Source of the DNA: an uncultured Bacilli bacterium
Lineage (GTDB): Bacteria; Bacillota_I; Bacilli_A; RF39; UBA660
Assembly: GCA_949505625.1 (NCBI GenBank)
Contig: CATBQD010000007.1
Coordinates: forward strand, 1-64,000
Direction: 5' to 3'
Length of the DNA stretch: 64,000 bases
Made by a program: the position numbers and the translations under genes. Positions 1-64,000 of the stretch are shown piece after piece. The notes below the pieces were generated by a model. That model worked only from the letters and a program-made list of their open reading frames with translations. It did not search any database and was not told the DNA's origin. Position 1 is the stretch's first letter. Each line of letters begins with the position of its first letter.

Positions 1-46
1 ATTTTTATTTTGTAACCATTTTGTTATACTTATTCATTTTTTTATT

Positions 47-78
47 AAAAAAAGAAAATTCAATATGCAATTTTCTTT
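47..78 (-). terminator. Intrinsic terminator after the CoA synthase fusion gene
   Basis: A 10-bp inverted repeat (AAAGAAAATT at 51-60 and AATTTTCTTT at 69-78) with an 8-nt loop is followed, on the minus strand, by a T-rich run. It lies 24 bases past the stop codon of the CoA gene. Confidence 0.7.
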
Positions 79-101
79 TTCTAAAGTTTAAATATAACTC
101 A

Positions 102-1121
102 TTATTTTTTTATATATTGATATACAGGTTCTGGAACGAAATCCTTTATTTCTTCTCCTTTTTCTATTTTATCTCTAACTAATGTTGAACTAATATTTCC
201 AACTTTCCCGGCCCTTAAATAAATGGTATCAATCCCACTATGATCTTCATTAAAAGTTGCAATCTCTTCCTCATATTGATAGTCTGTCTGATCTCTAAGT
301 CCTCTGATAAAGGCAGTTGTATGAAATCTTTTTGCTGCTTCAAAAGTAAGTCCAGAATAAGTAATAACTTTTGCTTTTATTCCTTCTCTTTTCAACGAAT
401 AGGCAATCGCCTCTTTCATTTTTTCCTCATTATAATGTCTTATTTTATCTGGATTTTTCCCAATTCCTACTATAATTTGATCAAATAATCTACTTGCTTT
501 TTTAATTACTTCTAAATGACCGTTTGTAAAAGGATCAAAGCTTCCTGCATAAAACCCAATTGTTAATATTTTTCTTATAATATTGTCAGCATGATCTCTT
601 AAATCTGCCCCATCATTCACAACAATTTCATCAAACACTGACTCATCATATTCTAACATAAATCTTTCTCTTTTGTTTTTATAATCATCTGATATTCGAT
701 CTCTATTTCCAACTCTCTCCATTCTTATATTTGTTGATGCTTTCACTAAAATCTTGCTATCACACATTTCAAAATATTTTGTAATAGGTAATTGCATCCA
801 ATCAATAATAATTGGCTTCTTACTATTTTCAATCATATTATCTATTACTTTCTCAATAAATGGCCATATAAACTGATTATATTCATTCATTACTTCATTT
901 GATGAAAAAAGATAATGACCTAATTTTTTTCTATCAATTTCACTTTTTGTCATAAAACCGATTCCATATTTTGCTATAAAGGCTTTTTGAAAATTTTTTT
1001 GATTCAAAATTTCATGTACAATTTCATCTACATGTATTACTGTAAAATCGTCATTTTCATTTAATAAATCAGAAAAATAAGTTTTTCCTGAACCGCTTTT
1101 TCCAACTATTCCAATTATCAT
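102..1121 (-). CDS. coaE-coaD: Bifunctional dephospho-CoA kinase / phosphopantetheine adenylyltransferase fusion
   Basis: This 339-aa protein joins the last two steps of coenzyme A synthesis. Residues 1-185 look like a dephospho-CoA kinase: P-loop GKSGSGKT at 7-14, then VDEIVHEIL like the family DAD-H motif, and an Arg/Lys-rich lid near 135-155. Residues 188-339 are a complete phosphopantetheine adenylyltransferase: GSFDPFTNGH with the HxGH-type nucleotidyl-transfer motif near 193-202, RGLRDQTDYQYE, and the C-terminal ISSTLVRDKI...FVPEPV segment. Both domains keep their key residues, so I infer activity of both. The order kinase-then-adenylyltransferase is opposite to animal CoA synthase. The start overlaps the upstream PHP gene (ATGA), suggesting translational coupling. 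The adenylyltransferase domain is certain; the kinase domain is more divergent. Confidence 0.9.
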   Translation of the reverse strand: MIIGIVGKSGSGKTYFSDLLNENDDFTVIHVDEIVHEILNQKNFQKAFIAKYGIGFMTKSEIDRKKLGHYLFSSNEVMNEYNQFIWPFIEKVIDNMIENSKKPIIIDWMQLPITKYFEMCDSKILVKASTNIRMERVGNRDRISDDYKNKRERFMLEYDESVFDEIVVNDGADLRDHADNIIRKILTIGFYAGSFDPFTNGHLEVIKKASRLFDQIIVGIGKNPDKIRHYNEEKMKEAIAYSLKREGIKAKVITYSGLTFEAAKRFHTTAFIRGLRDQTDYQYEEEIATFNEDHSGIDTIYLRAGKVGNISSTLVRDKIEKGEEIKDFVPEPVYQYIKK

Positions 1122-1960
1122 TTTCTACGCCTCAATTCTTCTACTAAGGATAAATATTTTACTTTTTCTCCACTTTTTGTAACAGATCCTAATATTCTTC
1201 CTTTTCTATCTGAACCATGATAATCGCTTCCTCCACTTTCTAATAAGTGATATTTTAATGCCAGTTCACGATATCGTTTTACATCTTCTAGTTCATGTAT
1301 ACTATGATAGACTTCTAAACCATCAATTCCTAAATCTATTAATTCTTCTATAATCTCTTTAAACTCTATTTGACTTTCATTTTCTATTTCTTTTGGATGA
1401 GCAATCAATAATGTAGCTTTTGCTTTTTTTAAACTTTCTATCGCCCACTTTAAATCTGCTCGATAAGATATTTTTGAAGCACATCTTTCTTCAATCCTTT
1501 TCATAACAACAGATGATTCCCCACATCCTTGTTCTACTAAGTATCTCATTAAATGTGGTCGAACTAAAATTGTTCCTTTCTCTTCTAATTGTTTAAATGG
1601 AGTCGGTGGTATTTCTAGCTGAAACTCTTGCTCTGCATTTTTCACCATATTATAAAATCGTAACCGTCTCTGATTTTTTATCCAATTTAATAGGTTTTTC
1701 ATCTCTATATTATTATAATCAAATCCATAACCTAATAAATGAATTTTATGAGTTTTATAAATAGTGCTGATTTCTACACCAGGATACCATTCTAAAGAAG
1801 GATCTAACAATTCTAACTCTTTTACGCCTTCAATACTATCATGATCTGTAATAGCAAATGTTCCAATATTCTTTTCTTTCAATTGTTCTAATAAAAATGG
1901 AATTTTATCACTTCCATCCGAATGCGTACTATGAATATGCATATCTTTATAAGTTTCCAT
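1118..1960 (-). CDS. PHP-domain metal-dependent phosphoesterase
   Basis: A 280-aa PHP-family hydrolase. The metal ligands are visible: HIHSTHSDG near the N terminus (HxH), TDHDS, HPKE and the C-terminal GSDYHG. Stand-alone PHP proteins of this size hydrolyse small phosphoesters, such as 3',5'-nucleoside bisphosphates or oligoribonucleotides, or histidinol phosphate; the sequence does not decide between them. The start at 1960 is chosen because AGGGGAT lies 6-7 bases upstream; a longer in-frame extension to 2032 lacks a ribosome site and would run through the divergent promoter region. It is the first gene of a two-gene unit with the CoA enzyme and diverges from the LysR gene. Confidence 0.85.
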   Translation of the reverse strand: METYKDMHIHSTHSDGSDKIPFLLEQLKEKNIGTFAITDHDSIEGVKELELLDPSLEWYPGVEISTIYKTHKIHLLGYGFDYNNIEMKNLLNWIKNQRRLRFYNMVKNAEQEFQLEIPPTPFKQLEEKGTILVRPHLMRYLVEQGCGESSVVMKRIEERCASKISYRADLKWAIESLKKAKATLLIAHPKEIENESQIEFKEIIEELIDLGIDGLEVYHSIHELEDVKRYRELALKYHLLESGGSDYHGSDRKGRILGSVTKSGEKVKYLSLVEELRRRK

Positions 1961-1980
1961 AAAATCATCCCCTAATTGCA

Positions 1981-2010
1981 TTATACCGCAATATATGGTA
2001 TAAGTATAAT
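1981..2010. promoter_or_regulatory. Divergent operator between PHP gene and LysR gene
   Basis: A perfect inverted repeat TTATACC-N9-GGTATAA spans 1981-2003 in the 86-bp gap between the two divergent starts, immediately before a TATAAT box at 2005-2010 that reads towards the LysR gene. The inner ATACC-N9-GGTAT has the dimensions of LysR-type (T-N11-A) binding sites. Inference: the LysR protein autoregulates and controls the PHP/CoA unit from here. Confidence 0.5.
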
Positions 2011-2046
2011 ATATATTTGTTATATTTATCATAAGGGGAAGTTATT

Positions 2047-2943
2047 GTGGAAAATGTAAATTTTGAATTATATAAAGTTTTTTATTATGTCGCAAAAAAT
2101 AAAAACTTAACAAGAGCTGCTGAAGAACTGTTTATTTCACAACCAGCAATTACGCAATCTATAAAAAAATTAGAAGAACAAATCGGATACACACTATTTT
2201 ACCGAACAAAGCATGGCATGAACTTAACCAAAGAAGGAGAAATATTATTCAATTATCTAAAAGTTCCTATTGAATGTTTACAAAAGGGAAAAAGTAAAAT
2301 TGAAGAATTATTTGAAGAAAAAAATATGATTCTTCGTTTAGGTGGAGGTACAACTGTACTGCAGCACAATTTACTCGATCCTCTTCAAAAATTTCGAACA
2401 AATCATGCACAAATTCAATTTATTATTAAACATGATATTACCAAAAAGCTATTAGAAATGTTAGTAAATGATCAATTAGATCTAGTGATACTGACAAGTC
2501 TTATTCCAACTACAGAAGAAATCCTATTTATTCCGATCGAAGAAATGCATGATCGATTTGTGGCAAGTGTTAAAGAATTTGGAGATTACCAAGAAAAAAT
2601 ATTTTCTATGAAAGATATTAATACATTACCAATTGTATTACAAGAGAACTCTTCCTCTACAAGGTCATTTTTAGATGGAATTGCTACTAATGAAAGAACC
2701 GTTTTAAGTGCCACTTATGAATTAGTTAGTTATGGTCTTGTATTAGAATTTGTAAAAGCTGGTTTAGGAGTCGGATTTATCAATACTAATCGTATTACAA
2801 AAGAACTTAAATCAAATAAACTATTTGAATTAAAAACTGATTTTAAAATTCCAAATAGGCATGTATATGTTGCCATTCATAAAAAAAATTCAAATAATAA
2901 ACTTTTACAAGAATTTATTCGATATTTAAAAAAGGAATCTTAA
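2047..2943 (+). CDS. LysR-family transcriptional regulator
   Basis: A 298-aa LysR-type regulator of normal family length. The N-terminal winged helix-turn-helix is clear (LTRAAEELFISQPAITQSIK, then LEEQIGYTLFYRTKHGMNLT), followed by the periplasmic-binding-like effector domain. Start is GTG at 2047, six bases after AAGGGGAA. The gene faces away from the PHP/CoA unit and shares with it a short region carrying a perfect inverted repeat, the usual arrangement for LysR autoregulation and control of the divergent gene. The effector is not predictable. The 3' end overlaps the convergent endonuclease IV-like gene by four bases inside a perfect palindrome. Confidence 0.92.
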   Translation: MENVNFELYKVFYYVAKNKNLTRAAEELFISQPAITQSIKKLEEQIGYTLFYRTKHGMNLTKEGEILFNYLKVPIECLQKGKSKIEELFEEKNMILRLGGGTTVLQHNLLDPLQKFRTNHAQIQFIIKHDITKKLLEMLVNDQLDLVILTSLIPTTEEILFIPIEEMHDRFVASVKEFGDYQEKIFSMKDINTLPIVLQENSSSTRSFLDGIATNERTVLSATYELVSYGLVLEFVKAGLGVGFINTNRITKELKSNKLFELKTDFKIPNRHVYVAIHKKNSNNKLLQEFIRYLKKES

Positions 2944-2953
2944 GATTCCTTTT
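2930..2953. terminator. Bidirectional terminator built into two overlapping gene ends
   Basis: A 24-bp perfect palindrome, AAAAGGAATCTT followed by its exact complement, covers the last codons and stops of the convergent LysR and endonuclease IV-like genes. Because the DNA is palindromic and in register, both proteins end in Lys-Glu-Ser. A/T flanks on both sides would give a U-tract in either direction. Confidence 0.7.
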
Positions 2954-3815
2954 CGTATAGATTTTTCATCAATATTGCCCCTGTATCTTGTGTGTTATGA
3001 GCTTCACAAATTGTAATTGGAGTCAATCCTTTTTCTTTTATAGCAGCAATATAGTCTTCTGCTTTTGGGTAATAATCTAAATCTTCTTCAAATAACGACA
3101 ATTGTAGTTCTTCTTTTTTATCTCCAAAAGCCTTATGTACTTTTTCTCCCTTATCAGTATAATCAACAGGATAAACATGAAAATGTGTTTGCTGTAATTT
3201 TTCTTTTCCTAATTCTTTTTCGATTTTGTCAAATACTTTTAAAATATCTTCTTTTGATTTCATAGATCCTAGTTCTCTAGCATGAAGATGCGCTAAATCG
3301 ATACAAGGGTATGCAATATCTACACGTTTACAAATTTCAATAATTTCATCCAAGCTGCCTAATTGAGCAACCTTTCCTCCTATTTCTGGATATAAATGAA
3401 TAGAAGGATCTAAATCTGGTGCAATTTCATTAAGCGCTCTAATTAATTGTTCTAATCCTTCTTTTCTCTCTTCATAACCTCCACCTGGATGAAAAATAAT
3501 CCGTGTTACCCCAAGTAACTTTGCTAGCTCATAAGCTTTTTTTATTTCTAACTGAGAACGCTCTACAGTTTCTTTTTTGGTAGAAGCAAGGCACACATAA
3601 TAGGGTGCATGAATCGTCATCATAATATGATGATTATCTGCTAATTCTTTATAAAGCAATGCCTGTTCTTCTTTCATTCTAATTCCATAAGTACATTGTA
3701 ATTCAATAACATCTAAGTTCAGATTTTCTAACCATTCAAATATTTTTTCTCTTTTTTTACACTGCTCAAAAAAATGGGCAGGAAATCCAGCTACTCCAAA
3801 TTTTGCTTTTTCCAT
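2940..3815 (-). CDS. Endonuclease IV-like TIM-barrel protein (AP endonuclease 2 / xylose isomerase-like superfamily)
   Basis: A 291-aa protein with the layout of endonuclease IV-type TIM barrels: HAPYYVCLAS (metal-binding His), FHPGGG, then PEIGGKVAQLGSLDEII, which matches the Nfo block with its metal Glu, then CIDLAHLHARE and HFHVYPVD near the C terminus. Length fits deoxyribonuclease IV (about 280 aa), and the histidine/aspartate ligands seem to be kept, so repair of abasic sites is plausible. The family also includes sugar isomerases and members of unknown role, and the match to true Nfo is only partial, so I give no gene symbol. It is monocistronic and convergent with the LysR gene. Confidence 0.7.
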   Translation of the reverse strand: MEKAKFGVAGFPAHFFEQCKKREKIFEWLENLNLDVIELQCTYGIRMKEEQALLYKELADNHHIMMTIHAPYYVCLASTKKETVERSQLEIKKAYELAKLLGVTRIIFHPGGGYEERKEGLEQLIRALNEIAPDLDPSIHLYPEIGGKVAQLGSLDEIIEICKRVDIAYPCIDLAHLHARELGSMKSKEDILKVFDKIEKELGKEKLQQTHFHVYPVDYTDKGEKVHKAFGDKKEELQLSLFEEDLDYYPKAEDYIAAIKEKGLTPITICEAHNTQDTGAILMKNLYEKES

Positions 3816-3865
3816 ACAGCACTTCCTTTTTCTCTATTATAAAATAGTTTAGAAAAAAAAGAAAG

Positions 3866-5299
3866 TTATTCACGATATGTAATATCATAATTACTAGGAC
3901 CAATAATAACTTTTCCATCTAAATTAAATCTTGAACCATGACAAGGACAATCCCAAGTTTTTTCCACAGGATTAAATAAAAGACTGCATTTAAGATGTGG
4001 ACAAGTATTATAAACAATATGCTTTTTTTTTAAACTATCCACATAGATTGCTATATTCTTACCATTTCTTTTTTCAAAATATACATTTTCTGAATACCAA
4101 TTTTTATTTTTCCACAATTTATTTTCAATCATAGGTTTAATTCCACCATAAATTGTTTTTGGTAATGATAGCTTTTTTAATTTTCGATTTGGTGAAAATA
4201 ATAATTCATATGGATTATAAATATCCATTATCATATCTGAAATTATTTTTCCTGCTAAATTACTGTTCGTCATTCCCCAAGTATTATAACCTGTTGCTAT
4301 ATAAAGATCTTTTTTTAATAGCCCAATAAATGGAAGTTTATCAAACGTCATAATATCATGGTTGCTCCATAAATATTTAGGTTCCATTTTCAATCCTTTT
4401 AAATGTCTTTTTAATTCGTCAAAATGTTTTTGATCATCATATTCTGTATATAATGAATGAGATCCTGTCAAATAAATAAGATAATTTTCTTTTTCTTGAT
4501 GATATCTTAACGAAATAATAGGCTTTTCAATGTTAATAGCTGAATAAGATTCTATTTTTTTTACTGGCATTGCAGAAATGTATGATTTCTCTAATGTACA
4601 TTTTAAAGGTATTAAAAAAGGAAATAAAAAATATGGATAATGACTTGCACACACAACTTTTTTAGCTTTGATTTTTACCAACTCATTTCCACAAATATAC
4701 TTATTATTTTCAGTTCTTATAAAATTAATATCTGTATGCTCATAGAATTTAATACCTTTCTTTTTACAAATTTGTTTTAATGCTTGTATATATTTTACTG
4801 GATGAAAAACATAAGTATTTTCTACTCCAATTGCGTAATTTTCATTTTGTTTCTTTTCCTTTATAGATACTCCAAATTGCTCTAGTAATTCTCCTTCTTT
4901 ATTTAAATTTTCCTTTTTCTTTGAAAATATATAAGATGTTACTTTCTTCAAATCACATTTTATATTCTCATTTTCTATAATATTACGAATTATTTCTATT
5001 GCATCTTTTTGTGAATAAAAATATTTCCTAGCTGTTGTTTCCGAATAAATATCTGTTAAATCAGAATATATTGTATCTTGTAAATATGTAATTTTTCCAG
5101 TTGTTCTTGCACTTACTCCTCTTCCAATTTGATTTTTTTCAACTACTACAATTTTCAAATTACTATTTTTTAAATGATAAGCTGTACTAATTCCTGTCAT
5201 TCCTCCTCCAATAATTAATACATCACAATCAATGTCTTCTTTCAAAATCGGTTCTTTTTCTTCTAAAATATGATCTAACCACAAACTATATTTTTTCAT
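3866..5299 (-). CDS. FAD-dependent oxidoreductase with C-terminal Rieske [2Fe-2S] domain
   Basis: A 477-aa DAO-family flavoprotein. Residues about 25-60 hold the Rossmann FAD motif (LIIGGGMTGISTAYHL, then VVVEK). The C-terminal 90 residues carry a Rieske cluster signature, CPHLKCSLLF...WDCPCHGSRF, giving the CxH...CxxH ligand pattern, followed by the usual F.LDGKVI.GP block. Architecture matches the Firmicutes YhfW-type proteins, whose substrate is not established; electrons probably pass between the Rieske centre and FAD during oxidation of an amine-like substrate. Start ATG at 5299 follows GGGAGG. It seems to be a single-gene unit with about 50-65 bp on either side. Confidence 0.88.
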   Translation of the reverse strand: MKKYSLWLDHILEEKEPILKEDIDCDVLIIGGGMTGISTAYHLKNSNLKIVVVEKNQIGRGVSARTTGKITYLQDTIYSDLTDIYSETTARKYFYSQKDAIEIIRNIIENENIKCDLKKVTSYIFSKKKENLNKEGELLEQFGVSIKEKKQNENYAIGVENTYVFHPVKYIQALKQICKKKGIKFYEHTDINFIRTENNKYICGNELVKIKAKKVVCASHYPYFLFPFLIPLKCTLEKSYISAMPVKKIESYSAINIEKPIISLRYHQEKENYLIYLTGSHSLYTEYDDQKHFDELKRHLKGLKMEPKYLWSNHDIMTFDKLPFIGLLKKDLYIATGYNTWGMTNSNLAGKIISDMIMDIYNPYELLFSPNRKLKKLSLPKTIYGGIKPMIENKLWKNKNWYSENVYFEKRNGKNIAIYVDSLKKKHIVYNTCPHLKCSLLFNPVEKTWDCPCHGSRFNLDGKVIIGPSNYDITYRE

Positions 5300-5345
5300 A
5301 GTAACCTCCCATTATTGTTATGGGCCAAAAATCTATTTTATACAC

Positions 5346-5367
5346 AAAAAAAGAAGCTTTCGCTTCT
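5346..5367 (-). terminator. Intrinsic terminator of the zinc-ribbon membrane protein gene
   Basis: Stem AGAAGC/GCTTCT (5352-5367) with a four-base loop, followed on the minus strand by seven or more T. The stem begins at the stop codon of the gene. Confidence 0.7.
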
Positions 5368-5773
5368 AAAGAAATAATACATACATAAACTGAATTGCAA
5401 TACATACAAATGAAGCAATTCCCAACCAAAATCCAGCTGTATTAAATCCATTTTTATTATTCATACGTTCTGCTACTGCCAAACAAAATCCTGGAACAGA
5501 AAGTACAGTTTGAATTAAAATAAAACCAACAGCAAATCCGATTCTTTCAAAACTTTCATAACCCATTAGAGTATACTCTAAATCTGAAAAAGCTGCAAAA
5601 GCTGAAAGACAAAAGAATACTGCAATAATTCCTAACACCAAACTTGCAATTCCTTTCCCAATTTTCGGAGAAGATACTGATTTCACTTTATTATCTCGTT
5701 TCAAAAATACTCCACATTTAAGGCAAATATCAGCATTTTCATCTACTTTATTTCCACAATTTACACAATACAT
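5366..5773 (-). CDS. Zinc-ribbon membrane protein with DUF4190-like C-terminal part
   Basis: A 135-aa protein. It starts with a short zinc ribbon (CVNCGNKVDENADICLKCG, two CxxC pairs), followed by a linker and a membrane region with about three hydrophobic segments (residues roughly 42-65, 76-100 and 113-134). Zinc-ribbon plus DUF4190-type membrane proteins are common in Firmicutes and have no established function. Start ATG is preceded by AGGAGGAT. It is flanked by terminators and appears to be transcribed alone. Confidence 0.75.
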   Translation of the reverse strand: MYCVNCGNKVDENADICLKCGVFLKRDNKVKSVSSPKIGKGIASLVLGIIAVFFCLSAFAAFSDLEYTLMGYESFERIGFAVGFILIQTVLSVPGFCLAVAERMNNKNGFNTAGFWLGIASFVCIAIQFMYVLFL

Positions 5774-5833
5774 AATACAATCCTCCTATTTTCATTATAA
5801 ATGATTTATAGTAAAAAATCAACTAATGAATTT

Positions 5834-7123
5834 TTAATTTTTTTTAGGATTCAAAAAATATACAATTTGTTTTATTAATTCTTCTTCCTTGTAATATGGG
5901 AAAGGATCTTTTAAACATTCTACAAGTGTTTCTACTTCTGCTAATGCATGTCCTTTCATAAAAACTGATAATAAATTAGGAACTTGCCAAAGCCAATGTA
6001 ACCAAGCATTTTGAAATCCATTAATCTCCGAATAAATAATTTTTGAAAATTGATCTTTTGCATTCCTTTGTAACAAGTTATAATCTCTAGCAGTGTTCAA
6101 AATTTCATTCTGCTTCATTCTAATACTTTGATCTAAAATTTCAATTTTAGCTTTTTTAATTCTAGCCATTTCCTCTACTTTTGAAATTACATTATTTAGT
6201 TCAGTTTTCGGTAAAGCAAACAAATTGGCTACTTCTATTCCAAAGAAAGATAATACCTCATCTTTCCTATAACATCTCACAACAGCATCCAAAAATTCTT
6301 GCTCTTTTTTTCTTCTTCTTTTGATTGAAAAATTTCTAAACAAATGTCTCTTTTCTCCTGATTGAAGAAGATACTTTATCGTAGCTTTTGTTTCTGGAAA
6401 CTCTGCTACAACAAATTCCATATGAGATTCTATAAAACTTTTTGGTAATCCTTCACTATCACAATGATTTAAATAAAAGATAATATCTTCAATTTGCTTT
6501 ATTGAATAATTACTATGAAAAATTCTCATTACTTGTTCTAATTTAGTATCATAAGCAGCTAATCTTTTTTTCACATGGTCAATTTCATAATAACATAAAG
6601 GTCTTGTTTTTCCTGAAGCTTCAAATACTTGATATGCTACAGGATAACATAATTCAGTTGGAATCATTAATTCTCTTTGTAGATCTCTTTTTTGTTGTTC
6701 ATAATTTCCATTTTTCTTTTGAATTGTTATCAATTTCATTATTGTTTCATAATCATTTATTTGTTCAAGACAAGAAAGGTCTGAATGCTTAATCAAAGCT
6801 GGAATTTCTTGAAGTCTTAACCTTTCCATTAAATAAGCTCTTGTCTCTTCTAGTGATAGTCCTAAGTTTCCAATAGAACTTCTTATTCCTCTAAGTTGTT
6901 CACTTGATAATTCATTTACTACTATATAAAAAGGTAAATCTTTTATCTTTTCTAAATAATGAATTTTATAATTTAAAAATTTGATTTCCATTTCTACTAT
7001 TTTTACTTTTTTCTCATTGTTTTCCTCTTTTGCCGTAGATAATTCTAATTCGGCTACCTCTAATTCACTTTTTAATGCTATAATACGGTCACTTACAAGA
7101 GAAAAGTACTGTCTTTTTTCCAT
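5834..7123 (-). CDS. Conserved-looking protein of unknown function, coiled-coil rich
   Basis: A 429-aa intracellular protein that I do not recognise. There is no signal peptide or membrane segment. Residues 10-60 form a heptad-rich, Glu/Lys-rich coiled coil; another helical coil is predicted around 300-335. The middle is predominantly helical with a basic patch (NFSIKRRRKKEQ, about residues 270-280) that could contact nucleic acid or acidic lipid. It has an AGGGGGAT ribosome site before ATG at 7123. No neighbouring gene suggests its role: a terminator-flanked zinc-ribbon gene is downstream and the membrane-anchored pair is upstream. It is a real gene judging by length, codon use and start site. 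Confidence 0.7.
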   Translation of the reverse strand: MEKRQYFSLVSDRIIALKSELEVAELELSTAKEENNEKKVKIVEMEIKFLNYKIHYLEKIKDLPFYIVVNELSSEQLRGIRSSIGNLGLSLEETRAYLMERLRLQEIPALIKHSDLSCLEQINDYETIMKLITIQKKNGNYEQQKRDLQRELMIPTELCYPVAYQVFEASGKTRPLCYYEIDHVKKRLAAYDTKLEQVMRIFHSNYSIKQIEDIIFYLNHCDSEGLPKSFIESHMEFVVAEFPETKATIKYLLQSGEKRHLFRNFSIKRRRKKEQEFLDAVVRCYRKDEVLSFFGIEVANLFALPKTELNNVISKVEEMARIKKAKIEILDQSIRMKQNEILNTARDYNLLQRNAKDQFSKIIYSEINGFQNAWLHWLWQVPNLLSVFMKGHALAEVETLVECLKDPFPYYKEEELIKQIVYFLNPKKN

Positions 7124-7196
7124 ATTATCCCCCTCTTTTTTTATTGGCCTCTATTATACATAAAATTTAAAAAAGTGCAAATTGAGTATTGATACA

Positions 7197-7227
7197 AAAA
7201 AAAGACTACAAACAATAGTCTTTTTTT
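7197..7227 (-). terminator. Intrinsic terminator of the membrane-anchored pair
   Basis: Stem AAAAGACTA (7200-7208) with TAGTCTTTT (7216-7224), 7-nt loop, T-run on the minus strand; just downstream of the stop at 7231. Confidence 0.75.
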
Positions 7228-7230
7228 AAG

Positions 7231-7875
7231 TTATTTTGTACACTTAAGTCCTAAATTTTCATAATAAGATTTAACACTATCAATATTTTGGTTATACTTT
7301 AAGTCTATGGCGATTAGTTCCTCTTGTTCATTCATTTGATTAATCGCATCTAGGTCTATTTTGGCATAATCGGTAACTAAATTATAATTAAAAACTGTTC
7401 CATTCAAACTTGACTTTACTGTAAATCCAGCCAACGATTGATAATTCTGTTCCTCAAGATCATATAATGATTTCCTGACTGGAAGCTCCTCTTTTGCAAT
7501 ATCACTTAGTGCTGTCATTATCATTGTATAATCACTTTTCTTTAATTGACTATCAACATAATAAATAATCGTTTTTATTTCTGTCTTATATTCTTTATCT
7601 TGTACAGTTTGCATACAAGTCATAGTAAGTGTTTTCCCTGCATTTGGATCTTTTGTTTCTCCGTTTGGATTTTTTTCTGTATTATTTGTTTTAGAACCAA
7701 AACGGAAACCATGATCTCTAAAATTTACCCATCCTTTATATAAATTAGGCATTAAGAAAATAAATGCTAATACAAATACTATAATAATAATCAATGTTCT
7801 TTTTTCTGAATCTATTTTTTTCCAATTATTTATAATAGTACTAATTGGATTCTCTTTTTTTGCCTTTTTTTCCAT
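7231..7875 (-). CDS. Membrane-anchored extracytoplasmic protein, paralogue of its upstream neighbour
   Basis: A 214-aa protein: short Lys-rich cytoplasmic N terminus, one transmembrane helix (about residues 28-46, IIIIVFVLAFIFLMPNLY), a short linker, then an outside domain of about 130 residues. That domain begins LTMTCMQTVQ and ends YYENLGLKCTK, so one Cys lies near each end. The neighbour at 7877-8599 shares the same pattern (RIYSCRRTVQ, VxTDYxKID, final GYSCQ), and the 156-aa protein at 20612 looks like a shorter relative. Overall it resembles DUF1307-type lipoprotein domains only weakly; function is unknown. It follows its paralogue by one base, so the two are co-transcribed. Confidence 0.7.
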   Translation of the reverse strand: MEKKAKKENPISTIINNWKKIDSEKRTLIIIIVFVLAFIFLMPNLYKGWVNFRDHGFRFGSKTNNTEKNPNGETKDPNAGKTLTMTCMQTVQDKEYKTEIKTIIYYVDSQLKKSDYTMIMTALSDIAKEELPVRKSLYDLEEQNYQSLAGFTVKSSLNGTVFNYNLVTDYAKIDLDAINQMNEQEELIAIDLKYNQNIDSVKSYYENLGLKCTK

Positions 7876-7876
7876 T

Positions 7877-8599
7877 CTAAGCCTCCTTTGGTTGCTGGCA
7901 ACTATAACCAGCTTCTTTTAAAAATTCTGTAATTATTTCTAAGCTATCATTAGCTCGAATATCATTATAAAATTTAAGGCGATTTTCATCTTCAAAATTA
8001 ATATTTGAATAGTCTATTTTGGTATAATCAGTCTTTATACTAAATACAGTTTTATCTCCAGATTGTGTGCTTGTTACTGTAATTCCTCTTAATGCATTTA
8101 ATTGTTCAAACCAATTCTTATAAAACTCTATAGTAGAATTGATATTGAAAGACCCCATATCATTTATAGCCTTAATCGTTATAATCATTTCATCTGATTG
8201 AAGACCATTTTCTATGTGATACTTTAAATTTAAATTATCGGCTATTTCAATTCCATTTTCTTGAACAGTTCTTCTACATGAATAAATACGAAGCTTCTTT
8301 GGAACTGTGGTCGATCCTCCTCCCGAATTATCATTACTTGAATTATTATTTTCTTGATTACCCGAGTTATTACTATTTCCATTATTATCATTTATATTGT
8401 TATTTGAATTATCATCATCTGAATTATCTTGATTATTATCATTTGGTTTATTATTTTCTCCTGATTGATTTGGATTATTAGTTGAATTGTTTACTTTATC
8501 TTTTGTTTTTGTAAATACTAAAATACATGCGATTACTGCAATTATAAGAACTATAATTATAGAAATTAAAATAATTATTTTTTTTCTTTTATTTTCCAT
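7877..8599 (-). CDS. Membrane-anchored extracytoplasmic protein with Asn-rich linker
   Basis: A 240-aa protein with one N-terminal transmembrane helix (about residues 7-29), then a low-complexity linker of about 55 residues made almost wholly of Asn, Ser, Asp and Gly (roughly 38-95), then a folded domain starting KKLRIYSCRRTVQENG and ending KEAGYSCQQPKEA. Cys residues at both ends of the domain could form a disulfide. It is paralogous to the next gene downstream. The linker would hold the domain away from the membrane, within the cell wall. It opens a two-gene operon (start ATG 8599 after GGAGGAT). Function is unknown. Confidence 0.7.
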   Translation of the reverse strand: MENKRKKIIILISIIIVLIIAVIACILVFTKTKDKVNNSTNNPNQSGENNKPNDNNQDNSDDDNSNNNINDNNGNSNNSGNQENNNSSNDNSGGGSTTVPKKLRIYSCRRTVQENGIEIADNLNLKYHIENGLQSDEMIITIKAINDMGSFNINSTIEFYKNWFEQLNALRGITVTSTQSGDKTVFSIKTDYTKIDYSNINFEDENRLKFYNDIRANDSLEIITEFLKEAGYSCQQPKEA

Positions 8600-8675
8600 T
8601 TATATCCTCCCTATTCTATCTATAAGTATATCAACTTTTCATTCTTTTGAAAAGAAAAAATCTAAAATTTGACAA

Positions 8676-8702
8676 TAAAAAAAGAGATTATTTTTCTCTT
8701 TT
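8676..8702 (-). terminator. Intrinsic terminator of fabK
   Basis: Stem AAAGAGA/TCTCTTT around a 7-nt AT loop, with a T-run on the minus strand; the stem overlaps the last fabK codons. Confidence 0.65.
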
Positions 8703-9605
8703 AACAAATTCATATTGTGACATCAAATCTTCTATTACCTCTTTTACCGTTTTTATATCACGAATCATTCCCACTATTTGCCCTGACATCATAGATCCTA
8801 AATTTATATCTCCTTCTACTGCTCTTTTCAAAGCACCCAAAGTTAATTGATCCAATTCTTCTTTAGTAGCACCAGCATGTTCTAATTCTAAATAATTTTC
8901 TGTCATTGTATTTTTTAAATTTCTGATTGGAGATGCTATTGATAAGCCGAGGACCCTAGTATCTGTATCATTTGCTTTTATGATTTCTTCTTTATAAGCT
9001 TGAGCAATTTTACACTCTTCAGTAGCTAAAAAGCGCGTTCCAATTTGGACTCCACTTGCCCCTAATACTTCAACTGCTCTCATGCCTCTTCCATCTGCAA
9101 TTCCACCTGCTGCTATTACTGGAATGGAAACTGCATCTACAATTTGTGGGATTAAACACATTGTTGTTGTGCTTCCAATATGCCCGCCTGCTTCTGTTCC
9201 CTCTGCTACTACAGCATCTACTCCCAAAAATTCCATTTTCTTGGCATGTTTTACACTAGCAATAACTGGTATTACTTTAATTCCTGCTTCTTTCCACATT
9301 TGAATAAAAGGCTCTGGATTTCCGGCTCCGGTTGTAACTACTGGAACTTGTTCTTCTACTAAAAGATGTGCAAGTTCGTCTTTATTTGAAGCCATCAACA
9401 TAATATTTACTCCAAAAGGATTAGAAGTTAATTCTTTACATTTTCTAATTTCTGTTCTTAATTCATCTTTGCTAAGACCGCCTCCGGCTATAATTCCTAA
9501 TCCTCCTGCATTTGATACTGCTGCCGCTAATTTCGCATCAGCGATTCTAGCCATTGCTCCTTGAATAACAGGATACTTTGTTCCCAATAATTCTTGAATA
9601 TTCAT
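8688..9605 (-). CDS. fabK: Enoyl-[acyl-carrier-protein] reductase II (FabK) / nitronate monooxygenase family
   Basis: A 305-aa FMN-dependent TIM-barrel protein of the FabK/2-nitropropane dioxygenase family. Visible blocks: YPVIQGAMARIADAKLAAAV, GGLGIIAGG, PFGVNIMLM, VVTTGAGNPE, the EGTEAGGHIG signature with its conserved His, IPVIAAGGI and VQIGTRFLATEEC. This set is closer to FabK than to nitronate monooxygenase, so it probably catalyses the last reduction in each fatty acid elongation cycle. Start at 9605 is preceded by GGGAGG; a ten-residue upstream extension has no ribosome site. The rest of the fatty acid synthesis cluster is not next to it. Confidence 0.87.
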   Translation of the reverse strand: MNIQELLGTKYPVIQGAMARIADAKLAAAVSNAGGLGIIAGGGLSKDELRTEIRKCKELTSNPFGVNIMLMASNKDELAHLLVEEQVPVVTTGAGNPEPFIQMWKEAGIKVIPVIASVKHAKKMEFLGVDAVVAEGTEAGGHIGSTTTMCLIPQIVDAVSIPVIAAGGIADGRGMRAVEVLGASGVQIGTRFLATEECKIAQAYKEEIIKANDTDTRVLGLSIASPIRNLKNTMTENYLELEHAGATKEELDQLTLGALKRAVEGDINLGSMMSGQIVGMIRDIKTVKEVIEDLMSQYEFVKREK

Positions 9606-9649
9606 ATTTTTCCTCCCATGATTCTTTTGCTCCATACTATTAATTTTTT

Positions 9650-10006
9650 TTATTTAGAAAAAAATTCATCCCATTCTTTTTCTTTAAATCCAATTAAAAT
9701 TCCATTTTCAGCGATGATAAGTGGTCTACGTACAAGCATCCCATTTGTACTAAGTAGTTCTAATTGATCTTCTTCTGACATTTCTGGTAACTTATCTTTT
9801 AAATTCATTTCTTTATATAAATTTCCACTTGTGTTAAAAAATCTTTTAAGTTCATAAGAGTTATTACTATACCATAAACGTAACTCCTCTAAATTAGGAC
9901 GATTTTCTACAATATGTCGTTCTGTAAATACTATATCATGTTTTTTTAACCATTCTTTTGCTTTTTGGCAAGTACTACATTTTGGATATAAAATTAATGT
10001 AATCAT
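9650..10006 (-). CDS. ArsC/Spx-family thioredoxin-fold protein
   Basis: A 118-aa ArsC/Spx-like protein. The N terminus holds the redox pair in YPKCSTCQKAKEWLKKH, and the C-terminal half has the family Arg-Arg-Pro motif (MLVRRPLIIAENGILIGF). A CxxC motif occurs both in Spx and in YusI/YffB-type proteins; the short length favours the latter, so RNA polymerase binding as in Spx is not assured. The start at 10006 overlaps the DUF1294 gene stop by four bases (ATGA) and lies behind GAGAGGA; a 12-residue longer form inside the DUF1294 gene is unlikely. The two genes form an operon downstream of the GH25 gene. Confidence 0.82.
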   Translation of the reverse strand: MITLILYPKCSTCQKAKEWLKKHDIVFTERHIVENRPNLEELRLWYSNNSYELKRFFNTSGNLYKEMNLKDKLPEMSEEDQLELLSTNGMLVRRPLIIAENGILIGFKEKEWDEFFSK

Positions 10007-10263
10007 ATTATTCCTCTCTCTAATAAAATTAAAACAATCCATAAAATCATTAACAAAGGCTCAAGAACTATAAATTTTAGATGCTTTGTTTTATGATGAA
10101 ATAAATACATTGCAATCCAAAATCCAAATGCTCCTCCCATAATAGAAATTCCAATCAGTATTCTTTCTGGAATTCTCCTCTTGTTCTTTATGGCTCTTTT
10201 TTTATCATTATAACACATTCCAATGGAAACTAAATTAATTATGACTAGACTATAATAAAACAC
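10003..10263 (-). CDS. DUF1294 small membrane protein
   Basis: An 86-aa integral membrane protein with three hydrophobic segments. It carries the DUF1294 signature: an N-terminal helix ending in YNDKKRAI, then RRIPERILIGISIMGGAFGF and FHHKTKH. The family is widespread and of unknown function. It is translationally coupled to the ArsC/Spx-like gene that follows (ATGA overlap), and begins 16 bases after the GH25 gene on the same strand, so all three may be one transcript. Confidence 0.85.
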   Translation of the reverse strand: MFYYSLVIINLVSIGMCYNDKKRAIKNKRRIPERILIGISIMGGAFGFWIAMYLFHHKTKHLKFIVLEPLLMILWIVLILLERGII

Positions 10264-10279
10264 AAATATTCAACACTCC

Positions 10280-11479
10280 CTATTGATAAAATATATTAAC
10301 ATCTACTGGACCATCAATTCCATCTATTTTCCCACTACTAGTCATTTGCCAATATTGATATTCTCCTTCATAATTCGTCTCTTTTGTATAATGCGCTAAC
10401 CAAGTATCGTAATCTAATTGAAACCAAACATTTTCTAAATAACTTTTACTACTATAAAGCATTCCTTGGTAGCCATTCTTTTCTATTTCTTCTAAGAATG
10501 ATGCAGCTATATTGGTAAGTTCATAAAAACTAACTCTATAAAAATTAAAATTACTCCATTCTTCCCAATCAAATACTACAGGTAACTCTATCTTGTAATC
10601 TTTAATTTGTTCCATAACCCATTTTGCATCTTTTCTTGCTTCTTCTTCACTTCTTGCGTAAGAATAGTAATAAACGCCTACTGGAATGTCATATTGTTGC
10701 GCCAATGTAATATTACGTTCAAACTTTTTATCTACAAAATATTCTGTTGGAGAACTTTTGCTTCCTACTCTAATAAATAAAAATTCTACTCCTGCTTTTT
10801 TTATTTTTTCAAAATCAATATCGCCTTGCCAAGCAGATATATCAAGTCCAATTTTCGTATTTTCATTTTTATATTTTTGCTTTATTTCCTCAAAATCAAT
10901 ATAATTAATTTCTGCTGGTTTTGGCTTTTCTCCAGATTCCTCATATACATCAAGTATAAATTCATGTTTGTATGTATTTTTACTAGAATCAGATATAATA
11001 AATGTAAGAGGATATTTCCCGACAGTCATTAAATCATAATCTCCTTCTATTTTACAATTTGGATGACTATCATAATTATCTCCATACTGAATCTTTTCTA
11101 TTAAATTAATATCTTCTCCCTTTTTTACGCGAAATGTTTTTCCTAACCAAACATAAGGTTCTATCGTGTCTTTTATTTCTATTTCAAATTGATAAGATAC
11201 TTTTATCTTTTCATCATTCATGTAAGAAATTGAAAGCTGTTTTTTTCCAATTTTTTTATATTTTATTTCTTCATCATTTAATATTTTTTCTCCATTTATA
11301 CTGACAACAAAATCAGAAATCTTCTTTTTTTCACCAAATTCCATTGATAAATCATCTTTCAATATTACTTCTATTTTAGCATGACGAATTCGGTAATCTT
11401 TATAAAATACAAATCCTAAATAAATACTTAGAATAATTAAAATTATAATGCCTACTATTATTATGATTCTTTTTTTCAT
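10280..11479 (-). CDS. Membrane-anchored GH25 lysozyme (1,4-beta-N-acetylmuramidase)
   Basis: A 399-aa cell-wall hydrolase: one N-terminal transmembrane helix (residues 5-25), a beta-rich region of about 150 residues resembling bacterial Ig-like/DUF5011 domains (two copies around 40-110 and 110-180), then a glycoside hydrolase 25 domain from about 205. The GH25 signatures are clear: IGLDISAWQGDIDF, FLFIRVG, PVGVYYYSYA, the catalytic DxE block VVFDWEEW, and the C-terminal DVNIFYQ. It should cut the MurNAc-GlcNAc bond of peptidoglycan at the outer membrane face, perhaps during growth or spore development. Start ATG at 11479 is used. Confidence 0.92.
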   Translation of the reverse strand: MKKRIIIIVGIIILIILSIYLGFVFYKDYRIRHAKIEVILKDDLSMEFGEKKKISDFVVSINGEKILNDEEIKYKKIGKKQLSISYMNDEKIKVSYQFEIEIKDTIEPYVWLGKTFRVKKGEDINLIEKIQYGDNYDSHPNCKIEGDYDLMTVGKYPLTFIISDSSKNTYKHEFILDVYEESGEKPKPAEINYIDFEEIKQKYKNENTKIGLDISAWQGDIDFEKIKKAGVEFLFIRVGSKSSPTEYFVDKKFERNITLAQQYDIPVGVYYYSYARSEEEARKDAKWVMEQIKDYKIELPVVFDWEEWSNFNFYRVSFYELTNIAASFLEEIEKNGYQGMLYSSKSYLENVWFQLDYDTWLAHYTKETNYEGEYQYWQMTSSGKIDGIDGPVDVNIFYQ

Positions 11480-11626
11480 ATAATCCTCATTTCTTAACTA
11501 TTCTTATTGTAACACAGAATTCTTTTTTCTATCATTTTTTAAGACTTTTCAACAAATTTCTTGCATTTCCCTTAATTTATGATAAAATGATTATAGGGTT
11601 CATACAAAATACAGGGGGTGTTCAGT

Positions 11627-12265
11627 ATGAAAGAAAAAAAGAAATATATTAAAGCCTATAGAAATTTATTAAAAAGCCATCTTGCAATTGCACTATTATC
11701 AATCGCCTTATTTTTAGTAGCAATTAAGTTCTGTGAAGGATTAATTGATAAAAATAATGAATTGATCATTAATAATTTGGTAGCTGTTGTTGTAGGAGTT
11801 TTATCAAGTTTTCTATTTATTTCACTTTCAAATGTGAAAAAGAATAGCAAAATCTATGTAAAAGAATTAGAAAAAAATAACAAAATTTTAAAAGATGCTT
11901 TAGATGGCTTAACTTTAATCTCTAATATGATTACTTTTAATGTTGAAAGTAAAAAGAATGATATTGATACTTTAACTTTATATAAAGATATTCAATTAAA
12001 TAGAAACTTACTAATTAATCATAATTTATTTGATAGTATTTCTCTAGTTGGAATCAATTCTTTATATGATAGTTTCACTTCTAGTTTACTTAAAATTTCT
12101 ACAAAAAAAGACTTTATAGATGAGAGCCCTAATTTAATTTCAACAATTGATAATATTGTCAAAATGATTGAAGAAGTTGTTACTTTAAACAATGATGAAA
12201 AAGATGCTTTTTTAAGAGAAAAAGAACGCTTAGATAATTTATTTAATGACAAAAAGAAATCCTAA
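11627..12265 (+). CDS. Two-helix membrane protein of unknown function
   Basis: A 212-aa protein that I do not recognise. Two hydrophobic helices lie near residues 16-35 and 44-68 (LIINNLVAVVVGVLSSFLFI), followed by a cytoplasmic, helical C-terminal domain with coiled-coil character. The start at 11627 is chosen because AGGGGGTG lies 6 bases upstream; an in-frame GTG at 11618 is actually part of that ribosome site. It converges with the zinc-ribbon gene at 12270, and both end inside one bidirectional terminator. The pair may be functionally linked, but nothing in the sequence proves it. Confidence 0.7.
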   Translation: MKEKKKYIKAYRNLLKSHLAIALLSIALFLVAIKFCEGLIDKNNELIINNLVAVVVGVLSSFLFISLSNVKKNSKIYVKELEKNNKILKDALDGLTLISNMITFNVESKKNDIDTLTLYKDIQLNRNLLINHNLFDSISLVGINSLYDSFTSSLLKISTKKDFIDESPNLISTIDNIVKMIEEVVTLNNDEKDAFLREKERLDNLFNDKKKS

Positions 12266-12282
12266 ATTTTTAGGATTTTTTA
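12258..12282. terminator. Bidirectional terminator shared by two convergent genes
   Basis: Stem AATCCTAAA/TTTAGGATT with flanking A and T runs. The stem contains the TAA of the plus-strand gene and the TAA of the minus-strand gene. Confidence 0.75.
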
Positions 12283-12953
12283 TTATCAATATTTTTCCAA
12301 AAATCTATAACGTCATTTGGTTTAAACTTCATTTCACTTTCTATATAGTCGTTAATATTAATTACACTTTTACAAAGTTGTTCTTTCATTTCCTGATTCA
12401 AATTTTCAATACTAGAATCTAAAGTAAATAATCTAACGTATTTCTCCAATGAAGTGGAAATTTTATCTACTATAATTTCTTCATAAATAGCTTTTTTGAT
12501 TGGTTCTTCTAACATATCAAAGCATTCATAAAACTCTCTAATATATTTTATAAATTTCTCCATTTCTTCTTCATTATATATAATGTTAAGACTGTCTTGT
12601 TCCGAATGTCTACTTTTTCTTTGATTAATTTGAACTTTAATTTTACTAATAATTTTTTTCACTATATCCGTAGAAATGTTTCCAATAATTCCGCTAATAG
12701 CAGCTAACGCAATAAAATTAATTATTTCAGGAGCTTCTTTTAAACATAATCTTGTATTGAGTTCCCCGTTTTCCTGTAAACACTTTTCATAAACTTTTCT
12801 ATAAAGCCATCCATATCGAACCGACCGGGATACTTTCCTTAAAACTTTTTCATATTCTGTTTTTGAAATTTTTTCCCCACACGATGGACAAGTCATGATA
12901 TCATTTGATGATTTATAAATTGTTGCACATAAAAAACAAATTCGATTATTCAT
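12270..12953 (-). CDS. Zinc-ribbon protein with helical C-terminal part, unknown function
   Basis: A 227-aa protein. The N terminus has a zinc ribbon with two CxxC pairs (CFLC at 6-9 and CPSC at 22-25), then a basic stretch, a mildly hydrophobic helix around residues 75-100 (IINFIALAAISGIIGNIS), and a long acidic helical part. The function is not recognisable. ATG at 12953 is preceded by AGGAGAAAT. It is convergent with the 212-aa membrane protein gene and is followed upstream by a 585-base region holding only a decayed gene. Confidence 0.65.
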   Translation of the reverse strand: MNNRICFLCATIYKSSNDIMTCPSCGEKISKTEYEKVLRKVSRSVRYGWLYRKVYEKCLQENGELNTRLCLKEAPEIINFIALAAISGIIGNISTDIVKKIISKIKVQINQRKSRHSEQDSLNIIYNEEEMEKFIKYIREFYECFDMLEEPIKKAIYEEIIVDKISTSLEKYVRLFTLDSSIENLNQEMKEQLCKSVININDYIESEMKFKPNDVIDFWKNIDNKKS

Positions 12954-13057
12954 ATTTCTCCTCCTATAACCATAACACTATCTTTATCTTCATCAGTTGT
13001 TGCATCTAATATTCTGTTGCGTTTATTTTTTCTTCGTTGTCACAAATATCTTTTCTA

Positions 13058-13452
13058 CTAATTATTATCCTGATTATAATTCCATATTCCTAAATGACTC
13101 TTACACTCTATCATATCATCTAATACCTCTACTTTTTTTAAAATCCAAGCATATCATATACTCCACAAATATACTCTTGATAATTATCTTTCTTCATATC
13201 TTTTATATATCGTTCCAACATATATACACAATCTATAAGCTCACATTTACAAATAAATTTACCAAAGTTATATGATTTATCTTTCACTAACTTCATCAAC
13301 TCAATGTTATTTTTATATTCTTTTGGAGTTTCGTACTACTAGCATGGATATATAATTCCCCACTATATGATGTTTCCCAACTTCGCGTTTCAATTTACTT
13401 TTCTGTCTTTTATCAAAATTGCATATAGTTTTGTTAAACTAAGTACTTTCAA
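13058..13452 (-). pseudogene. Decayed ASCH-domain protein gene
   Basis: The minus strand of this apparently empty region encodes, in broken frames, an ASCH-domain protein of about 130-140 aa. From 13452: KVLSLTKLYAILIKDRK, a one-base shift, then IETRSWETSYSGELYIHASS (the typical ASCH core), another shift, then NNIELMKLVKDKSYNFGKFI with CELIDCVYMLERYIKDM, a third shift, then YAWILKKVEVLDD and LGIWNYNQDNN before TAG at 13058. The probable original start is the TTG at 13450-13452, 8-9 bases after AAAGGAAAG. Intact ASCH proteins are thought to bind RNA or modify it. Three frameshifts make this copy nonfunctional unless the assembly is in error. The remaining bases, 12954-13057 and 13453-13538, show nothing else. 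Confidence 0.8.
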
Positions 13453-13538
13453 AATTGCTCTTTCCTTTCATCTAAACTTTCTCTTCATATTAAACAAAAT
13501 ATATATTCTCATAAAACAATCAAATTTTTAGCATACTA

Positions 13539-14780
13539 CTAACGAATATTTAAAACGCACACACATTCAACATGGTAAGTATTAGAAAACATATCAACTG
13601 GTATAATAGTAATCACTTCATAATCTTGTTCTAATCGTTTAATATCACGAGCTAATGTAACTGGGTCGCAAGAGACATAAATTACTTTTGGTGCGTGTAT
13701 TTTTTTTATTTGTGAAATTGCTAATTCGTCTAGTCCTGCTCTTGGCGGGTCAACAACTATCAAATCAGGCTTAAACAAAGTCTCTTTTAGTACACTACCA
13801 GTATCTCCACATTTAAAGTTGATATTATGAATACAATTTTGCTTTTTATTCCATAAAGCATCTTTGACTGCACTTTCATTAATCTCAATTCCTAAAACTT
13901 CTTTTGCCTTCTTACTTAGAAACATTCCAATGGTTCCTGTTCCACAATATAAATCAAGTACATTTTCATTTTTGGTAAGCCCACTATGGTCTAATACAAT
14001 TTGGTAAAGTCTTTCCATCTGTTTTGTATTAACTTGAAAAAATGAATTCGGAGAAACTTTGAATGTATAATCTCCTACTTTTTCTAATAAAAAATCATTT
14101 CCTAAAATAATTTCTAAATCTTCTTTCCTTTTTACTAAAACGGATGCTTTTGATAACTTTTTTACTGGAATTTGTGAATTTGAAAATTCTTTTGAAACAT
14201 CAAATACAATCATTAATGATTGAAATGATTTACTATAACGCATCATAATTTGATTTACAAAATCAAGATTCATATTATTTCTTAAAATGGAAAGGTACTC
14301 ATTCATAATATCAGGTAATAAAAAGCATTTTTCTATTTCTACTAATTCATTACTTTTCTTTCCAAAAAAACCAATTTTTTCTTTTACCTGAAAAACCGCT
14401 TTATTTCGATATCCAAATACATTATCATTTGGCACAATATTTTCCACTACATTTTCTATATGCGCAAATTTTTTCATAATTTCTCTAACTTTATTTTCTT
14501 TATAAAGAAGTTGTTTTTGATATGACATATGTAATAAATCACAGCCGCCACATTCCTTAAAATACGGACAAATGCTTGTTACTCTCTCTGGACTTACATT
14601 TAAAATCTCTATCACTTTCGCTTCTATTATTTTTTTCTTTATTTTTGTAATTTCTATTTCTACTTTTTCTCCAATTAGAGCATCAAAAACAAAAATTACA
14701 AAATCATTGTAATGTGCAATTCCTCTTCCTTGATGGTCTAAAGCATCAATCGTAACAATTAATCTATCTGACAATTTCAT
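13539..14780 (-). CDS. rlmD: 23S rRNA (uracil-C5)-methyltransferase, RlmD/RlmCD family
   Basis: A 413-aa SAM-dependent RNA methyltransferase of the TrmA/RlmD group. An N-terminal TRAM domain (about residues 1-58) is followed by a 4Fe-4S cysteine motif (CPYFKECGGCDLLH), an OB/central domain, then the Rossmann methyltransferase with VLDLYCGTGTIGMFL, DPPRAGLDE and the catalytic Cys in YVSCDPVTLARDI. It methylates uracil in 23S rRNA (U747 and/or U1939); in Firmicutes one enzyme can do both. ATG at 14780, preceded by GGTGAT, is chosen; an in-frame extension of 73 residues is low-complexity and crosses into the divergent germination operon. Confidence 0.92.
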   Translation of the reverse strand: MKLSDRLIVTIDALDHQGRGIAHYNDFVIFVFDALIGEKVEIEITKIKKKIIEAKVIEILNVSPERVTSICPYFKECGGCDLLHMSYQKQLLYKENKVREIMKKFAHIENVVENIVPNDNVFGYRNKAVFQVKEKIGFFGKKSNELVEIEKCFLLPDIMNEYLSILRNNMNLDFVNQIMMRYSKSFQSLMIVFDVSKEFSNSQIPVKKLSKASVLVKRKEDLEIILGNDFLLEKVGDYTFKVSPNSFFQVNTKQMERLYQIVLDHSGLTKNENVLDLYCGTGTIGMFLSKKAKEVLGIEINESAVKDALWNKKQNCIHNINFKCGDTGSVLKETLFKPDLIVVDPPRAGLDELAISQIKKIHAPKVIYVSCDPVTLARDIKRLEQDYEVITIIPVDMFSNTYHVECVCVLNIR

Positions 14781-14891
14781 AATATCACCGCAAATTCTAT
14801 TTTTATTATACACAGAAACTTTTTGTATTTCAATGAAACAGGACTTATAAATCATAAAGTTTTTGATAATAATAGAAAATGAGGGATGTTT

Positions 14892-16364
14892 ATGAAAAAA
14901 ATAGAAAAAATCGCTTCTAAAAATATAGAAATTATTAAACTGGCAATTGGAAATAGTCCAGATTTTTATAGTAGAACCATTAAAATCGGAAAAAAACAAA
15001 TTTCTTATGTCTATTTTGAAAGTGTTAGTAGTGATGACAAAATTAGTGACTTCATTATGAAAAACATTAGTGAAGATGTAAAATATAACAAAACAACTAC
15101 TTTTTTTACTGATTTATTTACTAGATTAGAAAATACAATACCAAATAGCAAGTTATCAACAACAGATGATTTCGATAGTATTTTTTATTATCTTTCTTCT
15201 GGATTTACATGTATCTTTGTTGATGGCAGCGAAAAAGCCATTGTTTTAGAAACTAGGACTCAATTAGATAGAGGAGTTACAGAATCTTCATCAGAACCAG
15301 TTATTAGAGGGCCTAAAGATAGTTTTACTGAAAATCATAATATGAACCTTGGTTTAATTCGAAAACGAATTAAGGACCCAAATCTTTGGTTTTCAGAAGT
15401 CACAGTTGGCAGAAGAAGTAAAACGAAAGTTGCAGTTGCTTATATTAAAGATATTGTAGATTTAAAAAGAGTCAATGATATTCTAAAAAAATTAAAACAA
15501 ATTGATATCGATGCAATTTTAGATAGCGGATACATCAGAAAATTTTTAGAAGGAAAACAACATTCTATTTTTCCGCAAATTATTACCACTGAAAAACCAG
15601 ATATGGTTTGTGGCGAATTATTAGATGGAAAAATTGCTATTATTGTAGAAAATACACCTTTTGTATTAATTACTCCTGCTACCTTAATTAGTTTTCTCCA
15701 TGCACCTACAGATTATTATGAAAAAGCATCTAATGTTACATTTTCCAGAGTCTTAAGAACACTTGCTTTTTTCATTACCATTATCACCCCAGCACTATAT
15801 ATTGCACTTACTACTTTTAATCATGAATTGATACCAGATGAATTTTTAATTTCTATTGCAATGCAACAACAAGGAGTTCCTTTTCCAACCGTATTAGAAG
15901 TTTTATTATTTGGAATTACTTTTGAAGTTTTAAGAGAAAGCGATTTACGAGCGCCGAGTGCAGCTGGTACTGCTATGAGTATTGTAGGGGCACTAGTTTT
16001 AGGAGATGCAGCTGTTTCGGCTGGGGTTGTTTCTCCAATTGTCGTTATCATCGTTGCTGTTACTTCGATTTGTGAGATGGCTTTTTCTGATATTGATATG
16101 ATTAATGCTCTTAGAAGTTGGAAAATCATATTTATTTTTACTTCTGTATTTATGGGATTAATTGGATTTTTAGTTGCTATGCTGATTTTAATTATCAAAC
16201 TTGTTAGTATGGAAACATTAGATGTTCCATATCTAATACCATTCAGTCCACTTGATTTACGTGCTTGGAAAGACAGTATTATTAAATTCCCAATTAATAA
16301 ATTAACAAAGCGCCCAAGATATTTAACAGATAAAAATCAAACGAGATTAAAGGAGGAAAACTAA
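14892..16364 (+). CDS. Spore germination protein, GerAA/GerKA family
   Basis: A 490-aa A-subunit of a nutrient germinant receptor. The N-terminal soluble part (about residues 30-270) includes IFYYLSSGFTCIFVDGSEKA and the SSSEPVIRGPKDSFTE block typical of GerA proteins; the C-terminal part has about five membrane helices, with ITPALYIALTTFNHELIP, TFEVLRESDLRAPSAAGTAM and VSPIVVIIVAVTSIC. Start at 14892 is preceded by GAGGGATG. It opens a three-gene operon with GerAC- and GerAB-like genes (1-base and 8-base overlaps), and these three proteins form the inner-spore-membrane complex that senses germinants and triggers ion release. It diverges from rlmD. Confidence 0.95.
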   Translation: MKKIEKIASKNIEIIKLAIGNSPDFYSRTIKIGKKQISYVYFESVSSDDKISDFIMKNISEDVKYNKTTTFFTDLFTRLENTIPNSKLSTTDDFDSIFYYLSSGFTCIFVDGSEKAIVLETRTQLDRGVTESSSEPVIRGPKDSFTENHNMNLGLIRKRIKDPNLWFSEVTVGRRSKTKVAVAYIKDIVDLKRVNDILKKLKQIDIDAILDSGYIRKFLEGKQHSIFPQIITTEKPDMVCGELLDGKIAIIVENTPFVLITPATLISFLHAPTDYYEKASNVTFSRVLRTLAFFITIITPALYIALTTFNHELIPDEFLISIAMQQQGVPFPTVLEVLLFGITFEVLRESDLRAPSAAGTAMSIVGALVLGDAAVSAGVVSPIVVIIVAVTSICEMAFSDIDMINALRSWKIIFIFTSVFMGLIGFLVAMLILIIKLVSMETLDVPYLIPFSPLDLRAWKDSIIKFPINKLTKRPRYLTDKNQTRLKEEN

Positions 16365-17551
16365 TGAAGTGGAAAATTATGATTGCTCTTTCTTTTTGTT
16401 TCTTGTTAACTGGATGTTGGAATTACCGAGAGCTTAGTGACCTTAGTATTTCAACTGGTATTTCAATTGATAAGGATGGAGATGATTATAAAGTCGGTAT
16501 GCTTATTTCCAATGCTCAAAAAATACAGGGAAACTCTAAAGAAGGAGAATCTCAAACCATTGTGATTGAAGCAAAAGGAAAAACTATCATGGAAGCTATC
16601 AAAAATATTGAGTTAAAAAGTCCCAAAGAAGTATATATTAGACATCTTTTAGTTGTTTCAGTTTCAGAAGAAGTTGCTAAAGAAGGACTGAACAAAATTT
16701 TAGATTATCTTTTCCGTGACCCCCAATCTAGAAAAATGTTTTATATTGTTCTTGCACGAGATTGTAAAGCGAAAGATACTCTAAAGATTCTTTCTCCATT
16801 AGAAGCTTTTCCATCACAAAGTATTGCAATTAATATTGAAGAAACTTATGACTTACAAGCCATTATAACAAAAGTAACTTATAATTCTTTTTTAAAGGAT
16901 TTGTTAGAACCTGGAAAAGAACCCTATATCAATAGTGTCATGATTGATGGGAAAACAGAAGAAGGAGAAAAAGAAGATAATTTAAAACAAACAGAACCTG
17001 ATGCGGCTATTAAAATGGGAACAGTAGGAATTTTTAAAGATGATAAATTACTTGGCTGGACTTCTAAAAATGAAAATCGTGGTATTAATGTTTTAAATGG
17101 AAATATTGGATTAATGTATTTAACGTTTGATTATAAAAATAGTCCGATTTCAATTTCTCTTTCTACAATCAAAACAAAAAAAGAAGTGAAAATGAAAGAT
17201 AATAAACCATATATAGAAGTTTCTGTCAGCGGAAATGGAAGTATTAACGAAATTAATCAAAATATTGACTTAGAAAATCCGAAAGTGATTGAAGAGATTG
17301 AAAAAGCAACAGAAAAAGAATTAAAAAAAGATATCAATAAAGGTCTAGAAGTTGCACAGAAAACTTATAAAAGTGATATTTTTGGATATGGAAGTATGAT
17401 TCATAAAACTTATCCAAAAGCGTGGAAAAAAATAAAAGAAAATTGGAATGAAGAAGGTTTTTCAAATTTAGAAGTTAAAGTTAAAATAGATGTTACATTA
17501 GAACATAAAGGTTCATTAGAGAAAACAATTAAGGAGGAAATGCATGAATAG
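16364..17551 (+). CDS. Spore germination lipoprotein, Ger(x)C family
   Basis: A 395-aa C-subunit of the germinant receptor. It has a lipoprotein signal with lipobox (SFCFLLTGC, Cys at residue 18), followed immediately by WNYRELSDLSISTGISID, the hallmark start of GerC proteins. The C-terminal half matches the GerAC domain (NIEETYDLQAIITKV, then a long charged segment to LEHKGSLEKT). It would be lipid-anchored on the outer face of the spore inner membrane. The stop of the A gene overlaps its ATG by one base, with AGGAGG upstream. The next gene overlaps its end by 8 bases. Confidence 0.95.
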   Translation: MKWKIMIALSFCFLLTGCWNYRELSDLSISTGISIDKDGDDYKVGMLISNAQKIQGNSKEGESQTIVIEAKGKTIMEAIKNIELKSPKEVYIRHLLVVSVSEEVAKEGLNKILDYLFRDPQSRKMFYIVLARDCKAKDTLKILSPLEAFPSQSIAINIEETYDLQAIITKVTYNSFLKDLLEPGKEPYINSVMIDGKTEEGEKEDNLKQTEPDAAIKMGTVGIFKDDKLLGWTSKNENRGINVLNGNIGLMYLTFDYKNSPISISLSTIKTKKEVKMKDNKPYIEVSVSGNGSINEINQNIDLENPKVIEEIEKATEKELKKDINKGLEVAQKTYKSDIFGYGSMIHKTYPKAWKKIKENWNEEGFSNLEVKVKIDVTLEHKGSLEKTIKEEMHE

Positions 17552-18641
17552 AAAAAAACTGCGAAGTTTAGAAATTTGTTGTTTATATTACTTTATTATT
17601 AGAGCTAGTTTTTTAGGAGTTACTTCTAGTAATCTTTTACATTTAGCAAAACAAGATGCTTGGATTTCTATTCTTGTTGGAACTTTATTAGGTCTAATAC
17701 CTCTTGGTTTATTTTTATATATTAGCAATCGCTATCCAAATGATACCATTTTCTCATTAAATAAAAAATTATTTGGAAATTTGATTGGTAGAATTATAAA
17801 TTTTATTTTAACATTTGGAGTTTCCATTTCTGTTATCGTTACCTTTTATAATTTAATTGGTTTTATTTCTTCTCAATATCTTAATAAAACTCCTACATTA
17901 GCAATTGCAATTATGTTTTTTATTGCAATTACCTATATTCTGACTAAAGGGCTTACGATTATTGCAAGAACACATGTTGTATTACTCTATTTTGGAGTTC
18001 TTCTATTTTTACTAGCCAGTTTTGGTCTTATGAGAGAATCTGCTTTTGAAAATGTAAAACCGATATTAGAATTCGGATGGTCTCCAGTTTTAAAAGGAAG
18101 CATGTCTTATATTGCTTTTAATATACTTCCTTTATTTGTTTTAAGTTCTATTCCTAAAAATAATGTTTTTCAAACAAAACATTATAATAGAAATATTATC
18201 ATTACCTACTTTATAAGTTCTGCTACTTTATTAGCAACTATATTTTTTATCATTTCTGTATTTGGACCACATTTAGCACTTTTATATCAATATCCAGAAT
18301 ATCATTCTTTAAAATTAATTTCATTAAGCGGTTTTATTACACGTGTTGAAGGTGTTATTGCACTTCACTGGCTATTTGATTTATTTGCTTTCATTGTAAT
18401 TGGCTTATACTTTGTTCTACAATTTCTAAAAGATGATTGGAAACTCCCAGATAAAGCTTCTAATCCAGTAATTTACATTTTTTCAATTCTCTTGATTTTT
18501 GCAGTTGAACATATTTTTAAAAACAATACAATTGCGAATTTTATTACCCTTCATTTAGCACCTTTTATCTGCTTTGGATTTTTCTTTTGTATTCCTCTTA
18601 TTATCTTTCTTATGACAATAAAAAATTACAGAAAACTGTAA
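17544..18641 (+). CDS. Spore germination permease, GerAB family
   Basis: A 365-aa membrane protein of the APC/LeuT-like GerAB family with about ten hydrophobic segments. It begins RKKLRSLEICCLYYFIIRASFLG, resembling the B-subunit start, and contains RVEGVIALHWLFDLF near the end of the core, a typical GerAB block. This subunit is the likely germinant-binding component. Here it is the last gene (order A-C-B), as in gerK-type operons rather than gerA. The 3' end sits in the terminator hairpin at 18623. Confidence 0.94.
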   Translation: MNRKKLRSLEICCLYYFIIRASFLGVTSSNLLHLAKQDAWISILVGTLLGLIPLGLFLYISNRYPNDTIFSLNKKLFGNLIGRIINFILTFGVSISVIVTFYNLIGFISSQYLNKTPTLAIAIMFFIAITYILTKGLTIIARTHVVLLYFGVLLFLLASFGLMRESAFENVKPILEFGWSPVLKGSMSYIAFNILPLFVLSSIPKNNVFQTKHYNRNIIITYFISSATLLATIFFIISVFGPHLALLYQYPEYHSLKLISLSGFITRVEGVIALHWLFDLFAFIVIGLYFVLQFLKDDWKLPDKASNPVIYIFSILLIFAVEHIFKNNTIANFITLHLAPFICFGFFFCIPLIIFLMTIKNYRKL

Positions 18642-18648
18642 TTTTTTT
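18623..18648 (+). terminator. Intrinsic terminator of the germination operon
   Basis: Stem AAATTACAG/CTGTAATTT with an AAAA loop and a T7 tail; the stop codon of the GerAB-like gene lies in the 3' arm. Confidence 0.85.
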
Positions 18649-18680
18649 CACTGAAAATTTTAAGTTGTTTAAATTCCTTA

Positions 18681-19475
18681 TTATCTTAAAAAATAAAATA
18701 TAATACTGGTAGTAAATACAACTAATAATACAAAGATTAAGATATTCATAATGGTATCATTTTTCTTTAAGTTTTTCCCCATCTCTTGTAATTCATCAAA
18801 ATCTTCATCTTTAAATTTCATATTAGAGGTAAAGAAAGTCTTATCCATATTCCGTTTGTCATCATCTTCTTCTATGAAATTATCATCTTTCATTGCAGCT
18901 TTTTCTTCCTCAAGAGCAGCTTTTATTTCAGAGGGGTCTCCAACCATCGTATCGGATTTCAATTCATCTAACAAGCCTAAACTCAATTCTTGGTCTCCTA
19001 ACTTATTTAACATACTTGTATTCGTAATTGTATTAATTAACTCTTTTAATTCTTCTTCCTCTTCTTCTTTTGGTACCTCTTTTTTTACATTCTCAAAAAT
19101 GTCATAAGAAGTATGGTTTAGCTTATGGTGGTTATCTTCATCTTTTCTTTCACTTTTTGCTTTATTTAAAATATCCCTAATATCATAATTTTTTTCGTCT
19201 TGCTCAAAAGTGGTTGGCTCTGGTATTTCTTTCGGTATAGGTCGCTTCATTAAATCTTTCAAATCTTTTTCTTTTCGAGACTTTTCATCTCTATTTTTTA
19301 GCATTTCTTTTATTTTAGAAATATCAATTTCATTTGGCTTTAATGTGGTTGCTATTCCTTCTATATTGCTGTATTCATCAGTTTCATAAATTTTTTGATA
19401 TAACTCTGCATTCTTTTTCGTTCTTTTACTAGTATCTGAATCTACTTCATAATACCGTTCCATTCTACTTTTCAA
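18681..19475 (-). CDS. Acidic tail-anchored protein of unknown function
   Basis: A 264-aa protein, very rich in Glu, Asp and Lys, predicted largely disordered or helical, with a single C-terminal transmembrane helix (about residues 243-262, IMNILIFVLLVVFTTSIIFYF) and only two residues after it. The body would therefore face the cytoplasm. A Glu run lies at about 146-150. Start is ambiguous: TTG at 19475 has the AGGTAGGTGG site close by; ATG at 19463 has poorer spacing. I do not recognise the family. It is not in an obvious operon and is convergent with the germination genes. Confidence 0.68.
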   Translation of the reverse strand: MKSRMERYYEVDSDTSKRTKKNAELYQKIYETDEYSNIEGIATTLKPNEIDISKIKEMLKNRDEKSRKEKDLKDLMKRPIPKEIPEPTTFEQDEKNYDIRDILNKAKSERKDEDNHHKLNHTSYDIFENVKKEVPKEEEEEELKELINTITNTSMLNKLGDQELSLGLLDELKSDTMVGDPSEIKAALEEEKAAMKDDNFIEEDDDKRNMDKTFFTSNMKFKDEDFDELQEMGKNLKKNDTIMNILIFVLLVVFTTSIIFYFLR

Positions 19476-19584
19476 TATACCACCTACCTTGCCATTATCA
19501 TAATATCATATTTTACATTTTTTTTAAAGTCTCTCTTGCATTTTTTACATTCTTTCTATTATAATGAAAAGAGGAGGAAATATT

Positions 19585-19791
19585 ATGGAAAAATTAAAAG
19601 TAAATGAGGCTGCTTGTATTAGTTGCGGAGCTTGTGTTGGAATGTATCCTGATTTATTTGGATTTGTCAATAATGATACTGCTGAAGTAATCGTAGATAA
19701 TATACCAGAAGATAGAAAAGAAGATGCCATTAACGCAATAGAAGGTTGCCCTACTGGAGCAATTGGATATGAAGAAGAAAAAGTTGCATAA
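19585..19791 (+). CDS. Small single-cluster [4Fe-4S] ferredoxin
   Basis: A 68-aa ferredoxin. Three cluster ligands are in CISCGACVGMYPDLF (CxxCxxC) and the fourth in EGCPTGAI; the second CxxCxxC set of clostridial 2[4Fe-4S] ferredoxins is missing, with Tyr where the next Cys would be, so one cluster is expected. It is like the Bacillus Fer protein, a soluble one-electron carrier. Start at 19585 follows GAGGAGG; a seven-residue upstream extension just translates the ribosome site. It is monocistronic and convergent with rluB. Confidence 0.92.
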   Translation: MEKLKVNEAACISCGACVGMYPDLFGFVNNDTAEVIVDNIPEDRKEDAINAIEGCPTGAIGYEEEKVA

Positions 19792-19792
19792 G

Positions 19793-19820
19793 AAAAATTA
19801 GAGAAACTCTAATTTTTTTT
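19793..19820. terminator. Bidirectional terminator between ferredoxin and rluB
   Basis: Stem AAAAATTAGAG/CTCTAATTTTT, AAA loop, followed by T on the plus strand and A on the left flank. The rluB stop codon is within the 3' arm. Confidence 0.8.
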
Positions 19821-20528
19821 AATTTCGTTATATAAAATTTTAACTTCCTTTGGAGTTAATCTTCTATATTCTCCAGATTTCAGTCCTGAAAGATTCAAGA
19901 ATCCAAATTGTTCTCTTTTCAATTTTAATACTTCATATCCTAGTACTTCAAACATTTTTTTTACTTGATGGTTTCTTCCTTCATGAATAATCAATTCTAC
20001 AATGGAAGTATTTGTTTTTTTATCATATTTTTTCAGTTTTGCTTTTCCTTTTGAGGTCTTCTTTCTGTCTATTATAACACCATTACTTAATATTTTTAAA
20101 CTAGCTGATGTTACAAGACCTTTTACTTTGGCTACATATACTTTATCTATTTCATTACTAGGATGAATCAATGCATTTGTAAGTTCTCCGTCATTTGTTA
20201 ATAATAAAATTCCACTTGTATCGTAATCTAGTCTCCCAACAGGATAAATACGTGTTTTTGTTGGAATCAAATCAATAACGGTTTTTCTATTTTTTTCATC
20301 TTTTGTAGAAGTAATAATACCTCTTGGTTTATATAATAAATAATATTCTTTTTGCTCATTAGCTAAAACATTTCCATCTATCATAATTTCATCTTTTTCA
20401 CTTACTTTCACGCCTAAAGTAGTGATAAGTTTACCATTTACTTTTACTTTTCCATTTTGGATTAATTCTTCTGCTTTTCGCCTAGAACAATATCCTCTAT
20501 TTGCAATTATTTTTTGTAAACGTTCCAT
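19809..20528 (-). CDS. rluB: Pseudouridine synthase, RluB/RsuA family
   Basis: A 239-aa pseudouridylate synthase. It has an N-terminal S4 RNA-binding domain (ERLQKIIANRGYCSRRKAEELI) and the RsuA/RluB catalytic core with the active-site Asp in PVGRLDYDTSGILLLTNDG, then HEGRNHQVKKMFE and KLKREQFGFLNL. It should isomerise a uridine in 23S rRNA helix 89 (RluB) although RsuA or RluE specificity cannot be excluded. It lies downstream of the spmA/spmB/dac group on the same strand, the same order as in Bacillus, where rluB also follows dacB-spmA-spmB. Start at 20528 is behind GGGAGGTGATG. Confidence 0.92.
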   Translation of the reverse strand: MERLQKIIANRGYCSRRKAEELIQNGKVKVNGKLITTLGVKVSEKDEIMIDGNVLANEQKEYYLLYKPRGIITSTKDEKNRKTVIDLIPTKTRIYPVGRLDYDTSGILLLTNDGELTNALIHPSNEIDKVYVAKVKGLVTSASLKILSNGVIIDRKKTSKGKAKLKKYDKKTNTSIVELIIHEGRNHQVKKMFEVLGYEVLKLKREQFGFLNLSGLKSGEYRRLTPKEVKILYNEIKKN

Positions 20529-20602
20529 TTACATCACCTCCCTCGATTATACAGGAAGAACTCCGAAAAAGCAATGAGAAAGCGCAGCTAATAATTGATA
20601 TG

Positions 20603-20630
20603 AAAAAAAATTTACTCGCAAGTAAATTTT
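20603..20630 (-). terminator. Intrinsic terminator of the 156-aa membrane-anchored protein
   Basis: Stem AAAATTTACT/AGTAAATTTT (minus strand) with TGCG loop and T-run. The stop codon at 20612 is inside the 3' arm. Confidence 0.8.
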
Positions 20631-21082
20631 CTACTCTCTAATTCCTTTTTGACTTCATTATAAGTCATTTTACTATTTAAAGAAGATCCTACAATTTCTA
20701 CCCTATCTGGATTTTCTTTTGCATCTACGGTAATCGTAAAAGTTATTCTATCATTTAACTTAGCTGTTTTAATAATAACTCCTTTTTCATTTTTATAGTC
20801 TCCAAATTGACCTTGAATGGCATTATAAAGAGAGTCTATATTTTTTTTCGCTGCATCGCTTTTTACAATTGTTTCATTCTTTGACTCTATTAATTTTATC
20901 TTATCATCCTTAAAGCGTATCGTAAAAGTAGAAACTCCATCTACTAATGTTTCCTTTTCTGTTTTTACACACTTTAAAGTTGTTGTCCCATGATTATTTA
21001 ATAAAATAATACCAACAATTAAACCAATAATTACAATAAGAATTACAACAATTCCAATTATCCAATAATACTCTTTTTTCAT
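20612..21082 (-). CDS. Membrane-anchored extracytoplasmic protein, short relative of the 7.2-8.6 kb pair
   Basis: A 156-aa protein with a short cytoplasmic N terminus, one strongly hydrophobic helix (residues about 6-28), and an outside domain that starts TTTLKCVKTEKET and ends ESRKFTCE. The Cys near each end of the domain, the beta-rich pattern and the size recall the two proteins at 7231-8599. I take these as one lineage-expanded family, weakly like DUF1307 lipoproteins. It follows spmB by about 50 bases on the same strand, so it might be read with the sporulation genes. Function is unknown. Confidence 0.68.
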   Translation of the reverse strand: MKKEYYWIIGIVVILIVIIGLIVGIILLNNHGTTTLKCVKTEKETLVDGVSTFTIRFKDDKIKLIESKNETIVKSDAAKKNIDSLYNAIQGQFGDYKNEKGVIIKTAKLNDRITFTITVDAKENPDRVEIVGSSLNSKMTYNEVKKELESRKFTCE

Positions 21083-21133
21083 ACCGCTATCACCTATTAT
21101 TAATCATATCATAAAGATACATAAAAAACAATC

Positions 21134-21655
21134 TTAAAACAATAGATTCACAATGGTAATACTTGCAATAATTCCTATTAAATCAGCACATAATCCTGCC
21201 CACATTGCGTACCTTATCTTCTTAATTCCAATACTTCCAAAATAAAGTGTTAAAACATAAAAAGTGGTATCTGTAGAACCTTGTATAACTGAAGCAAGTG
21301 TTCCTAAATATCCATCTGGTCCAAAGGTTTCATAGATGTTATTTAAAATTGCTAGTGTAGAACTTCCAGATATTGGTCTCATAATTGCCATTGGTATTAT
21401 TTCTAATGGAATTTTTAAATATTCAAAAAAAGGTGCGAATCCTTTTAATATAAATTCTAATACACCGCTTTTTAAAAATATATTAATTCCCAATATCATT
21501 CCTAGCAAAGTTGGAAGTAACTCTAATATCATTCCAAAGCTTTCTTTTGCTCCATCAATAAATACATCATAAACATCTATTTTTTTAAAAATTCCATATA
21601 TTAGTACCAAAAGTACCATCAATGGAATCATTAAACTAGACAGTATTTTTAGCAT
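21134..21655 (-). CDS. spmB: Spore maturation protein SpmB
   Basis: A 173-aa integral membrane protein of the SpmB/nucleoside-recognition (Gate) family. Diagnostic segments are ELLPTLLGMILGINIFLKSG, PMAIMRPISGSSTLAILNN, GSTDTTFYVLTLYFGSIGI and AGLCADLIGI. With SpmA it is needed in Bacillus for proper spore core dehydration. It overlaps spmA by 20 bases and belongs to a dac-spmA-spmB operon, which strongly supports sporulation in this organism. Confidence 0.95.
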   Translation of the reverse strand: MLKILSSLMIPLMVLLVLIYGIFKKIDVYDVFIDGAKESFGMILELLPTLLGMILGINIFLKSGVLEFILKGFAPFFEYLKIPLEIIPMAIMRPISGSSTLAILNNIYETFGPDGYLGTLASVIQGSTDTTFYVLTLYFGSIGIKKIRYAMWAGLCADLIGIIASITIVNLLF

Positions 21656-22232
21656 ATTTCTTTCTCCTTGCTATTAGTCTATCTATAATCAGTCCTCCAG
21701 TTGTTGAACAAAGAGTGGCCAAAATACAAGCTACTACAATTCCAGTTGGGTTCGCACTTCCATACATCATACGAAGAGAAATGATTGTAGTTGGAATAAT
21801 CGTTACTCCGCTTGTGTTTAAAACTAAAAAAGTAATCATACTTCTACTTGCTGTATCTTTTTTAGGATTTAATTCTTGTAAAGATTTCATAGCTTTTAAT
21901 CCAAATGGAGTTGCTGCACTTCCTAATCCTGCCATATTAATTACAATATTCGAAGCAATATAACTAAGTGATTCATGATTTTTGGGAATTTCTGGAAAAA
22001 GTTTTCTTAATAATGGAGAAATAAGATGAGCAAGTTTATTTAAAAGACCAGAAACACTTGCGATATTCATAATTCCAAGCCATAAGGCCATGACTGGAAA
22101 TAGCTCTAATGCCATATCAAATCCTGTTTTCGCACTCTTTAAAATTTCTTCATTTAAAACTTCTGTTTTCCCTGTTGCAATACAGAATATACTTCCTACT
22201 ATAATGAAAAATGCCCAAATCTTATTTATCAT
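21636..22232 (-). CDS. spmA: Spore maturation protein SpmA
   Basis: A 198-aa membrane protein of the SpmA family. Typical blocks: INKIWAFFIIVGSIFCIATGK, LFPVMALWLGIMNIA, SYIASNIVINMAGLGSAATP, and TFLVLNTSGVTIIPTTIISL. It acts with SpmB in spore core dehydration and heat resistance. Its ATG at 22232 overlaps the end of the carboxypeptidase gene by 11 bases, and its own end overlaps spmB by 20 bases, so the three are translationally linked. Confidence 0.95.
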   Translation of the reverse strand: MINKIWAFFIIVGSIFCIATGKTEVLNEEILKSAKTGFDMALELFPVMALWLGIMNIASVSGLLNKLAHLISPLLRKLFPEIPKNHESLSYIASNIVINMAGLGSAATPFGLKAMKSLQELNPKKDTASRSMITFLVLNTSGVTIIPTTIISLRMMYGSANPTGIVVACILATLCSTTGGLIIDRLIARRKKYAKNTV

Positions 22233-23307
22233 TGAACCACCCTATAATTTTATCCCAAAATGATTTTTTTTGTGATACTTCTTTTTTATCTACATATAAA
22301 GTATCTTGATAAAATTCTTTATCATCTAACATTACCTTTACAACTCCAATTGGGTCCCCAGATTTATAATTTCTTTTTTTTTCTAGTTCATATTTTAATA
22401 TAATATTACCTTTTTCATCATCTCTTAGCATCATCTTGTATTCATTTTTTACATAAATATTAGCGTTTTGATAATAATCCTCACCTGGAATATCGATGTT
22501 TCCTTCTTCTAACACTGTATAGGTTCTGTAACTAGAAAAGGCTTCTTCATATAAATTTTTATGGTCGTTAAAATCATTGCCATCATTTAAAGTTACTATT
22601 ACTAAATCGGTATTATCTTTACTAGCTGTTGAAACTAAGGTCCGTTTCGCGATTTCTGTAAATCCTGTTTTTCCGCCTGTTGTATATTGATATGTATTTA
22701 ATAATTTATTTTTGTTTTTCCATAAATAATTATTTTTATTTGTTTTTAAACTATATTTCTTTGTTCCTACTATTTTTTTATAGTCTTCATTTTTCATAGC
22801 ATAACTTGTTAAAATTGCCATGTCATAAGCAGTAGACATATTTCCAGATTCTTCATCTAGACCATGTGGATTATGAAATGTTGTATTTTTCATTCCAATT
22901 TGGACTGCTTTTTTATTCATATCATTTACAAAATTATCAACACTTCCACTTACATAAGTTGCGATTGCTAAAGCAGCATCATTCCCACTTCGTAGCATTA
23001 AACCATATACCAAATCTCTTAATGTCAATGTTTCTCCAACTGTTAAATAAACTGCTGAACCATAAGCTTTTAATATTTCGTCTCCTACAGTTACTTTATC
23101 ATCTAATTTTCCGGACTCAATTGCTAGAATAGCTGTCATAATTTTTGAGATACTTGCTACACTTCTTACTTTATGAATGTTTTTTGAATAAATAATACGA
23201 TTGCTATTTTGGTCCATTACAATTGCACAGCTAGCACTTGTATCCATTGCTTTTACTGAATCTATAAATAGTAGTCCTAAAATAAATACTACAATGATTT
23301 TTTTCAT
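22222..23307 (-). CDS. D-alanyl-D-alanine carboxypeptidase (DacB/DacF-type)
   Basis: A 361-aa penicillin-binding protein of the S11 family. A signal peptide (cleavage near VKA at 20) precedes the three active-site motifs: SxxK as SISK in VASISKIMTAIL, SxN as SGN in RSGNDAALAI, and KTG in GGKTGFTEIAKRT. A C-terminal beta domain and an amphipathic tail (SFWDKIIGWFN) follow, the latter probably membrane-associating. It trims the terminal D-Ala from muropeptides; next to spmA-spmB it should control cross-linking of the spore cortex. Whether DacB or DacF is the better name cannot be settled from sequence alone. Confidence 0.92.
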   Translation of the reverse strand: MKKIIVVFILGLLFIDSVKAMDTSASCAIVMDQNSNRIIYSKNIHKVRSVASISKIMTAILAIESGKLDDKVTVGDEILKAYGSAVYLTVGETLTLRDLVYGLMLRSGNDAALAIATYVSGSVDNFVNDMNKKAVQIGMKNTTFHNPHGLDEESGNMSTAYDMAILTSYAMKNEDYKKIVGTKKYSLKTNKNNYLWKNKNKLLNTYQYTTGGKTGFTEIAKRTLVSTASKDNTDLVIVTLNDGNDFNDHKNLYEEAFSSYRTYTVLEEGNIDIPGEDYYQNANIYVKNEYKMMLRDDEKGNIILKYELEKKRNYKSGDPIGVVKVMLDDKEFYQDTLYVDKKEVSQKKSFWDKIIGWFNDK

Positions 23308-23363
23308 ACTATCACCTAATACAGGGTATGTAAAAATAGGACTAGTTATGAAAGAAAAAAGAG

Positions 23364-24296
23364 TTACTTTTCTGCAACTCTTACTTTAATATCTCCTGAA
23401 ACCGTATTAAAAGAAATTGAATGTTCTCCATTACCTAGTATATCTGAATGTGGAAAGCGTATATCTCCTGAAATACTATCTCCATTCATTTTTACAGATG
23501 CATTTTTATCTAACATTACTTCTATGTCACCTGAAGTTGTTTTCATATTAGAACTTCCATCTGGAATAAAATAATCCAATTCCACATCTCCACTTACACT
23601 AATTACTTCTACTTCACCTTTTATCCAGCCTAATTCGATACTTCCTGAGGTTGTCTTAATTTTAGTTTCTTTTCCCTCTATAGTTTTGCTATCTATATCA
23701 CCTGAAACAGAGTTGATTTCAACAGAAGTACTATTTAAATAATCAATTTCAATATCACCTGATGTCGTTTTAAAATTTGCCGTATTTGTTAAGACTTTTC
23801 CATTCAATTTAATATCTCCAGAAACAGATATTAATTTTACATTTTGATATTGGTCTTCTTCCCCACTTAATTTAATATCTCCTGATGTCGTTTTAATTGA
23901 TATTTTATTTTGATAGGAATCTGGAATATAAATTTCATAAGTAATACTTGGTAAAAAACAGAATCCAAAGCAAAAACTTACTCTTCTATCTGTAATTTCC
24001 AAGACTTCACCATTGACTGATGATACAAATAAGTCTTTTTCTTTCACCTTTCTACTTGCTTTTTGTACCACTTTAATTTTTTCTTCGTTTGTTCTAAATA
24101 TATGAACATCTCCTCTTGCTGTATTTACAACAATTTCTTTTATATTTTCAGAAGAAAATTGTTCCTCTTTTACCATTTTTAATTCACCTTCAAAAAAACT
24201 TCCTTTCATCATAATGCCCCATACCAGCACACTTATCAAAAATAAAATAAGAATACTACAAATAATAATCAATATAATTTTAGTACTACTCTTCAT
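23364..24296 (-). CDS. DUF4097-type membrane protein with repeated SGDI beta-helix
   Basis: A 310-aa protein with one N-terminal transmembrane helix (about residues 7-29) and an outside domain built from repeats of about 20-25 residues ending in T/VSGDI or TSGSI (for example SISGDIRF, KTTSGDIEI, SVSGDVEL), which should form a right-handed beta-helix. This is the DUF4097 family. It is the third gene of a PadR-HAAS-DUF4097 operon, an arrangement common in Firmicutes and suspected of sensing envelope stress. It starts one base after the HAAS gene. Confidence 0.9.
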   Translation of the reverse strand: MKSSTKIILIIICSILILFLISVLVWGIMMKGSFFEGELKMVKEEQFSSENIKEIVVNTARGDVHIFRTNEEKIKVVQKASRKVKEKDLFVSSVNGEVLEITDRRVSFCFGFCFLPSITYEIYIPDSYQNKISIKTTSGDIKLSGEEDQYQNVKLISVSGDIKLNGKVLTNTANFKTTSGDIEIDYLNSTSVEINSVSGDIDSKTIEGKETKIKTTSGSIELGWIKGEVEVISVSGDVELDYFIPDGSSNMKTTSGDIEVMLDKNASVKMNGDSISGDIRFPHSDILGNGEHSISFNTVSGDIKVRVAEK

Positions 24297-24297
24297 A

Positions 24298-24942
24298 TTA
24301 TTCTTCTCCTCCTACTAATAAATGAACAATTGTCGTTACTAAAGGACCTACTAAAAATAATATCCAACTAATATACCAACAATTAAATAAGAAACTAACC
24401 AAAAAATAAATAATTAAAATTAGTAACCAAACAATTGTATCTAATGCATTTAACAATTGTTTATTTTTGTTTCTTGCATCGATTCTCTCTTTTCTTATTT
24501 CTACAAAACTATCATCCATTTTTTGATATTTTGGAATTGACATAAAATGGTATATTAAAATACAAGTAGCAATACCAGCAATTCCAAAAAAGCTAATCGC
24601 ACTTATTGTATCTGGAAGTTCTAACAATTCCTCACATACAATAACACTAATAAGCGAAAAAATATATAATCCGACAGAAAGAGAAACAATGAATGCTGTT
24701 TTTTTTCTTATTTCTAAATCTTCTTTTAAAACAGGTTCTTTTAATTCTTCTAATAATTCATCTACATCTCCAATTCCACCAATTACTTCTTGATAAGCTT
24801 CTTTTTCTTTCTTTCCATTACTAATTAAGTCTTGATATTTCTCTTCTAAATCCGAAAGTAATTCTTCTTTTAATTCTTCACTTTTTCTTGTTTTTCTTAT
24901 ATCTTTAAATAAATCATCTACATAATCTTTAATTTTATTCAT
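24298..24942 (-). CDS. HAAS/DUF1700-family membrane protein
   Basis: A 214-aa protein. The first 80 residues match the HAAS (helical, alpha-rich) signalling domain: repeated helices with SEELKEELLSDLEEKYQDLI and an EAYQEVIGGIGDVDELLEEL segment. Four hydrophobic helices follow (about 84-105, 115-137, 168-187, 188-207). HAAS proteins are found beside PadR regulators and are thought to work as their partners. It lies 8 bases after padR and one base before the DUF4097 gene. Confidence 0.87.
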   Translation of the reverse strand: MNKIKDYVDDLFKDIRKTRKSEELKEELLSDLEEKYQDLISNGKKEKEAYQEVIGGIGDVDELLEELKEPVLKEDLEIRKKTAFIVSLSVGLYIFSLISVIVCEELLELPDTISAISFFGIAGIATCILIYHFMSIPKYQKMDDSFVEIRKERIDARNKNKQLLNALDTIVWLLILIIYFLVSFLFNCWYISWILFLVGPLVTTIVHLLVGGEE

Positions 24943-24950
24943 AAATCCTC

Positions 24951-25271
24951 CTATATTAATTTATCTAATATTTTTTTCGTATTTTCCCAATCACGCTTAC
25001 ATTCTTTATAATATTTCTTACCATCTTCTGTAATTCTATAGTACCTTCTTCTAGCACCTACTGCCTGTTCTCCCCAATAAGATTCTATATATCCACTTTC
25101 TTTTAATCTTTTGAATGCACAATATAAAGTGGCTTCTTTTAATTCATATTGATGATTGGTTTTTTCTTTAATCATTTTATTGATTTCATAACCATAACTA
25201 TCTTTTTCATATAAATGACTTAGAATGATAGTTTCGGTATGTCCTCTTATAATATCTGAAGTAATCGACAA
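24951..25271 (-). CDS. PadR-family transcriptional regulator
   Basis: A 106-aa PadR-type repressor (subfamily 2 size). The winged helix is clear: ETIILSHLYEKDSYGYEINKMI, then ELKEATLYCAFKRLKESGYIES and GARRRYYRITEDGKKYY. It heads the PadR-HAAS-DUF4097 operon and should repress it, with a perfect inverted repeat just upstream as probable operator. Start ATG at 25271 follows GGAGGGAT. Confidence 0.92.
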   Translation of the reverse strand: MSITSDIIRGHTETIILSHLYEKDSYGYEINKMIKEKTNHQYELKEATLYCAFKRLKESGYIESYWGEQAVGARRRYYRITEDGKKYYKECKRDWENTKKILDKLI

Positions 25272-25290
25272 ACTATCCCTCCTCTTTATG

Positions 25291-25313
25291 AGTATATAAT
25301 ACTACGATATACT
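25291..25313. promoter_or_regulatory. Probable PadR operator
   Basis: Perfect inverted repeat AGTATAT-N9-ATATACT, 20 bases upstream of the padR start, inside the likely promoter (the left part nests a second palindrome AGTAT-N3-ATACT). Spacing and AT-rich arms fit PadR sites. Confidence 0.55.
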
Positions 25314-25334
25314 ATGTCTGTCAATGTATATAAA

Positions 25335-25358
25335 TAAAAAAAAGAAAGTTTCCTTTCT
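25335..25358 (-). terminator. Terminator of the orphan 348-aa gene
   Basis: Stem AGAAAG/CTTTCT (25343-25348 and 25353-25358) with a TTTC loop, T8 on the minus strand, directly at the stop codon. Confidence 0.65.
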
Positions 25359-26403
25359 ATTTTATGAAACTAACTTGAATTGGTATACATTTATCGCTCT
25401 TATAATGACGATATGCCCCCATAATCATCTCTTCTATCTCACTATTTTGAGAATGGCTCTGCATATATTCACTAGAATCAATCATATCATGAAATATTTC
25501 ATTTTCTGTAGAAACACATTCAGGTGGTAAAAATAATAAACCTGCTCTTAGCATACATAATCTTGTGAAAGCTTCTGCTTTTTTATCTTTATTTGATAAA
25601 GTTTTATTATCATAATTAGAGAGTAGCAACTCTGTTTGTTTTCTAATAGTATGAACAGATGATTTTACTAAAACTGCTGTTGTTATAAATTCGTCTTGTT
25701 TTTCCATTTGCCCTATACAACTTGTTTGCAAATAAACTTGTGGTGAAACTTCAAAATTTTGTCTTAGCATCATTTCCTCTATTTTTCCACACACAAATGC
25801 CATACGATATTTCATCATAATAAGTTGTGGCCTTATATCTCTATAAAATGGAGATTCTATCATTTTCTTTAAGACAGATAAGAAACAAGCATATTTGTCA
25901 ACTTCCATACTTTCAGTTACTGCCATATATCCTTCCATGAAATTGGCTCCAGTACGAAATGATTTCGATATTTGTCGAGTCATTTCATCATCTTCATCTA
26001 ATTCTAACTCTTCTATCAATGATTTCATATCTTGATTCATTTCACGTTTTATTGATAATGAGTTTTCCATTTTTCTTATCACTCGTTCAATTATCATGTC
26101 ATTACCTTTTCCATCAATGATTGTTTCTAGCCTGTTTCCTCCTAATTCACCAGTTCCTATTGACTGAAAATAGGAAACAATTGAATACAATTTTGAGAAA
26201 TCATTACCAAATCTACTATAAAGTGTTGGTTCCATTCCCATTGTAGACTTTAAACTTTCCATTGTTCTTTGATATTCTGCTGTTTCTTTTTTCCCTGCAA
26301 TTTCTAGACTTGCTAATGCTTGATAGCTTTCCCATATTGATTCAGTAATTGCAGTTAAAATTCTAATATCTTCATAATCATGCTTTGTAAGTGCATATTC
26401 CAT
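25357..26403 (-). CDS. Orphan 348-aa protein with operator-rich upstream region
   Basis: A 348-aa soluble, mostly helical protein that I do not recognise. It has no signal or membrane segment. A conspicuous acidic stretch (EELELDEDDEM) lies near residue 135, and Cys residues are scattered without a metal-binding pattern. Start ATG at 26403 follows GGAGGGG. The region upstream contains a strong promoter and two copies of a palindrome, suggesting tight regulation. It might be a stress-response or cell-differentiation protein; this is speculation. Confidence 0.7.
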   Translation of the reverse strand: MEYALTKHDYEDIRILTAITESIWESYQALASLEIAGKKETAEYQRTMESLKSTMGMEPTLYSRFGNDFSKLYSIVSYFQSIGTGELGGNRLETIIDGKGNDMIIERVIRKMENSLSIKREMNQDMKSLIEELELDEDDEMTRQISKSFRTGANFMEGYMAVTESMEVDKYACFLSVLKKMIESPFYRDIRPQLIMMKYRMAFVCGKIEEMMLRQNFEVSPQVYLQTSCIGQMEKQDEFITTAVLVKSSVHTIRKQTELLLSNYDNKTLSNKDKKAEAFTRLCMLRAGLLFLPPECVSTENEIFHDMIDSSEYMQSHSQNSEIEEMIMGAYRHYKSDKCIPIQVSFIK

Positions 26404-26425
26404 AAAAACCCCTCCTTATGTACAC

Positions 26426-26444
26426 AAAGTAAGATACTTTGAGA
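26426..26444. repeat. Operator-like palindrome, copy 1
   Basis: AAAGTA-AGA-TACTTT followed by GAGA. It lies between the predicted transcription start and the ribosome site of the 348-aa gene. A second copy with a different 3-base centre is at 26568-26586. Confidence 0.55.
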
Positions 26445-26462
26445 TTTCCTCCTGACCGCTAT

Positions 26463-26490
26463 ATAATACCATTTTTTTCCAATTTGTCAA
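26463..26490 (-). promoter_or_regulatory. Sigma-A-type promoter of the 348-aa gene
   Basis: On the minus strand, TTGACA (26485-26490), 16-base spacer, TATTAT (26463-26468). The spacer is one base shorter than ideal but both hexamers are close to consensus. Confidence 0.6.
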
Positions 26491-26505
26491 ACCAAACAGT
26501 TACAT

Positions 26506-26520
26506 AGACTATTTTGGTCT
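26506..26520. repeat. AGAC...GTCT palindrome, copy 1
   Basis: AGACTATTTTGGTCT, arms AGAC and GTCT, upstream of the promoter of the 348-aa gene. An almost identical 15-mer occurs at 56104-56118. Confidence 0.45.
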
Positions 26521-26567
26521 GGTCCCTTTTCTATATTTACTTTTCCTAAAATAGTTGTAGTTTTCTT

Positions 26568-26586
26568 AAAGTATCTTACTTTGAGA
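26568..26586. repeat. Operator-like palindrome, copy 2
   Basis: AAAGTA-TCT-TACTTT followed by GAGA, 142 bases from copy 1 in the same orientation. It lies upstream of the promoter and next to the terminator of the lipoprotein gene. Confidence 0.55.
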
Positions 26587-26595
26587 CTTTTTCAT

Positions 26596-26621
26596 AATAA
26601 AAACATTGCTTTCACAATGTT
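26596..26621 (-). terminator. Terminator of the lipoprotein gene
   Basis: Stem AACATTG/CAATGTT with a 6-nt loop and T-run on the minus strand; the stop codon at 26620 overlaps the stem. Confidence 0.75.
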
Positions 26622-27174
26622 AATATTGATAAATACCTTGAATTTTTTGCTCATCAGTTTTACTTAATTCATCTAATTTCCATTCATCATTTTTCTTAGT
26701 TAAATGAAAGTCGATTGTATATTTTACTTTTTCTTTATTGTCTTTCATTTGTTCTAGTCGATAATCAATAAATTTTTTAATATCATATTCTCCATTTTCA
26801 TCTTGAAATTCTTCTTTATGTTCTTCTAAATAAACATTGGCTGAACTAAGTAATTTTCCATAATCAACAACTTCTATTTCTGCTGTTACTGTTGCAGTAT
26901 CTCCATCTACCTTCTCATCTTTTATTTGGTATGCTAATTTTTGGTAAGATGCTTTCATCATATCACGATATTTTTCACGATGTTCTCCTGTGAAATTTTC
27001 TTCGTTTGCAATTACTCTATCCAAATCATCTAACACATCTTTATCTAATGTTTGATATCTATTTAAAAATATCTCGACTTGTTTTGTTGGAGTATTTGTT
27101 AACGTTTTTCCAGCATTACACCCTACTAATAAAAATGAAAGTAAAACTGTTACTATGCATAATTTCTTTTTCAT
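26620..27174 (-). CDS. Lipoprotein of unknown function (DUF5105-like)
   Basis: A 184-aa lipoprotein. The signal peptide ends in the lipobox LLVGC (Cys 19). The mature part starts with TPTKQVEIFLNRYQTLDKDVLDDL and continues with a cystatin/NTF2-like alpha-beta pattern (MKASYQKLAYQI...ATVTAEIEVVDYGK...DFHLTKKNDEWKL). Such lipoproteins are frequent in low-GC Firmicutes and lack a known role. ATG at 27174 follows AGGAGGAAA. It seems to be a single transcription unit. Confidence 0.8.
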   Translation of the reverse strand: MKKKLCIVTVLLSFLLVGCNAGKTLTNTPTKQVEIFLNRYQTLDKDVLDDLDRVIANEENFTGEHREKYRDMMKASYQKLAYQIKDEKVDGDTATVTAEIEVVDYGKLLSSANVYLEEHKEEFQDENGEYDIKKFIDYRLEQMKDNKEKVKYTIDFHLTKKNDEWKLDELSKTDEQKIQGIYQY

Positions 27175-27219
27175 ATTTTTCCTCCTATTACTATTGTGAA
27201 TGAAATTTTTTTATTTATA

Positions 27220-27242
27220 CAAAAAAAGCCAATAAAATTGAC
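27220..27242 (-). terminator. Terminator of the HD/nucleotidase unit
   Basis: Stem AGTCAAT/ATTGGCT (with a wobble pair) and a T7 tail on the minus strand, a few bases after the HD gene stop. Confidence 0.6.
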
Positions 27243-27250
27243 TTAACTTT

Positions 27251-27835
27251 TTATAAATTTTCTTTAATATTCGGAAACAAATCGTAAATAGAACAACCTA
27301 ATTGATTTTCTATTTCTTCTTTTAATTTTAATGTTTCTTCAATATGATAATGTGTGTTATCATGAACTCCTTTTCTGAGCAATAAATCTATCATTCTTTT
27401 TTCAACTGTCATAACTTCCTTTTTACACATCAAATCACATAGGTTAATTATCTTTTCATAAATTGTATATTGGTGATTTTTGATAAATGTATCTCGAAAC
27501 TCATTTCTTGGGGGATGTCCTCCTGCTACACAATCAACATCATTATTCAAATAAGAATGAGTTAAACATATATAGGCATATTCATCATCATATCCTAATT
27601 TCTTGATAAGTTCATATCCAGCTATATCATGCATCTTATAATTCTCACTTTTTCCAATATCATGTATATATCCTAATGTTTTTGCTTTTTCACTGTTTAA
27701 ATTTAATGCTTCAGCAATGATAGAGGCTGCATTTCCAACACAAACAGAATGAGCCTTCCAATGGTCATCCGTCCCTGCCGATGGAAGTTCATTTATTAAA
27801 TTTAATGCTTCTTCACTCGTCAAAATTTTCCCCAT
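27251..27835 (-). CDS. HD-domain phosphohydrolase
   Basis: A 194-aa HD-domain protein. Metal ligands: HSVCVGNAA for the first His, GYIHDIGKS for the central HD pair, and LTHSYLNN for a further His; a conserved-looking CDLMCKKEV follows. Such proteins hydrolyse nucleotides or phosphoesters. Start at 27835 follows GGAGAG; an in-frame ATG at 27892 is deep inside the preceding gene and lacks a ribosome site. It overlaps the end of the nucleotidase-nucleoside hydrolase gene by 23 bases, so the two are likely translated together and both act on nucleotides. Confidence 0.83.
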   Translation of the reverse strand: MGKILTSEEALNLINELPSAGTDDHWKAHSVCVGNAASIIAEALNLNSEKAKTLGYIHDIGKSENYKMHDIAGYELIKKLGYDDEYAYICLTHSYLNNDVDCVAGGHPPRNEFRDTFIKNHQYTIYEKIINLCDLMCKKEVMTVEKRMIDLLLRKGVHDNTHYHIEETLKLKEEIENQLGCSIYDLFPNIKENL

Positions 27836-29276
27836 TATATCTCTCCATTTTCTTAAAGTAATCATTATAAATCTTATTTCTAAATAAGTCATTCACAAAT
27901 GTTATCTCATGTTTACCCTCAGTTTGTTCATACATTCCATTTTCCAGAATGTTTGGACAACTTATTTTCTCTGTGATAAACCAATCCTTATTTAACAAAT
28001 ATGCTACTGCGCTCAAGTCCCATAAAGTCTTACTGGAACCAATTTCATCTTCTGAATTTTTATAATATTTCTTTTTACAATTTTTAAATTCTTCACATAA
28101 ATATTTACCAATATTAGAATTTAATAAATAATGTTCTAATTCAAAACTTGTTGTAACTAAATTTGCTGCTACATTTCTACATGGAATAACAGTCAATTTG
28201 ACTTTCGATTCAAATACTGTTCTTACGGCCTTTATATCTTGTCTAAAGTTAAATTCCTCATTTTGATGACTTAGAAAACTATTTCCACCTAACCAAATTA
28301 TTTCCATATTATCAATAATACTTGGTTCCTTTTGAATAGCAAGCGCTATATTCGTAATCGCGCCTATTGCAACTATAATAATTTTTTCATTTTTCTTACA
28401 AATGTCAATTATTTTATTAACGGCTTCATTATCATCCGCTTCTTCCATATAAGCAGTAGCTCCTTTATACACTTTATCTTTATAAGAAGAAGCTCCTATC
28501 ATATCTAATATTTTTAAAGTAGTTTGATAGCTTAATTCAGTACCTTCTGCAATTGTTAAATCTTCTGCATATCCACTTTTCCAAAATGGAGCTATTGTGA
28601 TTGCCTCTACTTCAATATTATCTAATGATGACATTAGATAAGTAAGCGCGAACCTATCATCTACTTCATTAGACATATCAGTATCTAATATTATATGTTT
28701 TCTTTCATTCATATCTTTCACCCTCTCATATAATTCTTTAAAATTCCTAACATATGGTAAATATCCTCTATGAGTATAATTTAATTTTGTCGTTACCATG
28801 CAAACAGGAATATTAGAAGACTGTAATTTCTTGCAATTTCTTACACTGTCATCAAACATAATATCAATGTTATTTTCTATACATTCTCTACTTTTATCAA
28901 TAGACTTCGAAAAAATTAATTTTGTATAAGGTATATTATATTTTTGTAACCAAGTCTTAGTTGTCTTTTCTGGATATTTATAATCTGGAAATATACGATT
29001 TGAAATTAAATAAAGCTCATGACCTTCTTGTAACAATAACTCCATATACTTTTTTACATTTTTTCTAGGTTCTAATTCTGCTGCAAAATTCTCCATATTA
29101 TTGGCAAAAAAATTAATTCTTTCCTCTTTGCTCCAATCAAACAATAGAGATACACTTCCAGCATTTGGATTCACAATTCCAGAATTTCTTTTTTTTCTAT
29201 CTTCTTTTTTGCACTCCACTAAAAGCTTTTTATCAAAATCTGCAATTACATTATCAATATCTAACCCAATTTTCAT
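27813..29276 (-). CDS. Fused HAD 5'(3')-nucleotidase-like / nucleoside hydrolase protein
   Basis: A 487-aa two-domain protein. Residues 1-190 form a HAD-type 5'-nucleotidase-like domain: catalytic DxDxV in KIGLDIDNVIADFD, YLISNR as motif II, a Lys region, and IMFDDSVRNCKKL as motif IV. Residues 192-487 resemble an inosine-uridine nucleoside hydrolase: metal loop IILDTDMSNEVDDRFALTYL, IVAIGAITNIALAI, and WLGGNSF. Together they could turn a nucleoside monophosphate into base plus ribose. The metal loop reads DTDxSNExDD rather than the classical DTDxGxDD, so the substrate may be different. No third domain is seen. I know no characterised example of this fusion. Confidence 0.83.
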   Translation of the reverse strand: MKIGLDIDNVIADFDKKLLVECKKEDRKKRNSGIVNPNAGSVSLLFDWSKEERINFFANNMENFAAELEPRKNVKKYMELLLQEGHELYLISNRIFPDYKYPEKTTKTWLQKYNIPYTKLIFSKSIDKSRECIENNIDIMFDDSVRNCKKLQSSNIPVCMVTTKLNYTHRGYLPYVRNFKELYERVKDMNERKHIILDTDMSNEVDDRFALTYLMSSLDNIEVEAITIAPFWKSGYAEDLTIAEGTELSYQTTLKILDMIGASSYKDKVYKGATAYMEEADDNEAVNKIIDICKKNEKIIIVAIGAITNIALAIQKEPSIIDNMEIIWLGGNSFLSHQNEEFNFRQDIKAVRTVFESKVKLTVIPCRNVAANLVTTSFELEHYLLNSNIGKYLCEEFKNCKKKYYKNSEDEIGSSKTLWDLSAVAYLLNKDWFITEKISCPNILENGMYEQTEGKHEITFVNDLFRNKIYNDYFKKMERYNGENFDE

Positions 29277-29351
29277 AGAATACCTACCTAACTAAACATA
29301 TTATAACACATTTTTCTTTTTAACGAAAGTATAAAAAGATATACCCCCTCA

Positions 29352-29381
29352 TTTACAAACATACCCCTATGGGTATATAAT
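29352..29381 (+). promoter_or_regulatory. csoR promoter with CsoR operator
   Basis: TATAAT at 29376-29381 with a TTTACA-like -35 at 29352-29357 (18-bp spacer). The palindrome ATACCC-CTAT-GGGTAT (29361-29376) sits in the spacer; it resembles the CsoR copper operator (TACCC...GGGTA). ATACCCCC also occurs at 29341. Copper would release CsoR. Confidence 0.75.
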
Positions 29382-29397
29382 CTTTTTGGTGATGTTT

Positions 29398-29676
29398 ATG
29401 AAGCAAACCCATAGGAATGAAGCAGAAAAAAAGCTCATTGTTAATCGAATGAATCGATTGATTGGACAAATGAATGGAATTAAAAATATGGTCAATGAAG
29501 ACCGCTATTGTGATGACATTTTGATTCAATTATCTGCCATTCAAAAAAGCATTGGAAGTTTATCTAACCACATTCTAGAAAATCATTTATACTCTTGTGT
29601 CAGCAAAAGTATTGAAGATGGAAATATTGAGATTTTAGATGAATTAATTAGTATATTTAAACGATTTAACAAATAA
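29398..29676 (+). CDS. csoR: Copper-sensing repressor CsoR
   Basis: A 92-aa DUF156-type metal-sensing repressor. Helix layout matches CsoR: RMNRLIGQMNGIKNMV, DRYCDDILIQLSA with the first Cu ligand (Cys), and HILENHLYSCV with His and Cys as the others (the C-H-C set). No DNA-binding HTH is expected; CsoR binds through a basic face. It heads csoR-copZ-copA and sits behind an operator palindrome. ATG at 29398 after GGTGAT is chosen over in-frame TTG/GTG/ATG codons overlapping that site. Confidence 0.93.
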   Translation: MKQTHRNEAEKKLIVNRMNRLIGQMNGIKNMVNEDRYCDDILIQLSAIQKSIGSLSNHILENHLYSCVSKSIEDGNIEILDELISIFKRFNK

Positions 29677-29690
29677 TAAGAAAGGGTGAT

Positions 29691-29909
29691 ATGATGAAAA
29701 ATATAATCATTAAAGTAGAAGGAATGAAATGTAGTGGCTGTGAAAACAGAATCATGAATGTGTTAAAAAGTATTGATGGAGTAAAAACAGTGAGCGCAAA
29801 TCATGAAAAAGGTACTGTAGAAATTACACTTTTAAAAGAAATAAACTCTAATATTCTAAAAGAAAAAATTGAGACGCTTGGATTTTCTGTTGTTGGTGAA
29901 GAAGTATGA
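29691..29909 (+). CDS. copZ: Copper chaperone CopZ
   Basis: A 72-aa heavy-metal-associated domain protein. The metal site is in VEGMKCSGCENRI (CxxC). It ferries Cu(I) to the ATPase encoded immediately downstream, with which it overlaps by four bases (ATGA). Two adjacent ATG codons (29691, 29694) are possible starts behind AAAGGGTGA; the second has the better spacing. Confidence 0.94.
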   Translation: MMKNIIIKVEGMKCSGCENRIMNVLKSIDGVKTVSANHEKGTVEITLLKEINSNILKEKIETLGFSVVGEEV

Positions 29910-32098
29910 AAAAAGTCATTTTGAAAATTGATGGTATGACTTGTAGTGCTTGTTCATCTGGTTTGGAAAAATATTTAAATAAGCAAACTGGAGTTAAAGC
30001 AAGCGTGAACCTAGTTCTATCTCAAGCATTGATTGAATATGAAGATAATATTACGATTGATGAGCTAAATAAATATATTGAAGAAGCAGGTTTTTTAAGC
30101 CTTGGTGTTTATAATCCAAATGAAGAGAAAAAAAAGAGTCCCAAAGTTCAATTATATGTCTTTTCTTTTTTAGCCTTTCTTGTTTTATATGTATCAATGG
30201 CTCCTATGATAGGATTACCTAGTCTTCCTTTTTTAAATATGGATATTTATCCAAAACAATATGCTGTTGGTTTAATGATTTTAACTATTCCATTTTTCTT
30301 TTATGGAAAAGATATTTTTGTAAATGGATACAAAAATTTAATTCATAAAACGCCAAATATGGACACATTAGTTTCTATTGGTGTCATCGCTAGTTTTGGA
30401 TATAGTATTTTTGGAACCATTATGATTTTTTTAGGACATATGGATTATGCCCATCACTTATATTTTGAATCTGCTGCTATTGTAATTTATTTTATCAAAT
30501 TGGGTAGATTTATTGACCAAAGAAGTAAAGAAAAAACAAGCAGTGCGATTAAGGAGCTTGTACAAATTACTCCAACCAAAGCGTTGTTAAAAAAAGACAA
30601 TAAAGAATTTGAAATTACGATAGATGAAGTACAAGTTGGTGATATTCTAATTGCGAGACCAGGTATGAAGATTGCGGTTGATGGAATTATTACCAAAGGT
30701 GAAAGTCACTTAGAAGAAGCTTTTATTACTGGAGAATCTACTCCTGTAAAAAAGAAAAAAAATGAAACTGTTGTCGCTGGAAGTATGAATATAGATGGCT
30801 ATATTGAATATAAAGCTTTAAAAATAGGAAAAGACTCTACTATTTCTGAAATCGTAAAATTAGTTGTAGAAGCAACCAATACCAAAGCACCTATTGCTCA
30901 TTTAGCTGACCGAGTAAGTCTTTACTTTGTTCCAACAATTATTGCGATTTCTATTTTTACATTCTTTATATCTTTATTAGTAGGATTATCATTTAGTGAT
31001 GCAATTAATTCATTTGTAAGCGTGCTAGTTGTTGCTTGTCCTTGTGCTTTAGGTCTTGCAACTCCACTCGCTATTGTAGTCAGTATTGGTCTATGTGCCA
31101 AAAAAGGAATTCTAATTAAACAAAGCAAAACTTTAGAACAAGCTCATCAAATCGACACAATTGTATTTGATAAAACTGGTACTTTAACTTATGGAAATAT
31201 GAAGATATCTGAAATTATGTTATTTAATAGCTATAATAAAAATGAAATATTAAAAATGGTAGCTAGTTTAGAAAAAAACTCTAGTCATCCTATTAGTAAA
31301 GCTTTTTTACATGAAGCTGAACAATTGAATATAGAGTTAGAAGCTATATCAGAATTCCAGAATATTCCAGGTGTTGGATTATCTGGAATCATTGAAAACA
31401 AAACAATCTATGTTGGTAATCAAAAAATATTTGATAACCTTAATATCAGAAACACACATGAAAAAGATGAAAAAAGGCTAAGCGAAAATGGTTCTAGTAT
31501 TGTTTATGTTGTTTTAGAAAATCAAGTAGTTGCATTAATTGGAGTAAATGATATTGTAAGAGAGAACAGCAAAGCCACAATTTCAAAACTAAAAAGTTTA
31601 GGAAAAAATGTTATTATGTTAACTGGAGATAATTTAAAAACAGCTAGTAGAATTGCAAAAGAAATTGGAATTGAACAAGTAAATGCGAATGTTATGCCTG
31701 CTGAAAAAACAAATATAATTAAAGAATTAATGAAGCAACAAAAAATAGTAATGATGGTCGGAGATGGAATCAATGACGCTCCTTCTCTAGCAAGCGCAAA
31801 TGTTGGTGTTAGTGTTAGTAACGGAACCGATATTGCTGCCAATTCTTCCGATGTTATTCTGATGAATGATGATTTAGAAAAAATTGTTTCCCTTCTTATT
31901 ATTAGTAAAAAAACAATTCAGATTATCAAACAAAATCTTTTTTGGGCATTCTTTTATAATATTTGTATGATTCCAATCGCAGCTGGGATTTTCACTCCTT
32001 TTGGAATTCATATGAATCCTATGTTTGCAGGATTTGCTATGATGGTTAGTAGTTTTACGGTCATCTTAAATTCTCTTAGACTAAAAAATATCAGATAA
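29906..32098 (+). CDS. copA: Copper-exporting P1B-type ATPase CopA
   Basis: A 730-aa P1B-type ATPase. One N-terminal HMA domain (GMTCSACS), eight membrane helices with the CPC motif in VVACPCALGLATPLAIV, actuator TGES in FITGESTPVKKK, phosphorylation site DKTGTLT, nucleotide-binding HP in SSHPISKAF, and hinge GDGINDAPSLA. CPC plus the conserved Tyr/Asn and Met/Ser of the last two helices mark Cu(I) export. Co-transcribed with csoR and copZ, induced by copper. Confidence 0.97.
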   Translation: MKKVILKIDGMTCSACSSGLEKYLNKQTGVKASVNLVLSQALIEYEDNITIDELNKYIEEAGFLSLGVYNPNEEKKKSPKVQLYVFSFLAFLVLYVSMAPMIGLPSLPFLNMDIYPKQYAVGLMILTIPFFFYGKDIFVNGYKNLIHKTPNMDTLVSIGVIASFGYSIFGTIMIFLGHMDYAHHLYFESAAIVIYFIKLGRFIDQRSKEKTSSAIKELVQITPTKALLKKDNKEFEITIDEVQVGDILIARPGMKIAVDGIITKGESHLEEAFITGESTPVKKKKNETVVAGSMNIDGYIEYKALKIGKDSTISEIVKLVVEATNTKAPIAHLADRVSLYFVPTIIAISIFTFFISLLVGLSFSDAINSFVSVLVVACPCALGLATPLAIVVSIGLCAKKGILIKQSKTLEQAHQIDTIVFDKTGTLTYGNMKISEIMLFNSYNKNEILKMVASLEKNSSHPISKAFLHEAEQLNIELEAISEFQNIPGVGLSGIIENKTIYVGNQKIFDNLNIRNTHEKDEKRLSENGSSIVYVVLENQVVALIGVNDIVRENSKATISKLKSLGKNVIMLTGDNLKTASRIAKEIGIEQVNANVMPAEKTNIIKELMKQQKIVMMVGDGINDAPSLASANVGVSVSNGTDIAANSSDVILMNDDLEKIVSLLIISKKTIQIIKQNLFWAFFYNICMIPIAAGIFTPFGIHMNPMFAGFAMMVSSFTVILNSLRLKNIR

Positions 32099-32114
32099 AA
32101 CTGATATTTTTTCT
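32087..32114 (+). terminator. Terminator of the copper operon
   Basis: Stem ATATCAG/CTGATAT with a 6-nt loop that contains the copA stop codon, followed by T6. Confidence 0.8.
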
Positions 32115-33405
32115 ATTTTATGATATCTTTTATTTTTGATATATCATCTAGTGATACTTCTATTTGTTCACTGGTATTCATATTTTTTAAATTAAATTTC
32201 CCTGTTTTTATTTCTTCTTCTCCAAGTACAATTACGAATGGTATTTTTTCTTTATTTGCAAAGTCTAAGCTTTTCTTGACCTTTTTACGACTCATTTCTA
32301 GTTCTACTTTTAATCCTAAGTTTCTAAGTTTAGTTGCTAAATCAAGACTTTCTATTTCTGTATTCATCGGAATGATAAAAATATCTATCAAAGAAGAATC
32401 TTCAAAACGACTATCATTTTTTAATAACTCATAAATAGAAGTAAGTCCAAAACTAATTCCAACGGCTGGATAACTCGTTCCATCATCAATGAATTCGGTA
32501 ATCATATTATCATATCTTCCTCCTCCACCAATGCTTCCAGTTAAGCGTTTATTCTTTTCATATACTTCAAATACATTTCCAGTATAATAATCTTGTCCAC
32601 GCGCTAAAGTAGAAGTGAAAACACAATATTCTTCAATCTTTAGACCTACAATATATTCATATAGTTTATTTAATTCTTCTAATCCAACTTTCAATTTTTC
32701 ATTATTTGTATCCTTAAATTTCTCATTCAACTCTTTTAATGATAAAGTAAAATATTCTAATAAATTTGTAATTTGACTTTCATTTAAACCAATTTCTTTC
32801 AATTGTTCTTTGAACTCATCTCTTGATAATTTCTCCATTTTATCAACAATTGTAACAACTGTACTTACAAGATTTTCTTCTATTCCACATTCTAATATTA
32901 AACCGCTCATTAAGCTTCTACTATTATATTTAAGTACAATTTCAATATTAAGCTTCTTAAAAGCATTAATATAAAGATTTACAAGTTCTGCTTCTATCAT
33001 TTGTCCTGGTAGTCCAACTACGTCTACATCACACTGTGTAAATTCTCTATCTCTTCCTACTTTTACTGGGCCATCTCTAAAAACTTTAGCAATTTCATAA
33101 CGCTTAAATGGCATTTTTAATTGATTTTTATTAAGAGCAATTAATTTAGCAAATGGAACTGTTAAATCATAACGTAATCCTAATTCCCTATTTCCTTGGT
33201 CTGTTAATCGATAGATTTCTTTTAAAATATCATTTTGTTCATCATATTTTCCACTTAGCATATCAAAATAACAAAGGATAGGAGTCTCAATTGGACTATA
33301 CCCATATTCTTCAAATGTCTCTTTCAAAACTCCATTAATATAATTTCTAATTTTTTGTTCTTGTGGTAAGAAATCATAACCACCTTTTACATTTTGTATT
33401 TTCAT
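32113..33405 (-). CDS. hisS: Histidyl-tRNA synthetase
   Basis: A 430-aa class II synthetase of normal length. Signatures: GGYDFLP near the start, motif 2 in FKRYEIAKVFRDGPVKVGRDREFTQ region, the histidine-specific LARGQDYYTG, and motif 3 with GSIGGGGRYDNMI and AVGISFGLTSIY. The C-terminal anticodon-binding domain is complete, about residues 330-430. Start at 33405 follows AGGAGGG; an in-frame extension to 33495 crosses the terminator stem of the leader. Expression is probably controlled by the His-codon leader upstream. Confidence 0.95.
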   Translation of the reverse strand: MKIQNVKGGYDFLPQEQKIRNYINGVLKETFEEYGYSPIETPILCYFDMLSGKYDEQNDILKEIYRLTDQGNRELGLRYDLTVPFAKLIALNKNQLKMPFKRYEIAKVFRDGPVKVGRDREFTQCDVDVVGLPGQMIEAELVNLYINAFKKLNIEIVLKYNSRSLMSGLILECGIEENLVSTVVTIVDKMEKLSRDEFKEQLKEIGLNESQITNLLEYFTLSLKELNEKFKDTNNEKLKVGLEELNKLYEYIVGLKIEEYCVFTSTLARGQDYYTGNVFEVYEKNKRLTGSIGGGGRYDNMITEFIDDGTSYPAVGISFGLTSIYELLKNDSRFEDSSLIDIFIIPMNTEIESLDLATKLRNLGLKVELEMSRKKVKKSLDFANKEKIPFVIVLGEEEIKTGKFNLKNMNTSEQIEVSLDDISKIKDIIK

Positions 33406-33420
33406 ATATTTCCCTCCTAT

Positions 33421-33455
33421 AAAAAAACTATACAAGTTTGATAGTACTTGTATAG
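33421..33455 (-). terminator. Attenuator terminator (segments D and E) upstream of hisS
   Basis: A 10-bp perfect stem CTATACAAGT/ACTTGTATAG (minus strand 33455-33446 and 33437-33428) with an 8-nt loop and T7 run, ending 15 bases before the hisS start. It lies inside the transcribed leader, which makes it an attenuator rather than a gene-end terminator. Confidence 0.85.
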
Positions 33456-33521
33456 CATATTCTTTTATACTAGATACAAGCACCACAAATAGCACTTGTA
33501 CCTACAACATGAAAAGTCGTA

Positions 33522-33569
33522 TTAACAAGTGCGATTATTATGATGATGATTTTTTAATGTTTTTAACAT
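33522..33569 (-). CDS. hisS leader peptide with three consecutive His codons
   Basis: A 15-aa ORF, MLKTLKNHHHNNRTC, starting with ATG at 33569 behind a strong AAAGGAGAG site 8 bases upstream, and ending with TAA at 33522. Three consecutive CAT codons occur at positions 8-10 of the peptide. It starts about 20 bases after the predicted transcription start and ends at the first of the pairing segments. Nothing about the peptide itself looks functional; the His run is what matters, as in enteric hisL. Too short for usual gene finders. Confidence 0.82.
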   Translation of the reverse strand: MLKTLKNHHHNNRTC

Positions 33570-33595
33570 AATAATCTCTCCTTTAAAACAACTTT

Positions 33596-33624
33596 ATAAT
33601 ATCATAGAAATATTCAATTGTCAA
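33596..33624 (-). promoter_or_regulatory. Promoter of the hisS leader
   Basis: On the minus strand, TTGACA (33619-33624), 17-bp spacer, TATTAT (33596-33601); transcription would begin near 33589, giving a leader of about 170 nt before the terminator run. Confidence 0.8.
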
Positions 33625-33627
33625 AAT

Positions 33628-34491
33628 TTAATTTTTCTTAAGAAAATACGTGGTTTCTCCTAATTCATCAGATAAAACATGTTCCCTTGAAGCTATATGG
33701 TTAACTTCACAATAAAGATTTTTGAATTTCACTTCATCTTGAAGTAACTCCCTCATATCATGTAAGAATATTCTATAAGTTTCATCTTCAAAAAACATAT
33801 TTTCAGGATTTTCTTCTCCATATCGTTTAGAAAGTCTTTTATATGTATAATCTAAAAAGTCTTCTACATCTCTTTCTGGAGTTCTCCATTTACCAACAAA
33901 GAAACTTCTAATGAACACAATTTCTATTCTAGTATTTCTATCAGCTGATGAAATTAGTTTTCCATATTCTGTTCTTGGCGTATCCTCTTTAGAAGAACGA
34001 TGGTCTTCTATTGCTTCTTTGATTAATTTTCTTTCTTCCTCACTAAAGAACGTTGGCATTACAGAATCTTGCATAAATAGATTTGCAGCAATCTTCTCAT
34101 GATTCTCATGGTCAATATATTTTCCTAAATCGTGAAATGCCGCTATGGCATAGATTTTATTATCTTCTAATCCTAATTTCAATGTTGCATTAAGCGCAAA
34201 TGACCTTCTAATAACTTCTAAAATATGGATGATTCCATGGGCTTTATCATTTTTTTCATATTCAGGAAAAATAGCTTCTTCCACATAAGCTTTTAATTTT
34301 GGATTTACATCTTTTGTATAATACTCATATTCATCTATATTGTTTGCCTCTAAAATTCTAGAACGAAATGTTGTGAATGATTCTTCACTATTACCTGATT
34401 GTTGGTATGCTTTATATAACAATTCATCTAAAGAACATTCTGGATTTTCTTTTTGAATTTTTACAAACAAAGCTTCTAAGTTATTTTCCAT
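33628..34491 (-). CDS. HD-domain hydrolase
   Basis: A 287-aa protein with an HD phosphohydrolase domain: HGIIHILEV (first His), IAAFHDLGKYIDHENH (HD pair with extra His) and IEDHRSS. The first 60 residues form a separate helical part, and a region with conserved aromatic and Arg residues (KWRTPERDVEDFLDY) follows the HD core. The substrate is unknown; HD proteins with this spacing are often nucleotide or inositol-type phosphatases. Start ATG at 34491. It is the gene upstream of hisS on the same strand, but the hisS leader promoter lies between them. Confidence 0.85.
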   Translation of the reverse strand: MENNLEALFVKIQKENPECSLDELLYKAYQQSGNSEESFTTFRSRILEANNIDEYEYYTKDVNPKLKAYVEEAIFPEYEKNDKAHGIIHILEVIRRSFALNATLKLGLEDNKIYAIAAFHDLGKYIDHENHEKIAANLFMQDSVMPTFFSEEERKLIKEAIEDHRSSKEDTPRTEYGKLISSADRNTRIEIVFIRSFFVGKWRTPERDVEDFLDYTYKRLSKRYGEENPENMFFEDETYRIFLHDMRELLQDEVKFKNLYCEVNHIASREHVLSDELGETTYFLKKN

Positions 34492-34563
34492 AATATACCT
34501 CTTTCCTTAATTCATCTTTGTATCCTTCCACTTTAACACATTCCAAGAAAAAAGTCTATTCTT

Positions 34564-35238
34564 TTATTCACACTTTTCCAATTTCATAGTCTTATCCCAA
34601 ACAAGCTTCCCATCATAATAAAACTTATCATATTTCGATTTTTTATATCCTACATTAACATCCTTTGCATATCCTTCGTAAACTTTATTACTACGGTAAC
34701 GAAATGTTTTAAGGATAAGTGTTCTTGATTCTAAATTTGGTTCATCGTCAAAAGATACTGGCTCCTCATTTTTTCTGGAAATATTAAGCCAAATCATTTT
34801 TTCTGTTTCACACATTTTTAGATTTACTTCTGATGAAGGCACTGCTATATGTCCATATCTATATTCTTGTATTATTGTATATCCTAATATAAAAGCAAGC
34901 GCTAAAAAAGGAACAAGTATAATCAGAAATAAAAATAATTTTACTCCACTCAATACATTTTTCTTTAATCCTTTCAAATTGATTCGAAGCATATTTTCTT
35001 CTAGTTTTTCTTGATAGTTTTCTTCGGTTAATCGTTCTCCAGATAGCAATTCATTAATTGTAATCCCTAATAGTTCACACAAAGGCTTTATGAGTTCTAA
35101 ATCTGGCATACACCTTCCATTTTCCCACTTACTAATTGCTTTATCTGTGATATTTAGTTTGCTTGCTAATTCCTGTTGTGTTAATTGTTTTTCTTTTCTA
35201 CATTCTAAAATAAATTTTCCAATACGTTCTTGATTCAT
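34564..35238 (-). CDS. XRE-family regulator with a membrane anchor
   Basis: A 224-aa protein. Residues 6-62 are an XRE helix-turn-helix: LTQQELASKLNITDKAISKW, then ENGRCMPDLELIKPLCELLG and ITINELLSGE. A hydrophobic helix follows at about residues 100-123 and the remainder (100 residues) would be outside the cell. Membrane-tethered XRE proteins of this type are common in Firmicutes, probably reporting an envelope signal to DNA. Start ATG at 35238 follows GGAGGAA. Confidence 0.87.
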   Translation of the reverse strand: MNQERIGKFILECRKEKQLTQQELASKLNITDKAISKWENGRCMPDLELIKPLCELLGITINELLSGERLTEENYQEKLEENMLRINLKGLKKNVLSGVKLFLFLIILVPFLALAFILGYTIIQEYRYGHIAVPSSEVNLKMCETEKMIWLNISRKNEEPVSFDDEPNLESRTLILKTFRYRSNKVYEGYAKDVNVGYKKSKYDKFYYDGKLVWDKTMKLEKCE

Positions 35239-35414
35239 AATCTTTCCTCCATAGCTTCATTATACAATAACTATTTAATCAAATTCCTATACCATTGGTA
35301 GAACCCTATATATTTCAAATCTGATGTATAACAATTTCCTAATAAATCTCTTTATTGCTCAAATTTTATTTTTATGATATGATAACAACACTCATTAGAA
35401 AGAAGTGAAATTTT

Positions 35415-35918
35415 ATGGAAATAAAAGCAAATTCAAATCAATATAGTAAATCTGTTTCCTTTACAAAAAATGGAATTACTTTAATTATTCAAAAATTCAA
35501 TAATGAATATATACGAATTGAAACTTCTCCACACAATCAAGCAACATCCTTTGAAATTAATCTCTCTAACCATGATATGACAGAATGGGAAGTCCTTGAA
35601 TCTTTCCAAGACTTACTGCAAAGTTTAATTGGAGCTTACTTTTTATACCCAGGAACTGATAGAATCGTAGTTGAACCAGAATCTCAATTTCTTGCTTTTA
35701 AATCTGATTCTTGTAATCCAAATATTTTAAAAATTGATTATCAGCCATTTGCTACTGGATTAACGATTACCATTCATAAAAATCCGAAACATTATTACAA
35801 TAATAACTGTATCATTTTACATAGGGATGGGACACCATTTGGTTCTTATTTTGAATGTTTTTCTAACTTCATTGAAAAATATCAACAAAAACAAAAAGTA
35901 TATCAAAAAAAATCTTGA
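35415..35918 (+). CDS. Unknown 167-aa protein
   Basis: A 167-aa soluble protein, mostly beta-strand in prediction, that I do not recognise. It has no signal or membrane segment. A strand-rich first half is followed by a segment TGLTITIHKNPKHYYNNNC and IILHRDGTPFGSYFECF. Start ATG at 35415 lies behind AGAAGTGA. It converges with an HD-domain gene and the two share one bidirectional terminator that holds both stop codons. Confidence 0.65.
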   Translation: MEIKANSNQYSKSVSFTKNGITLIIQKFNNEYIRIETSPHNQATSFEINLSNHDMTEWEVLESFQDLLQSLIGAYFLYPGTDRIVVEPESQFLAFKSDSCNPNILKIDYQPFATGLTITIHKNPKHYYNNNCIILHRDGTPFGSYFECFSNFIEKYQQKQKVYQKKS

Positions 35919-35939
35919 AAATAGAATCAAGATTTTTTT
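35909..35939. terminator. Bidirectional terminator shared by two convergent genes
   Basis: Stem AAATCTTGA/TCAAGATTT; the 5' arm ends with TGA of the plus-strand gene, the 3' arm begins with TCA, the TGA of the minus-strand gene. T7 follows on the plus strand. Confidence 0.8.
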
Positions 35940-36577
35940 ATATTAGAAATACCATTTTCTTTTAAATAATCAATAATGTCTATAAAATTTTGGTCATCTA
36001 AATAATGGTGTCTATCAAACTCTATCCAAGCATTCGACCAAGAGTTTTCTTTATCTAGCTTTTCTTTTACAATATTGTTATTTAACAATTTATTTCCTGG
36101 TTGACAATTTAAATCAACACACTTTTCTTCATCATAAAGTTTTGCTTGAATATCACATTCTAATTTATCACAATGATGAGCAAATAAAGCTTCTTTTGTT
36201 TTTCTTTCATTATATTCATTAAGTAATTCTTCAACATCTTCAGAGTGTAACAATCCACTTAAAATAGAATGAACTGCTTTTTTCCCTTTTTCTAGTTTTT
36301 CTGTAGCTGTTATATCATTCCAAATTAAGTCTCCGATTTCTATCTCTTCTAGTTCATGAATGGCTATCATATAGAGTATTTTTTCAATATCTAAATCATA
36401 TTCAAATTCTTTATAAATTGCGAGCGCTAACATTTGTACTCCATAAATATGCTCTGCTACACTTTCTATTCTTTCCCTTTTTACATTCCAAATCTTCCAT
36501 CCAGTACGAATTAAATCTTTTAATGTATTACATAATAGATAAAATCTTAAACTATTTTCTATTTTTGTTTCCTCCAT
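35927..36577 (-). CDS. HD-domain protein related to 5'-deoxynucleotidase YfbR/HDDC2
   Basis: A 216-aa HD-domain protein. The N terminus LKDLIRTGWKIWNVKRERIE, then SVAEHIYGVQMLA (first His), IAIHELEEIEIGD (HE in place of the usual HD) and an ALFAHHCDKLECDIQA motif match the YfbR/HDDC2-like group that dephosphorylates deoxynucleoside monophosphates. HE instead of HD at the second metal ligand pair is notable and is found in other members. Start at 36577 follows GAGGATT; an upstream in-frame TTG (36595) is less likely. It is convergent with the 167-aa gene. Confidence 0.8.
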   Translation of the reverse strand: MEETKIENSLRFYLLCNTLKDLIRTGWKIWNVKRERIESVAEHIYGVQMLALAIYKEFEYDLDIEKILYMIAIHELEEIEIGDLIWNDITATEKLEKGKKAVHSILSGLLHSEDVEELLNEYNERKTKEALFAHHCDKLECDIQAKLYDEEKCVDLNCQPGNKLLNNNIVKEKLDKENSWSNAWIEFDRHHYLDDQNFIDIIDYLKENGISNIKKS

Positions 36578-36649
36578 AGAAATCCTCTTTTCCAAACTAT
36601 CTTATATTATTATGTTAACATAAAAAAAGCATCAATACAATGTTTGGAA

Positions 36650-37123
36650 TTAACGCTCTTGTATTTTATAACCTTCATATTTAGGATTGTATTTATAGTG
36701 CAAACAAGCTTCTAACAGATTGAGTGTAAATACATTTAGTTCTCCATCTAATATGATATCAATTCTCTCTAAGTTTTGTTTCATCCACTCTTTTATATTG
36801 TCTTTATTTAATGACTGCTTTTTACAGAACTCAACATCTTCTAATAAAGATTTAGCTAAGTTACTTCTTGCTGAGCCTGAATTATAATGTTGAGATGTAA
36901 ATCTTGCATTACTTTTAGAATTTGCCTTTCCAATTTTTAAATATTTATCATTATATTTAAACATATATATTCCCATCGAATTTTCTGGTAATCTTTCAGT
37001 CTCATGCGGTCTACCACGATTGATAATTTGAATTTTATTTAAATCAACATTTTTACCTAATACTTCACATATTTGTTGAAATAATAATTTAATACCATCA
37101 TAATCATTTTTTATTGTTTCCAT
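36650..37123 (-). CDS. GIY-YIG-like nuclease domain protein
   Basis: A 157-aa protein. The segment GIYMFKYNDKYLKIGKANSK has the GIY...YIG-type pattern, with Y...KIGK followed by an Arg (NARFTSQHYNSGSARSNLAKSL) and a possible metal-binding Glu in LLEACLHYKYNP. This resembles small GIY-YIG proteins of defence or mobile contexts, not UvrC or YhbQ. Start at 37123 follows GGTGG. The neighbourhood (tRNA-Leu upstream, HD protein downstream) is compatible with acquired DNA but no element is visible. Confidence 0.65.
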   Translation of the reverse strand: METIKNDYDGIKLLFQQICEVLGKNVDLNKIQIINRGRPHETERLPENSMGIYMFKYNDKYLKIGKANSKSNARFTSQHYNSGSARSNLAKSLLEDVEFCKKQSLNKDNIKEWMKQNLERIDIILDGELNVFTLNLLEACLHYKYNPKYEGYKIQER

Positions 37124-37317
37124 TATTTCCACCAATACAATCTTTCTTCTTCATTAATGTCATTAGAATACTTTTCATTATAATCTATTACTTTTAATAT
37201 CTTTTACTCCATTCTTATTGAATCTTTTTTAATTAATCAATATACAAGTGTGTTTATTAAATTGACATAATTAATTTAATTTCTATAAATACTTTATCAT
37301 AATTTTAAGTATATTAA

Positions 37318-37341
37318 AACTCGAAACTTGAAAGTTCGAGC
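37318..37341 (-). terminator. Possible terminator of tRNA-Leu(CAA)
   Basis: A hairpin with arms CTCGAAACTT and AAGTTCGAG (one bulge) lies just past the tRNA 3' end, followed on the minus strand by TTTTAATAT, so the U-tract is weak. Confidence 0.5.
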
Positions 37342-37354
37342 TTGATATCAATAT

Positions 37355-37439
37355 TGGTGCCTGTGATCGGACTCGAACCGATATGATATAAACCACACGA
37401 TTTTGAGTCGTGCGCGTCTACCAATTTCGCCACACAGGC
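37355..37439 (-). tRNA. tRNA-Leu (anticodon CAA)
   Basis: An 85-nt class II tRNA with encoded CCA. Acceptor stem GCCTGTG/CACAGGC, discriminator A; anticodon loop CTCAAAA gives CAA (reads UUG); GGTTCGAGTCC in the T arm and a long variable arm, typical for Leu. Confidence 0.95.
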
Positions 37440-37487
37440 ATTACCTATTTATTATACCATAAAGATTTATTTTTGAATAGTAGTTAC

Positions 37488-37510
37488 AAAAAAAACATCA
37501 AAAGATGCTT
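37488..37510 (-). terminator. Weak terminator of scpB
   Basis: Short stem AGCATC/GATGTT with a TTTT loop and T8 on the minus strand at the scpB stop. Confidence 0.5.
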
Positions 37511-38069
37511 AATTTTCTTTATATTTAGATTCAAATAAGTCTACTTGTTCTACTTCATTGTTTGAACTCATTGTTACTTTTGGCAAATCATCAATTGTTG
37601 ATAGACCAAAATAATCCAAAAACTCTTTTGTAACCCCATATAAAAGTGGTCTTCCTGGTAAATCTGATTTTCCAACTTCACGAATTAAATTTTTCAATAA
37701 CAACTTTCTAACATGATGTACACTAGAAACGCCTCTTATTTCATCTATTTGAACTCTTGTAATTGGTTCATTATAAGCAATTATGGCAAGTGTTTCTAAA
37801 GCGGCATCAGAAAGTTTGCTATTTTCTTCAATCGTTACCAGTTTTTTATAATATTCTTTGTGTTCCTGTTTTGTTACTAATTTATAACAATTTCCTAAAA
37901 AGGCAATTTGAATTCCCCTATCTTTCCTTTTATAATCTTCATCTAGTTCAGAAATTAATTTTTGAAATTCATATTCACTTACTTCTAATATATTTTGTAA
38001 TTCTGTCGCGGTTAATCCTTCTTCACCAACAACAAACAAAATTCCTTCTAATACAGCTTTTTTATTCAT
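37509..38069 (-). CDS. scpB: Segregation and condensation protein B
   Basis: A 186-aa ScpB. It has two winged helices, with KAVLEGILFVVGEEGLTATEL at the start and the family core SDAALETLAIIAYNEPITRV, EIRGVSSVHHVRKLL, and GRPLLYGVTKEFLDYFGL. It is part of the SMC-ScpA-ScpB condensin loading complex. Start ATG at 38069 after AGGGAAG is better than the in-frame GTG at 38078. It overlaps the end of scpA by 8 bases. Confidence 0.95.
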   Translation of the reverse strand: MNKKAVLEGILFVVGEEGLTATELQNILEVSEYEFQKLISELDEDYKRKDRGIQIAFLGNCYKLVTKQEHKEYYKKLVTIEENSKLSDAALETLAIIAYNEPITRVQIDEIRGVSSVHHVRKLLLKNLIREVGKSDLPGRPLLYGVTKEFLDYFGLSTIDDLPKVTMSSNNEVEQVDLFESKYKEN

Positions 38070-38799
38070 GAATTTCACTTCCCTTTAATTCTAAAGTAAT
38101 TTGATTAAAATTTTTATTTTGAGTGATGGATAACTCTTGTTTACGTGCTAAATCAAGAATTGATAAGAAAGTCACAATTACATAATCCTTTGTAACAATT
38201 TCGAAAAGCTCATAAAATTCTACTTTCTTCTTTTCTTTTAGTAGATTTCTAATCTCATTGCTACGTACACTTACAGAATACTCTTTTTTAGTAATCTTTG
38301 TTTGTAAAGGTTTATCTAATTCCTTTCTTTCTAACATTTTCTTAAAAGCATCTAATAAATCATTCAAATCTATATCTAAATTTACTTCTTCAGAATCAAT
38401 ATTTACATATTCTTTTAAGCTTTCAGGTTCTTTTGAATAAAACTCATGTCGTTGCTGTTCTAATTCATGAAGCTTTGGGGTTATTTCTTTATATTTCTGA
38501 TATTCTAATAAGCGCTCTATTAAACGTTCCCTAGGGTCTTCTTCATACTCATCTTCGGTTTCTATTTTTTTTCTTGGAAGTAAACTACTCGATTTTATTT
38601 CAATCAATTCTGCTGCCATCGATAAGTATTCACTCGCAATATTTAAATTCATTTTTTCCATTTGATGAATATAGTCTAAATATTGTTCTGCTATTTTTTC
38701 TATTTCAATATCAAATATTTCAATTGATGATTCTTTAATTAAATGTAGCAATAAATCAAGTGGCCCCTCAAATTCTGATATCATTACCTTATATTCCAT
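38062..38799 (-). CDS. scpA: Segregation and condensation protein A
   Basis: A 245-aa kleisin. The start is the SMC-binding N-terminal helix region FEGPLDLLLHLIKESSIEIFDIEI; the segment EYLSMAAELIEIKSSSLLPR is typical; the C-terminal winged helix ends in FLSILDLARKQELSITQNKNF. With ScpB and Smc it organises and segregates the chromosome. It is the first gene of the scpA-scpB pair. Start ATG at 38799. Confidence 0.95.
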   Translation of the reverse strand: MEYKVMISEFEGPLDLLLHLIKESSIEIFDIEIEKIAEQYLDYIHQMEKMNLNIASEYLSMAAELIEIKSSSLLPRKKIETEDEYEEDPRERLIERLLEYQKYKEITPKLHELEQQRHEFYSKEPESLKEYVNIDSEEVNLDIDLNDLLDAFKKMLERKELDKPLQTKITKKEYSVSVRSNEIRNLLKEKKKVEFYELFEIVTKDYVIVTFLSILDLARKQELSITQNKNFNQITLELKGSEIHE

Positions 38800-38840
38800 C
38801 TTACCACATCCAATATTTTTATTATATCAAAGTAATAATT

Positions 38841-38866
38841 AAAAAACAACATTGAGAAATGTTGTT
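38841..38866 (-). terminator. Terminator of the DUF3603-like gene
   Basis: Stem AACAACATT/AATGTTGTT with a GAGA loop; T6 on the minus strand; the stop codon at 38865 is at the edge of the stem. Confidence 0.75.
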
Positions 38867-39509
38867 ATTTTTGAACAGAAGTAAGTTTAAAAATATCATA
38901 TAGTTTTCGAATCATATTATGATTTCCGCGTTTCATTTGAAAAAGAAATTGATTCAAAATTGTATCAACAGAATGTTCATTTTTTCCAAAGCATTCAAAA
39001 TATAAATATTCTAATTTCTCTTTTGCATTTTGTTTTTGGCTTTTATATAATTCATCTTTTACATACTTCTCCATTTTTTGTTCTTTTCTCGTTTTTAGTG
39101 GAATATATCTTTCTTCTGACATTATTTCAAATGTAAGTTCTATTTCTTTTATTTTTTTACTGACATCTAAAACTTCCATATCTTCATCTACTAAAAGCAT
39201 ACTCTTTCCTATACTTTCTCTATTTTGATTACACTTAAGTGCTAGAACACTGCTACCATCTGTTAATAAGAAAGCATATTCTAGATAATCAACATCTTTA
39301 TTTGTGAATACTTCTGTTCTATTTTTTACTTTATCCAAAAAATCTTGTTCAAATTTAACTTTATTATCTCTAATCTTTAAAAGAGATTTTGTTCCTACTT
39401 TATAAAGTGGAATCTTTCGGATATGAACAATATTATCATTAATATCCCATTCAAAGAAATCATACAGCTGACGATTAAAATTCAATAAAATGTCATATAT
39501 GTAATTCAT
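38865..39509 (-). CDS. DUF3603-like protein
   Basis: A 214-aa soluble protein. The start YDILLNFNRQLYDFFEWDIN, followed by IVHIRKIPLYKV, resembles DUF3603 proteins of Firmicutes. No catalytic motif is visible. Its ATG at 39509 overlaps the end of a small membrane protein gene by 17 bases. Function is unknown. Its position just before scpA on the same strand is separated by a terminator. Confidence 0.7.
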   Translation of the reverse strand: MNYIYDILLNFNRQLYDFFEWDINDNIVHIRKIPLYKVGTKSLLKIRDNKVKFEQDFLDKVKNRTEVFTNKDVDYLEYAFLLTDGSSVLALKCNQNRESIGKSMLLVDEDMEVLDVSKKIKEIELTFEIMSEERYIPLKTRKEQKMEKYVKDELYKSQKQNAKEKLEYLYFECFGKNEHSVDTILNQFLFQMKRGNHNMIRKLYDIFKLTSVQK

Positions 39510-39735
39510 ACTTTTTCCCTCCTGGTAGATAAATTGATAAGAAAATTAAACATAATCCAATTAGAAAATATTGGCATTCTAATCTTCTAATTATAAATTG
39601 TACATATTCGTGAAAATTATACCCAACTGTCATTAAATTGCAATAACTAATAATATATACTGCTCCTATTGTGGAAAATCCAAAGCCAATTAAAAAAGTG
39701 AAAACGCGCTTCAATTTGGCATCACCTAATTTCAT
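39493..39735 (-). CDS. Small membrane protein, two helices
   Basis: An 80-aa protein with two hydrophobic helices (about residues 11-33 and 52-70) and a basic N terminus (MKLGDAKLKR). It is coupled by overlap to the DUF3603-like gene. The ATG at 39735 follows a weak ribosome site. No family is recognised. Confidence 0.62.
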   Translation of the reverse strand: MKLGDAKLKRVFTFLIGFGFSTIGAVYIISYCNLMTVGYNFHEYVQFIIRRLECQYFLIGLCLIFLSIYLPGGKKYELHI

Positions 39736-39815
39736 TTTATTAAACTTTTTCAGAAATAGTACGATTGACAGAAAACCAGAGCTATGATACGATACTTTTT
39801 AGTTAGGTGATAAAT

Positions 39816-40124
39816 TTGAAAAAGTTTACAATGATTGATGAAGCTTTTACCTGTGAAAATTGCGGGAAAAAAGTGGAAAAATTAAATTATACTGCACGAG
39901 ACCATTGTCCATTTTGTCTTTATTCTAAACATGTTGATATTCTTCCTGGAGATAGACAAAATAATTGTCAAGGACTCTTAAAACCTGTTGGAATAGAGAA
40001 ATTTAAAAATAGTTATAAAATTATTTATCGATGTGAAAAATGCAACGAACTACATAAAAATATCATGGGTATAGATGATGATATGAAATTAATTATTGAA
40101 CTTTCTAAAAATACAGTTTATTAA
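39816..40124 (+). CDS. RNHCP-domain protein
   Basis: A 102-aa zinc-binding protein of the RNHCP family: FTCENCGKKV, then ARDHCPFCLYSKHVD, PGDRQNNC and YRCEKCNEL, giving three CxxC pairs in the family order, with the RNHCP motif here ARDHCP. Function is unknown. TTG at 39816, five bases after AGGTGA, is the likely start; GTG at 39807 overlaps that site. Monocistronic with its own terminator. Confidence 0.87.
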   Translation: MKKFTMIDEAFTCENCGKKVEKLNYTARDHCPFCLYSKHVDILPGDRQNNCQGLLKPVGIEKFKNSYKIIYRCEKCNELHKNIMGIDDDMKLIIELSKNTVY

Positions 40125-40127
40125 AAA

Positions 40128-40153
40128 CACTTCAAAATTGAAGTGCTTTTTTA
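40128..40153. terminator. Bidirectional terminator between RNHCP gene and Pro/Gln-rich gene
   Basis: Stem CACTTCAA/TTGAAGTG with A and T flanks, placed between two convergent stop codons. Confidence 0.75.
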
Positions 40154-40771
40154 ATATCCAAAAATTCGTACTAATAATGGAAGTAATAAAACAAAGAACC
40201 CAACTATTGCAAATAAAGCAATAATAAACGCCCAGTTTCCCTTCTTTTTCTTTTTTGGTTTTTCTTCTTGGGTTGTTGTAGACTGTACTTCTGATATATT
40301 TTCTGTTGGCACCACCTGTTGTTCTTGAGGAACCACTGAAACCTCTGGTGCTGATGCCACAGGAACTTCTACTGTTTGAGTTGGCATAACTTGTGGTTGT
40401 TGTTGCACTGGAGTTTCCATAGTTGGTTCTGGTGTTGGAACTGCCGTAACTTGCTCTGGCATCACTGGTGGAACGTTTACTGTTGGGGCCACAGGTTCTG
40501 GAACTACTGCTTGTGAAAAATCTTCCATAAAATTATTAGTTGGCGGTGTTGGCATTGTTGGATTTATATTTACTCCTCCCACATTTTGAGGATTAGGTAC
40601 TACACCCATATTTATGTTATTAACTGGTTGTTGCATAGGTGTTCCAGTAGTTGGTACCTCTGGTGATGCACTAAAATTGTTATTCATGGTTGTCATTGGA
40701 GGAACGCCTCCATTTGGATTTACTGGTTGATTATTTAAGTTATTTTGCATATTCATTTGATTTTCATTCAT
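40151..40771 (-). CDS. Low-complexity tail-anchored protein
   Basis: A 206-aa protein. The first 165 residues are mostly Pro, Val, Thr, Gln and Asn with no predicted fold; a KKKKKK patch precedes a C-terminal transmembrane helix (about residues 183-203, NWAFIIALFAIVGFFVLLLP). Such proteins are usually cytoplasmic, held to the membrane by the tail. Start ATG at 40771 follows AAGGTAGG. Not recognised. Confidence 0.65.
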   Translation of the reverse strand: MNENQMNMQNNLNNQPVNPNGGVPPMTTMNNNFSASPEVPTTGTPMQQPVNNINMGVVPNPQNVGGVNINPTMPTPPTNNFMEDFSQAVVPEPVAPTVNVPPVMPEQVTAVPTPEPTMETPVQQQPQVMPTQTVEVPVASAPEVSVVPQEQQVVPTENISEVQSTTTQEEKPKKKKKGNWAFIIALFAIVGFFVLLLPLLVRIFGY

Positions 40772-40814
40772 ACAATTACCTACCTTATCATAAAGCATTA
40801 TACCAAAAATATAA

Positions 40815-40842
40815 TAAAAAAAATAGCGAAATTGCTATTTTT
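40815..40842 (-). terminator. Terminator of pflB-pflA operon
   Basis: Stem AAATAGC/GCTATTT with a 6-nt loop and T8 on the minus strand, at the pflA stop codon. Confidence 0.75.
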
Positions 40843-41536
40843 CAAGTAAACTATATAATTCTTGACACCGTTTAGTATCCATTGGACTAACATCTTTTAA
40901 CCGATATGGAATTTTTAGCTTCTCATATTTTGGAACTCCTAATGTTTCATAAGGTAGAAATTCTACTTTTTCTACATTTTTCAATTTTGATACAAACTCT
41001 TTTAATTGTAAGACATATTCTTCTGTATCATTTATTCCTGGAACAATTACTTGTCTAATCCACATTTTCTTGTCCATTTTCTGGCAAACCTCTAAAAAAT
41101 GGAAAGATTCTTCTATATTTTGTCCTGTTAGATTTTTATAGGGTTCTGCTTCTAAAGCTTTAATATCCATAATTACTAAATCGGTGTATTTTAAGATTTC
41201 TTCATAATTGCCAAGTCCAAAACCAGCTGTATCTAAGCAGGTATGAATATTACATTGTTTACAAAGTTTTAAGGCTTCTACTAAAAATTCTGGTTGTAAG
41301 AGTGGCTCTCCCCCTGAGAAGGTTACTCCGCCATCTTCTCCAAAATAATTTTTGTATCGTAAAATTCTCTTCACTAACTCATTAGCGGTTAATTCTAATT
41401 CGCTTTCTTTTTTCCAAGTTTCTGGATTGTGACAATATAGACAACGCAATCTACAACCTTGCATAAATACCACAAAACGAATTCCTGGACCATCTACTAA
41501 TCCCATTGTTTCAATAGAATTAATATACCCTTTCAT
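40835..41536 (-). CDS. pflA: Pyruvate formate-lyase activating enzyme
   Basis: A 233-aa radical-SAM enzyme. The CxxxCxxC cluster motif is in FMQGCRLRCLYCHNPETW, followed by GGVTFSGGEPLLQP and CLDTAGFG. It makes the glycyl radical on PflB. It overlaps pflB by one base, so the two are co-transcribed. Confidence 0.96.
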   Translation of the reverse strand: MKGYINSIETMGLVDGPGIRFVVFMQGCRLRCLYCHNPETWKKESELELTANELVKRILRYKNYFGEDGGVTFSGGEPLLQPEFLVEALKLCKQCNIHTCLDTAGFGLGNYEEILKYTDLVIMDIKALEAEPYKNLTGQNIEESFHFLEVCQKMDKKMWIRQVIVPGINDTEEYVLQLKEFVSKLKNVEKVEFLPYETLGVPKYEKLKIPYRLKDVSPMDTKRCQELYSLLEK

Positions 41537-43761
41537 TACATTACCTCGTGGAATGTTCTACTAATTACTTCTTTTTGTTGTTCTTTACTAAGTCGGTTAA
41601 AGTTAACTGCATAACCTGATACTCGAATTGTCAAAGTTGGATATTTTCCTGGGTTTTCCATTGCGTCAATAAGCATTTCCCTATTTAACACATTTACATT
41701 TAAGTGATGTGCACCCTGTTTAAAGTATCCATCTAATATATGAACTAAATTATCAATTCTTTCTTCTTCACTATGACCTAAAGCATTTGGGACAATTGAG
41801 AACGTATTAGAAACACCATCTTGACAAATATCTTTGTAAGGTACTTTCGCAACTGAGTTTAAAGAGGCTAAAGCTCCATTTGAATCTCTACCATGCATTG
41901 GATTTGCTCCTGGGGCAAAAGCGACTCCTGATGCTCTTCCATCTGGTGTTGCACCTGTTTTCTTTCCATACACTACATTTGAAGTAATTGTAAGTACAGA
42001 TAAAGTATGAATAGCATCTTTATAAAGAGGATGTTTTTTTAATTCAGAAACAAATTTTGTTACTAAATCTACTGCAATATTATCTACACGGTCATCGTCA
42101 TTTCCGTATTTTGGATAATTCCCTTCAATTTCAAAATCAATTGCAATTCCTTCTTCGTTTCGAATTGGTTTTACTTTCGCATATTTTATAGCAGAAAGAG
42201 AATCAACTGCTACTGATAACCCTGCTACTCCAAAAGCCATTAAACGTTCTACATTGGTATCATGTAAGGCCATTTGGATTTTTTCATAAGCATATTTATC
42301 ATGCATATAATGAATGACGTTCATAGCATCTACATATGTTTTTGCAACACGCTCTAAAATACTATAATATGCATCTTTTGTTTTTTCATAGTCTAAAATG
42401 TCGTCTGTGATTTTTGGAACATTTTCTATAACTAATTTTCCACTTTTTTCATCAATTCCGCCATTAATAGCATAAAGTAGTGATTTAGCCAAATTACATC
42501 TTGCTCCAAAAAATTGCATTTGTTTTCCTACTTTCATAGCTGATACGCAACAAGCAATTGCATAATCATCTCCATAAAGAGGTCTCATAATGTCATCATT
42601 TTCATATTGAATCGCATCTGTTAATATAGAAATTTTTGAACAATATTTTTTGAAATTTTCAGGTAAGTTTTCAGACCAAAGTACAGTTAAGTTTGGCTCT
42701 GGAGATGTTCCTAGATTAATTAAAGTATGTAAATAACGGAAACTATTTTTTGTAACTAGACTTTTTCCGTCTAATGCCATTCCAGCTAAAGATTCTGTTA
42801 CCCAAGTTGGGTCTCCTGCAAATAATTCATTATATTCTGGAGTACGTAAATGACGAATAATACGAAGTTTAATAATAAATTGGTCAATTAATTCTTGTGC
42901 TTCTTTCTCTGTTAAAGTTCCATCTTCTAAATCTCTTTCAATATAAATATCTAAGAATGTAGAAGTTCTTCCGATACTCTCTGCTGCTCCATTATTTTCT
43001 TTTACACTTGCTAAATATCCAAAATATAACCATTGAATAGCTTCTTTTGCATTTTTAGCTGGTACTGAAATATCACATCCATATTTATTAGCCATAGATT
43101 TCATTTCTTCTAAAGCTCTAATTTGTTCACAAACTTCTTCTCTAAGGCGTATGGTTTCTTCGTTTGTAATATCATAAATGCTATTTAAATCATTTTTCTT
43201 TTGTTCGATTAAATAATCTACTCCATAAAGTGCTACTCGTCTATAGTCTCCAATAATTCTTCCTCTTCCATAGGCATCTGGAAGACCTGTTAATAATCCA
43301 GCACTACGAGCTCTTCTGATATCTGGTGTGTAAGCATCAAATACTCCATCATTATGAGACTTACGGAATTCTTTAAAATAATCTCCAACTGTTTTATCTA
43401 GTTCATATCCATAAGCTTCTAATGAAGTATGAGCCATACGGATTCCACCATATAAATTAACAATTCTTTTTAATGGCGCATCTGTTTGTAAACCAACAAT
43501 AACTTCATTTTCTTTGTCGATATAACCAGCTTTAAAGTTATCGATTCCTGAAACAATTTTTGTTTCTACATCAAGAACACCTTTTTCTAATTCTATTTTT
43601 AAAAGTTCTGATATTTTATCCCAAACTTTTTTTGTTTTTTCACTAATACCTTCTAGAAAAGTGTCATCTCCTTGATATTCATGATAATTATTTAAAATAA
43701 AATCCTCTACATTGATTTCACTTTTCCATTTTTCTCCTTTAAAATTTTTCCACGCTTCCAT
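41536..43761 (-). CDS. pflB: Formate C-acetyltransferase (pyruvate formate-lyase)
   Basis: A 741-aa glycyl-radical enzyme. The Cys-Cys active site is in [12 protein letters not shown], and the radical glycine in [19 protein letters not shown] near the C terminus. It turns pyruvate and CoA into acetyl-CoA and formate under anoxia. Start at 43761 follows AAAGGAGGA; the in-frame extension to 43803 has no ribosome site. First gene of the pflB-pflA operon. Confidence 0.97.
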
Positions 43762-43822
43762 GTTTATATCCTCCTTTAATGTCATACATAGTAAGTATAC
43801 CATAAATAAGGATTAAATAATC

Positions 43823-43851
43823 AAAAAAGACAACAAATAATGTTATCTTTT
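43823..43851 (-). terminator. Terminator of the small XRE gene before pflB
   Basis: Stem AAAGACAAC/GTTATCTTT (one wobble pair, 7-nt loop) with T-run on the minus strand. Confidence 0.6.
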
Positions 43852-44089
43852 ACTTCTTTTTTGGTGCATATTCAATAATGTCTTCAACTTTGCATCCTAA
43901 TACTCTACAAAATTCTGAAAGAACAAATAAATCTACACGACTGATGTTTCCTAAATAATATCCCTGAATGGTTTCGAAACGGAAGCCAGTTTCATTACAT
44001 AATCTATTTTTTGACAGTCCTCTTTCTTTCATTCTATCTGCTAATTTAAATTTTATTTCTCCGTGTCCTTTAGAAACTCTTTTATCCAT
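43850..44089 (-). CDS. Small XRE-type DNA-binding protein
   Basis: A 79-aa Cro/CI-like helix-turn-helix protein (LADRMKERGLSKNRLCNETG, then FRFETIQGYYLGNI and LSEFCRVLGCKVEDIIEYAP). Start at 44089 follows GAAGTGG. It is on the same strand as pflB, 88 bases before it, separated by a terminator. Role unknown. Confidence 0.83.
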   Translation of the reverse strand: MDKRVSKGHGEIKFKLADRMKERGLSKNRLCNETGFRFETIQGYYLGNISRVDLFVLSEFCRVLGCKVEDIIEYAPKKK

Positions 44090-44281
44090 ATAACCACTTC
44101 CTGTATTCAGGATACCATTTATAATTATCATTTGCATTCTACATTAGTGTGTAGAGTATCCTTTTTTTTCGTTTATTCTACAACCTTTTTTCTATGTCAT
44201 TTCCAAAATCTATATTTTTTTGTACAAATTGTTATTCGCATATTCTTTTACTTTTATTCATAAAATTCATTAGGTGATAAT

Positions 44282-44800
44282 ATGGATTTTCAATTAAATA
44301 AGCCTTACCCAAAACCAAGAGTAACTTGTACAAATACAGAATATGCGAAAATATTATTGCAGGATTATGCTGGAGAGTTAAGTGAAGATAGCGCTGTTCA
44401 TCTATATATATTTCAAAATTTAATATTAAGTAAACAATACCCAGAGATTGCGAACAATCTTTTTCATATTGCAGTTACAGAAATGCATCATTTAAAATTA
44501 CTAGGAGAAACAATTGAACTCTTAGGGGTTTCTCCTGAATATGTTACTTACGATACTCATTTCAACGAAAAAATTTATTGGTCTAGTCAAAACATTGATT
44601 ATAAAACATCTATTATTGATATTTTAAAATTAGATATTGAAAAGGAAAGCCATGCCATAAAAGAATACCAAGCTCATTATCAGATTATAACAGACCCTTA
44701 TATCAGAGAATTATTATTAAGAATTATTGAAGATGAAAAAATACATTTGAATTACTTTAAAAAACAATTATTTGCTATACAAAAAGAAAATATGGACTAA
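44282..44800 (+). CDS. Ferritin-like (rubrerythrin-type) protein
   Basis: A 172-aa four-helix ferritin-like protein. Two ExxH motifs (TEMHHL and EDEKIHLNY) and Glu residues in LLQDYAGELSEDSAV and LDIEKESHAIKEY form a probable di-metal site. It resembles Clostridial ferritin-like proteins and distantly the manganese catalase/CotJC group, so oxidative-stress protection is plausible. Its ATG follows TAGGTGAT. It converges with the 120-aa gene with a 4-base overlap. Confidence 0.82.
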   Translation: MDFQLNKPYPKPRVTCTNTEYAKILLQDYAGELSEDSAVHLYIFQNLILSKQYPEIANNLFHIAVTEMHHLKLLGETIELLGVSPEYVTYDTHFNEKIYWSSQNIDYKTSIIDILKLDIEKESHAIKEYQAHYQIITDPYIRELLLRIIEDEKIHLNYFKKQLFAIQKENMD

Positions 44801-44820
44801 ATATCTCCATATTTTTTCTT
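44787..44820. terminator. Bidirectional terminator whose loop holds two overlapping stop codons
   Basis: Stem AAAATATGGA/TCCATATTTT; the loop contains CTAA, TAA for the plus-strand gene and TAG for the minus-strand gene. T6 follows on the plus strand. Confidence 0.75.
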
Positions 44821-45159
44821 ACTTTCTCTTCTCAGTTTTAATTGAGTTTCTGTTATTGCATATTCAGGTGGATTAATTTGATTATAAATTTCTATCAACC
44901 GTTTTTTAGAAATTCTTCCAGAGCGAAGTTCCATAGGAGTACAAAATTCTCCGATTTCCTTCATTTCTTCAATCGCAAGAGTTTCTTCAATGCCAACTAA
45001 AACTGGTGATTTAGAATAACGGCAACTGTCGTAAAAAACATCTTGATATACATGGATATCACCTAATCTTGTTGCCAATACTTTTTCTTCCACTGGAGAT
45101 TTTACTCCTCTATAATCTCTAACTAATCCAATCATTCTTATCCTACTAATTTGATACAT
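44797..45159 (-). CDS. Unknown 120-aa protein following glyA
   Basis: A soluble protein with a sharp motif DVFYDSCRYSKSPVLVGIEE and CTPMELRSGRISKKRLIEIY. The many invariant-looking polar residues suggest an enzyme or binding protein, but I do not know the family. Two starts are possible: ATG 45159 (GGAG 11 bases upstream) or ATG 45135 (AGGA 5 bases upstream), the latter giving a 112-aa form. It begins 8 bases after the glyA stop on the same strand, so it is probably co-transcribed with glyA. Confidence 0.72.
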   Translation of the reverse strand: MYQISRIRMIGLVRDYRGVKSPVEEKVLATRLGDIHVYQDVFYDSCRYSKSPVLVGIEETLAIEEMKEIGEFCTPMELRSGRISKKRLIEIYNQINPPEYAITETQLKLRRESKKKYGDI

Positions 45160-45167
45160 AAATACCG

Positions 45168-46400
45168 CTACTCCATTTCATATTTTAATGGAAACTTACT
45201 AGTTAACTCTATTACTTCTTTGCTTAATTCTTCTAATATATTCTCGTTTGTGGCATTTTTTAAAGCCTTAGAAATAATTTTTCCTATTTGTTTAAATTCT
45301 TCTTCTTTTAAACCTCTTGTTGTCATAGCTGGACTTCCAATTCTAATTCCACTTGTTACCATTGGTTTTTCACTATCATTTGGAATGGCGTTTTTATTGA
45401 CCGTAATATGAATTCTATCTAATAATTCCTGTGCTTCTTTTCCTGTTATATTTGTAGAGCTTTTTACATCTACTAAAATCAAATGGTTATCTGTTCCTTT
45501 TGATATAATTCTAAATCCTTCTTCTTCTAATGTTGTTGCCATTGCTTTTATGTTTTTCACAACTTGAGCCATATATTCTTTGAATTCTGGCTGTAGTGCT
45601 TCATGGAAACACTCTGCTTTCGCTGCAATTACATGCATTAATGGTCCACCCTGTATGCCAGGGAAAACTGCGCTATCTATTTTTTTGGCAAGCACTTCAT
45701 CATTGCATAAAATTAAGCCTCCTCTTGGTCCTCTTAATGTTTTGTGTGTTGTTGTCGTGACAACGTCTGCATAGGGAATTGGGGAGGGATGTAATCCTGT
45801 TGCTACTAATCCTGCAATATGGGCCATGTCTATCATTAAGTATGCGCCGATTTCATCACAGATTTGTCTAAACTTTTGAAAATCGATAATTCTAGAATAT
45901 GCACTTGCACCTGCAATTATCATTTTTGGTTTTTCTTTAATCGCTTTCTCTCTTAGTTTCTCATAATCAATCATTTCTGTTTCTAAATCTACATCATAGT
46001 CGGTGATTTCATAATCTTGACCACTGAATGATAAAGGATGTCCATGCGTTAAATGGCCTCCATCAGATAAGTTCATTCCCATAACTTTATCACCTTTTTG
46101 AAGTAAAGCTCTATAAACCGCCATATTTGCACTAGAACCTGAGTGAGGTTGAACATTAGCAAATTTAGCCCCAAATAATTCTTTCGCATATTCTCTTGCT
46201 TGCTCTTCAAAAATATCAATGTACTCGCATCCACCATAATATCTTCTGTTTGGATAGCCTTCTGCGTATTTGTTTGTAAGAATACTACCTTGCAATCTTA
46301 AAATATCTCTTGAAACATAATTTTCGCTTGCTATTAATTCTATATTTTGTTCTTGTCTTTGTCGTTCCTTTTTTAATGCTTCATTTAAAATTTTATCCAT
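45168..46400 (-). CDS. glyA: Serine hydroxymethyltransferase
   Basis: A 410-aa PLP enzyme of normal length. N-terminal [31 protein letters not shown], and the PLP-lysine in [20 protein letters not shown] are diagnostic. It interconverts serine and glycine with tetrahydrofolate one-carbon units. Start ATG at 46400 follows AGAGGT. A 120-aa gene follows it. Confidence 0.97.
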
Positions 46401-46569
46401 ATTCGTACCTCTTCCTATTATATAAAAGCAATTTCTCTTTTTATAAATTCATTTTATCATAAAGAAATAGCTGATACAATATTCGTTCAATTTTGTACAA
46501 TTTTATCTCTTGAAAACATTACCGTTTTATTTTTGTTTGCAATATTATATTTTAACTAAATTTTTTTAA

Positions 46570-46602
46570 AATAAAATCACTATATGAATCTATAGTGATT
46601 TT
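46570..46602 (-). terminator. Terminator of tRNA-Pro(CGG)
   Basis: Stem AAATCACTATA/TATAGTGATTT with a 6-nt loop, T-rich on the minus strand, about 20 bases after the tRNA. Confidence 0.75.
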
Positions 46603-46623
46603 CTCAATTGTAATTAACATTTT

Positions 46624-46700
46624 TGGTCGAAAAGACAGGATTTGAACCTGCAACCTCTACGTCCCGAACGTAGTGCTCTACCAAATTAAGCTACTTTTCG
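46624..46700 (-). tRNA. tRNA-Pro (anticodon CGG)
   Basis: Acceptor stem CGAAAAG/CTTTTCG with encoded CCA; anticodon loop TTCGGGA gives CGG (codon CCG); T arm GGTTCAAATCC. Confidence 0.93.
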
Positions 46701-46724
46701 TCAACCATATTATACTCTTAATTT

Positions 46725-47195
46725 TTATATTAATCCAGTTTTCTTTAAATACTCTTCCAATTTTTCTATAAATGGAACTTGACCTTTTAATATTTTCTTC
46801 TTCGCTTCTGGTAATGTAAACCATTCTGCACGGTCCATTTCAGGAAACATTACTTTTTTTCCACTTTTTGGCGGCCATTCTATTTCAAAATAATTGCTTT
46901 TTATCGCTTTCTCATCAAAGTCATGACAAACTACAAACGTAGTCACTAGTTTTTGGCTATCCTGTTTTATAGAAGCTAGAAATTCTAAGTTTTCTTTTTC
47001 GATTTCAAACCCAGTTTCTTCTCTAAATTCTCTGATAGCTGCTTCTATCGCTTGTTCTTCTTTATATTCGCCCTTTGGAATAGACCAGGCGCCTTCGTCC
47101 TTTTTCTGCCAATATGGTCCTCCCATATGTTCTAAAAATACTTCTATTTGATTATTTTTCACACGGTAAGCCAGAATTCCAGCACTTCTTTTCAT
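46725..47195 (-). CDS. Nudix hydrolase
   Basis: A 156-aa Nudix protein. The Nudix box is complete: GEYKEEQAIEAAIREFREETGF (residues about 42-64), with the REFREET core. The start KRSAGILAYRVKNNQIEVFL and GAWSIPKGE are like diadenosine polyphosphate or MutT-like hydrolases; the substrate is uncertain. It overlaps the GNAT gene by 4 bases. Confidence 0.88.
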   Translation of the reverse strand: MKRSAGILAYRVKNNQIEVFLEHMGGPYWQKKDEGAWSIPKGEYKEEQAIEAAIREFREETGFEIEKENLEFLASIKQDSQKLVTTFVVCHDFDEKAIKSNYFEIEWPPKSGKKVMFPEMDRAEWFTLPEAKKKILKGQVPFIEKLEEYLKKTGLI

Positions 47196-47641
47196 ACAGT
47201 TTCCTCCTCAAAGTTCATTCTCATTCTATAACAATATTTTCTTAAATTCAAGCTCCAATATATCTTCTGCATATACTCATTTTTATGAAATATTTCTGTT
47301 TCCAATATTTTGATGTTATGATTATGACACATATCTAAAAATATTTCCATTAGAGAAGTCGCGATTCCCTGATTTCTATATTTCGGTTCCACAATTAATG
47401 ATTCTAATACAGCTGTTGAGTGGTACATTAGTTCTCCACTCTTTGATACAATGTAAGCATATAAAAAACCTACTGCCAAATTTTCTTCTTTGGCAACATA
47501 GAAAAAAGAATAAGGTTCTAAATCTTCTAACCATTCTAACTTTCTTCTTATCTTTTCACATTTTTTATAACTTCTTTTTAACAACTCACTACAAAATTCT
47601 ACTTCTACACCTCGCCTTACTGCTACAATCCTAATTCTCAT
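47192..47641 (-). CDS. GNAT-family N-acetyltransferase
   Basis: A 149-aa GNAT protein. The acetyl-CoA motif A is in VLESLIVEPKYRNQGIATSL (the QGIA P-loop), with the beta4 strand before it and helix 4 after. Its substrate is not predictable. It overlaps the Nudix gene (ATGA) and lies upstream of it on the minus strand, forming an operon. Confidence 0.86.
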   Translation of the reverse strand: MRIRIVAVRRGVEVEFCSELLKRSYKKCEKIRRKLEWLEDLEPYSFFYVAKEENLAVGFLYAYIVSKSGELMYHSTAVLESLIVEPKYRNQGIATSLMEIFLDMCHNHNIKILETEIFHKNEYMQKIYWSLNLRKYCYRMRMNFEEETV

Positions 47642-47680
47642 GACGTATCTCCCTTTTACTCTTTTGATACAGCCAACAAC

Positions 47681-48439
47681 TTACTTCAATGTAACTTCAA
47701 TTCCAATTGGACAGTGGTCACTTCCTAAAACATGATGATAAATTTCTGCCCTCTTAATTTTATTAATAATTTCTTTTGAACAAATAAAGTAATCAATCCT
47801 CCAACCTATATTTCGTTCTCTCACTCTTGGCATATAGCTCCACCATGTATAAGCATCCGTTTTCTCTGGATAAAAATGCCTATAAGTATCTATAAAGCCA
47901 CTATTTAATAAATCTGTAAATTTTTCTCTTTCTTCTTTTGTAAATCCTGCGTTTCCAATGTTTGCTTTCGCGTTTTTGATATCTTTTTCTGTATGCGCGA
48001 CATTAAAGTCTCCACATACAATCACAGGTTTCTTTTCCGCTAGTTTTTTCAAATAAACTCTAAACATATCTTCCCATTTCATTCGATATGGAAGACGCTC
48101 TAATGTTCTTTTTACATTTGGTACATAGGTGTTTACTAAATAGAATTCTTGAAATTCTAATGTAATAACTCGACCTTCGTGGTCATACTCTTCTATCCCA
48201 ACTCCATAGGCTACGGATAATGGTTTTATCTTAGAATAAATAAGGGTTCCTGAATACCCTTTTCGTTCTGCTGGATATAAATAAAGCTCATAATTTTTTG
48301 GTTCAAAAGGAATTTGGTCTCTAGTTGCTTTTACTTCTTGTAAGCAGATAATATCTGCTTCAACCCAACTAAAAAAATCAGAAAATCCTTTTTTTAAACA
48401 AGCTCTAAAACCGGCAACATTCCAAGATACTAGTTTCAT
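47681..48439 (-). CDS. xth: Exodeoxyribonuclease III
   Basis: A 252-aa EEP-family nuclease of normal size. Diagnostic blocks: LVSWNVAGFRACLKKGF, DIICLQEVKATRDQIPF, YSGTLIYSK, VVCGDFNVAHTEKDI, TWWSYMPRVRERNIGWRIDY, and LGSDHCPIGI. It repairs abasic sites and 3'-blocked ends. Start ATG at 48439 follows AGAGGTGTA. Confidence 0.94.
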   Translation of the reverse strand: MKLVSWNVAGFRACLKKGFSDFFSWVEADIICLQEVKATRDQIPFEPKNYELYLYPAERKGYSGTLIYSKIKPLSVAYGVGIEEYDHEGRVITLEFQEFYLVNTYVPNVKRTLERLPYRMKWEDMFRVYLKKLAEKKPVIVCGDFNVAHTEKDIKNAKANIGNAGFTKEEREKFTDLLNSGFIDTYRHFYPEKTDAYTWWSYMPRVRERNIGWRIDYFICSKEIINKIKRAEIYHHVLGSDHCPIGIEVTLK

Positions 48440-48494
48440 ATTACACCTCTATTATATTGTATCATGTTTTGTTTAGAAAGCAATCCAGTTATAA

Positions 48495-48518
48495 CAAAAA
48501 AGAGCCTAAAAAAGGCTA
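48495..48518 (-). terminator. Terminator of the transglutaminase-like gene
   Basis: Stem AGCCT/AGGCT with A-rich loop and T6 on the minus strand. Confidence 0.6.
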
Positions 48519-48520
48519 AA

Positions 48521-49417
48521 TTAAATTTCTAAATGGTCTTTATCTCCTAAAAGAGGTGTGTTTAATACTCTAAATTTTTTATCATTTTCAAATAAATATC
48601 TTAATTCATCAAAATTTTTATCTGGGTCAAGCATTAGAGTCGCCAAGTCATCTAGCTCTTTTAATTCTTCTACCCCAAGTTCAAAAAATTCCTTACTTGT
48701 ATCTAAATAGGTTGGAAAAAAGAGATAAGAGATTTCGTCATTCATGAGGGCGTGGAAATCAAAGAACAACGTCCTCGCAAGCATATCTAATCCTTTTATT
48801 GAGGAACCATGAATAAACTTTTCAACATTCATCTTTCCAGCGCGGACATTTAGCCATGCTTCTGCAGCAAAACAAAAATACTCTGTTTTGACATCTACAT
48901 TATTATAATTTTTTCTTTCAATTTCTATTTCATCTGTATCGACGTTAATCCATCTTCCTTCATTTTCGTTATAATATTGACATATCCAATGGTCTGGATA
49001 GCGATTCTGATTGATATAGGGCGCAAATCCTGACCTAACTCTTGTTGGTATACCCTTCGCTTTTAAAATTGAAGCAAGCAACACTGAGGCATATCTACAT
49101 GTAATGATTACTTTATTTTTATTTTCTCTTCCATGTGTCAATCCGCGCTCATCCAATCTAAATAATTCTGCCATAATCGCAGGGGCTGTAAGCAAAATGT
49201 CATCATGACAACGGTAATCATACCATGGATATTCTTCACTTATTTTATCATGAGTTATATAGCTTTTTAAGAGCACAATTCGGTGGATATAAGAATCATT
49301 AATTAATCTTGTTAACTCTTTTAAATCATCTGGTAAGCTTTTAAAATAATTTTTATAATTTGCATAATTTGTATAAATACTAGTTTTTTTATAATAATTT
49401 AATATTTCTTCTCTCAT
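48521..49417 (-). CDS. Transglutaminase-like cysteine protease-fold protein
   Basis: A 298-aa protein. The transglutaminase core has the Cys in ITCRYASVLLASILKAKGIP, TRVRSGFAPY, His in PDHWICQYYNENEGRWINVD and Asp in VDTDEIE. In bacteria such proteins are often peptidases or unknown enzymes. There is no signal peptide, so it acts inside. ATG at 49417 follows AGGATGAG; an ATG at 49426 is part of that site. Confidence 0.83.
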   Translation of the reverse strand: MREEILNYYKKTSIYTNYANYKNYFKSLPDDLKELTRLINDSYIHRIVLLKSYITHDKISEEYPWYDYRCHDDILLTAPAIMAELFRLDERGLTHGRENKNKVIITCRYASVLLASILKAKGIPTRVRSGFAPYINQNRYPDHWICQYYNENEGRWINVDTDEIEIERKNYNNVDVKTEYFCFAAEAWLNVRAGKMNVEKFIHGSSIKGLDMLARTLFFDFHALMNDEISYLFFPTYLDTSKEFFELGVEELKELDDLATLMLDPDKNFDELRYLFENDKKFRVLNTPLLGDKDHLEI

Positions 49418-49464
49418 ATTTCTCATCCTATCTATATTCTAATTTTAGAATATCGCATTTTATA

Positions 49465-49502
49465 AATAAAAAACTGACAATTTTAATACAAATTTTGTCA
49501 GT
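49465..49502 (-). terminator. Terminator of the polysaccharide deacetylase gene
   Basis: Stem AACTGACAA/TTGTCAGTT, with T6 on the minus strand; the stop codon of the gene lies in the stem. Confidence 0.75.
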
Positions 49503-50889
49503 TAAAACTACGATATAAAGTTGTATAATCTAATGTTATATTTTTTAATTCCGCCATTTCTGAAATTGTGACAAAGGCATATCCTTCTTGTTCTAGTTTT
49601 TCCATCGCTAATAACGCTCCATCTACTGAAGACTCATATATATCATGTAATAATATAATCGCCCCATCATAAGCATTATCTACAATTTCTTTCGCAATTA
49701 ATTCTTTGTCCTTAGTTTTCCAATCAAGAGTATCTATTCCCCATTCAATAATATGCATGTTGCTTATTTTTTTAGTTTCTTCATTTATATTTCCATAAGG
49801 TGGCCTTAATAAAGTCGGTTTTATTCCTATCACATTTTCAATTGCTTGATTGGTTTCTTTAATTTCTTGTATACGAGTATAATCATTCAATAGTAGCAAA
49901 TTTCTATGGTTATATGTATGACTTCCGATTTCATGCCCCTCCTGGTATGCTTTTTTTAATGTGTTTTGATTTGCTTCAACTCGATTTCCAAGTACAAAGA
50001 ATGTAACTTTCGCATCGTGTTGCTTTAATTCTTCCAATAGTCGATTGGTTGTAATTTCGCTTGGACCATCATCAAAGGTAAATGCAATTAATTTTTTATT
50101 TTTATACTTAGAAATATCACGTTTTTCTGGAATAATTTGCTCCTTCTTTTTTTCGTCTTCCTTTACTTTATATTGTTCTTTTACTAATTGGTTCATTTCT
50201 TTTGGAGGAATTATGATTTTAATTACCTCATCATGTTCAGCAGAAATTTTATATAAAGGAAATAAAATCTCTAATCCGTCTTCTTTAAAGAAAAAATGTT
50301 CATAATTATCAAAATCTTTTGTTGTTATTTGTTTAATTATACTTTCATCTAATTCTAATCCATGTTCTTCTATATATTGCATCGCATAATAATAAGAGAA
50401 AACAGATAATTTTTCAAAAGACTTATCTCCATCTAAGTAATCATTAATAGATAAATACTTTTTATTTTTACTATCATAATGGAACGTTTTATCACTTCTA
50501 ATATATTGATTTTCTCCTAAATAAGTATAAGTTTCAAAATGGATATGATGATGTATGGAATTATTTGAATTTACTTGCTTTATCAAACGATACCCAATTA
50601 CTAATTCATATTTGTGATTTTCTCCCACAGGAATCTTTAAATTAACTGTATTTTGGAACTTTTCTTTTTCAAAATTGATGTACTCCTTAATTTGATTATC
50701 CAACTTTTTTTGATGTATAATAGGATAGTCAATTTTTATCTGATAGTTTTCCGTCACTTTTAAGATATGCATTTCATTTTTAGTATATTTTTTAGTCAGA
50801 AAGAATATCAAGGGTAAAACTATTATAACCAAGATAGCAATAGCAAGCGTTATTTTTCCAGTTTTATTTAATTTTCGTTTTGTTACCAT
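49498..50889 (-). CDS. Membrane-anchored polysaccharide deacetylase (PdaC-like)
   Basis: A 463-aa protein: basic N terminus, one transmembrane helix (about residues 13-33), an RsiV/DUF3298-type domain (about 45-235), and a C-terminal NodB deacetylase domain. NodB motifs: FTFDDGPSEITTNRLLEEL, HEIGSHTYNHRNL (metal His), LLRPPYGNI, IEWGIDTLDWK, and ILLHD. It probably removes acetyl from N-acetylmuramate or N-acetylglucosamine in peptidoglycan, outside the membrane. Start ATG at 50889 follows AGGTGAATT. Confidence 0.93.
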   Translation of the reverse strand: MVTKRKLNKTGKITLAIAILVIIVLPLIFFLTKKYTKNEMHILKVTENYQIKIDYPIIHQKKLDNQIKEYINFEKEKFQNTVNLKIPVGENHKYELVIGYRLIKQVNSNNSIHHHIHFETYTYLGENQYIRSDKTFHYDSKNKKYLSINDYLDGDKSFEKLSVFSYYYAMQYIEEHGLELDESIIKQITTKDFDNYEHFFFKEDGLEILFPLYKISAEHDEVIKIIIPPKEMNQLVKEQYKVKEDEKKKEQIIPEKRDISKYKNKKLIAFTFDDGPSEITTNRLLEELKQHDAKVTFFVLGNRVEANQNTLKKAYQEGHEIGSHTYNHRNLLLLNDYTRIQEIKETNQAIENVIGIKPTLLRPPYGNINEETKKISNMHIIEWGIDTLDWKTKDKELIAKEIVDNAYDGAIILLHDIYESSVDGALLAMEKLEQEGYAFVTISEMAELKNITLDYTTLYRSFN

Positions 50890-51018
50890 AATTCACCTAC
50901 TTCTACTGTTTCAATTATACATGGTTTTTTCATTTTTTTTAAGTATTTTCTTTTTTTATTTCTCAAAAGTTAGAATTTTTAGTTTTTTTATAAAATCATA
51001 TTAACGAGATGAAATAGA

Positions 51019-51199
51019 ATGCAACAGGATATTATTAAATTGTGCAAAAAGTTTCTGCTCATAAAAGATAGAAAATGGGTTAAAAATGCGGAAATAGGCC
51101 CGCAGTATGAGAACAACTTTTGAATATCTAATTGGAAGAGCAGAAAATTCATTAGAAATTCCCGATTTTGGAAAAATAGAAATTAAAACAAAATATTAA
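51019..51199 (+). pseudogene. Remnant of MutH/Sau3AI-like restriction endonuclease
   Basis: A frameshifted fragment. From ATG 51019: MQQDIIKLCKKFLLIKDRK, then WVKNAEIGPQYENNF and a stop; in the next frame from 51107, TFEYLIGRAENSLEIPDFGK then IEIKTKY and a stop. LIGRAEN...IPDFGKIEIKTK is the PD-(D/E)xK catalytic core of the MutH/Sau3AI (and MvaI) type, in which Asp, Glu and Lys are the key residues. Only about 60 residues survive of an enzyme of several hundred. In 50890-51361 I see nothing else except the terminator at 51327. Confidence 0.6.
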
Positions 51200-51326
51200 T
51201 AATGAAGTTACTGCGTCATAACATTAATGGAAAAAAATAACTGTGTCGCAAAAATTTATTCAAAAATAAAATAGAGTTCTATTTTCTATTCATACATCTA
51301 GGACAACAGAGTTGCACAAAATTACC

Positions 51327-51352
51327 AAAAAAACACTCTTATAGAGTGTTAA
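51327..51352 (-). terminator. Terminator of the tRNA cluster
   Basis: Stem AACACTCT/AGAGTGTT with TAT loop and T-run on the minus strand, 10 bases after the last tRNA. Confidence 0.8.
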
Positions 51353-51361
51353 TTGTTTAAA

Positions 51362-51438
51362 TGGTCGGGAAAACAGGATTTGAACCTGCAACCCCTTGGT
51401 CCCAAACCAAGTGCTCTACCAAATTGAGCCATTTCCCG
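51362..51438 (-). tRNA. tRNA-Pro (anticodon TGG)
   Basis: Acceptor CGGGAAA paired with TTTCCCG, encoded CCA; anticodon loop TTTGGGA gives UGG. Confidence 0.95.
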
Positions 51439-51445
51439 AATAAAA

Positions 51446-51522
51446 TGGTGCGCCCTAAGGGAGTCGAACCCCTAACCTTTAGATCCGTAGTCTAACGCTC
51501 TATCCAATTGAGCTAAGGGCGC
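51446..51522 (-). tRNA. tRNA-Arg (anticodon ACG)
   Basis: Acceptor GCGCCCT/AGGGCGC with encoded CCA; anticodon loop CTACGGA gives ACG. Confidence 0.95.
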
Positions 51523-51561
51523 GCTTACAACACCAAAATTAGTTTATATTAAAAAATTAAA

Positions 51562-51637
51562 TGGTGGCTCCGAGTGGAATCGAACCACCGACACAGGGAT
51601 TTTCAGTCCCTTGCTCTACCGACTGAGCTACAGAGCC
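51562..51637 (-). tRNA. tRNA-Phe (anticodon GAA)
   Basis: Acceptor GGCTCTG paired with CGGAGCC (one G-T pair), encoded CCA; anticodon loop CTGAAAA gives GAA. Confidence 0.95.
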
Positions 51638-51647
51638 AATAAATAAA

Positions 51648-51723
51648 TGGCGGTCCCGACGAGAATTGAACTCGCGATCTTCTGCGTGACAGGCAGACGT
51701 GATAACCGCTACACCACGGGACC
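51648..51723 (-). tRNA. tRNA-Asp (anticodon GTC)
   Basis: Acceptor GGTCCCG/CGGGACC, discriminator G, encoded CCA; anticodon loop CTGTCAC gives GTC. Confidence 0.95.
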
Positions 51724-51730
51724 AAAATAA

Positions 51731-51807
<77 letters not shown>

Positions 51808-51838
51808 ATATTATAAAACACACTATCTAATAAATAAG

Positions 51839-51929
51839 TGGCGGAGAAAGAGGGATTCGAACCCCCGCGCCGTTTCCGACCTCCCGGTTTTCAAGACCGG
51901 TCCCTTCAACCAGACTTGGGTATTTCTCC
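51839..51929 (-). tRNA. tRNA-Ser (anticodon TGA)
   Basis: Class II tRNA with long variable arm; acceptor GGAGAAA/TTTCTCC, discriminator G, encoded CCA; anticodon loop CTTGAAA gives TGA. Confidence 0.95.
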
Positions 51930-52107
51930 ATAAAACCTTCGCTTCATTAGATAACGAATAGATTATATCATAAATATTTTTAGAAAGTCAACCACTTTCT
52001 TGACTTTTTCTATAAAATATATGCTAATGAGGATAAAAATAAAACCATTTTTTAAAATTATACACAGAAGTAAGATAGCGTAGAGACCCCTTGGCTTTAG
52101 CTACTAA

Positions 52108-52132
52108 TAAAAAAACCCATAAAGGGTTATTT
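52108..52132 (-). terminator. Terminator of tRNA-Leu(TAA)
   Basis: Stem AACCC/GGGTT with a 5-nt loop, T7 on the minus strand, just past the tRNA 3' end. Confidence 0.7.
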
Positions 52133-52138
52133 TTATAT

Positions 52139-52227
52139 TGGTGCCTAAGGCCGGACTTGAACCGGCACGGGATTTGACTCCCGCAGGATTTTAAGTCCTG
52201 TGCGTCTACCAATTTCGCCACTCAGGC
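52139..52227 (-). tRNA. tRNA-Leu (anticodon TAA)
   Basis: Class II tRNA with long variable arm; acceptor GCCTGAG/CTTAGGC (one G-T pair), encoded CCA; anticodon loop CTTAAAA gives TAA. Confidence 0.95.
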
Positions 52228-52306
52228 AATTCATATAAGAACATTATCATTATATCATAAATTCTTGCTTTTTCAATAGTTTTTTTACAATTTATCAAAA
52301 ATATTA

Positions 52307-52468
52307 TTATTTTGTATCACTATTATCATTTATAATGTAGAGTAGCACAATTCCTAAACTAACAATAGATAGGCCGATAAATAAAAATGAATAATCGTTC
52401 CATAATATTATCCCGATTAATAACAATATAAAACTAATTAAGCATCCCTTTTTTATCTTAGTCTTCAT
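52307..52468 (-). CDS. Small membrane protein, 53 aa
   Basis: A 53-aa ORF, MKTKIKKGCLISFILLLIG at its start, with two hydrophobic helices (about residues 9-23 and 27-46), basic N terminus and acidic C terminus (INDNSDTK). ATG at 52468 is preceded by GAGTGG. It fills the 380-base gap between tRNA-Leu and the FIST gene. The charge layout and codon use suggest a real gene, but the ribosome site is only moderate. Confidence 0.55.
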   Translation of the reverse strand: MKTKIKKGCLISFILLLIGIILWNDYSFLFIGLSIVSLGIVLLYIINDNSDTK

Positions 52469-52523
52469 GCTACCACTCTTTCATTACTATATTCATTATA
52501 TCATAACATTAAAATTTGTACAA

Positions 52524-52555
52524 AATAAAAGAACCTTTGCAGTTTAGGTTCTCTT
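52524..52555 (-). terminator. Terminator of the FIST gene
   Basis: Stem AGAACCT/AGGTTCT with a 9-nt loop and TTTTATTTT on the minus strand, about 50 bases after the stop. Confidence 0.7.
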
Positions 52556-52605
52556 AGACTGAATCGACATTAGACGAATTTCTATCTCCCTTTTAGATAG
52601 CCTTT

Positions 52606-53775
52606 TTATTCTTTACTAAATCCTGTAAATGAGAGCATCAACTCTCCACAAGAATTGGTGTTTTGGCTATTTGAGCCATATTCTCCCAATGTAAATACTG
52701 TCATAAACGGCACACCATTCGCGGTTTCTCTTAAATGCTTATGTATTTCATTTAATTGAGTTTCCACTTTCTTTTTTCTATTACCGCTATGAATCAAGAG
52801 GTAAGCTCCTGCTTTACTTTCTAGTTTTTTTTGAACTTGCTCTAACACAGTTCTAGTAGAATCAACTAAATCTCCTGGAGTTGATTTCATACATATCACT
52901 GTGGTATTTAATGCTATATCTTGGCTGATATTCATAGAATAATCAGCATTGCCAAATACAGGCTGACGAATCGCTACAAAATCTTCTTCCACATATTGAA
53001 TTCCCAATGGATTTAATACAGAATAATATGACAAATTTCTTCCTGATAAACTTTCTGCTTTCTCTCCAATCCAGTCTGCATATTTCTGAAGTGAAGGAAT
53101 ACCATCTATTTCTACTAAGTTTCTAGAACCGTTTATTTTGGTAACTATACCAGCATTATTAGTTTCTTGGTAAGAACCTGTATATTCTGTAATGATTTTC
53201 TTATCAGTATAAATGAAAGCAACCGCTACCCCACATTCTACCACGCTAGCATGGGTAAATAATGAGTTACACCCTAAATTACTATAGTCTGCAATTCCTC
53301 CGCCAAACAAGGGAACTTTTCCCACTACATCTTCGATTCCTTTTAAGTATTCCTCTTCATATGGACTACTTGCAATCATATAAATGTAATCGGGAGCACA
53401 TCCTTGCCCAGCATTTTCCATCGCTTCCAATGCAAGCGTATGGCCAAGTTGTCGTGCATTGCCACAATGGCTACTAATTGCTAAACCAATTTTCATATTA
53501 GGGTCTTCTAATAACATAACTCCAGAGAAACCTGTCGATTCATTCACAACTCCAGACGGAACAATAAGAGCTCCATCTGAATTGCACCCAATAATAGGAA
53601 CATTTCCTAATACACTATTTACTCCCTCTAATACTTTTTTCTGATTATACTTTATAGAAGTATATAGAAAAGCAATTGTTGGAGTTTTTACTTTCTCTAG
53701 AGCCATTTTGGCGCTTTCAATTCCTGATTTATAGCTATCTTCTCTTATACTGTATCCAACACTAGATGTTAGCAT
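52606..53775 (-). CDS. FIST-domain sensor-like protein
   Basis: A 389-aa soluble protein with the FIST N domain (about residues 25-210; IAFLYTSIKYNQKKVLEGVN, then VPIIGCNSDGALI and VPLFGGGIADYSN) and FIST C domain (about 215-370, with YADWIGEKAESLSGRNLSYY, GEYGSNSQNTNSCGELML at the end). FIST domains bind small ligands, probably amino acids, and commonly sit next to signalling modules; here no such module is fused or adjacent, so its output is unknown. Start ATG at 53775 follows AGAGGTGA. Confidence 0.9.
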   Translation of the reverse strand: MLTSSVGYSIREDSYKSGIESAKMALEKVKTPTIAFLYTSIKYNQKKVLEGVNSVLGNVPIIGCNSDGALIVPSGVVNESTGFSGVMLLEDPNMKIGLAISSHCGNARQLGHTLALEAMENAGQGCAPDYIYMIASSPYEEEYLKGIEDVVGKVPLFGGGIADYSNLGCNSLFTHASVVECGVAVAFIYTDKKIITEYTGSYQETNNAGIVTKINGSRNLVEIDGIPSLQKYADWIGEKAESLSGRNLSYYSVLNPLGIQYVEEDFVAIRQPVFGNADYSMNISQDIALNTTVICMKSTPGDLVDSTRTVLEQVQKKLESKAGAYLLIHSGNRKKKVETQLNEIHKHLRETANGVPFMTVFTLGEYGSNSQNTNSCGELMLSFTGFSKE

Positions 53776-53869
53776 CTGGGTTCACCTCTCTTATTTTGAT
53801 TATAGCATCCTTCTAGAATAGATTTATTATAAAACTTATAAAAGTTTCTTTTGTTGACATTAAAGTTTA

Positions 53870-53900
53870 CAAAAAGAATATAGGTCTCTCCTATATTCTT
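53870..53900 (-). terminator. Terminator of ligA
   Basis: Stem AAGAATATAGG/CCTATATTCTT with a 5-nt loop, TTTTT on the minus strand, 15 bases after the ligA stop. Confidence 0.8.
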
Positions 53901-53914
53901 ATCTTATTATTAGA

Positions 53915-55966
<2,052 letters not shown>

Positions 55967-56103
55967 TTAGAATTTTGCAATAGAATATGTTATACTTATT
56001 TTAAATAACAATCATTAATATAGCTAGGTTTAGAAATTATCTTATGAAATATAAGCATTAACGCATAAATTTTGCAGTTTTTTGTATAAAATAAGCATAT
56101 AGG

Positions 56104-56118
56104 AGACTATTTCGGTCT
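56104..56118. repeat. AGAC...GTCT palindrome, copy 2
   Basis: AGACTATTTCGGTCT, 67 bases upstream of the XRE gene start; matches 26506-26520 in 14 of 15 bases. Probable operator. In the 280-base gap 55904-56184 I see no other feature apart from AT-rich promoter-like sequence. Confidence 0.45.
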
Positions 56119-56184
56119 AAACCAAAAGGTTACAATTCATTATACGCTACAATAATAATGTCTTATTAGTAAGGTGTGAGGTTT

Positions 56185-56430
56185 ATGCAATTTAAAAGAC
56201 TTAAAGACCTAAGAGAAGATCATGATTTTACTCAAACAGAATTGGCTTCTATGTTAGGGATTTCGCAACGAGGTTATTCTCATTACGAAAAAGGAGATAA
56301 TGATATTCCTACAGAAATTTTAATTCGTCTTTCACAAATCTATGGAACTTCCACTGATTATATTTTAGGTCTTAGCAATCAAAAAGCTAGAGAACACATG
56401 AAGTCTGAAAAAGATAAAACACAACTATAA
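56185..56430 (+). CDS. XRE-family transcriptional regulator
   Basis: An 81-aa Cro/CI-type helix-turn-helix protein: FKRLKDLREDHDFTQTELAS, then MLGISQRGYSHYEKGDNDIP and LIRLSQIYGTSTDYILGLS. Start ATG at 56185 lies 8 bases after AAGGTG; GTG at 56176 is part of that site. A palindrome upstream may be its own operator. It is convergent with galU. Confidence 0.9.
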   Translation: MQFKRLKDLREDHDFTQTELASMLGISQRGYSHYEKGDNDIPTEILIRLSQIYGTSTDYILGLSNQKAREHMKSEKDKTQL

Positions 56431-56463
56431 AAAACAGTCTATTTTAAATTAAGACTGTTTTTA
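56428..56463. terminator. Terminator between XRE gene and galU
   Basis: Stem AAACAGTCT/AGACTGTTT with an 11-nt loop and T-run on the plus strand, A-run on the other side. Confidence 0.75.
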
Positions 56464-56465
56464 TT

Positions 56466-57323
56466 TTATATTTCTAATTTACTCAAATATTCTCGCATAG
56501 CGCTTGCTAAGTCTTCCCTAGATAACGCGAATTCCACATTCGCTTTAATATATCCAATTTGATTTCCTACATCATAATATTTTCCATTTAATTTACAAGC
56601 ATAAAAATCCTGTTTTTTCATCAAAGTAAGCAATGCATCTGTTAACAGATATTCCCCATTTTTCATAGATATCTTCTCAATCTCTGCAAATATTTCTGGC
56701 TTTAAAATATACCTTCCTAGAGTTCCATGCTTGCTTGGTGCTTCCTCTAATTTCGGTTTCTCTACTAATCCCTTCACTTTTCCACTTTTTATATCTTCAT
56801 ATTCGATAATACCCTTTTGAGGAATTAAATAATCTTCCAATTCTTCTGCACATAAAACATTGCAATCATATTTTTCATATACTTGCATCAGTTGCTTTAA
56901 ACATGGAACTTCTGATACTACAACGTCATCTCCATATAAAATAGCAAAGGGTTCATCCCCAACAAAGTTCTTAGCCAACTTAACGGCATGTCCTGTTCCT
57001 AATGGTTCCCCCTGACGAAGATAATAAAATGAAGCTAGATTAGAGATATCTTTCACCATCTCTAATTGTTCTAATTTATTACTCTTTTCTAGCCTTTTTT
57101 CTAATTCAAAACTTCTATCAAAATGGTCTTCAATATTCTTTTTATAGGGACTCGTTATAAATAAAATCTCCTCTATTCCGCTATTTACTGCCTCCTCTAC
57201 AATATACTGTATTGTAGGTTTATCAATAATTGGAAGCATTTCTTTTGCCAATACTTTCGTAGCTGGTAAAAATCTTGTTCCCATCCCTGCAACTGGAATT
57301 ATTGCCTTTCTTACTCTTCTCAT
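56466..57323 (-). CDS. galU: UTP-glucose-1-phosphate uridylyltransferase
   Basis: A 285-aa GalU. Diagnostic: KAIIPVAGMGTRFLPATKVL, KEMLPIIDKPTIQYIVEEA, LGTGHAVKLAK, ILYGDDVVVSE, GLVEKP and LTDALLTLMK. It makes UDP-glucose for cell-envelope polysaccharides and glycolipids. It overlaps the 54-aa gene by four bases (ATGA) and belongs to a pcrA-small protein-galU unit on the minus strand. Confidence 0.96.
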   Translation of the reverse strand: MRRVRKAIIPVAGMGTRFLPATKVLAKEMLPIIDKPTIQYIVEEAVNSGIEEILFITSPYKKNIEDHFDRSFELEKRLEKSNKLEQLEMVKDISNLASFYYLRQGEPLGTGHAVKLAKNFVGDEPFAILYGDDVVVSEVPCLKQLMQVYEKYDCNVLCAEELEDYLIPQKGIIEYEDIKSGKVKGLVEKPKLEEAPSKHGTLGRYILKPEIFAEIEKISMKNGEYLLTDALLTLMKKQDFYACKLNGKYYDVGNQIGYIKANVEFALSREDLASAMREYLSKLEI

Positions 57324-57484
57324 ATTTGATTATCCTTATGAAGTGCAGAATATCCCAAAAAGAATAATGCTAGTGCAATTAGTATTATCGCAACCCAAAA
57401 AAATGGATTGTCATGATGTCTAAATATAAAATCACGAAATGGTTCTATCCATTCTTGTAAAGTATCTAAAATATTTAATATCAT
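57320..57484 (-). CDS. Small membrane protein between pcrA and galU, 54 aa
   Basis: A 54-aa protein (MILNILDTLQEWIEPFRDFI at its start) with one transmembrane helix (about residues 28-46, FFWVAIILIALALFFLGY) and a His-rich segment before it. ATG at 57484 follows AGGTGATTTT; the TGA overlaps the galU start. Both features strongly suggest a real, translated gene. It is too short for usual gene calls. Function is unknown. Confidence 0.75.
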   Translation of the reverse strand: MILNILDTLQEWIEPFRDFIFRHHDNPFFWVAIILIALALFFLGYSALHKDNQI

Positions 57485-57492
57485 AAAATCAC

Positions 57493-59586
57493 CTATACCT
57501 TTTCTAAACTTTTATGTCCTTTTAAAACTTTTTTTATTCCATGGGGATGTGGAAATGCTACTGTAAGTATTTTTGCTTCTATTCCTAATACTACACCCGT
57601 TCCAAACACACTATGATGAACTTTGTCTCCAACACAATATTCAATACTTTCATCAATTACTACTTCTTCTAGTTTTGAATGGGTATTATTTTCTTCAATT
57701 ACTTCTTGGTCCCTCATAAGTAATTCTTCTTCTATTTCTTCAATAAATCTACTAGGAGGATTTACACTATCCATTCCATATAAAGTTCTCCTTTTCGCAT
57801 TTACCAAATAAAGTTCCTGTTTGGCTCGTGTTATCGCAACATAACAAAGTCTTCTTTCTTCTTCTATCCCATAGCGGTCTAATAATGAATTATTATGTGG
57901 GAAAAGAGACTCTTCCATTCCAATTAAAAATACATAATTAAACTCTAACCCTTTGGCACTATGAACTGTCATTAAAGTTACAACATTATTATTTTCTTTA
58001 TGTTCTTCTATATCAGATACCAAACTAATTTCCATCAAAAATTCTTCTAAGGAAACGATTCCATTTCTTTCTTCGAATCCCTTAGTAATTGATTTGAATT
58101 CTTCCAAATTTTCTAATCGTACTTCTGATTCAATACTATCTTCGTTAAGTAAATCTTGACGCATTCCAGTTTCGTTTAAAACTAGTTCTACAAGTTCTGT
58201 CAAAGAACAGTTTTCACTTTTCTCTTTTAATCTTTCTATAATTTTTTTAAATTGTAATTCTTTTCCTGTTTCTATTGCATGATATAAACTAACATGTTCC
58301 TTTTCCGCTTTTTCTGTTAAAGCTTCCAATGTCTTTAAACCAATTCCTCTTTTTGGCACATTGATTACTCGAAGCAAGCTAATATCATCATGCTGATTAT
58401 ATAGCAATTTTAAATAACATATTAAATCTTTAATTTCTTTTCGATTATAGAAATAGAAACTTCCTACAACCTTATACGGAATTCCTTGCCTTAATAATGC
58501 TTCCTCTACATTTCTTGATTGGGCATTGGTTCTATATAAAACTGCGATTTGATTTTCTAAAACGCCTCTGTTTCTCAATTTTTCTATTTCTTGCATTACA
58601 TAATATGCTTCCTCTTTTTCATCAAAACTTCGATGGTAGTGAATTTTAACTCCCTCATCATTTTGTGTCCACAAATTTTTTTCTTTTCTATCTTTATTAT
58701 TTTTTATTACATCATTAGCTGCTTTTAAAATAGTTCCTGTAGAACGATAATTCTCTTCTAGTAAAATAACATTGGCTTCGGGATAATCTTTTTCAAAATT
58801 TAATATATTTTTATAATTTGCGCCTCTAAAGCTATAGATACTTTGGTCATTATCTCCTACAACGCAAACATTTTTATACTTTGCCCCCATCATCTTTATT
58901 AAAATATATTGTGCCTCATTTGTATCTTGATACTCATCTACCAAAATGTATTGAAACTTTTCCTGATATTTTTTTAAAACATCTGGATAAGTACGAAATA
59001 ACTCAATTGGTAACATTAATAAATCATCAAAGTCAAGTGAATTATTAATCTTTAATTTTTGTTGATAACGGTCATATACCTCTAATACTTTTTCTTCAAA
59101 GTCAGTATTGGTAAACTTTGCATATTCTGTAACCGACATTAACTCATTTTTTGCTCCACTAATTTTACTTCTAATTGCACGAGGATTATATTCTTTTGGG
59201 TCTAAATTTAAATCTTTTAGGATTTTTTTGATTACCGTTAAGGAATCATCACTATCAATGATTGTAAAATTCGAATCATATCCTAATTTTTCATAGTTTT
59301 CTCTCATAATCAATAATCCAAGAGAATGGAATGTGGATATTTGAATTTGATAAGCCATTGGTCCTAACGTATTAATAACTCGCTCTTTCATTTCTTTTGC
59401 TGCTTTATTTGTAAATGTAATTGCCAGAATATGATATGGAGCAACTCCCATCTGATGCACTAAATATGCGACTCGTGTTGTTAATACTTTTGTTTTTCCA
59501 CTTCCTGCTCCTGCTAATACTAAAAGAGGACCTTCTGTTGTTGTTACAGCTTCTCTTTGTTTTTCATTTAATGTTTCTATATCCAT
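57493..59586 (-). CDS. pcrA: UvrD-family DNA helicase PcrA
   Basis: A 697-aa superfamily 1 helicase. Motifs in order: GPLLVLAGAGSGKTKVLTTR (Walker A), TFTNKAAKEM, VDEYQDTNEAQY (Walker B), GDNDQSIYSFRGA, LEENYRST, and VHSAKGLEFNYVFLIGM and YVAITRAK. The C-terminal tail (CVGDKVHHSVFGTG) is the PcrA RNA-polymerase interaction domain. It unwinds DNA in repair and replication conflicts. Start ATG at 59586 has a weak ribosome site. Confidence 0.95.
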   Translation of the reverse strand: MDIETLNEKQREAVTTTEGPLLVLAGAGSGKTKVLTTRVAYLVHQMGVAPYHILAITFTNKAAKEMKERVINTLGPMAYQIQISTFHSLGLLIMRENYEKLGYDSNFTIIDSDDSLTVIKKILKDLNLDPKEYNPRAIRSKISGAKNELMSVTEYAKFTNTDFEEKVLEVYDRYQQKLKINNSLDFDDLLMLPIELFRTYPDVLKKYQEKFQYILVDEYQDTNEAQYILIKMMGAKYKNVCVVGDNDQSIYSFRGANYKNILNFEKDYPEANVILLEENYRSTGTILKAANDVIKNNKDRKEKNLWTQNDEGVKIHYHRSFDEKEEAYYVMQEIEKLRNRGVLENQIAVLYRTNAQSRNVEEALLRQGIPYKVVGSFYFYNRKEIKDLICYLKLLYNQHDDISLLRVINVPKRGIGLKTLEALTEKAEKEHVSLYHAIETGKELQFKKIIERLKEKSENCSLTELVELVLNETGMRQDLLNEDSIESEVRLENLEEFKSITKGFEERNGIVSLEEFLMEISLVSDIEEHKENNNVVTLMTVHSAKGLEFNYVFLIGMEESLFPHNNSLLDRYGIEEERRLCYVAITRAKQELYLVNAKRRTLYGMDSVNPPSRFIEEIEEELLMRDQEVIEENNTHSKLEEVVIDESIEYCVGDKVHHSVFGTGVVLGIEAKILTVAFPHPHGIKKVLKGHKSLEKV

Positions 59587-59724
59587 ATGCTTTCACCATT
59601 ATAATCATAACACAAAAATACCTCCTCATAAAGGATTTCCAAGAATTTTATTCTTTTTAGGCATTCCTAATAGCACATAATCCTATGATTGAATATATTA
59701 AAGTGAAAAGAAAGGGGAATTTGT

Positions 59725-60717
59725 TTGAAAAAATTTGTTTTACCGTTAATTGCACTTCTTATTATTGTTGGGTTATCTTGCTTATTCTTTATCAAGCCTA
59801 AAAAAAGTGACCTTACAAAAATAAAAGTTGCAGAAGTTACTCATAGTATTTTTTATGCTCCACAATATGTAGCACACTCTTTAGGATATTTTGAAGAAGA
59901 GGGGCTAGACGTAGAAATCCTTCTTGTTCCAGGGGCTGATAAGGTTACCGCCGCTGTATTATCAGGAGATGTTCAAATTGGATTCTGTGGTAGTGAGGCC
60001 ACTATTTATGTCTATAATCAAGGAGAAAAAGATTATTTGGTTAATTTTGCTGCCCTAACCAAAAGAGATGGAAGTTTTTTAGTATCTCGAGAAAAATATG
60101 ATAATTTTACATTAGATGATTTGAAAGGAAAAACAGTTATTGGAGGAAGAAAAGGCGGAATGCCTGAAATGACTTTCGAATGGGCTTTAAAACAAAATGG
60201 AATCGACCCTAAAAAAGATTTAACTATTGATACTAGTGTAGCATTTGCTTCTATGGCAGGTTCTTTCATTGGTGGAAATGGAGATTTTGTGACCCTATTT
60301 GAGCCACAAGCGTTACAATTAGAGCAACAAGGATATGGTTATGTTGTTGCTTCTATTGGAGAACTTGGAGGAGTTGTTCCATATACTGCCTACAACGCTA
60401 AAAAAAGTTATATTGAAAATAATACAGATGAAGTAGAAAAATTTACAAGAGCAATTCAAAAAGGTCTTGACTATGTTTATACACATAGTGATGAAGAAGT
60501 TGCTAAAGCTATTACTTCTTATTTTCCTGATACTTCTATGAATGATTTAATAAAAATCGTAAAACGTTATCGTGAAAATGATTCATGGTTTAAAACAACT
60601 GAAATTACAGAACAAGATTATAAACACATCGAAGAAATCATAGAAAGTGCTGGAGAATTAACAGAGAAAGCTCCATATGACAAGCTCGTTACAACTGAGT
60701 TTTCAAAGCATGAATAA
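59725..60717 (+). CDS. ABC importer substrate-binding protein, SsuA/TauA/ThiY (NMT1) type
   Basis: A 330-aa solute-binding protein. One N-terminal hydrophobic segment (about residues 5-24) without a lipobox Cys in the usual spot (it has LSCLFF) is followed by the NMT1 fold: YAPQYVAHSLGYFEEEGLDVE, AAVLSGDVQIGFCGSEATI, LKGKTVIGGRKGGMPE. Substrate could be a sulfonate, taurine, or a thiamine or riboflavin precursor. There is no TPP or FMN riboswitch upstream. Start is TTG at 59725 after AAAGGGG. It overlaps the ATPase gene by 8 bases. Confidence 0.88.
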   Translation: MKKFVLPLIALLIIVGLSCLFFIKPKKSDLTKIKVAEVTHSIFYAPQYVAHSLGYFEEEGLDVEILLVPGADKVTAAVLSGDVQIGFCGSEATIYVYNQGEKDYLVNFAALTKRDGSFLVSREKYDNFTLDDLKGKTVIGGRKGGMPEMTFEWALKQNGIDPKKDLTIDTSVAFASMAGSFIGGNGDFVTLFEPQALQLEQQGYGYVVASIGELGGVVPYTAYNAKKSYIENNTDEVEKFTRAIQKGLDYVYTHSDEEVAKAITSYFPDTSMNDLIKIVKRYRENDSWFKTTEITEQDYKHIEEIIESAGELTEKAPYDKLVTTEFSKHE

Positions 60718-61456
60718 TATTTTAGAAATCAAAAGTTTACGGAAAAGTTATCATACTAAAGATTCAGAAATCTTAGCGGTTGAGGACTTTTCTTATTCCT
60801 TGTCAGATGGAGAATTTATTGCGATTGTAGGACCTAGTGGATGTGGAAAATCAACAATCTTATCAATTCTTTGTGGATTAGAAAAAAAATCTGGTGGAGA
60901 AATTACCATAAAAGACAATTATAAAATTGGATATATGCTACAACAAGATAGCTTATTTCCATTTCGAACAATTTTAGACAATTGCTTATTAGGATTGGAA
61001 ATTAATCATGAATTAACAAAAGAGAAAAAGAAAAAAGTGATTGACTTACTATCTACTTACGGACTGAAAGATTTTATTAACAGTTATCCCGACGAATTAT
61101 CTGGTGGAATGAGACAACGTGTTGCACTTATTAGAACACTTGCAACTAATCCAGATATTTTACTTTTAGATGAGCCATTTTCGGCCCTTGATTACCAATC
61201 TAGATTGGCTGTTTCTGATGATGTATATAGAATTATCAAGCAAGAGAAAAAGAGTGCGATTATTGTAACACATGATTTAGCAGAAGCTATTAGTCTTGCT
61301 AGTAAAGTAATTGTGCTATCAGAACGTCCTAGTAAAATAAAAAAAGTATTTGATATTAAGTTATCAAATCGTTCTACTCCAATAGAAAATAGAAAAGCCA
61401 AAGAGTTCTCAGAATATTATGATGCAATTTGGAAGGAAATTGATTTCCATGTTTAG
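60710..61456 (+). CDS. ABC importer ATPase, SsuB/TauB type
   Basis: A 248-aa ABC ATPase. Walker A GPSGCGKST, Q-loop QQDSLFPFRT, signature LSGGMRQRVALIRTLATNP, Walker B ILLLDEPFSALD and switch His in VTHDLAEAI. It powers the importer with its neighbours. Start at 60710 overlaps the binding-protein gene by 8 bases; the ribosome site is poor, so coupling is likely. It ends inside the permease gene start. Confidence 0.93.
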   Translation: MNNILEIKSLRKSYHTKDSEILAVEDFSYSLSDGEFIAIVGPSGCGKSTILSILCGLEKKSGGEITIKDNYKIGYMLQQDSLFPFRTILDNCLLGLEINHELTKEKKKKVIDLLSTYGLKDFINSYPDELSGGMRQRVALIRTLATNPDILLLDEPFSALDYQSRLAVSDDVYRIIKQEKKSAIIVTHDLAEAISLASKVIVLSERPSKIKKVFDIKLSNRSTPIENRKAKEFSEYYDAIWKEIDFHV

Positions 61457-62234
61457 TGAAGAACACTATTTATTTATAAAGAAACAAAGAAGAAATCAAT
61501 TCTATGTTCGTTTTACGCAAATCTTTATCTTGATACTTTTCTTTATTCTTTGGCAATGCTTAGCTAATTTCCATATGATCAATACATTCATTTTCTCTAG
61601 TCCTAGGCAAATGTTTTCTACAATTATTGAATTGCACAAAACAGGAGACTTATACCAGCATATTTGGGTAACTGTATACGAAACTTTGATTAGCTTTGGA
61701 TTAGGTACATTTCTAGGTTTATTAATCGCAACAATTTTATGGTGGTTTCCATTCATCTCCAAAGTAGCAGACCCATATTTAACTATTTTAAATAGTTTAC
61801 CAAAAGTTGCACTTGGACCTATTATTATCATTTGGTGTGGCGCTGGTATTCGTTCTATCATCTTTATGGCACTACTAATATCTTTAATCATAACAATTAT
61901 TAATATTTACCAAAGTTTCATTAATACTGATAAAAATAAAATCAAATTAATGAAATCACTAAAAGCTAATAAATGGCAAGTTTATATAAAATTAATTTTT
62001 CCAAATAGTATCAAAGATTTCATTAGTACTTTAAAAATCAATATTAGTATGTCTTTAATTGGGGTTATCATGGGAGAATTTCTTGTTTCAAAAGAAGGAA
62101 TCGGATATTTAATCATGTATGGTTCACAAGTCTTTAATTTAAATTTAGTTATCGCAGGAATTTTTATTCTATGTCTGGTAGCAGCAATTATGTATTATTG
62201 TATTCTATATATTGAGAAAAAATTAATTAAATAA
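61449..62234 (+). CDS. ABC importer permease, SsuC/TauC type
   Basis: A 261-aa permease with six membrane helices. The BPD_transp_1 EAA region reads IKLMKSLKANKWQVYIKLIF and the neighbouring IIIWCGAGIRSIIFMALL and GEFLVSKEGIGYLIMYGSQV are typical for the SsuC/TauC/ThiX group. Start at 61449 overlaps the ATPase gene by 8 bases; upstream ATGs at 61419/61422 have no ribosome site. Last gene of the importer operon. Confidence 0.92.
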   Translation: MFSEEHYLFIKKQRRNQFYVRFTQIFILILFFILWQCLANFHMINTFIFSSPRQMFSTIIELHKTGDLYQHIWVTVYETLISFGLGTFLGLLIATILWWFPFISKVADPYLTILNSLPKVALGPIIIIWCGAGIRSIIFMALLISLIITIINIYQSFINTDKNKIKLMKSLKANKWQVYIKLIFPNSIKDFISTLKINISMSLIGVIMGEFLVSKEGIGYLIMYGSQVFNLNLVIAGIFILCLVAAIMYYCILYIEKKLIK

Positions 62235-62279
62235 CAATATATGTCAATTTGAAAATAAAATATCAAAAAATGCCATTAT

Positions 62280-62318
62280 AAAAGTAGGCTTATCATGAAA
62301 ATGAAGTCTACTTTTTTG
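62280..62318 (+). terminator. Terminator of the ABC importer operon
   Basis: Long hairpin with arms AAAGTAGGCTT and AAGTCTACTTT (one mismatch) and T6 tail, about 45 bases after the permease stop. Confidence 0.7.
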
Positions 62319-62358
62319 AAAAAATTATTTATAGATAAGTGACAAGAAACTTTAGCCA

Positions 62359-63348
62359 TTATTTCTTCAATTCTTCTAGTACATGCTCCATAATATCAAT
62401 TCTACCTCTACCACTTACAACTTGCACCAAATCAAATCCTGGTCTTCTATTTCCTTCAATAATTATTGGACCTTTATTTGTGATTGCAACATCCCAGCCA
62501 ACAACTAAAATCTTGTCACTTTCTAATGCAGCTTTTTTTACCATTTCTTTTACCTCTTCAAAGTATGGAATCTGGAAACCAGTAAATTCAACATTCGATT
62601 TTGGATGATGAGTATATTGATTTAAATCTTTATCAAGCGCAGGTTGAGTTAGTTTTCCGGTTTCTATATCAATCCCAGTCCCCATTCCTCCAGCATGAAA
62701 ATTATCTACACTATTAATTCCATTTCCTATACGAAGCCCTGCCCACAATATTTCAGGTGTACCATGATTATTAAAAGTCATAATACGTAAAGTATTGCAA
62801 GACATGTCACATAAGCGATTTAATTCTTCATGTTGCAATACAACTTCTTCTAAGAATATTCTATTATTTTTACATTCCTCATAATATTTTTCTATATCTT
62901 TTATGTTCTTACTATGCACTTTTAAAACATCCGCTCCACCTAATCCATCGTAAGGTTTACTCATAAATACTTGATGTTTTCTCAAAAACTTTTTAAATTC
63001 TTCTAAAGTACATCTTTCAGGAACAATAAAATCTCTTTTGGTATATTTTGAAAAATCTTTCAAAAAGTCTGGTTTAATTGTATACCTTTTTTTATATTGA
63101 CTTGGGCTTACGATTTCATAAAACTCATTTTGTTTTCTAACACCAGCATATGTTTTTCTCTCCTCTTTTGTTTTCTTATAAAATTCATAGTTAAGATAAT
63201 CAGTTAAAGCCATTCCATATTTTAAAATACTATAATATGTATCACATAAAAGAAATAGATAATTTCTATGTTCCTTTTGAGCTATCTTTTTTAACTTTTT
63301 TTTAAAGCCTTTATAGTTTGCACTAAAAACATATGAATAAAATGCCAT
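62359..63348 (-). CDS. ATP-grasp protein, sugar-transfer-associated type
   Basis: A 329-aa ATP-grasp protein. ATP-grasp blocks: FMSKPYDGLGGADVLKV, IFLEEVVLQHEELNRLC, NTLRIMTFNNHGTPEIL, SVDNFHAGGMGTGIDIETG, and DVAITNKGPIIIEGNRRPGF (metal-binding Glu/Asn). This resembles the sugar-transfer-associated ATP-grasp family (PF14397) of polysaccharide and envelope clusters. It likely links an amino acid or acid to a carrier or sugar; the substrate is unknown. Start at 63348 follows AGGTGG. It diverges from the collagen-like gene. Confidence 0.83.
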   Translation of the reverse strand: MAFYSYVFSANYKGFKKKLKKIAQKEHRNYLFLLCDTYYSILKYGMALTDYLNYEFYKKTKEERKTYAGVRKQNEFYEIVSPSQYKKRYTIKPDFLKDFSKYTKRDFIVPERCTLEEFKKFLRKHQVFMSKPYDGLGGADVLKVHSKNIKDIEKYYEECKNNRIFLEEVVLQHEELNRLCDMSCNTLRIMTFNNHGTPEILWAGLRIGNGINSVDNFHAGGMGTGIDIETGKLTQPALDKDLNQYTHHPKSNVEFTGFQIPYFEEVKEMVKKAALESDKILVVGWDVAITNKGPIIIEGNRRPGFDLVQVVSGRGRIDIMEHVLEELKK

Positions 63349-63496
63349 ATTACCACCTAGCTTCATTATAGCATTAATTTTTCAAAATTTCATTAAAATC
63401 TTAGATTATAATTAGACATTCAAGTACTTTTAATATGATATAAGCTCATTCAAAATATTAAACATTACATAAAATATAAAGAAAGGAGGACGCTGT

Positions 63497-64000
<504 letters not shown>

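What the first reader, a model, noticed from the sequence alone, without database searches (positions are those of the whole stretch)
33421..33624. Histidine-codon leader peptide and multi-hairpin attenuator controlling hisS
Seen: a near-consensus promoter, a strong ribosome site, a 15-codon ORF with CAT-CAT-CAT, then five segments that pair alternately (A:B 8 bp, B:C 6 bp, C:D 7 bp, D:E 10 bp), the last pair being a terminator with T7 just before the hisS ribosome site. Known: enteric his operons use a His-run leader peptide, while Firmicutes aminoacyl-tRNA synthetase genes usually use T-boxes. Inference: ribosome stalling at His codons uncovers segment A, so A:B forms, C:D pre-empts the terminator, and hisS is expressed. 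The logic fits without special assumptions. I know of no described leader-peptide attenuator for hisS in this group.
Basis: partly seen in the sequence, partly recalled or inferred. Interest (0 to 1): 0.87.

Follow-up and report, generated by a model that had tools for sequence, protein, structure and literature searches.

The report
Histidine leader-peptide switch before hisS
In front of the gene that loads histidine onto tRNA lies a tiny peptide gene whose histidine codons let a stalled ribosome turn the gene on, and the same RNA scaffold recurs in dozens of related bacteria with its codons swapped to arginine, cysteine and other signals.

Summary
Upstream of hisS (32113-33405, minus strand) lie a near-consensus promoter, a strong ribosome site, the ORF MLKTLKNHHHNNRTC*, and five segments A-E in which A:B, B:C, C:D and D:E can pair, D:E being an intrinsic terminator. 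Close relatives carry homologous M...HHHN(S/N)LHLLIRH* leaders. A swap test over 66 diverse elements supports exactly the four claimed pairings, with no clear signal for six control pairings. In the window copy, folding with a ribosome stalled at the His codons favours the antiterminator C:D by 3.5 kcal/mol; a ribosome at the leader stop favours the terminator by 5.3.

The kind is known: His-leader attenuators were predicted for the Bacillus hisS paralogue and hisZ in 2010, and for his operons of B. cereus, Peptostreptococcaceae and Erysipelotrichales in 2022. What appears new is that this chassis is a modular family (58 of 386 family genomes, 41 of 150 genera): other copies carry Arg runs before M20 peptidases, Cys runs before cysS, Trp-Arg-His leaders, and leaders before ABC-F genes. 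Two further copies (one His, one Arg) lie in the same genome, beside ten T-boxes. It is not in Rfam. Nothing was tested in the laboratory.

The parts
33619..33624 (-). -35 hexamer TTGACA
   Evidence: conserved in several relatives
33596..33601 (-). -10 hexamer TATTAT, 17-bp spacer, 11 of 12 consensus positions
33576..33584 (-). Shine-Dalgarno AAAGGAGAG of the leader ORF
33522..33569 (-). leader peptide ORF MLKTLKNHHHNNRTC* (15 codons)
   Evidence: frame conserved in relatives
33540..33548 (-). sensing codons CAT CAT CAT (His3), ending 7 nt before segment A (8 nt in most relatives)
33516..33532 (-). segment A (GCACTTGTTAATACGAC); overlaps the end of the leader ORF
   Evidence: A:B covaries
33492..33508 (-). 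segment B (GTTGTAGGTACAAGTGC)
   Evidence: pairs with A or C
33469..33484 (-). segment C (GGTGCTTGTATCTAGT), 5' half of the antiterminator
   Evidence: pairs with B or D
33443..33456 (-). segment D (GCTATACAAGTACT)
   Evidence: pairs with C or E
33428..33436 (-). segment E (CTTGTATAG), 3' half of the intrinsic terminator
33421..33427 (-). T7 tract of the terminator
33412..33418 (-). Shine-Dalgarno AGGAGGG of hisS
32113..33405 (-). hisS, histidine--tRNA ligase (430 aa), closest to NCBIfam NF009085/PRK12420; the only HisRS match in the assembly

Best explanation
This is a ribosome-mediated transcription attenuator sensing charged tRNA-His. RNA polymerase transcribes the leader while a ribosome translates MLKTLKNHHHNNRTC. 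When charged tRNA-His is plentiful the ribosome reaches the stop codon, which lies inside segment A. It covers A, B pairs with C, D is left to pair with E, and transcription stops before hisS. When charged tRNA-His is scarce the ribosome halts on the CAT run. Its leading edge stops about at the start of A, so A:B forms, C is free to capture D, the terminator cannot form, and hisS is transcribed. Shown by sequence: the parts, their conservation, the four alternative pairings, the fixed codon-to-A distance, and thermodynamic switching in the window copy. Inferred: translation of the ORF, stalling on low charged tRNA-His, and the effect on hisS expression.
For: Anatomy. Homologous leaders precede hisS genes of the same type in 9 related loci. 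In a 63-sequence alignment 95.8% of A:B and D:E cells pair, 23 of 24 pairs have double changes, and 0 of 500 shuffles reach this. Register-free swap test: A:B, B:C, C:D, D:E all better in their own sequence than swapped (0 of 2000, 0 of 1000); control pairings mostly flat, CE and BE marginal. A mechanically chosen SD-preceded ATG reads the His codons in frame in 51 of 57 elements, with ATG-to-core offsets of -18 to -30 in steps of three. The run ends 8 nt before A in 40 of 47 His elements, and 8-10 nt in all 16 Arg elements although the codons differ. Window folding: stall gives C:D 15.7 pairs, D:E 0.0; completed translation gives B:C 13.7, D:E 10.9; ddG +3.5 versus -5.3 kcal/mol. Downstream genes match the codons: hisS, hisG and hisZ-like for His, cysS for Cys.
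Against: No expression, toeprint or ribosome-profiling data. Column-level covariation for C:D is not above shuffles; only the register-free test supports it, and the permutations do not correct for relatedness. The equilibrium folding does not switch cleanly in all relatives: mean D:E pairs 5.4 when stalled against 8.9 when finished, and several copies fail. Some genes of the same hisS type lack the leader (L005, L007; also L108, L110, L112). Folding ignores transcription kinetics.
Confidence: 0.87

Rival explanations
1. Classical four-segment logic: the stalled ribosome covers A and B:C is the antiterminator.
For: B:C is a real, conserved helix. This is the logic of the enteric trp and his leaders (general knowledge).
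Against: B:C leaves D free to pair with E, so the terminator would form on starvation, which is backwards for hisS. The His codons end 7-8 nt before A, so a stalled ribosome leaves A almost entirely free. C:D, not B:C, excludes D:E.
Confidence: 0.04
2. T-box or other tRNA- or metabolite-binding riboswitch, the small ORF being incidental.
For: Firmicutes aaRS genes usually use T-boxes; the same genome has 10 T-boxes over the cut-off. The B-C loop TTTGT is conserved beyond pairing needs.
Against: No T-box or other Rfam family here at gathering thresholds; the permissive scan of the leader gives only hits far below the gathering scores. The ORF frame, start, SD and His run are conserved, and codons change with the regulated gene.
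Confidence: 0.04
3. Constitutive terminator or sORF of no regulatory meaning; conservation due to recent shared ancestry or a mobile element.
For: Sequences nearest the window are closely related (88-90% hisS identity).
Against: Compensatory changes in 23 of 24 pairs across 63 sequences; matching of codons to downstream genes; spread over 41 genera.
Confidence: 0.03
4. The element works by the same alternative folds but responds mainly to general translation arrest (antibiotics, lack of initiation) rather than to histidine.
For: Without a ribosome the window copy already favours the antiterminator by 3.1 kcal/mol. Related elements precede ABC-F genes, a family known for antibiotic-induced attenuation.
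Against: The codon run matches the substrate of the regulated gene for His and Cys elements.
Confidence: 0.06

Closest known systems
Predicted histidine leader peptide upstream of hisS* (HisS paralogue) and hisZ in bacilli (Naville and Gautheret 2010, PMC2965389)
   Same: His-codon sORF, terminator, HisRS-family gene in Firmicutes. The window HisRS is closest to NF009085/PRK12420, and plasmid-borne relatives in Planococcus and Lysinibacillus (44-45% identity) carry HHH leaders too.
   Different: The Planococcus and Lysinibacillus leaders match the core model only weakly (26.6 and 21 bits). The five-segment core and the change of amino-acid specificity are not described in the text read.
His-leader attenuators of his operons in the B. 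cereus group, Peptostreptococcaceae and Erysipelotrichales (Ashniev et al. 2022, PMC9413887)
   Same: Leader peptides with 3-5 His codons, terminator and antiterminator. In this scan, hisZ-like leaders outside the window's family (L125, L126, L129) match the core model at 39-53 bits, so they may be true relatives.
   Different: Described for his operons, not hisS; the published alignments (Additional file 6) could not be opened here.
Enterobacterial his operon leader (Rfam RF00514)
   Same: His-run leader peptide, alternative hairpins, intrinsic terminator.
   Different: No match to the Rfam model. In the enteric leader the stalled ribosome masks the first segment (general knowledge); here it leaves segment A free.
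Staphylococcus aureus Leu-rich attenuator of BCAA synthesis (PMC5794164) and B. subtilis BmrB / vmlR ribosome-mediated attenuators (PMC4191407, PMC9226507)
   Same: Ribosome-mediated transcription attenuation in Firmicutes.
   Different: Different genes and signals; the papers were seen only as titles and abstracts, their leader sequences were not compared.
T-box riboswitch (RF00230)
   Same: Same job, including hisS in another species of the same genus (L017).
   Different: Senses tRNA directly; the model does not match here.

Membership tests
Leader-peptide transcription attenuator | Short translatable ORF with SD and tandem codons for the amino acid used by the regulated gene | tested here: met
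   HHH before hisS; frame and SD conserved
Leader-peptide transcription attenuator | Mutually exclusive terminator and antiterminator | tested here: met
   D:E versus C:D; (C:D supported by the register-free test only)
Leader-peptide transcription attenuator | Ribosome position at stall versus stop selects the fold | tested here: met
   In silico only, for the window copy: ddG +3.5 versus -5.3 kcal/mol; not clean in every relative
Leader-peptide transcription attenuator | Starvation for the amino acid raises read-through | not testable with these tools
   needs a reporter experiment
Enterobacterial His leader RF00514 | Match to the covariance model | tested here: not met
   no hit at gathering score
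Naville-Gautheret bacilli hisS*/hisZ His leader | His-codon sORF upstream of a HisRS paralogue of that type in Bacilli | tested here: met
   that PRK12420 is the hisS* of the paper is my inference
Naville-Gautheret bacilli hisS*/hisZ His leader | Sequence homology of the leader RNA | tested here: inconclusive
   Planococcus 26.6 bits E 0.001, Lysinibacillus 21 bits E 0.02 against model R2, near the score of a chance hit (19.8 bits) elsewhere in L114; the published sequences themselves were not available
Ashniev Erysipelotrichales His attenuator | His leader before his biosynthesis genes sharing the core | tested here: inconclusive
   hisZ-like leaders in other families of the class match R2 at 39-53 bits; host taxa not named and the published alignment not readable here
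T-box RF00230 | T-box leader covariance model | tested here: not met
   the same scan finds hisS T-boxes in relatives L011, L014, L017, L020

The most novel reading that the evidence does not exclude
One homologous RNA chassis (five segments A-E with a 7-10-nt gap between sensing codons and A in nearly all members) has been re-targeted within one bacterial family by changing little more than the leader codons. Settings seen: His (hisS, hisG, hisZ-like, unknown enzymes), Arg (M20 peptidase operons), Cys (cysS), composite Trp-Arg-His leaders (M20 peptidases), and probably ribosome-targeting drugs (ABC-F genes). It would be a leader-peptide counterpart of the T-box, running beside T-boxes in the same cell and, in the window copy, with the ON fold as the default when the leader is not translated.
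Probability: 0.6. Interest if true: 0.75.

Novelty: new variant of a known kind. Interest (0 to 1): 0.62.

Why it matters
Firmicutes are the textbook T-box group, and leader-peptide attenuators for aminoacyl-tRNA synthetases there are few and only predicted. A recurrent, re-targetable attenuator family implies that transcription and translation are coupled tightly enough in this clade for ribosome-position sensing. It gives a comparative series for how codon identity, spacing and folds co-evolve, and it assigns amino-acid signals to genes of unknown function that sit behind His or Arg leaders. The change of sensing system is visible inside one genus: other species keep the usual HisRS, with a T-box in L017.

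Tried and rejected
T-box or other Rfam family: none at gathering scores. A sixth segment, the His codons pairing with the B-C loop TTGTGGTG, would give termination without translation: it fits many His copies, but five of the ten first-aligned copies have a mismatch and the swap test is weak (20 of 1000), so it is not claimed. Column-by-column covariation for C:D: negative in the model-fitted alignment, replaced by the register-free test. Plus-strand hits of the model over the same place (window 33475-33564, E 1e-4) come from the palindromic core. A fourth TTTGTNNTGCTTGT match in the genome (C10:44944) lies in sequence without the other parts and was set aside.

Full report
What is there. On the minus strand between the end of a protein gene (33628) and hisS (ATG 33405) lie a promoter with 11 of 12 consensus positions, a strong ribosome site, a 15-codon ORF MLKTLKNHHHNNRTC*, and a structured leader that ends in an intrinsic terminator with T7. 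The 171-nt leader folds at -49.4 kcal/mol against -27.0 for dinucleotide shuffles (z -6.8). Segments A-E are at 33532-33516, 33508-33492, 33484-33469, 33456-33443 and 33436-33428. The gene is a full-length histidine--tRNA ligase: TIGR00442 above cut-off, best match NF009085/PRK12420 below its cut-off. It is the only match in the assembly.

Conservation. Genes of the same hisS type in nine other loci have the same leader, with peptides of the form M...HHHN(S/N)LHLLIRH* or close variants, while L005 and L007 lack it. In the same genus the species G003 has the ordinary HisRS with a T-box (L017). The window copy has lost one base after the His run, so its peptide ends inside segment A. The same shortened form is found in L077, and other early-stop forms in L073, L075, L085, L087 and L101. 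A ribosome at this stop still covers A, so the logic is kept.

Pairing. A covariance model from ten hisS leaders (R1), then a broader one (R2), found about 90 elements. In the 63-row alignment A:B and D:E pair in 95.8% of cells, 194 cells change on both sides, and no shuffle reaches these values. B:C is above shuffles at column level; C:D is not. Because C:D shifts register between lineages (for example GCTTGTTGCCTGTA with CTATACAGGTAA), I used a register-free test: duplex energy within an element against the energy after swapping one segment between elements. A:B, B:C, C:D and D:E are all better in their own element (0 of 2000 permutations with 50 representatives; 0 of 1000 with 66; also 0 of 1000 in the subset of 34 outside the plain His class). 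Most of the other six combinations are flat; CE and BE are marginal in the full set (28-42 of 1000) and flat in that subset. The permutations do not remove relatedness, but the control pairs carry the same relatedness.

Ribosome geometry. The sensing codons end 8 nt before A in 40 of 47 His elements, 8-10 nt in all 16 Arg elements, and mostly 7 nt in the Trp-Arg-His class. A ribosome with the second codon of the run in its A site would reach to within 2 nt of A. With A free, the window RNA has 15.7 C:D pairs and no D:E; with the ribosome at the stop it has 13.7 B:C and 10.9 D:E pairs. Forced-state energies agree: the antiterminator is favoured by 3.5 kcal/mol when stalled, the terminator by 5.3 when finished; without any ribosome the antiterminator is favoured by 3.1. 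Not every relative switches as cleanly in this equilibrium model.

Leader translation. Choosing mechanically the ATG with the best SD match, 51 of 57 elements with a CAY-CAY motif have it in frame, and the distance from ATG to the core varies only in steps of three among these. This is evidence of selection on reading frame, though not proof of translation.

The wider family. R2 matches 58 of 386 genomes of the window's family, 41 of 150 genera. At class level few genomes match, with hisZ-like genes carrying HHH leaders in other families of the class. In the window's own genome there are two more: C15 (L101, MLKQINRQHHHNNLHL*, before a phosphoribosyltransferase-like gene and a TIGR00725/LOG-like gene) and C2 (L102, MKLFLQNNRRRYR*, before an M20 peptidase and a second gene). 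Elsewhere the run is Cys before cysS (L094 CC; L143 CCCC...CLCC), Arg before M20 peptidases, or TWRH/WHH before M20 peptidases. The elements before ABC-F genes often have VGKKIMY-type leaders without an amino-acid run. The weakest matches (about 40 bits) should be read as architecture matches rather than proven homologues. The genome also has ten T-boxes above the Rfam cut-off, so the two sensing systems coexist.

Known or new. Two papers in the library bear directly on this. PMC2965389 (2010) predicted a histidine leader peptide before hisS* and hisZ in bacilli and noted that leader peptides can replace T-boxes. PMC9413887 (2022) predicted His-leader attenuators for his operons in three Firmicutes lineages, Erysipelotrichales among them. 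I found HHH leaders before plasmid-borne hisS relatives in Planococcus and Lysinibacillus. So the hisS leader itself is a new member of a predicted kind. The conserved five-segment chassis with changing amino-acid specificity is, as far as the held library shows, undescribed; most subscription papers are not held, so this is not proof of absence.

Noticed in passing
L102 (G000:C2:84033-84158, same genome as the window): Arginine version of the same element: MKLFLQNNRRRYR* before an M20 (ArgE/DapE-like) peptidase and a second gene; homologues in several genera.
   Followed up: partly
L101 (G000:C15:1553-1673, same genome): Second His version, before a 305-aa phosphoribosyltransferase-like protein of unknown role and a TIGR00725/LOG-like protein; in several relatives the first gene is split into two reading frames.
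   Followed up: partly
L143 (G147:C97) and L094 (G392:C10): Cysteine versions before cysS: MLNNMKYCCCCNNCLCCR* and MLLYRNTCCMKSMHLSL*.
   Followed up: partly
L136, L142, L144, L145, L146, L148, L152, L153, L155: Composite leaders (TWRHIGNTYTYR and variants) before M20 peptidases, perhaps sensing Trp, Arg and His together.
   Followed up: no
L092, L093, L097, L104, L105, L128, L135, L150, L151, L154: Elements of the same architecture before ABC-F (ribosome protection-like) genes; leaders often share VGKKIMY without an amino-acid run, suggesting antibiotic-induced stalling.
   Followed up: no
window 33485-33490 (B-C loop) and relatives: The loop TTTGT between B and C is conserved across His, Arg and Cys elements without a clear pairing partner; unexplained.
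   Followed up: partly
L062 (G213:C86) and clusters L058/L059/L065/L071/L085 and L060/L074/L080/L081: His leaders before a histidine-racemase-like (CntK-like) protein, a ~500-aa protein without family match, and GNAT acetyltransferases: candidate histidine-related functions.
   Followed up: no
window 29386-32098: Probable CsoR-like regulator ORF followed by a heavy-metal P-type ATPase (called by eye only); looks ordinary.
   Followed up: no
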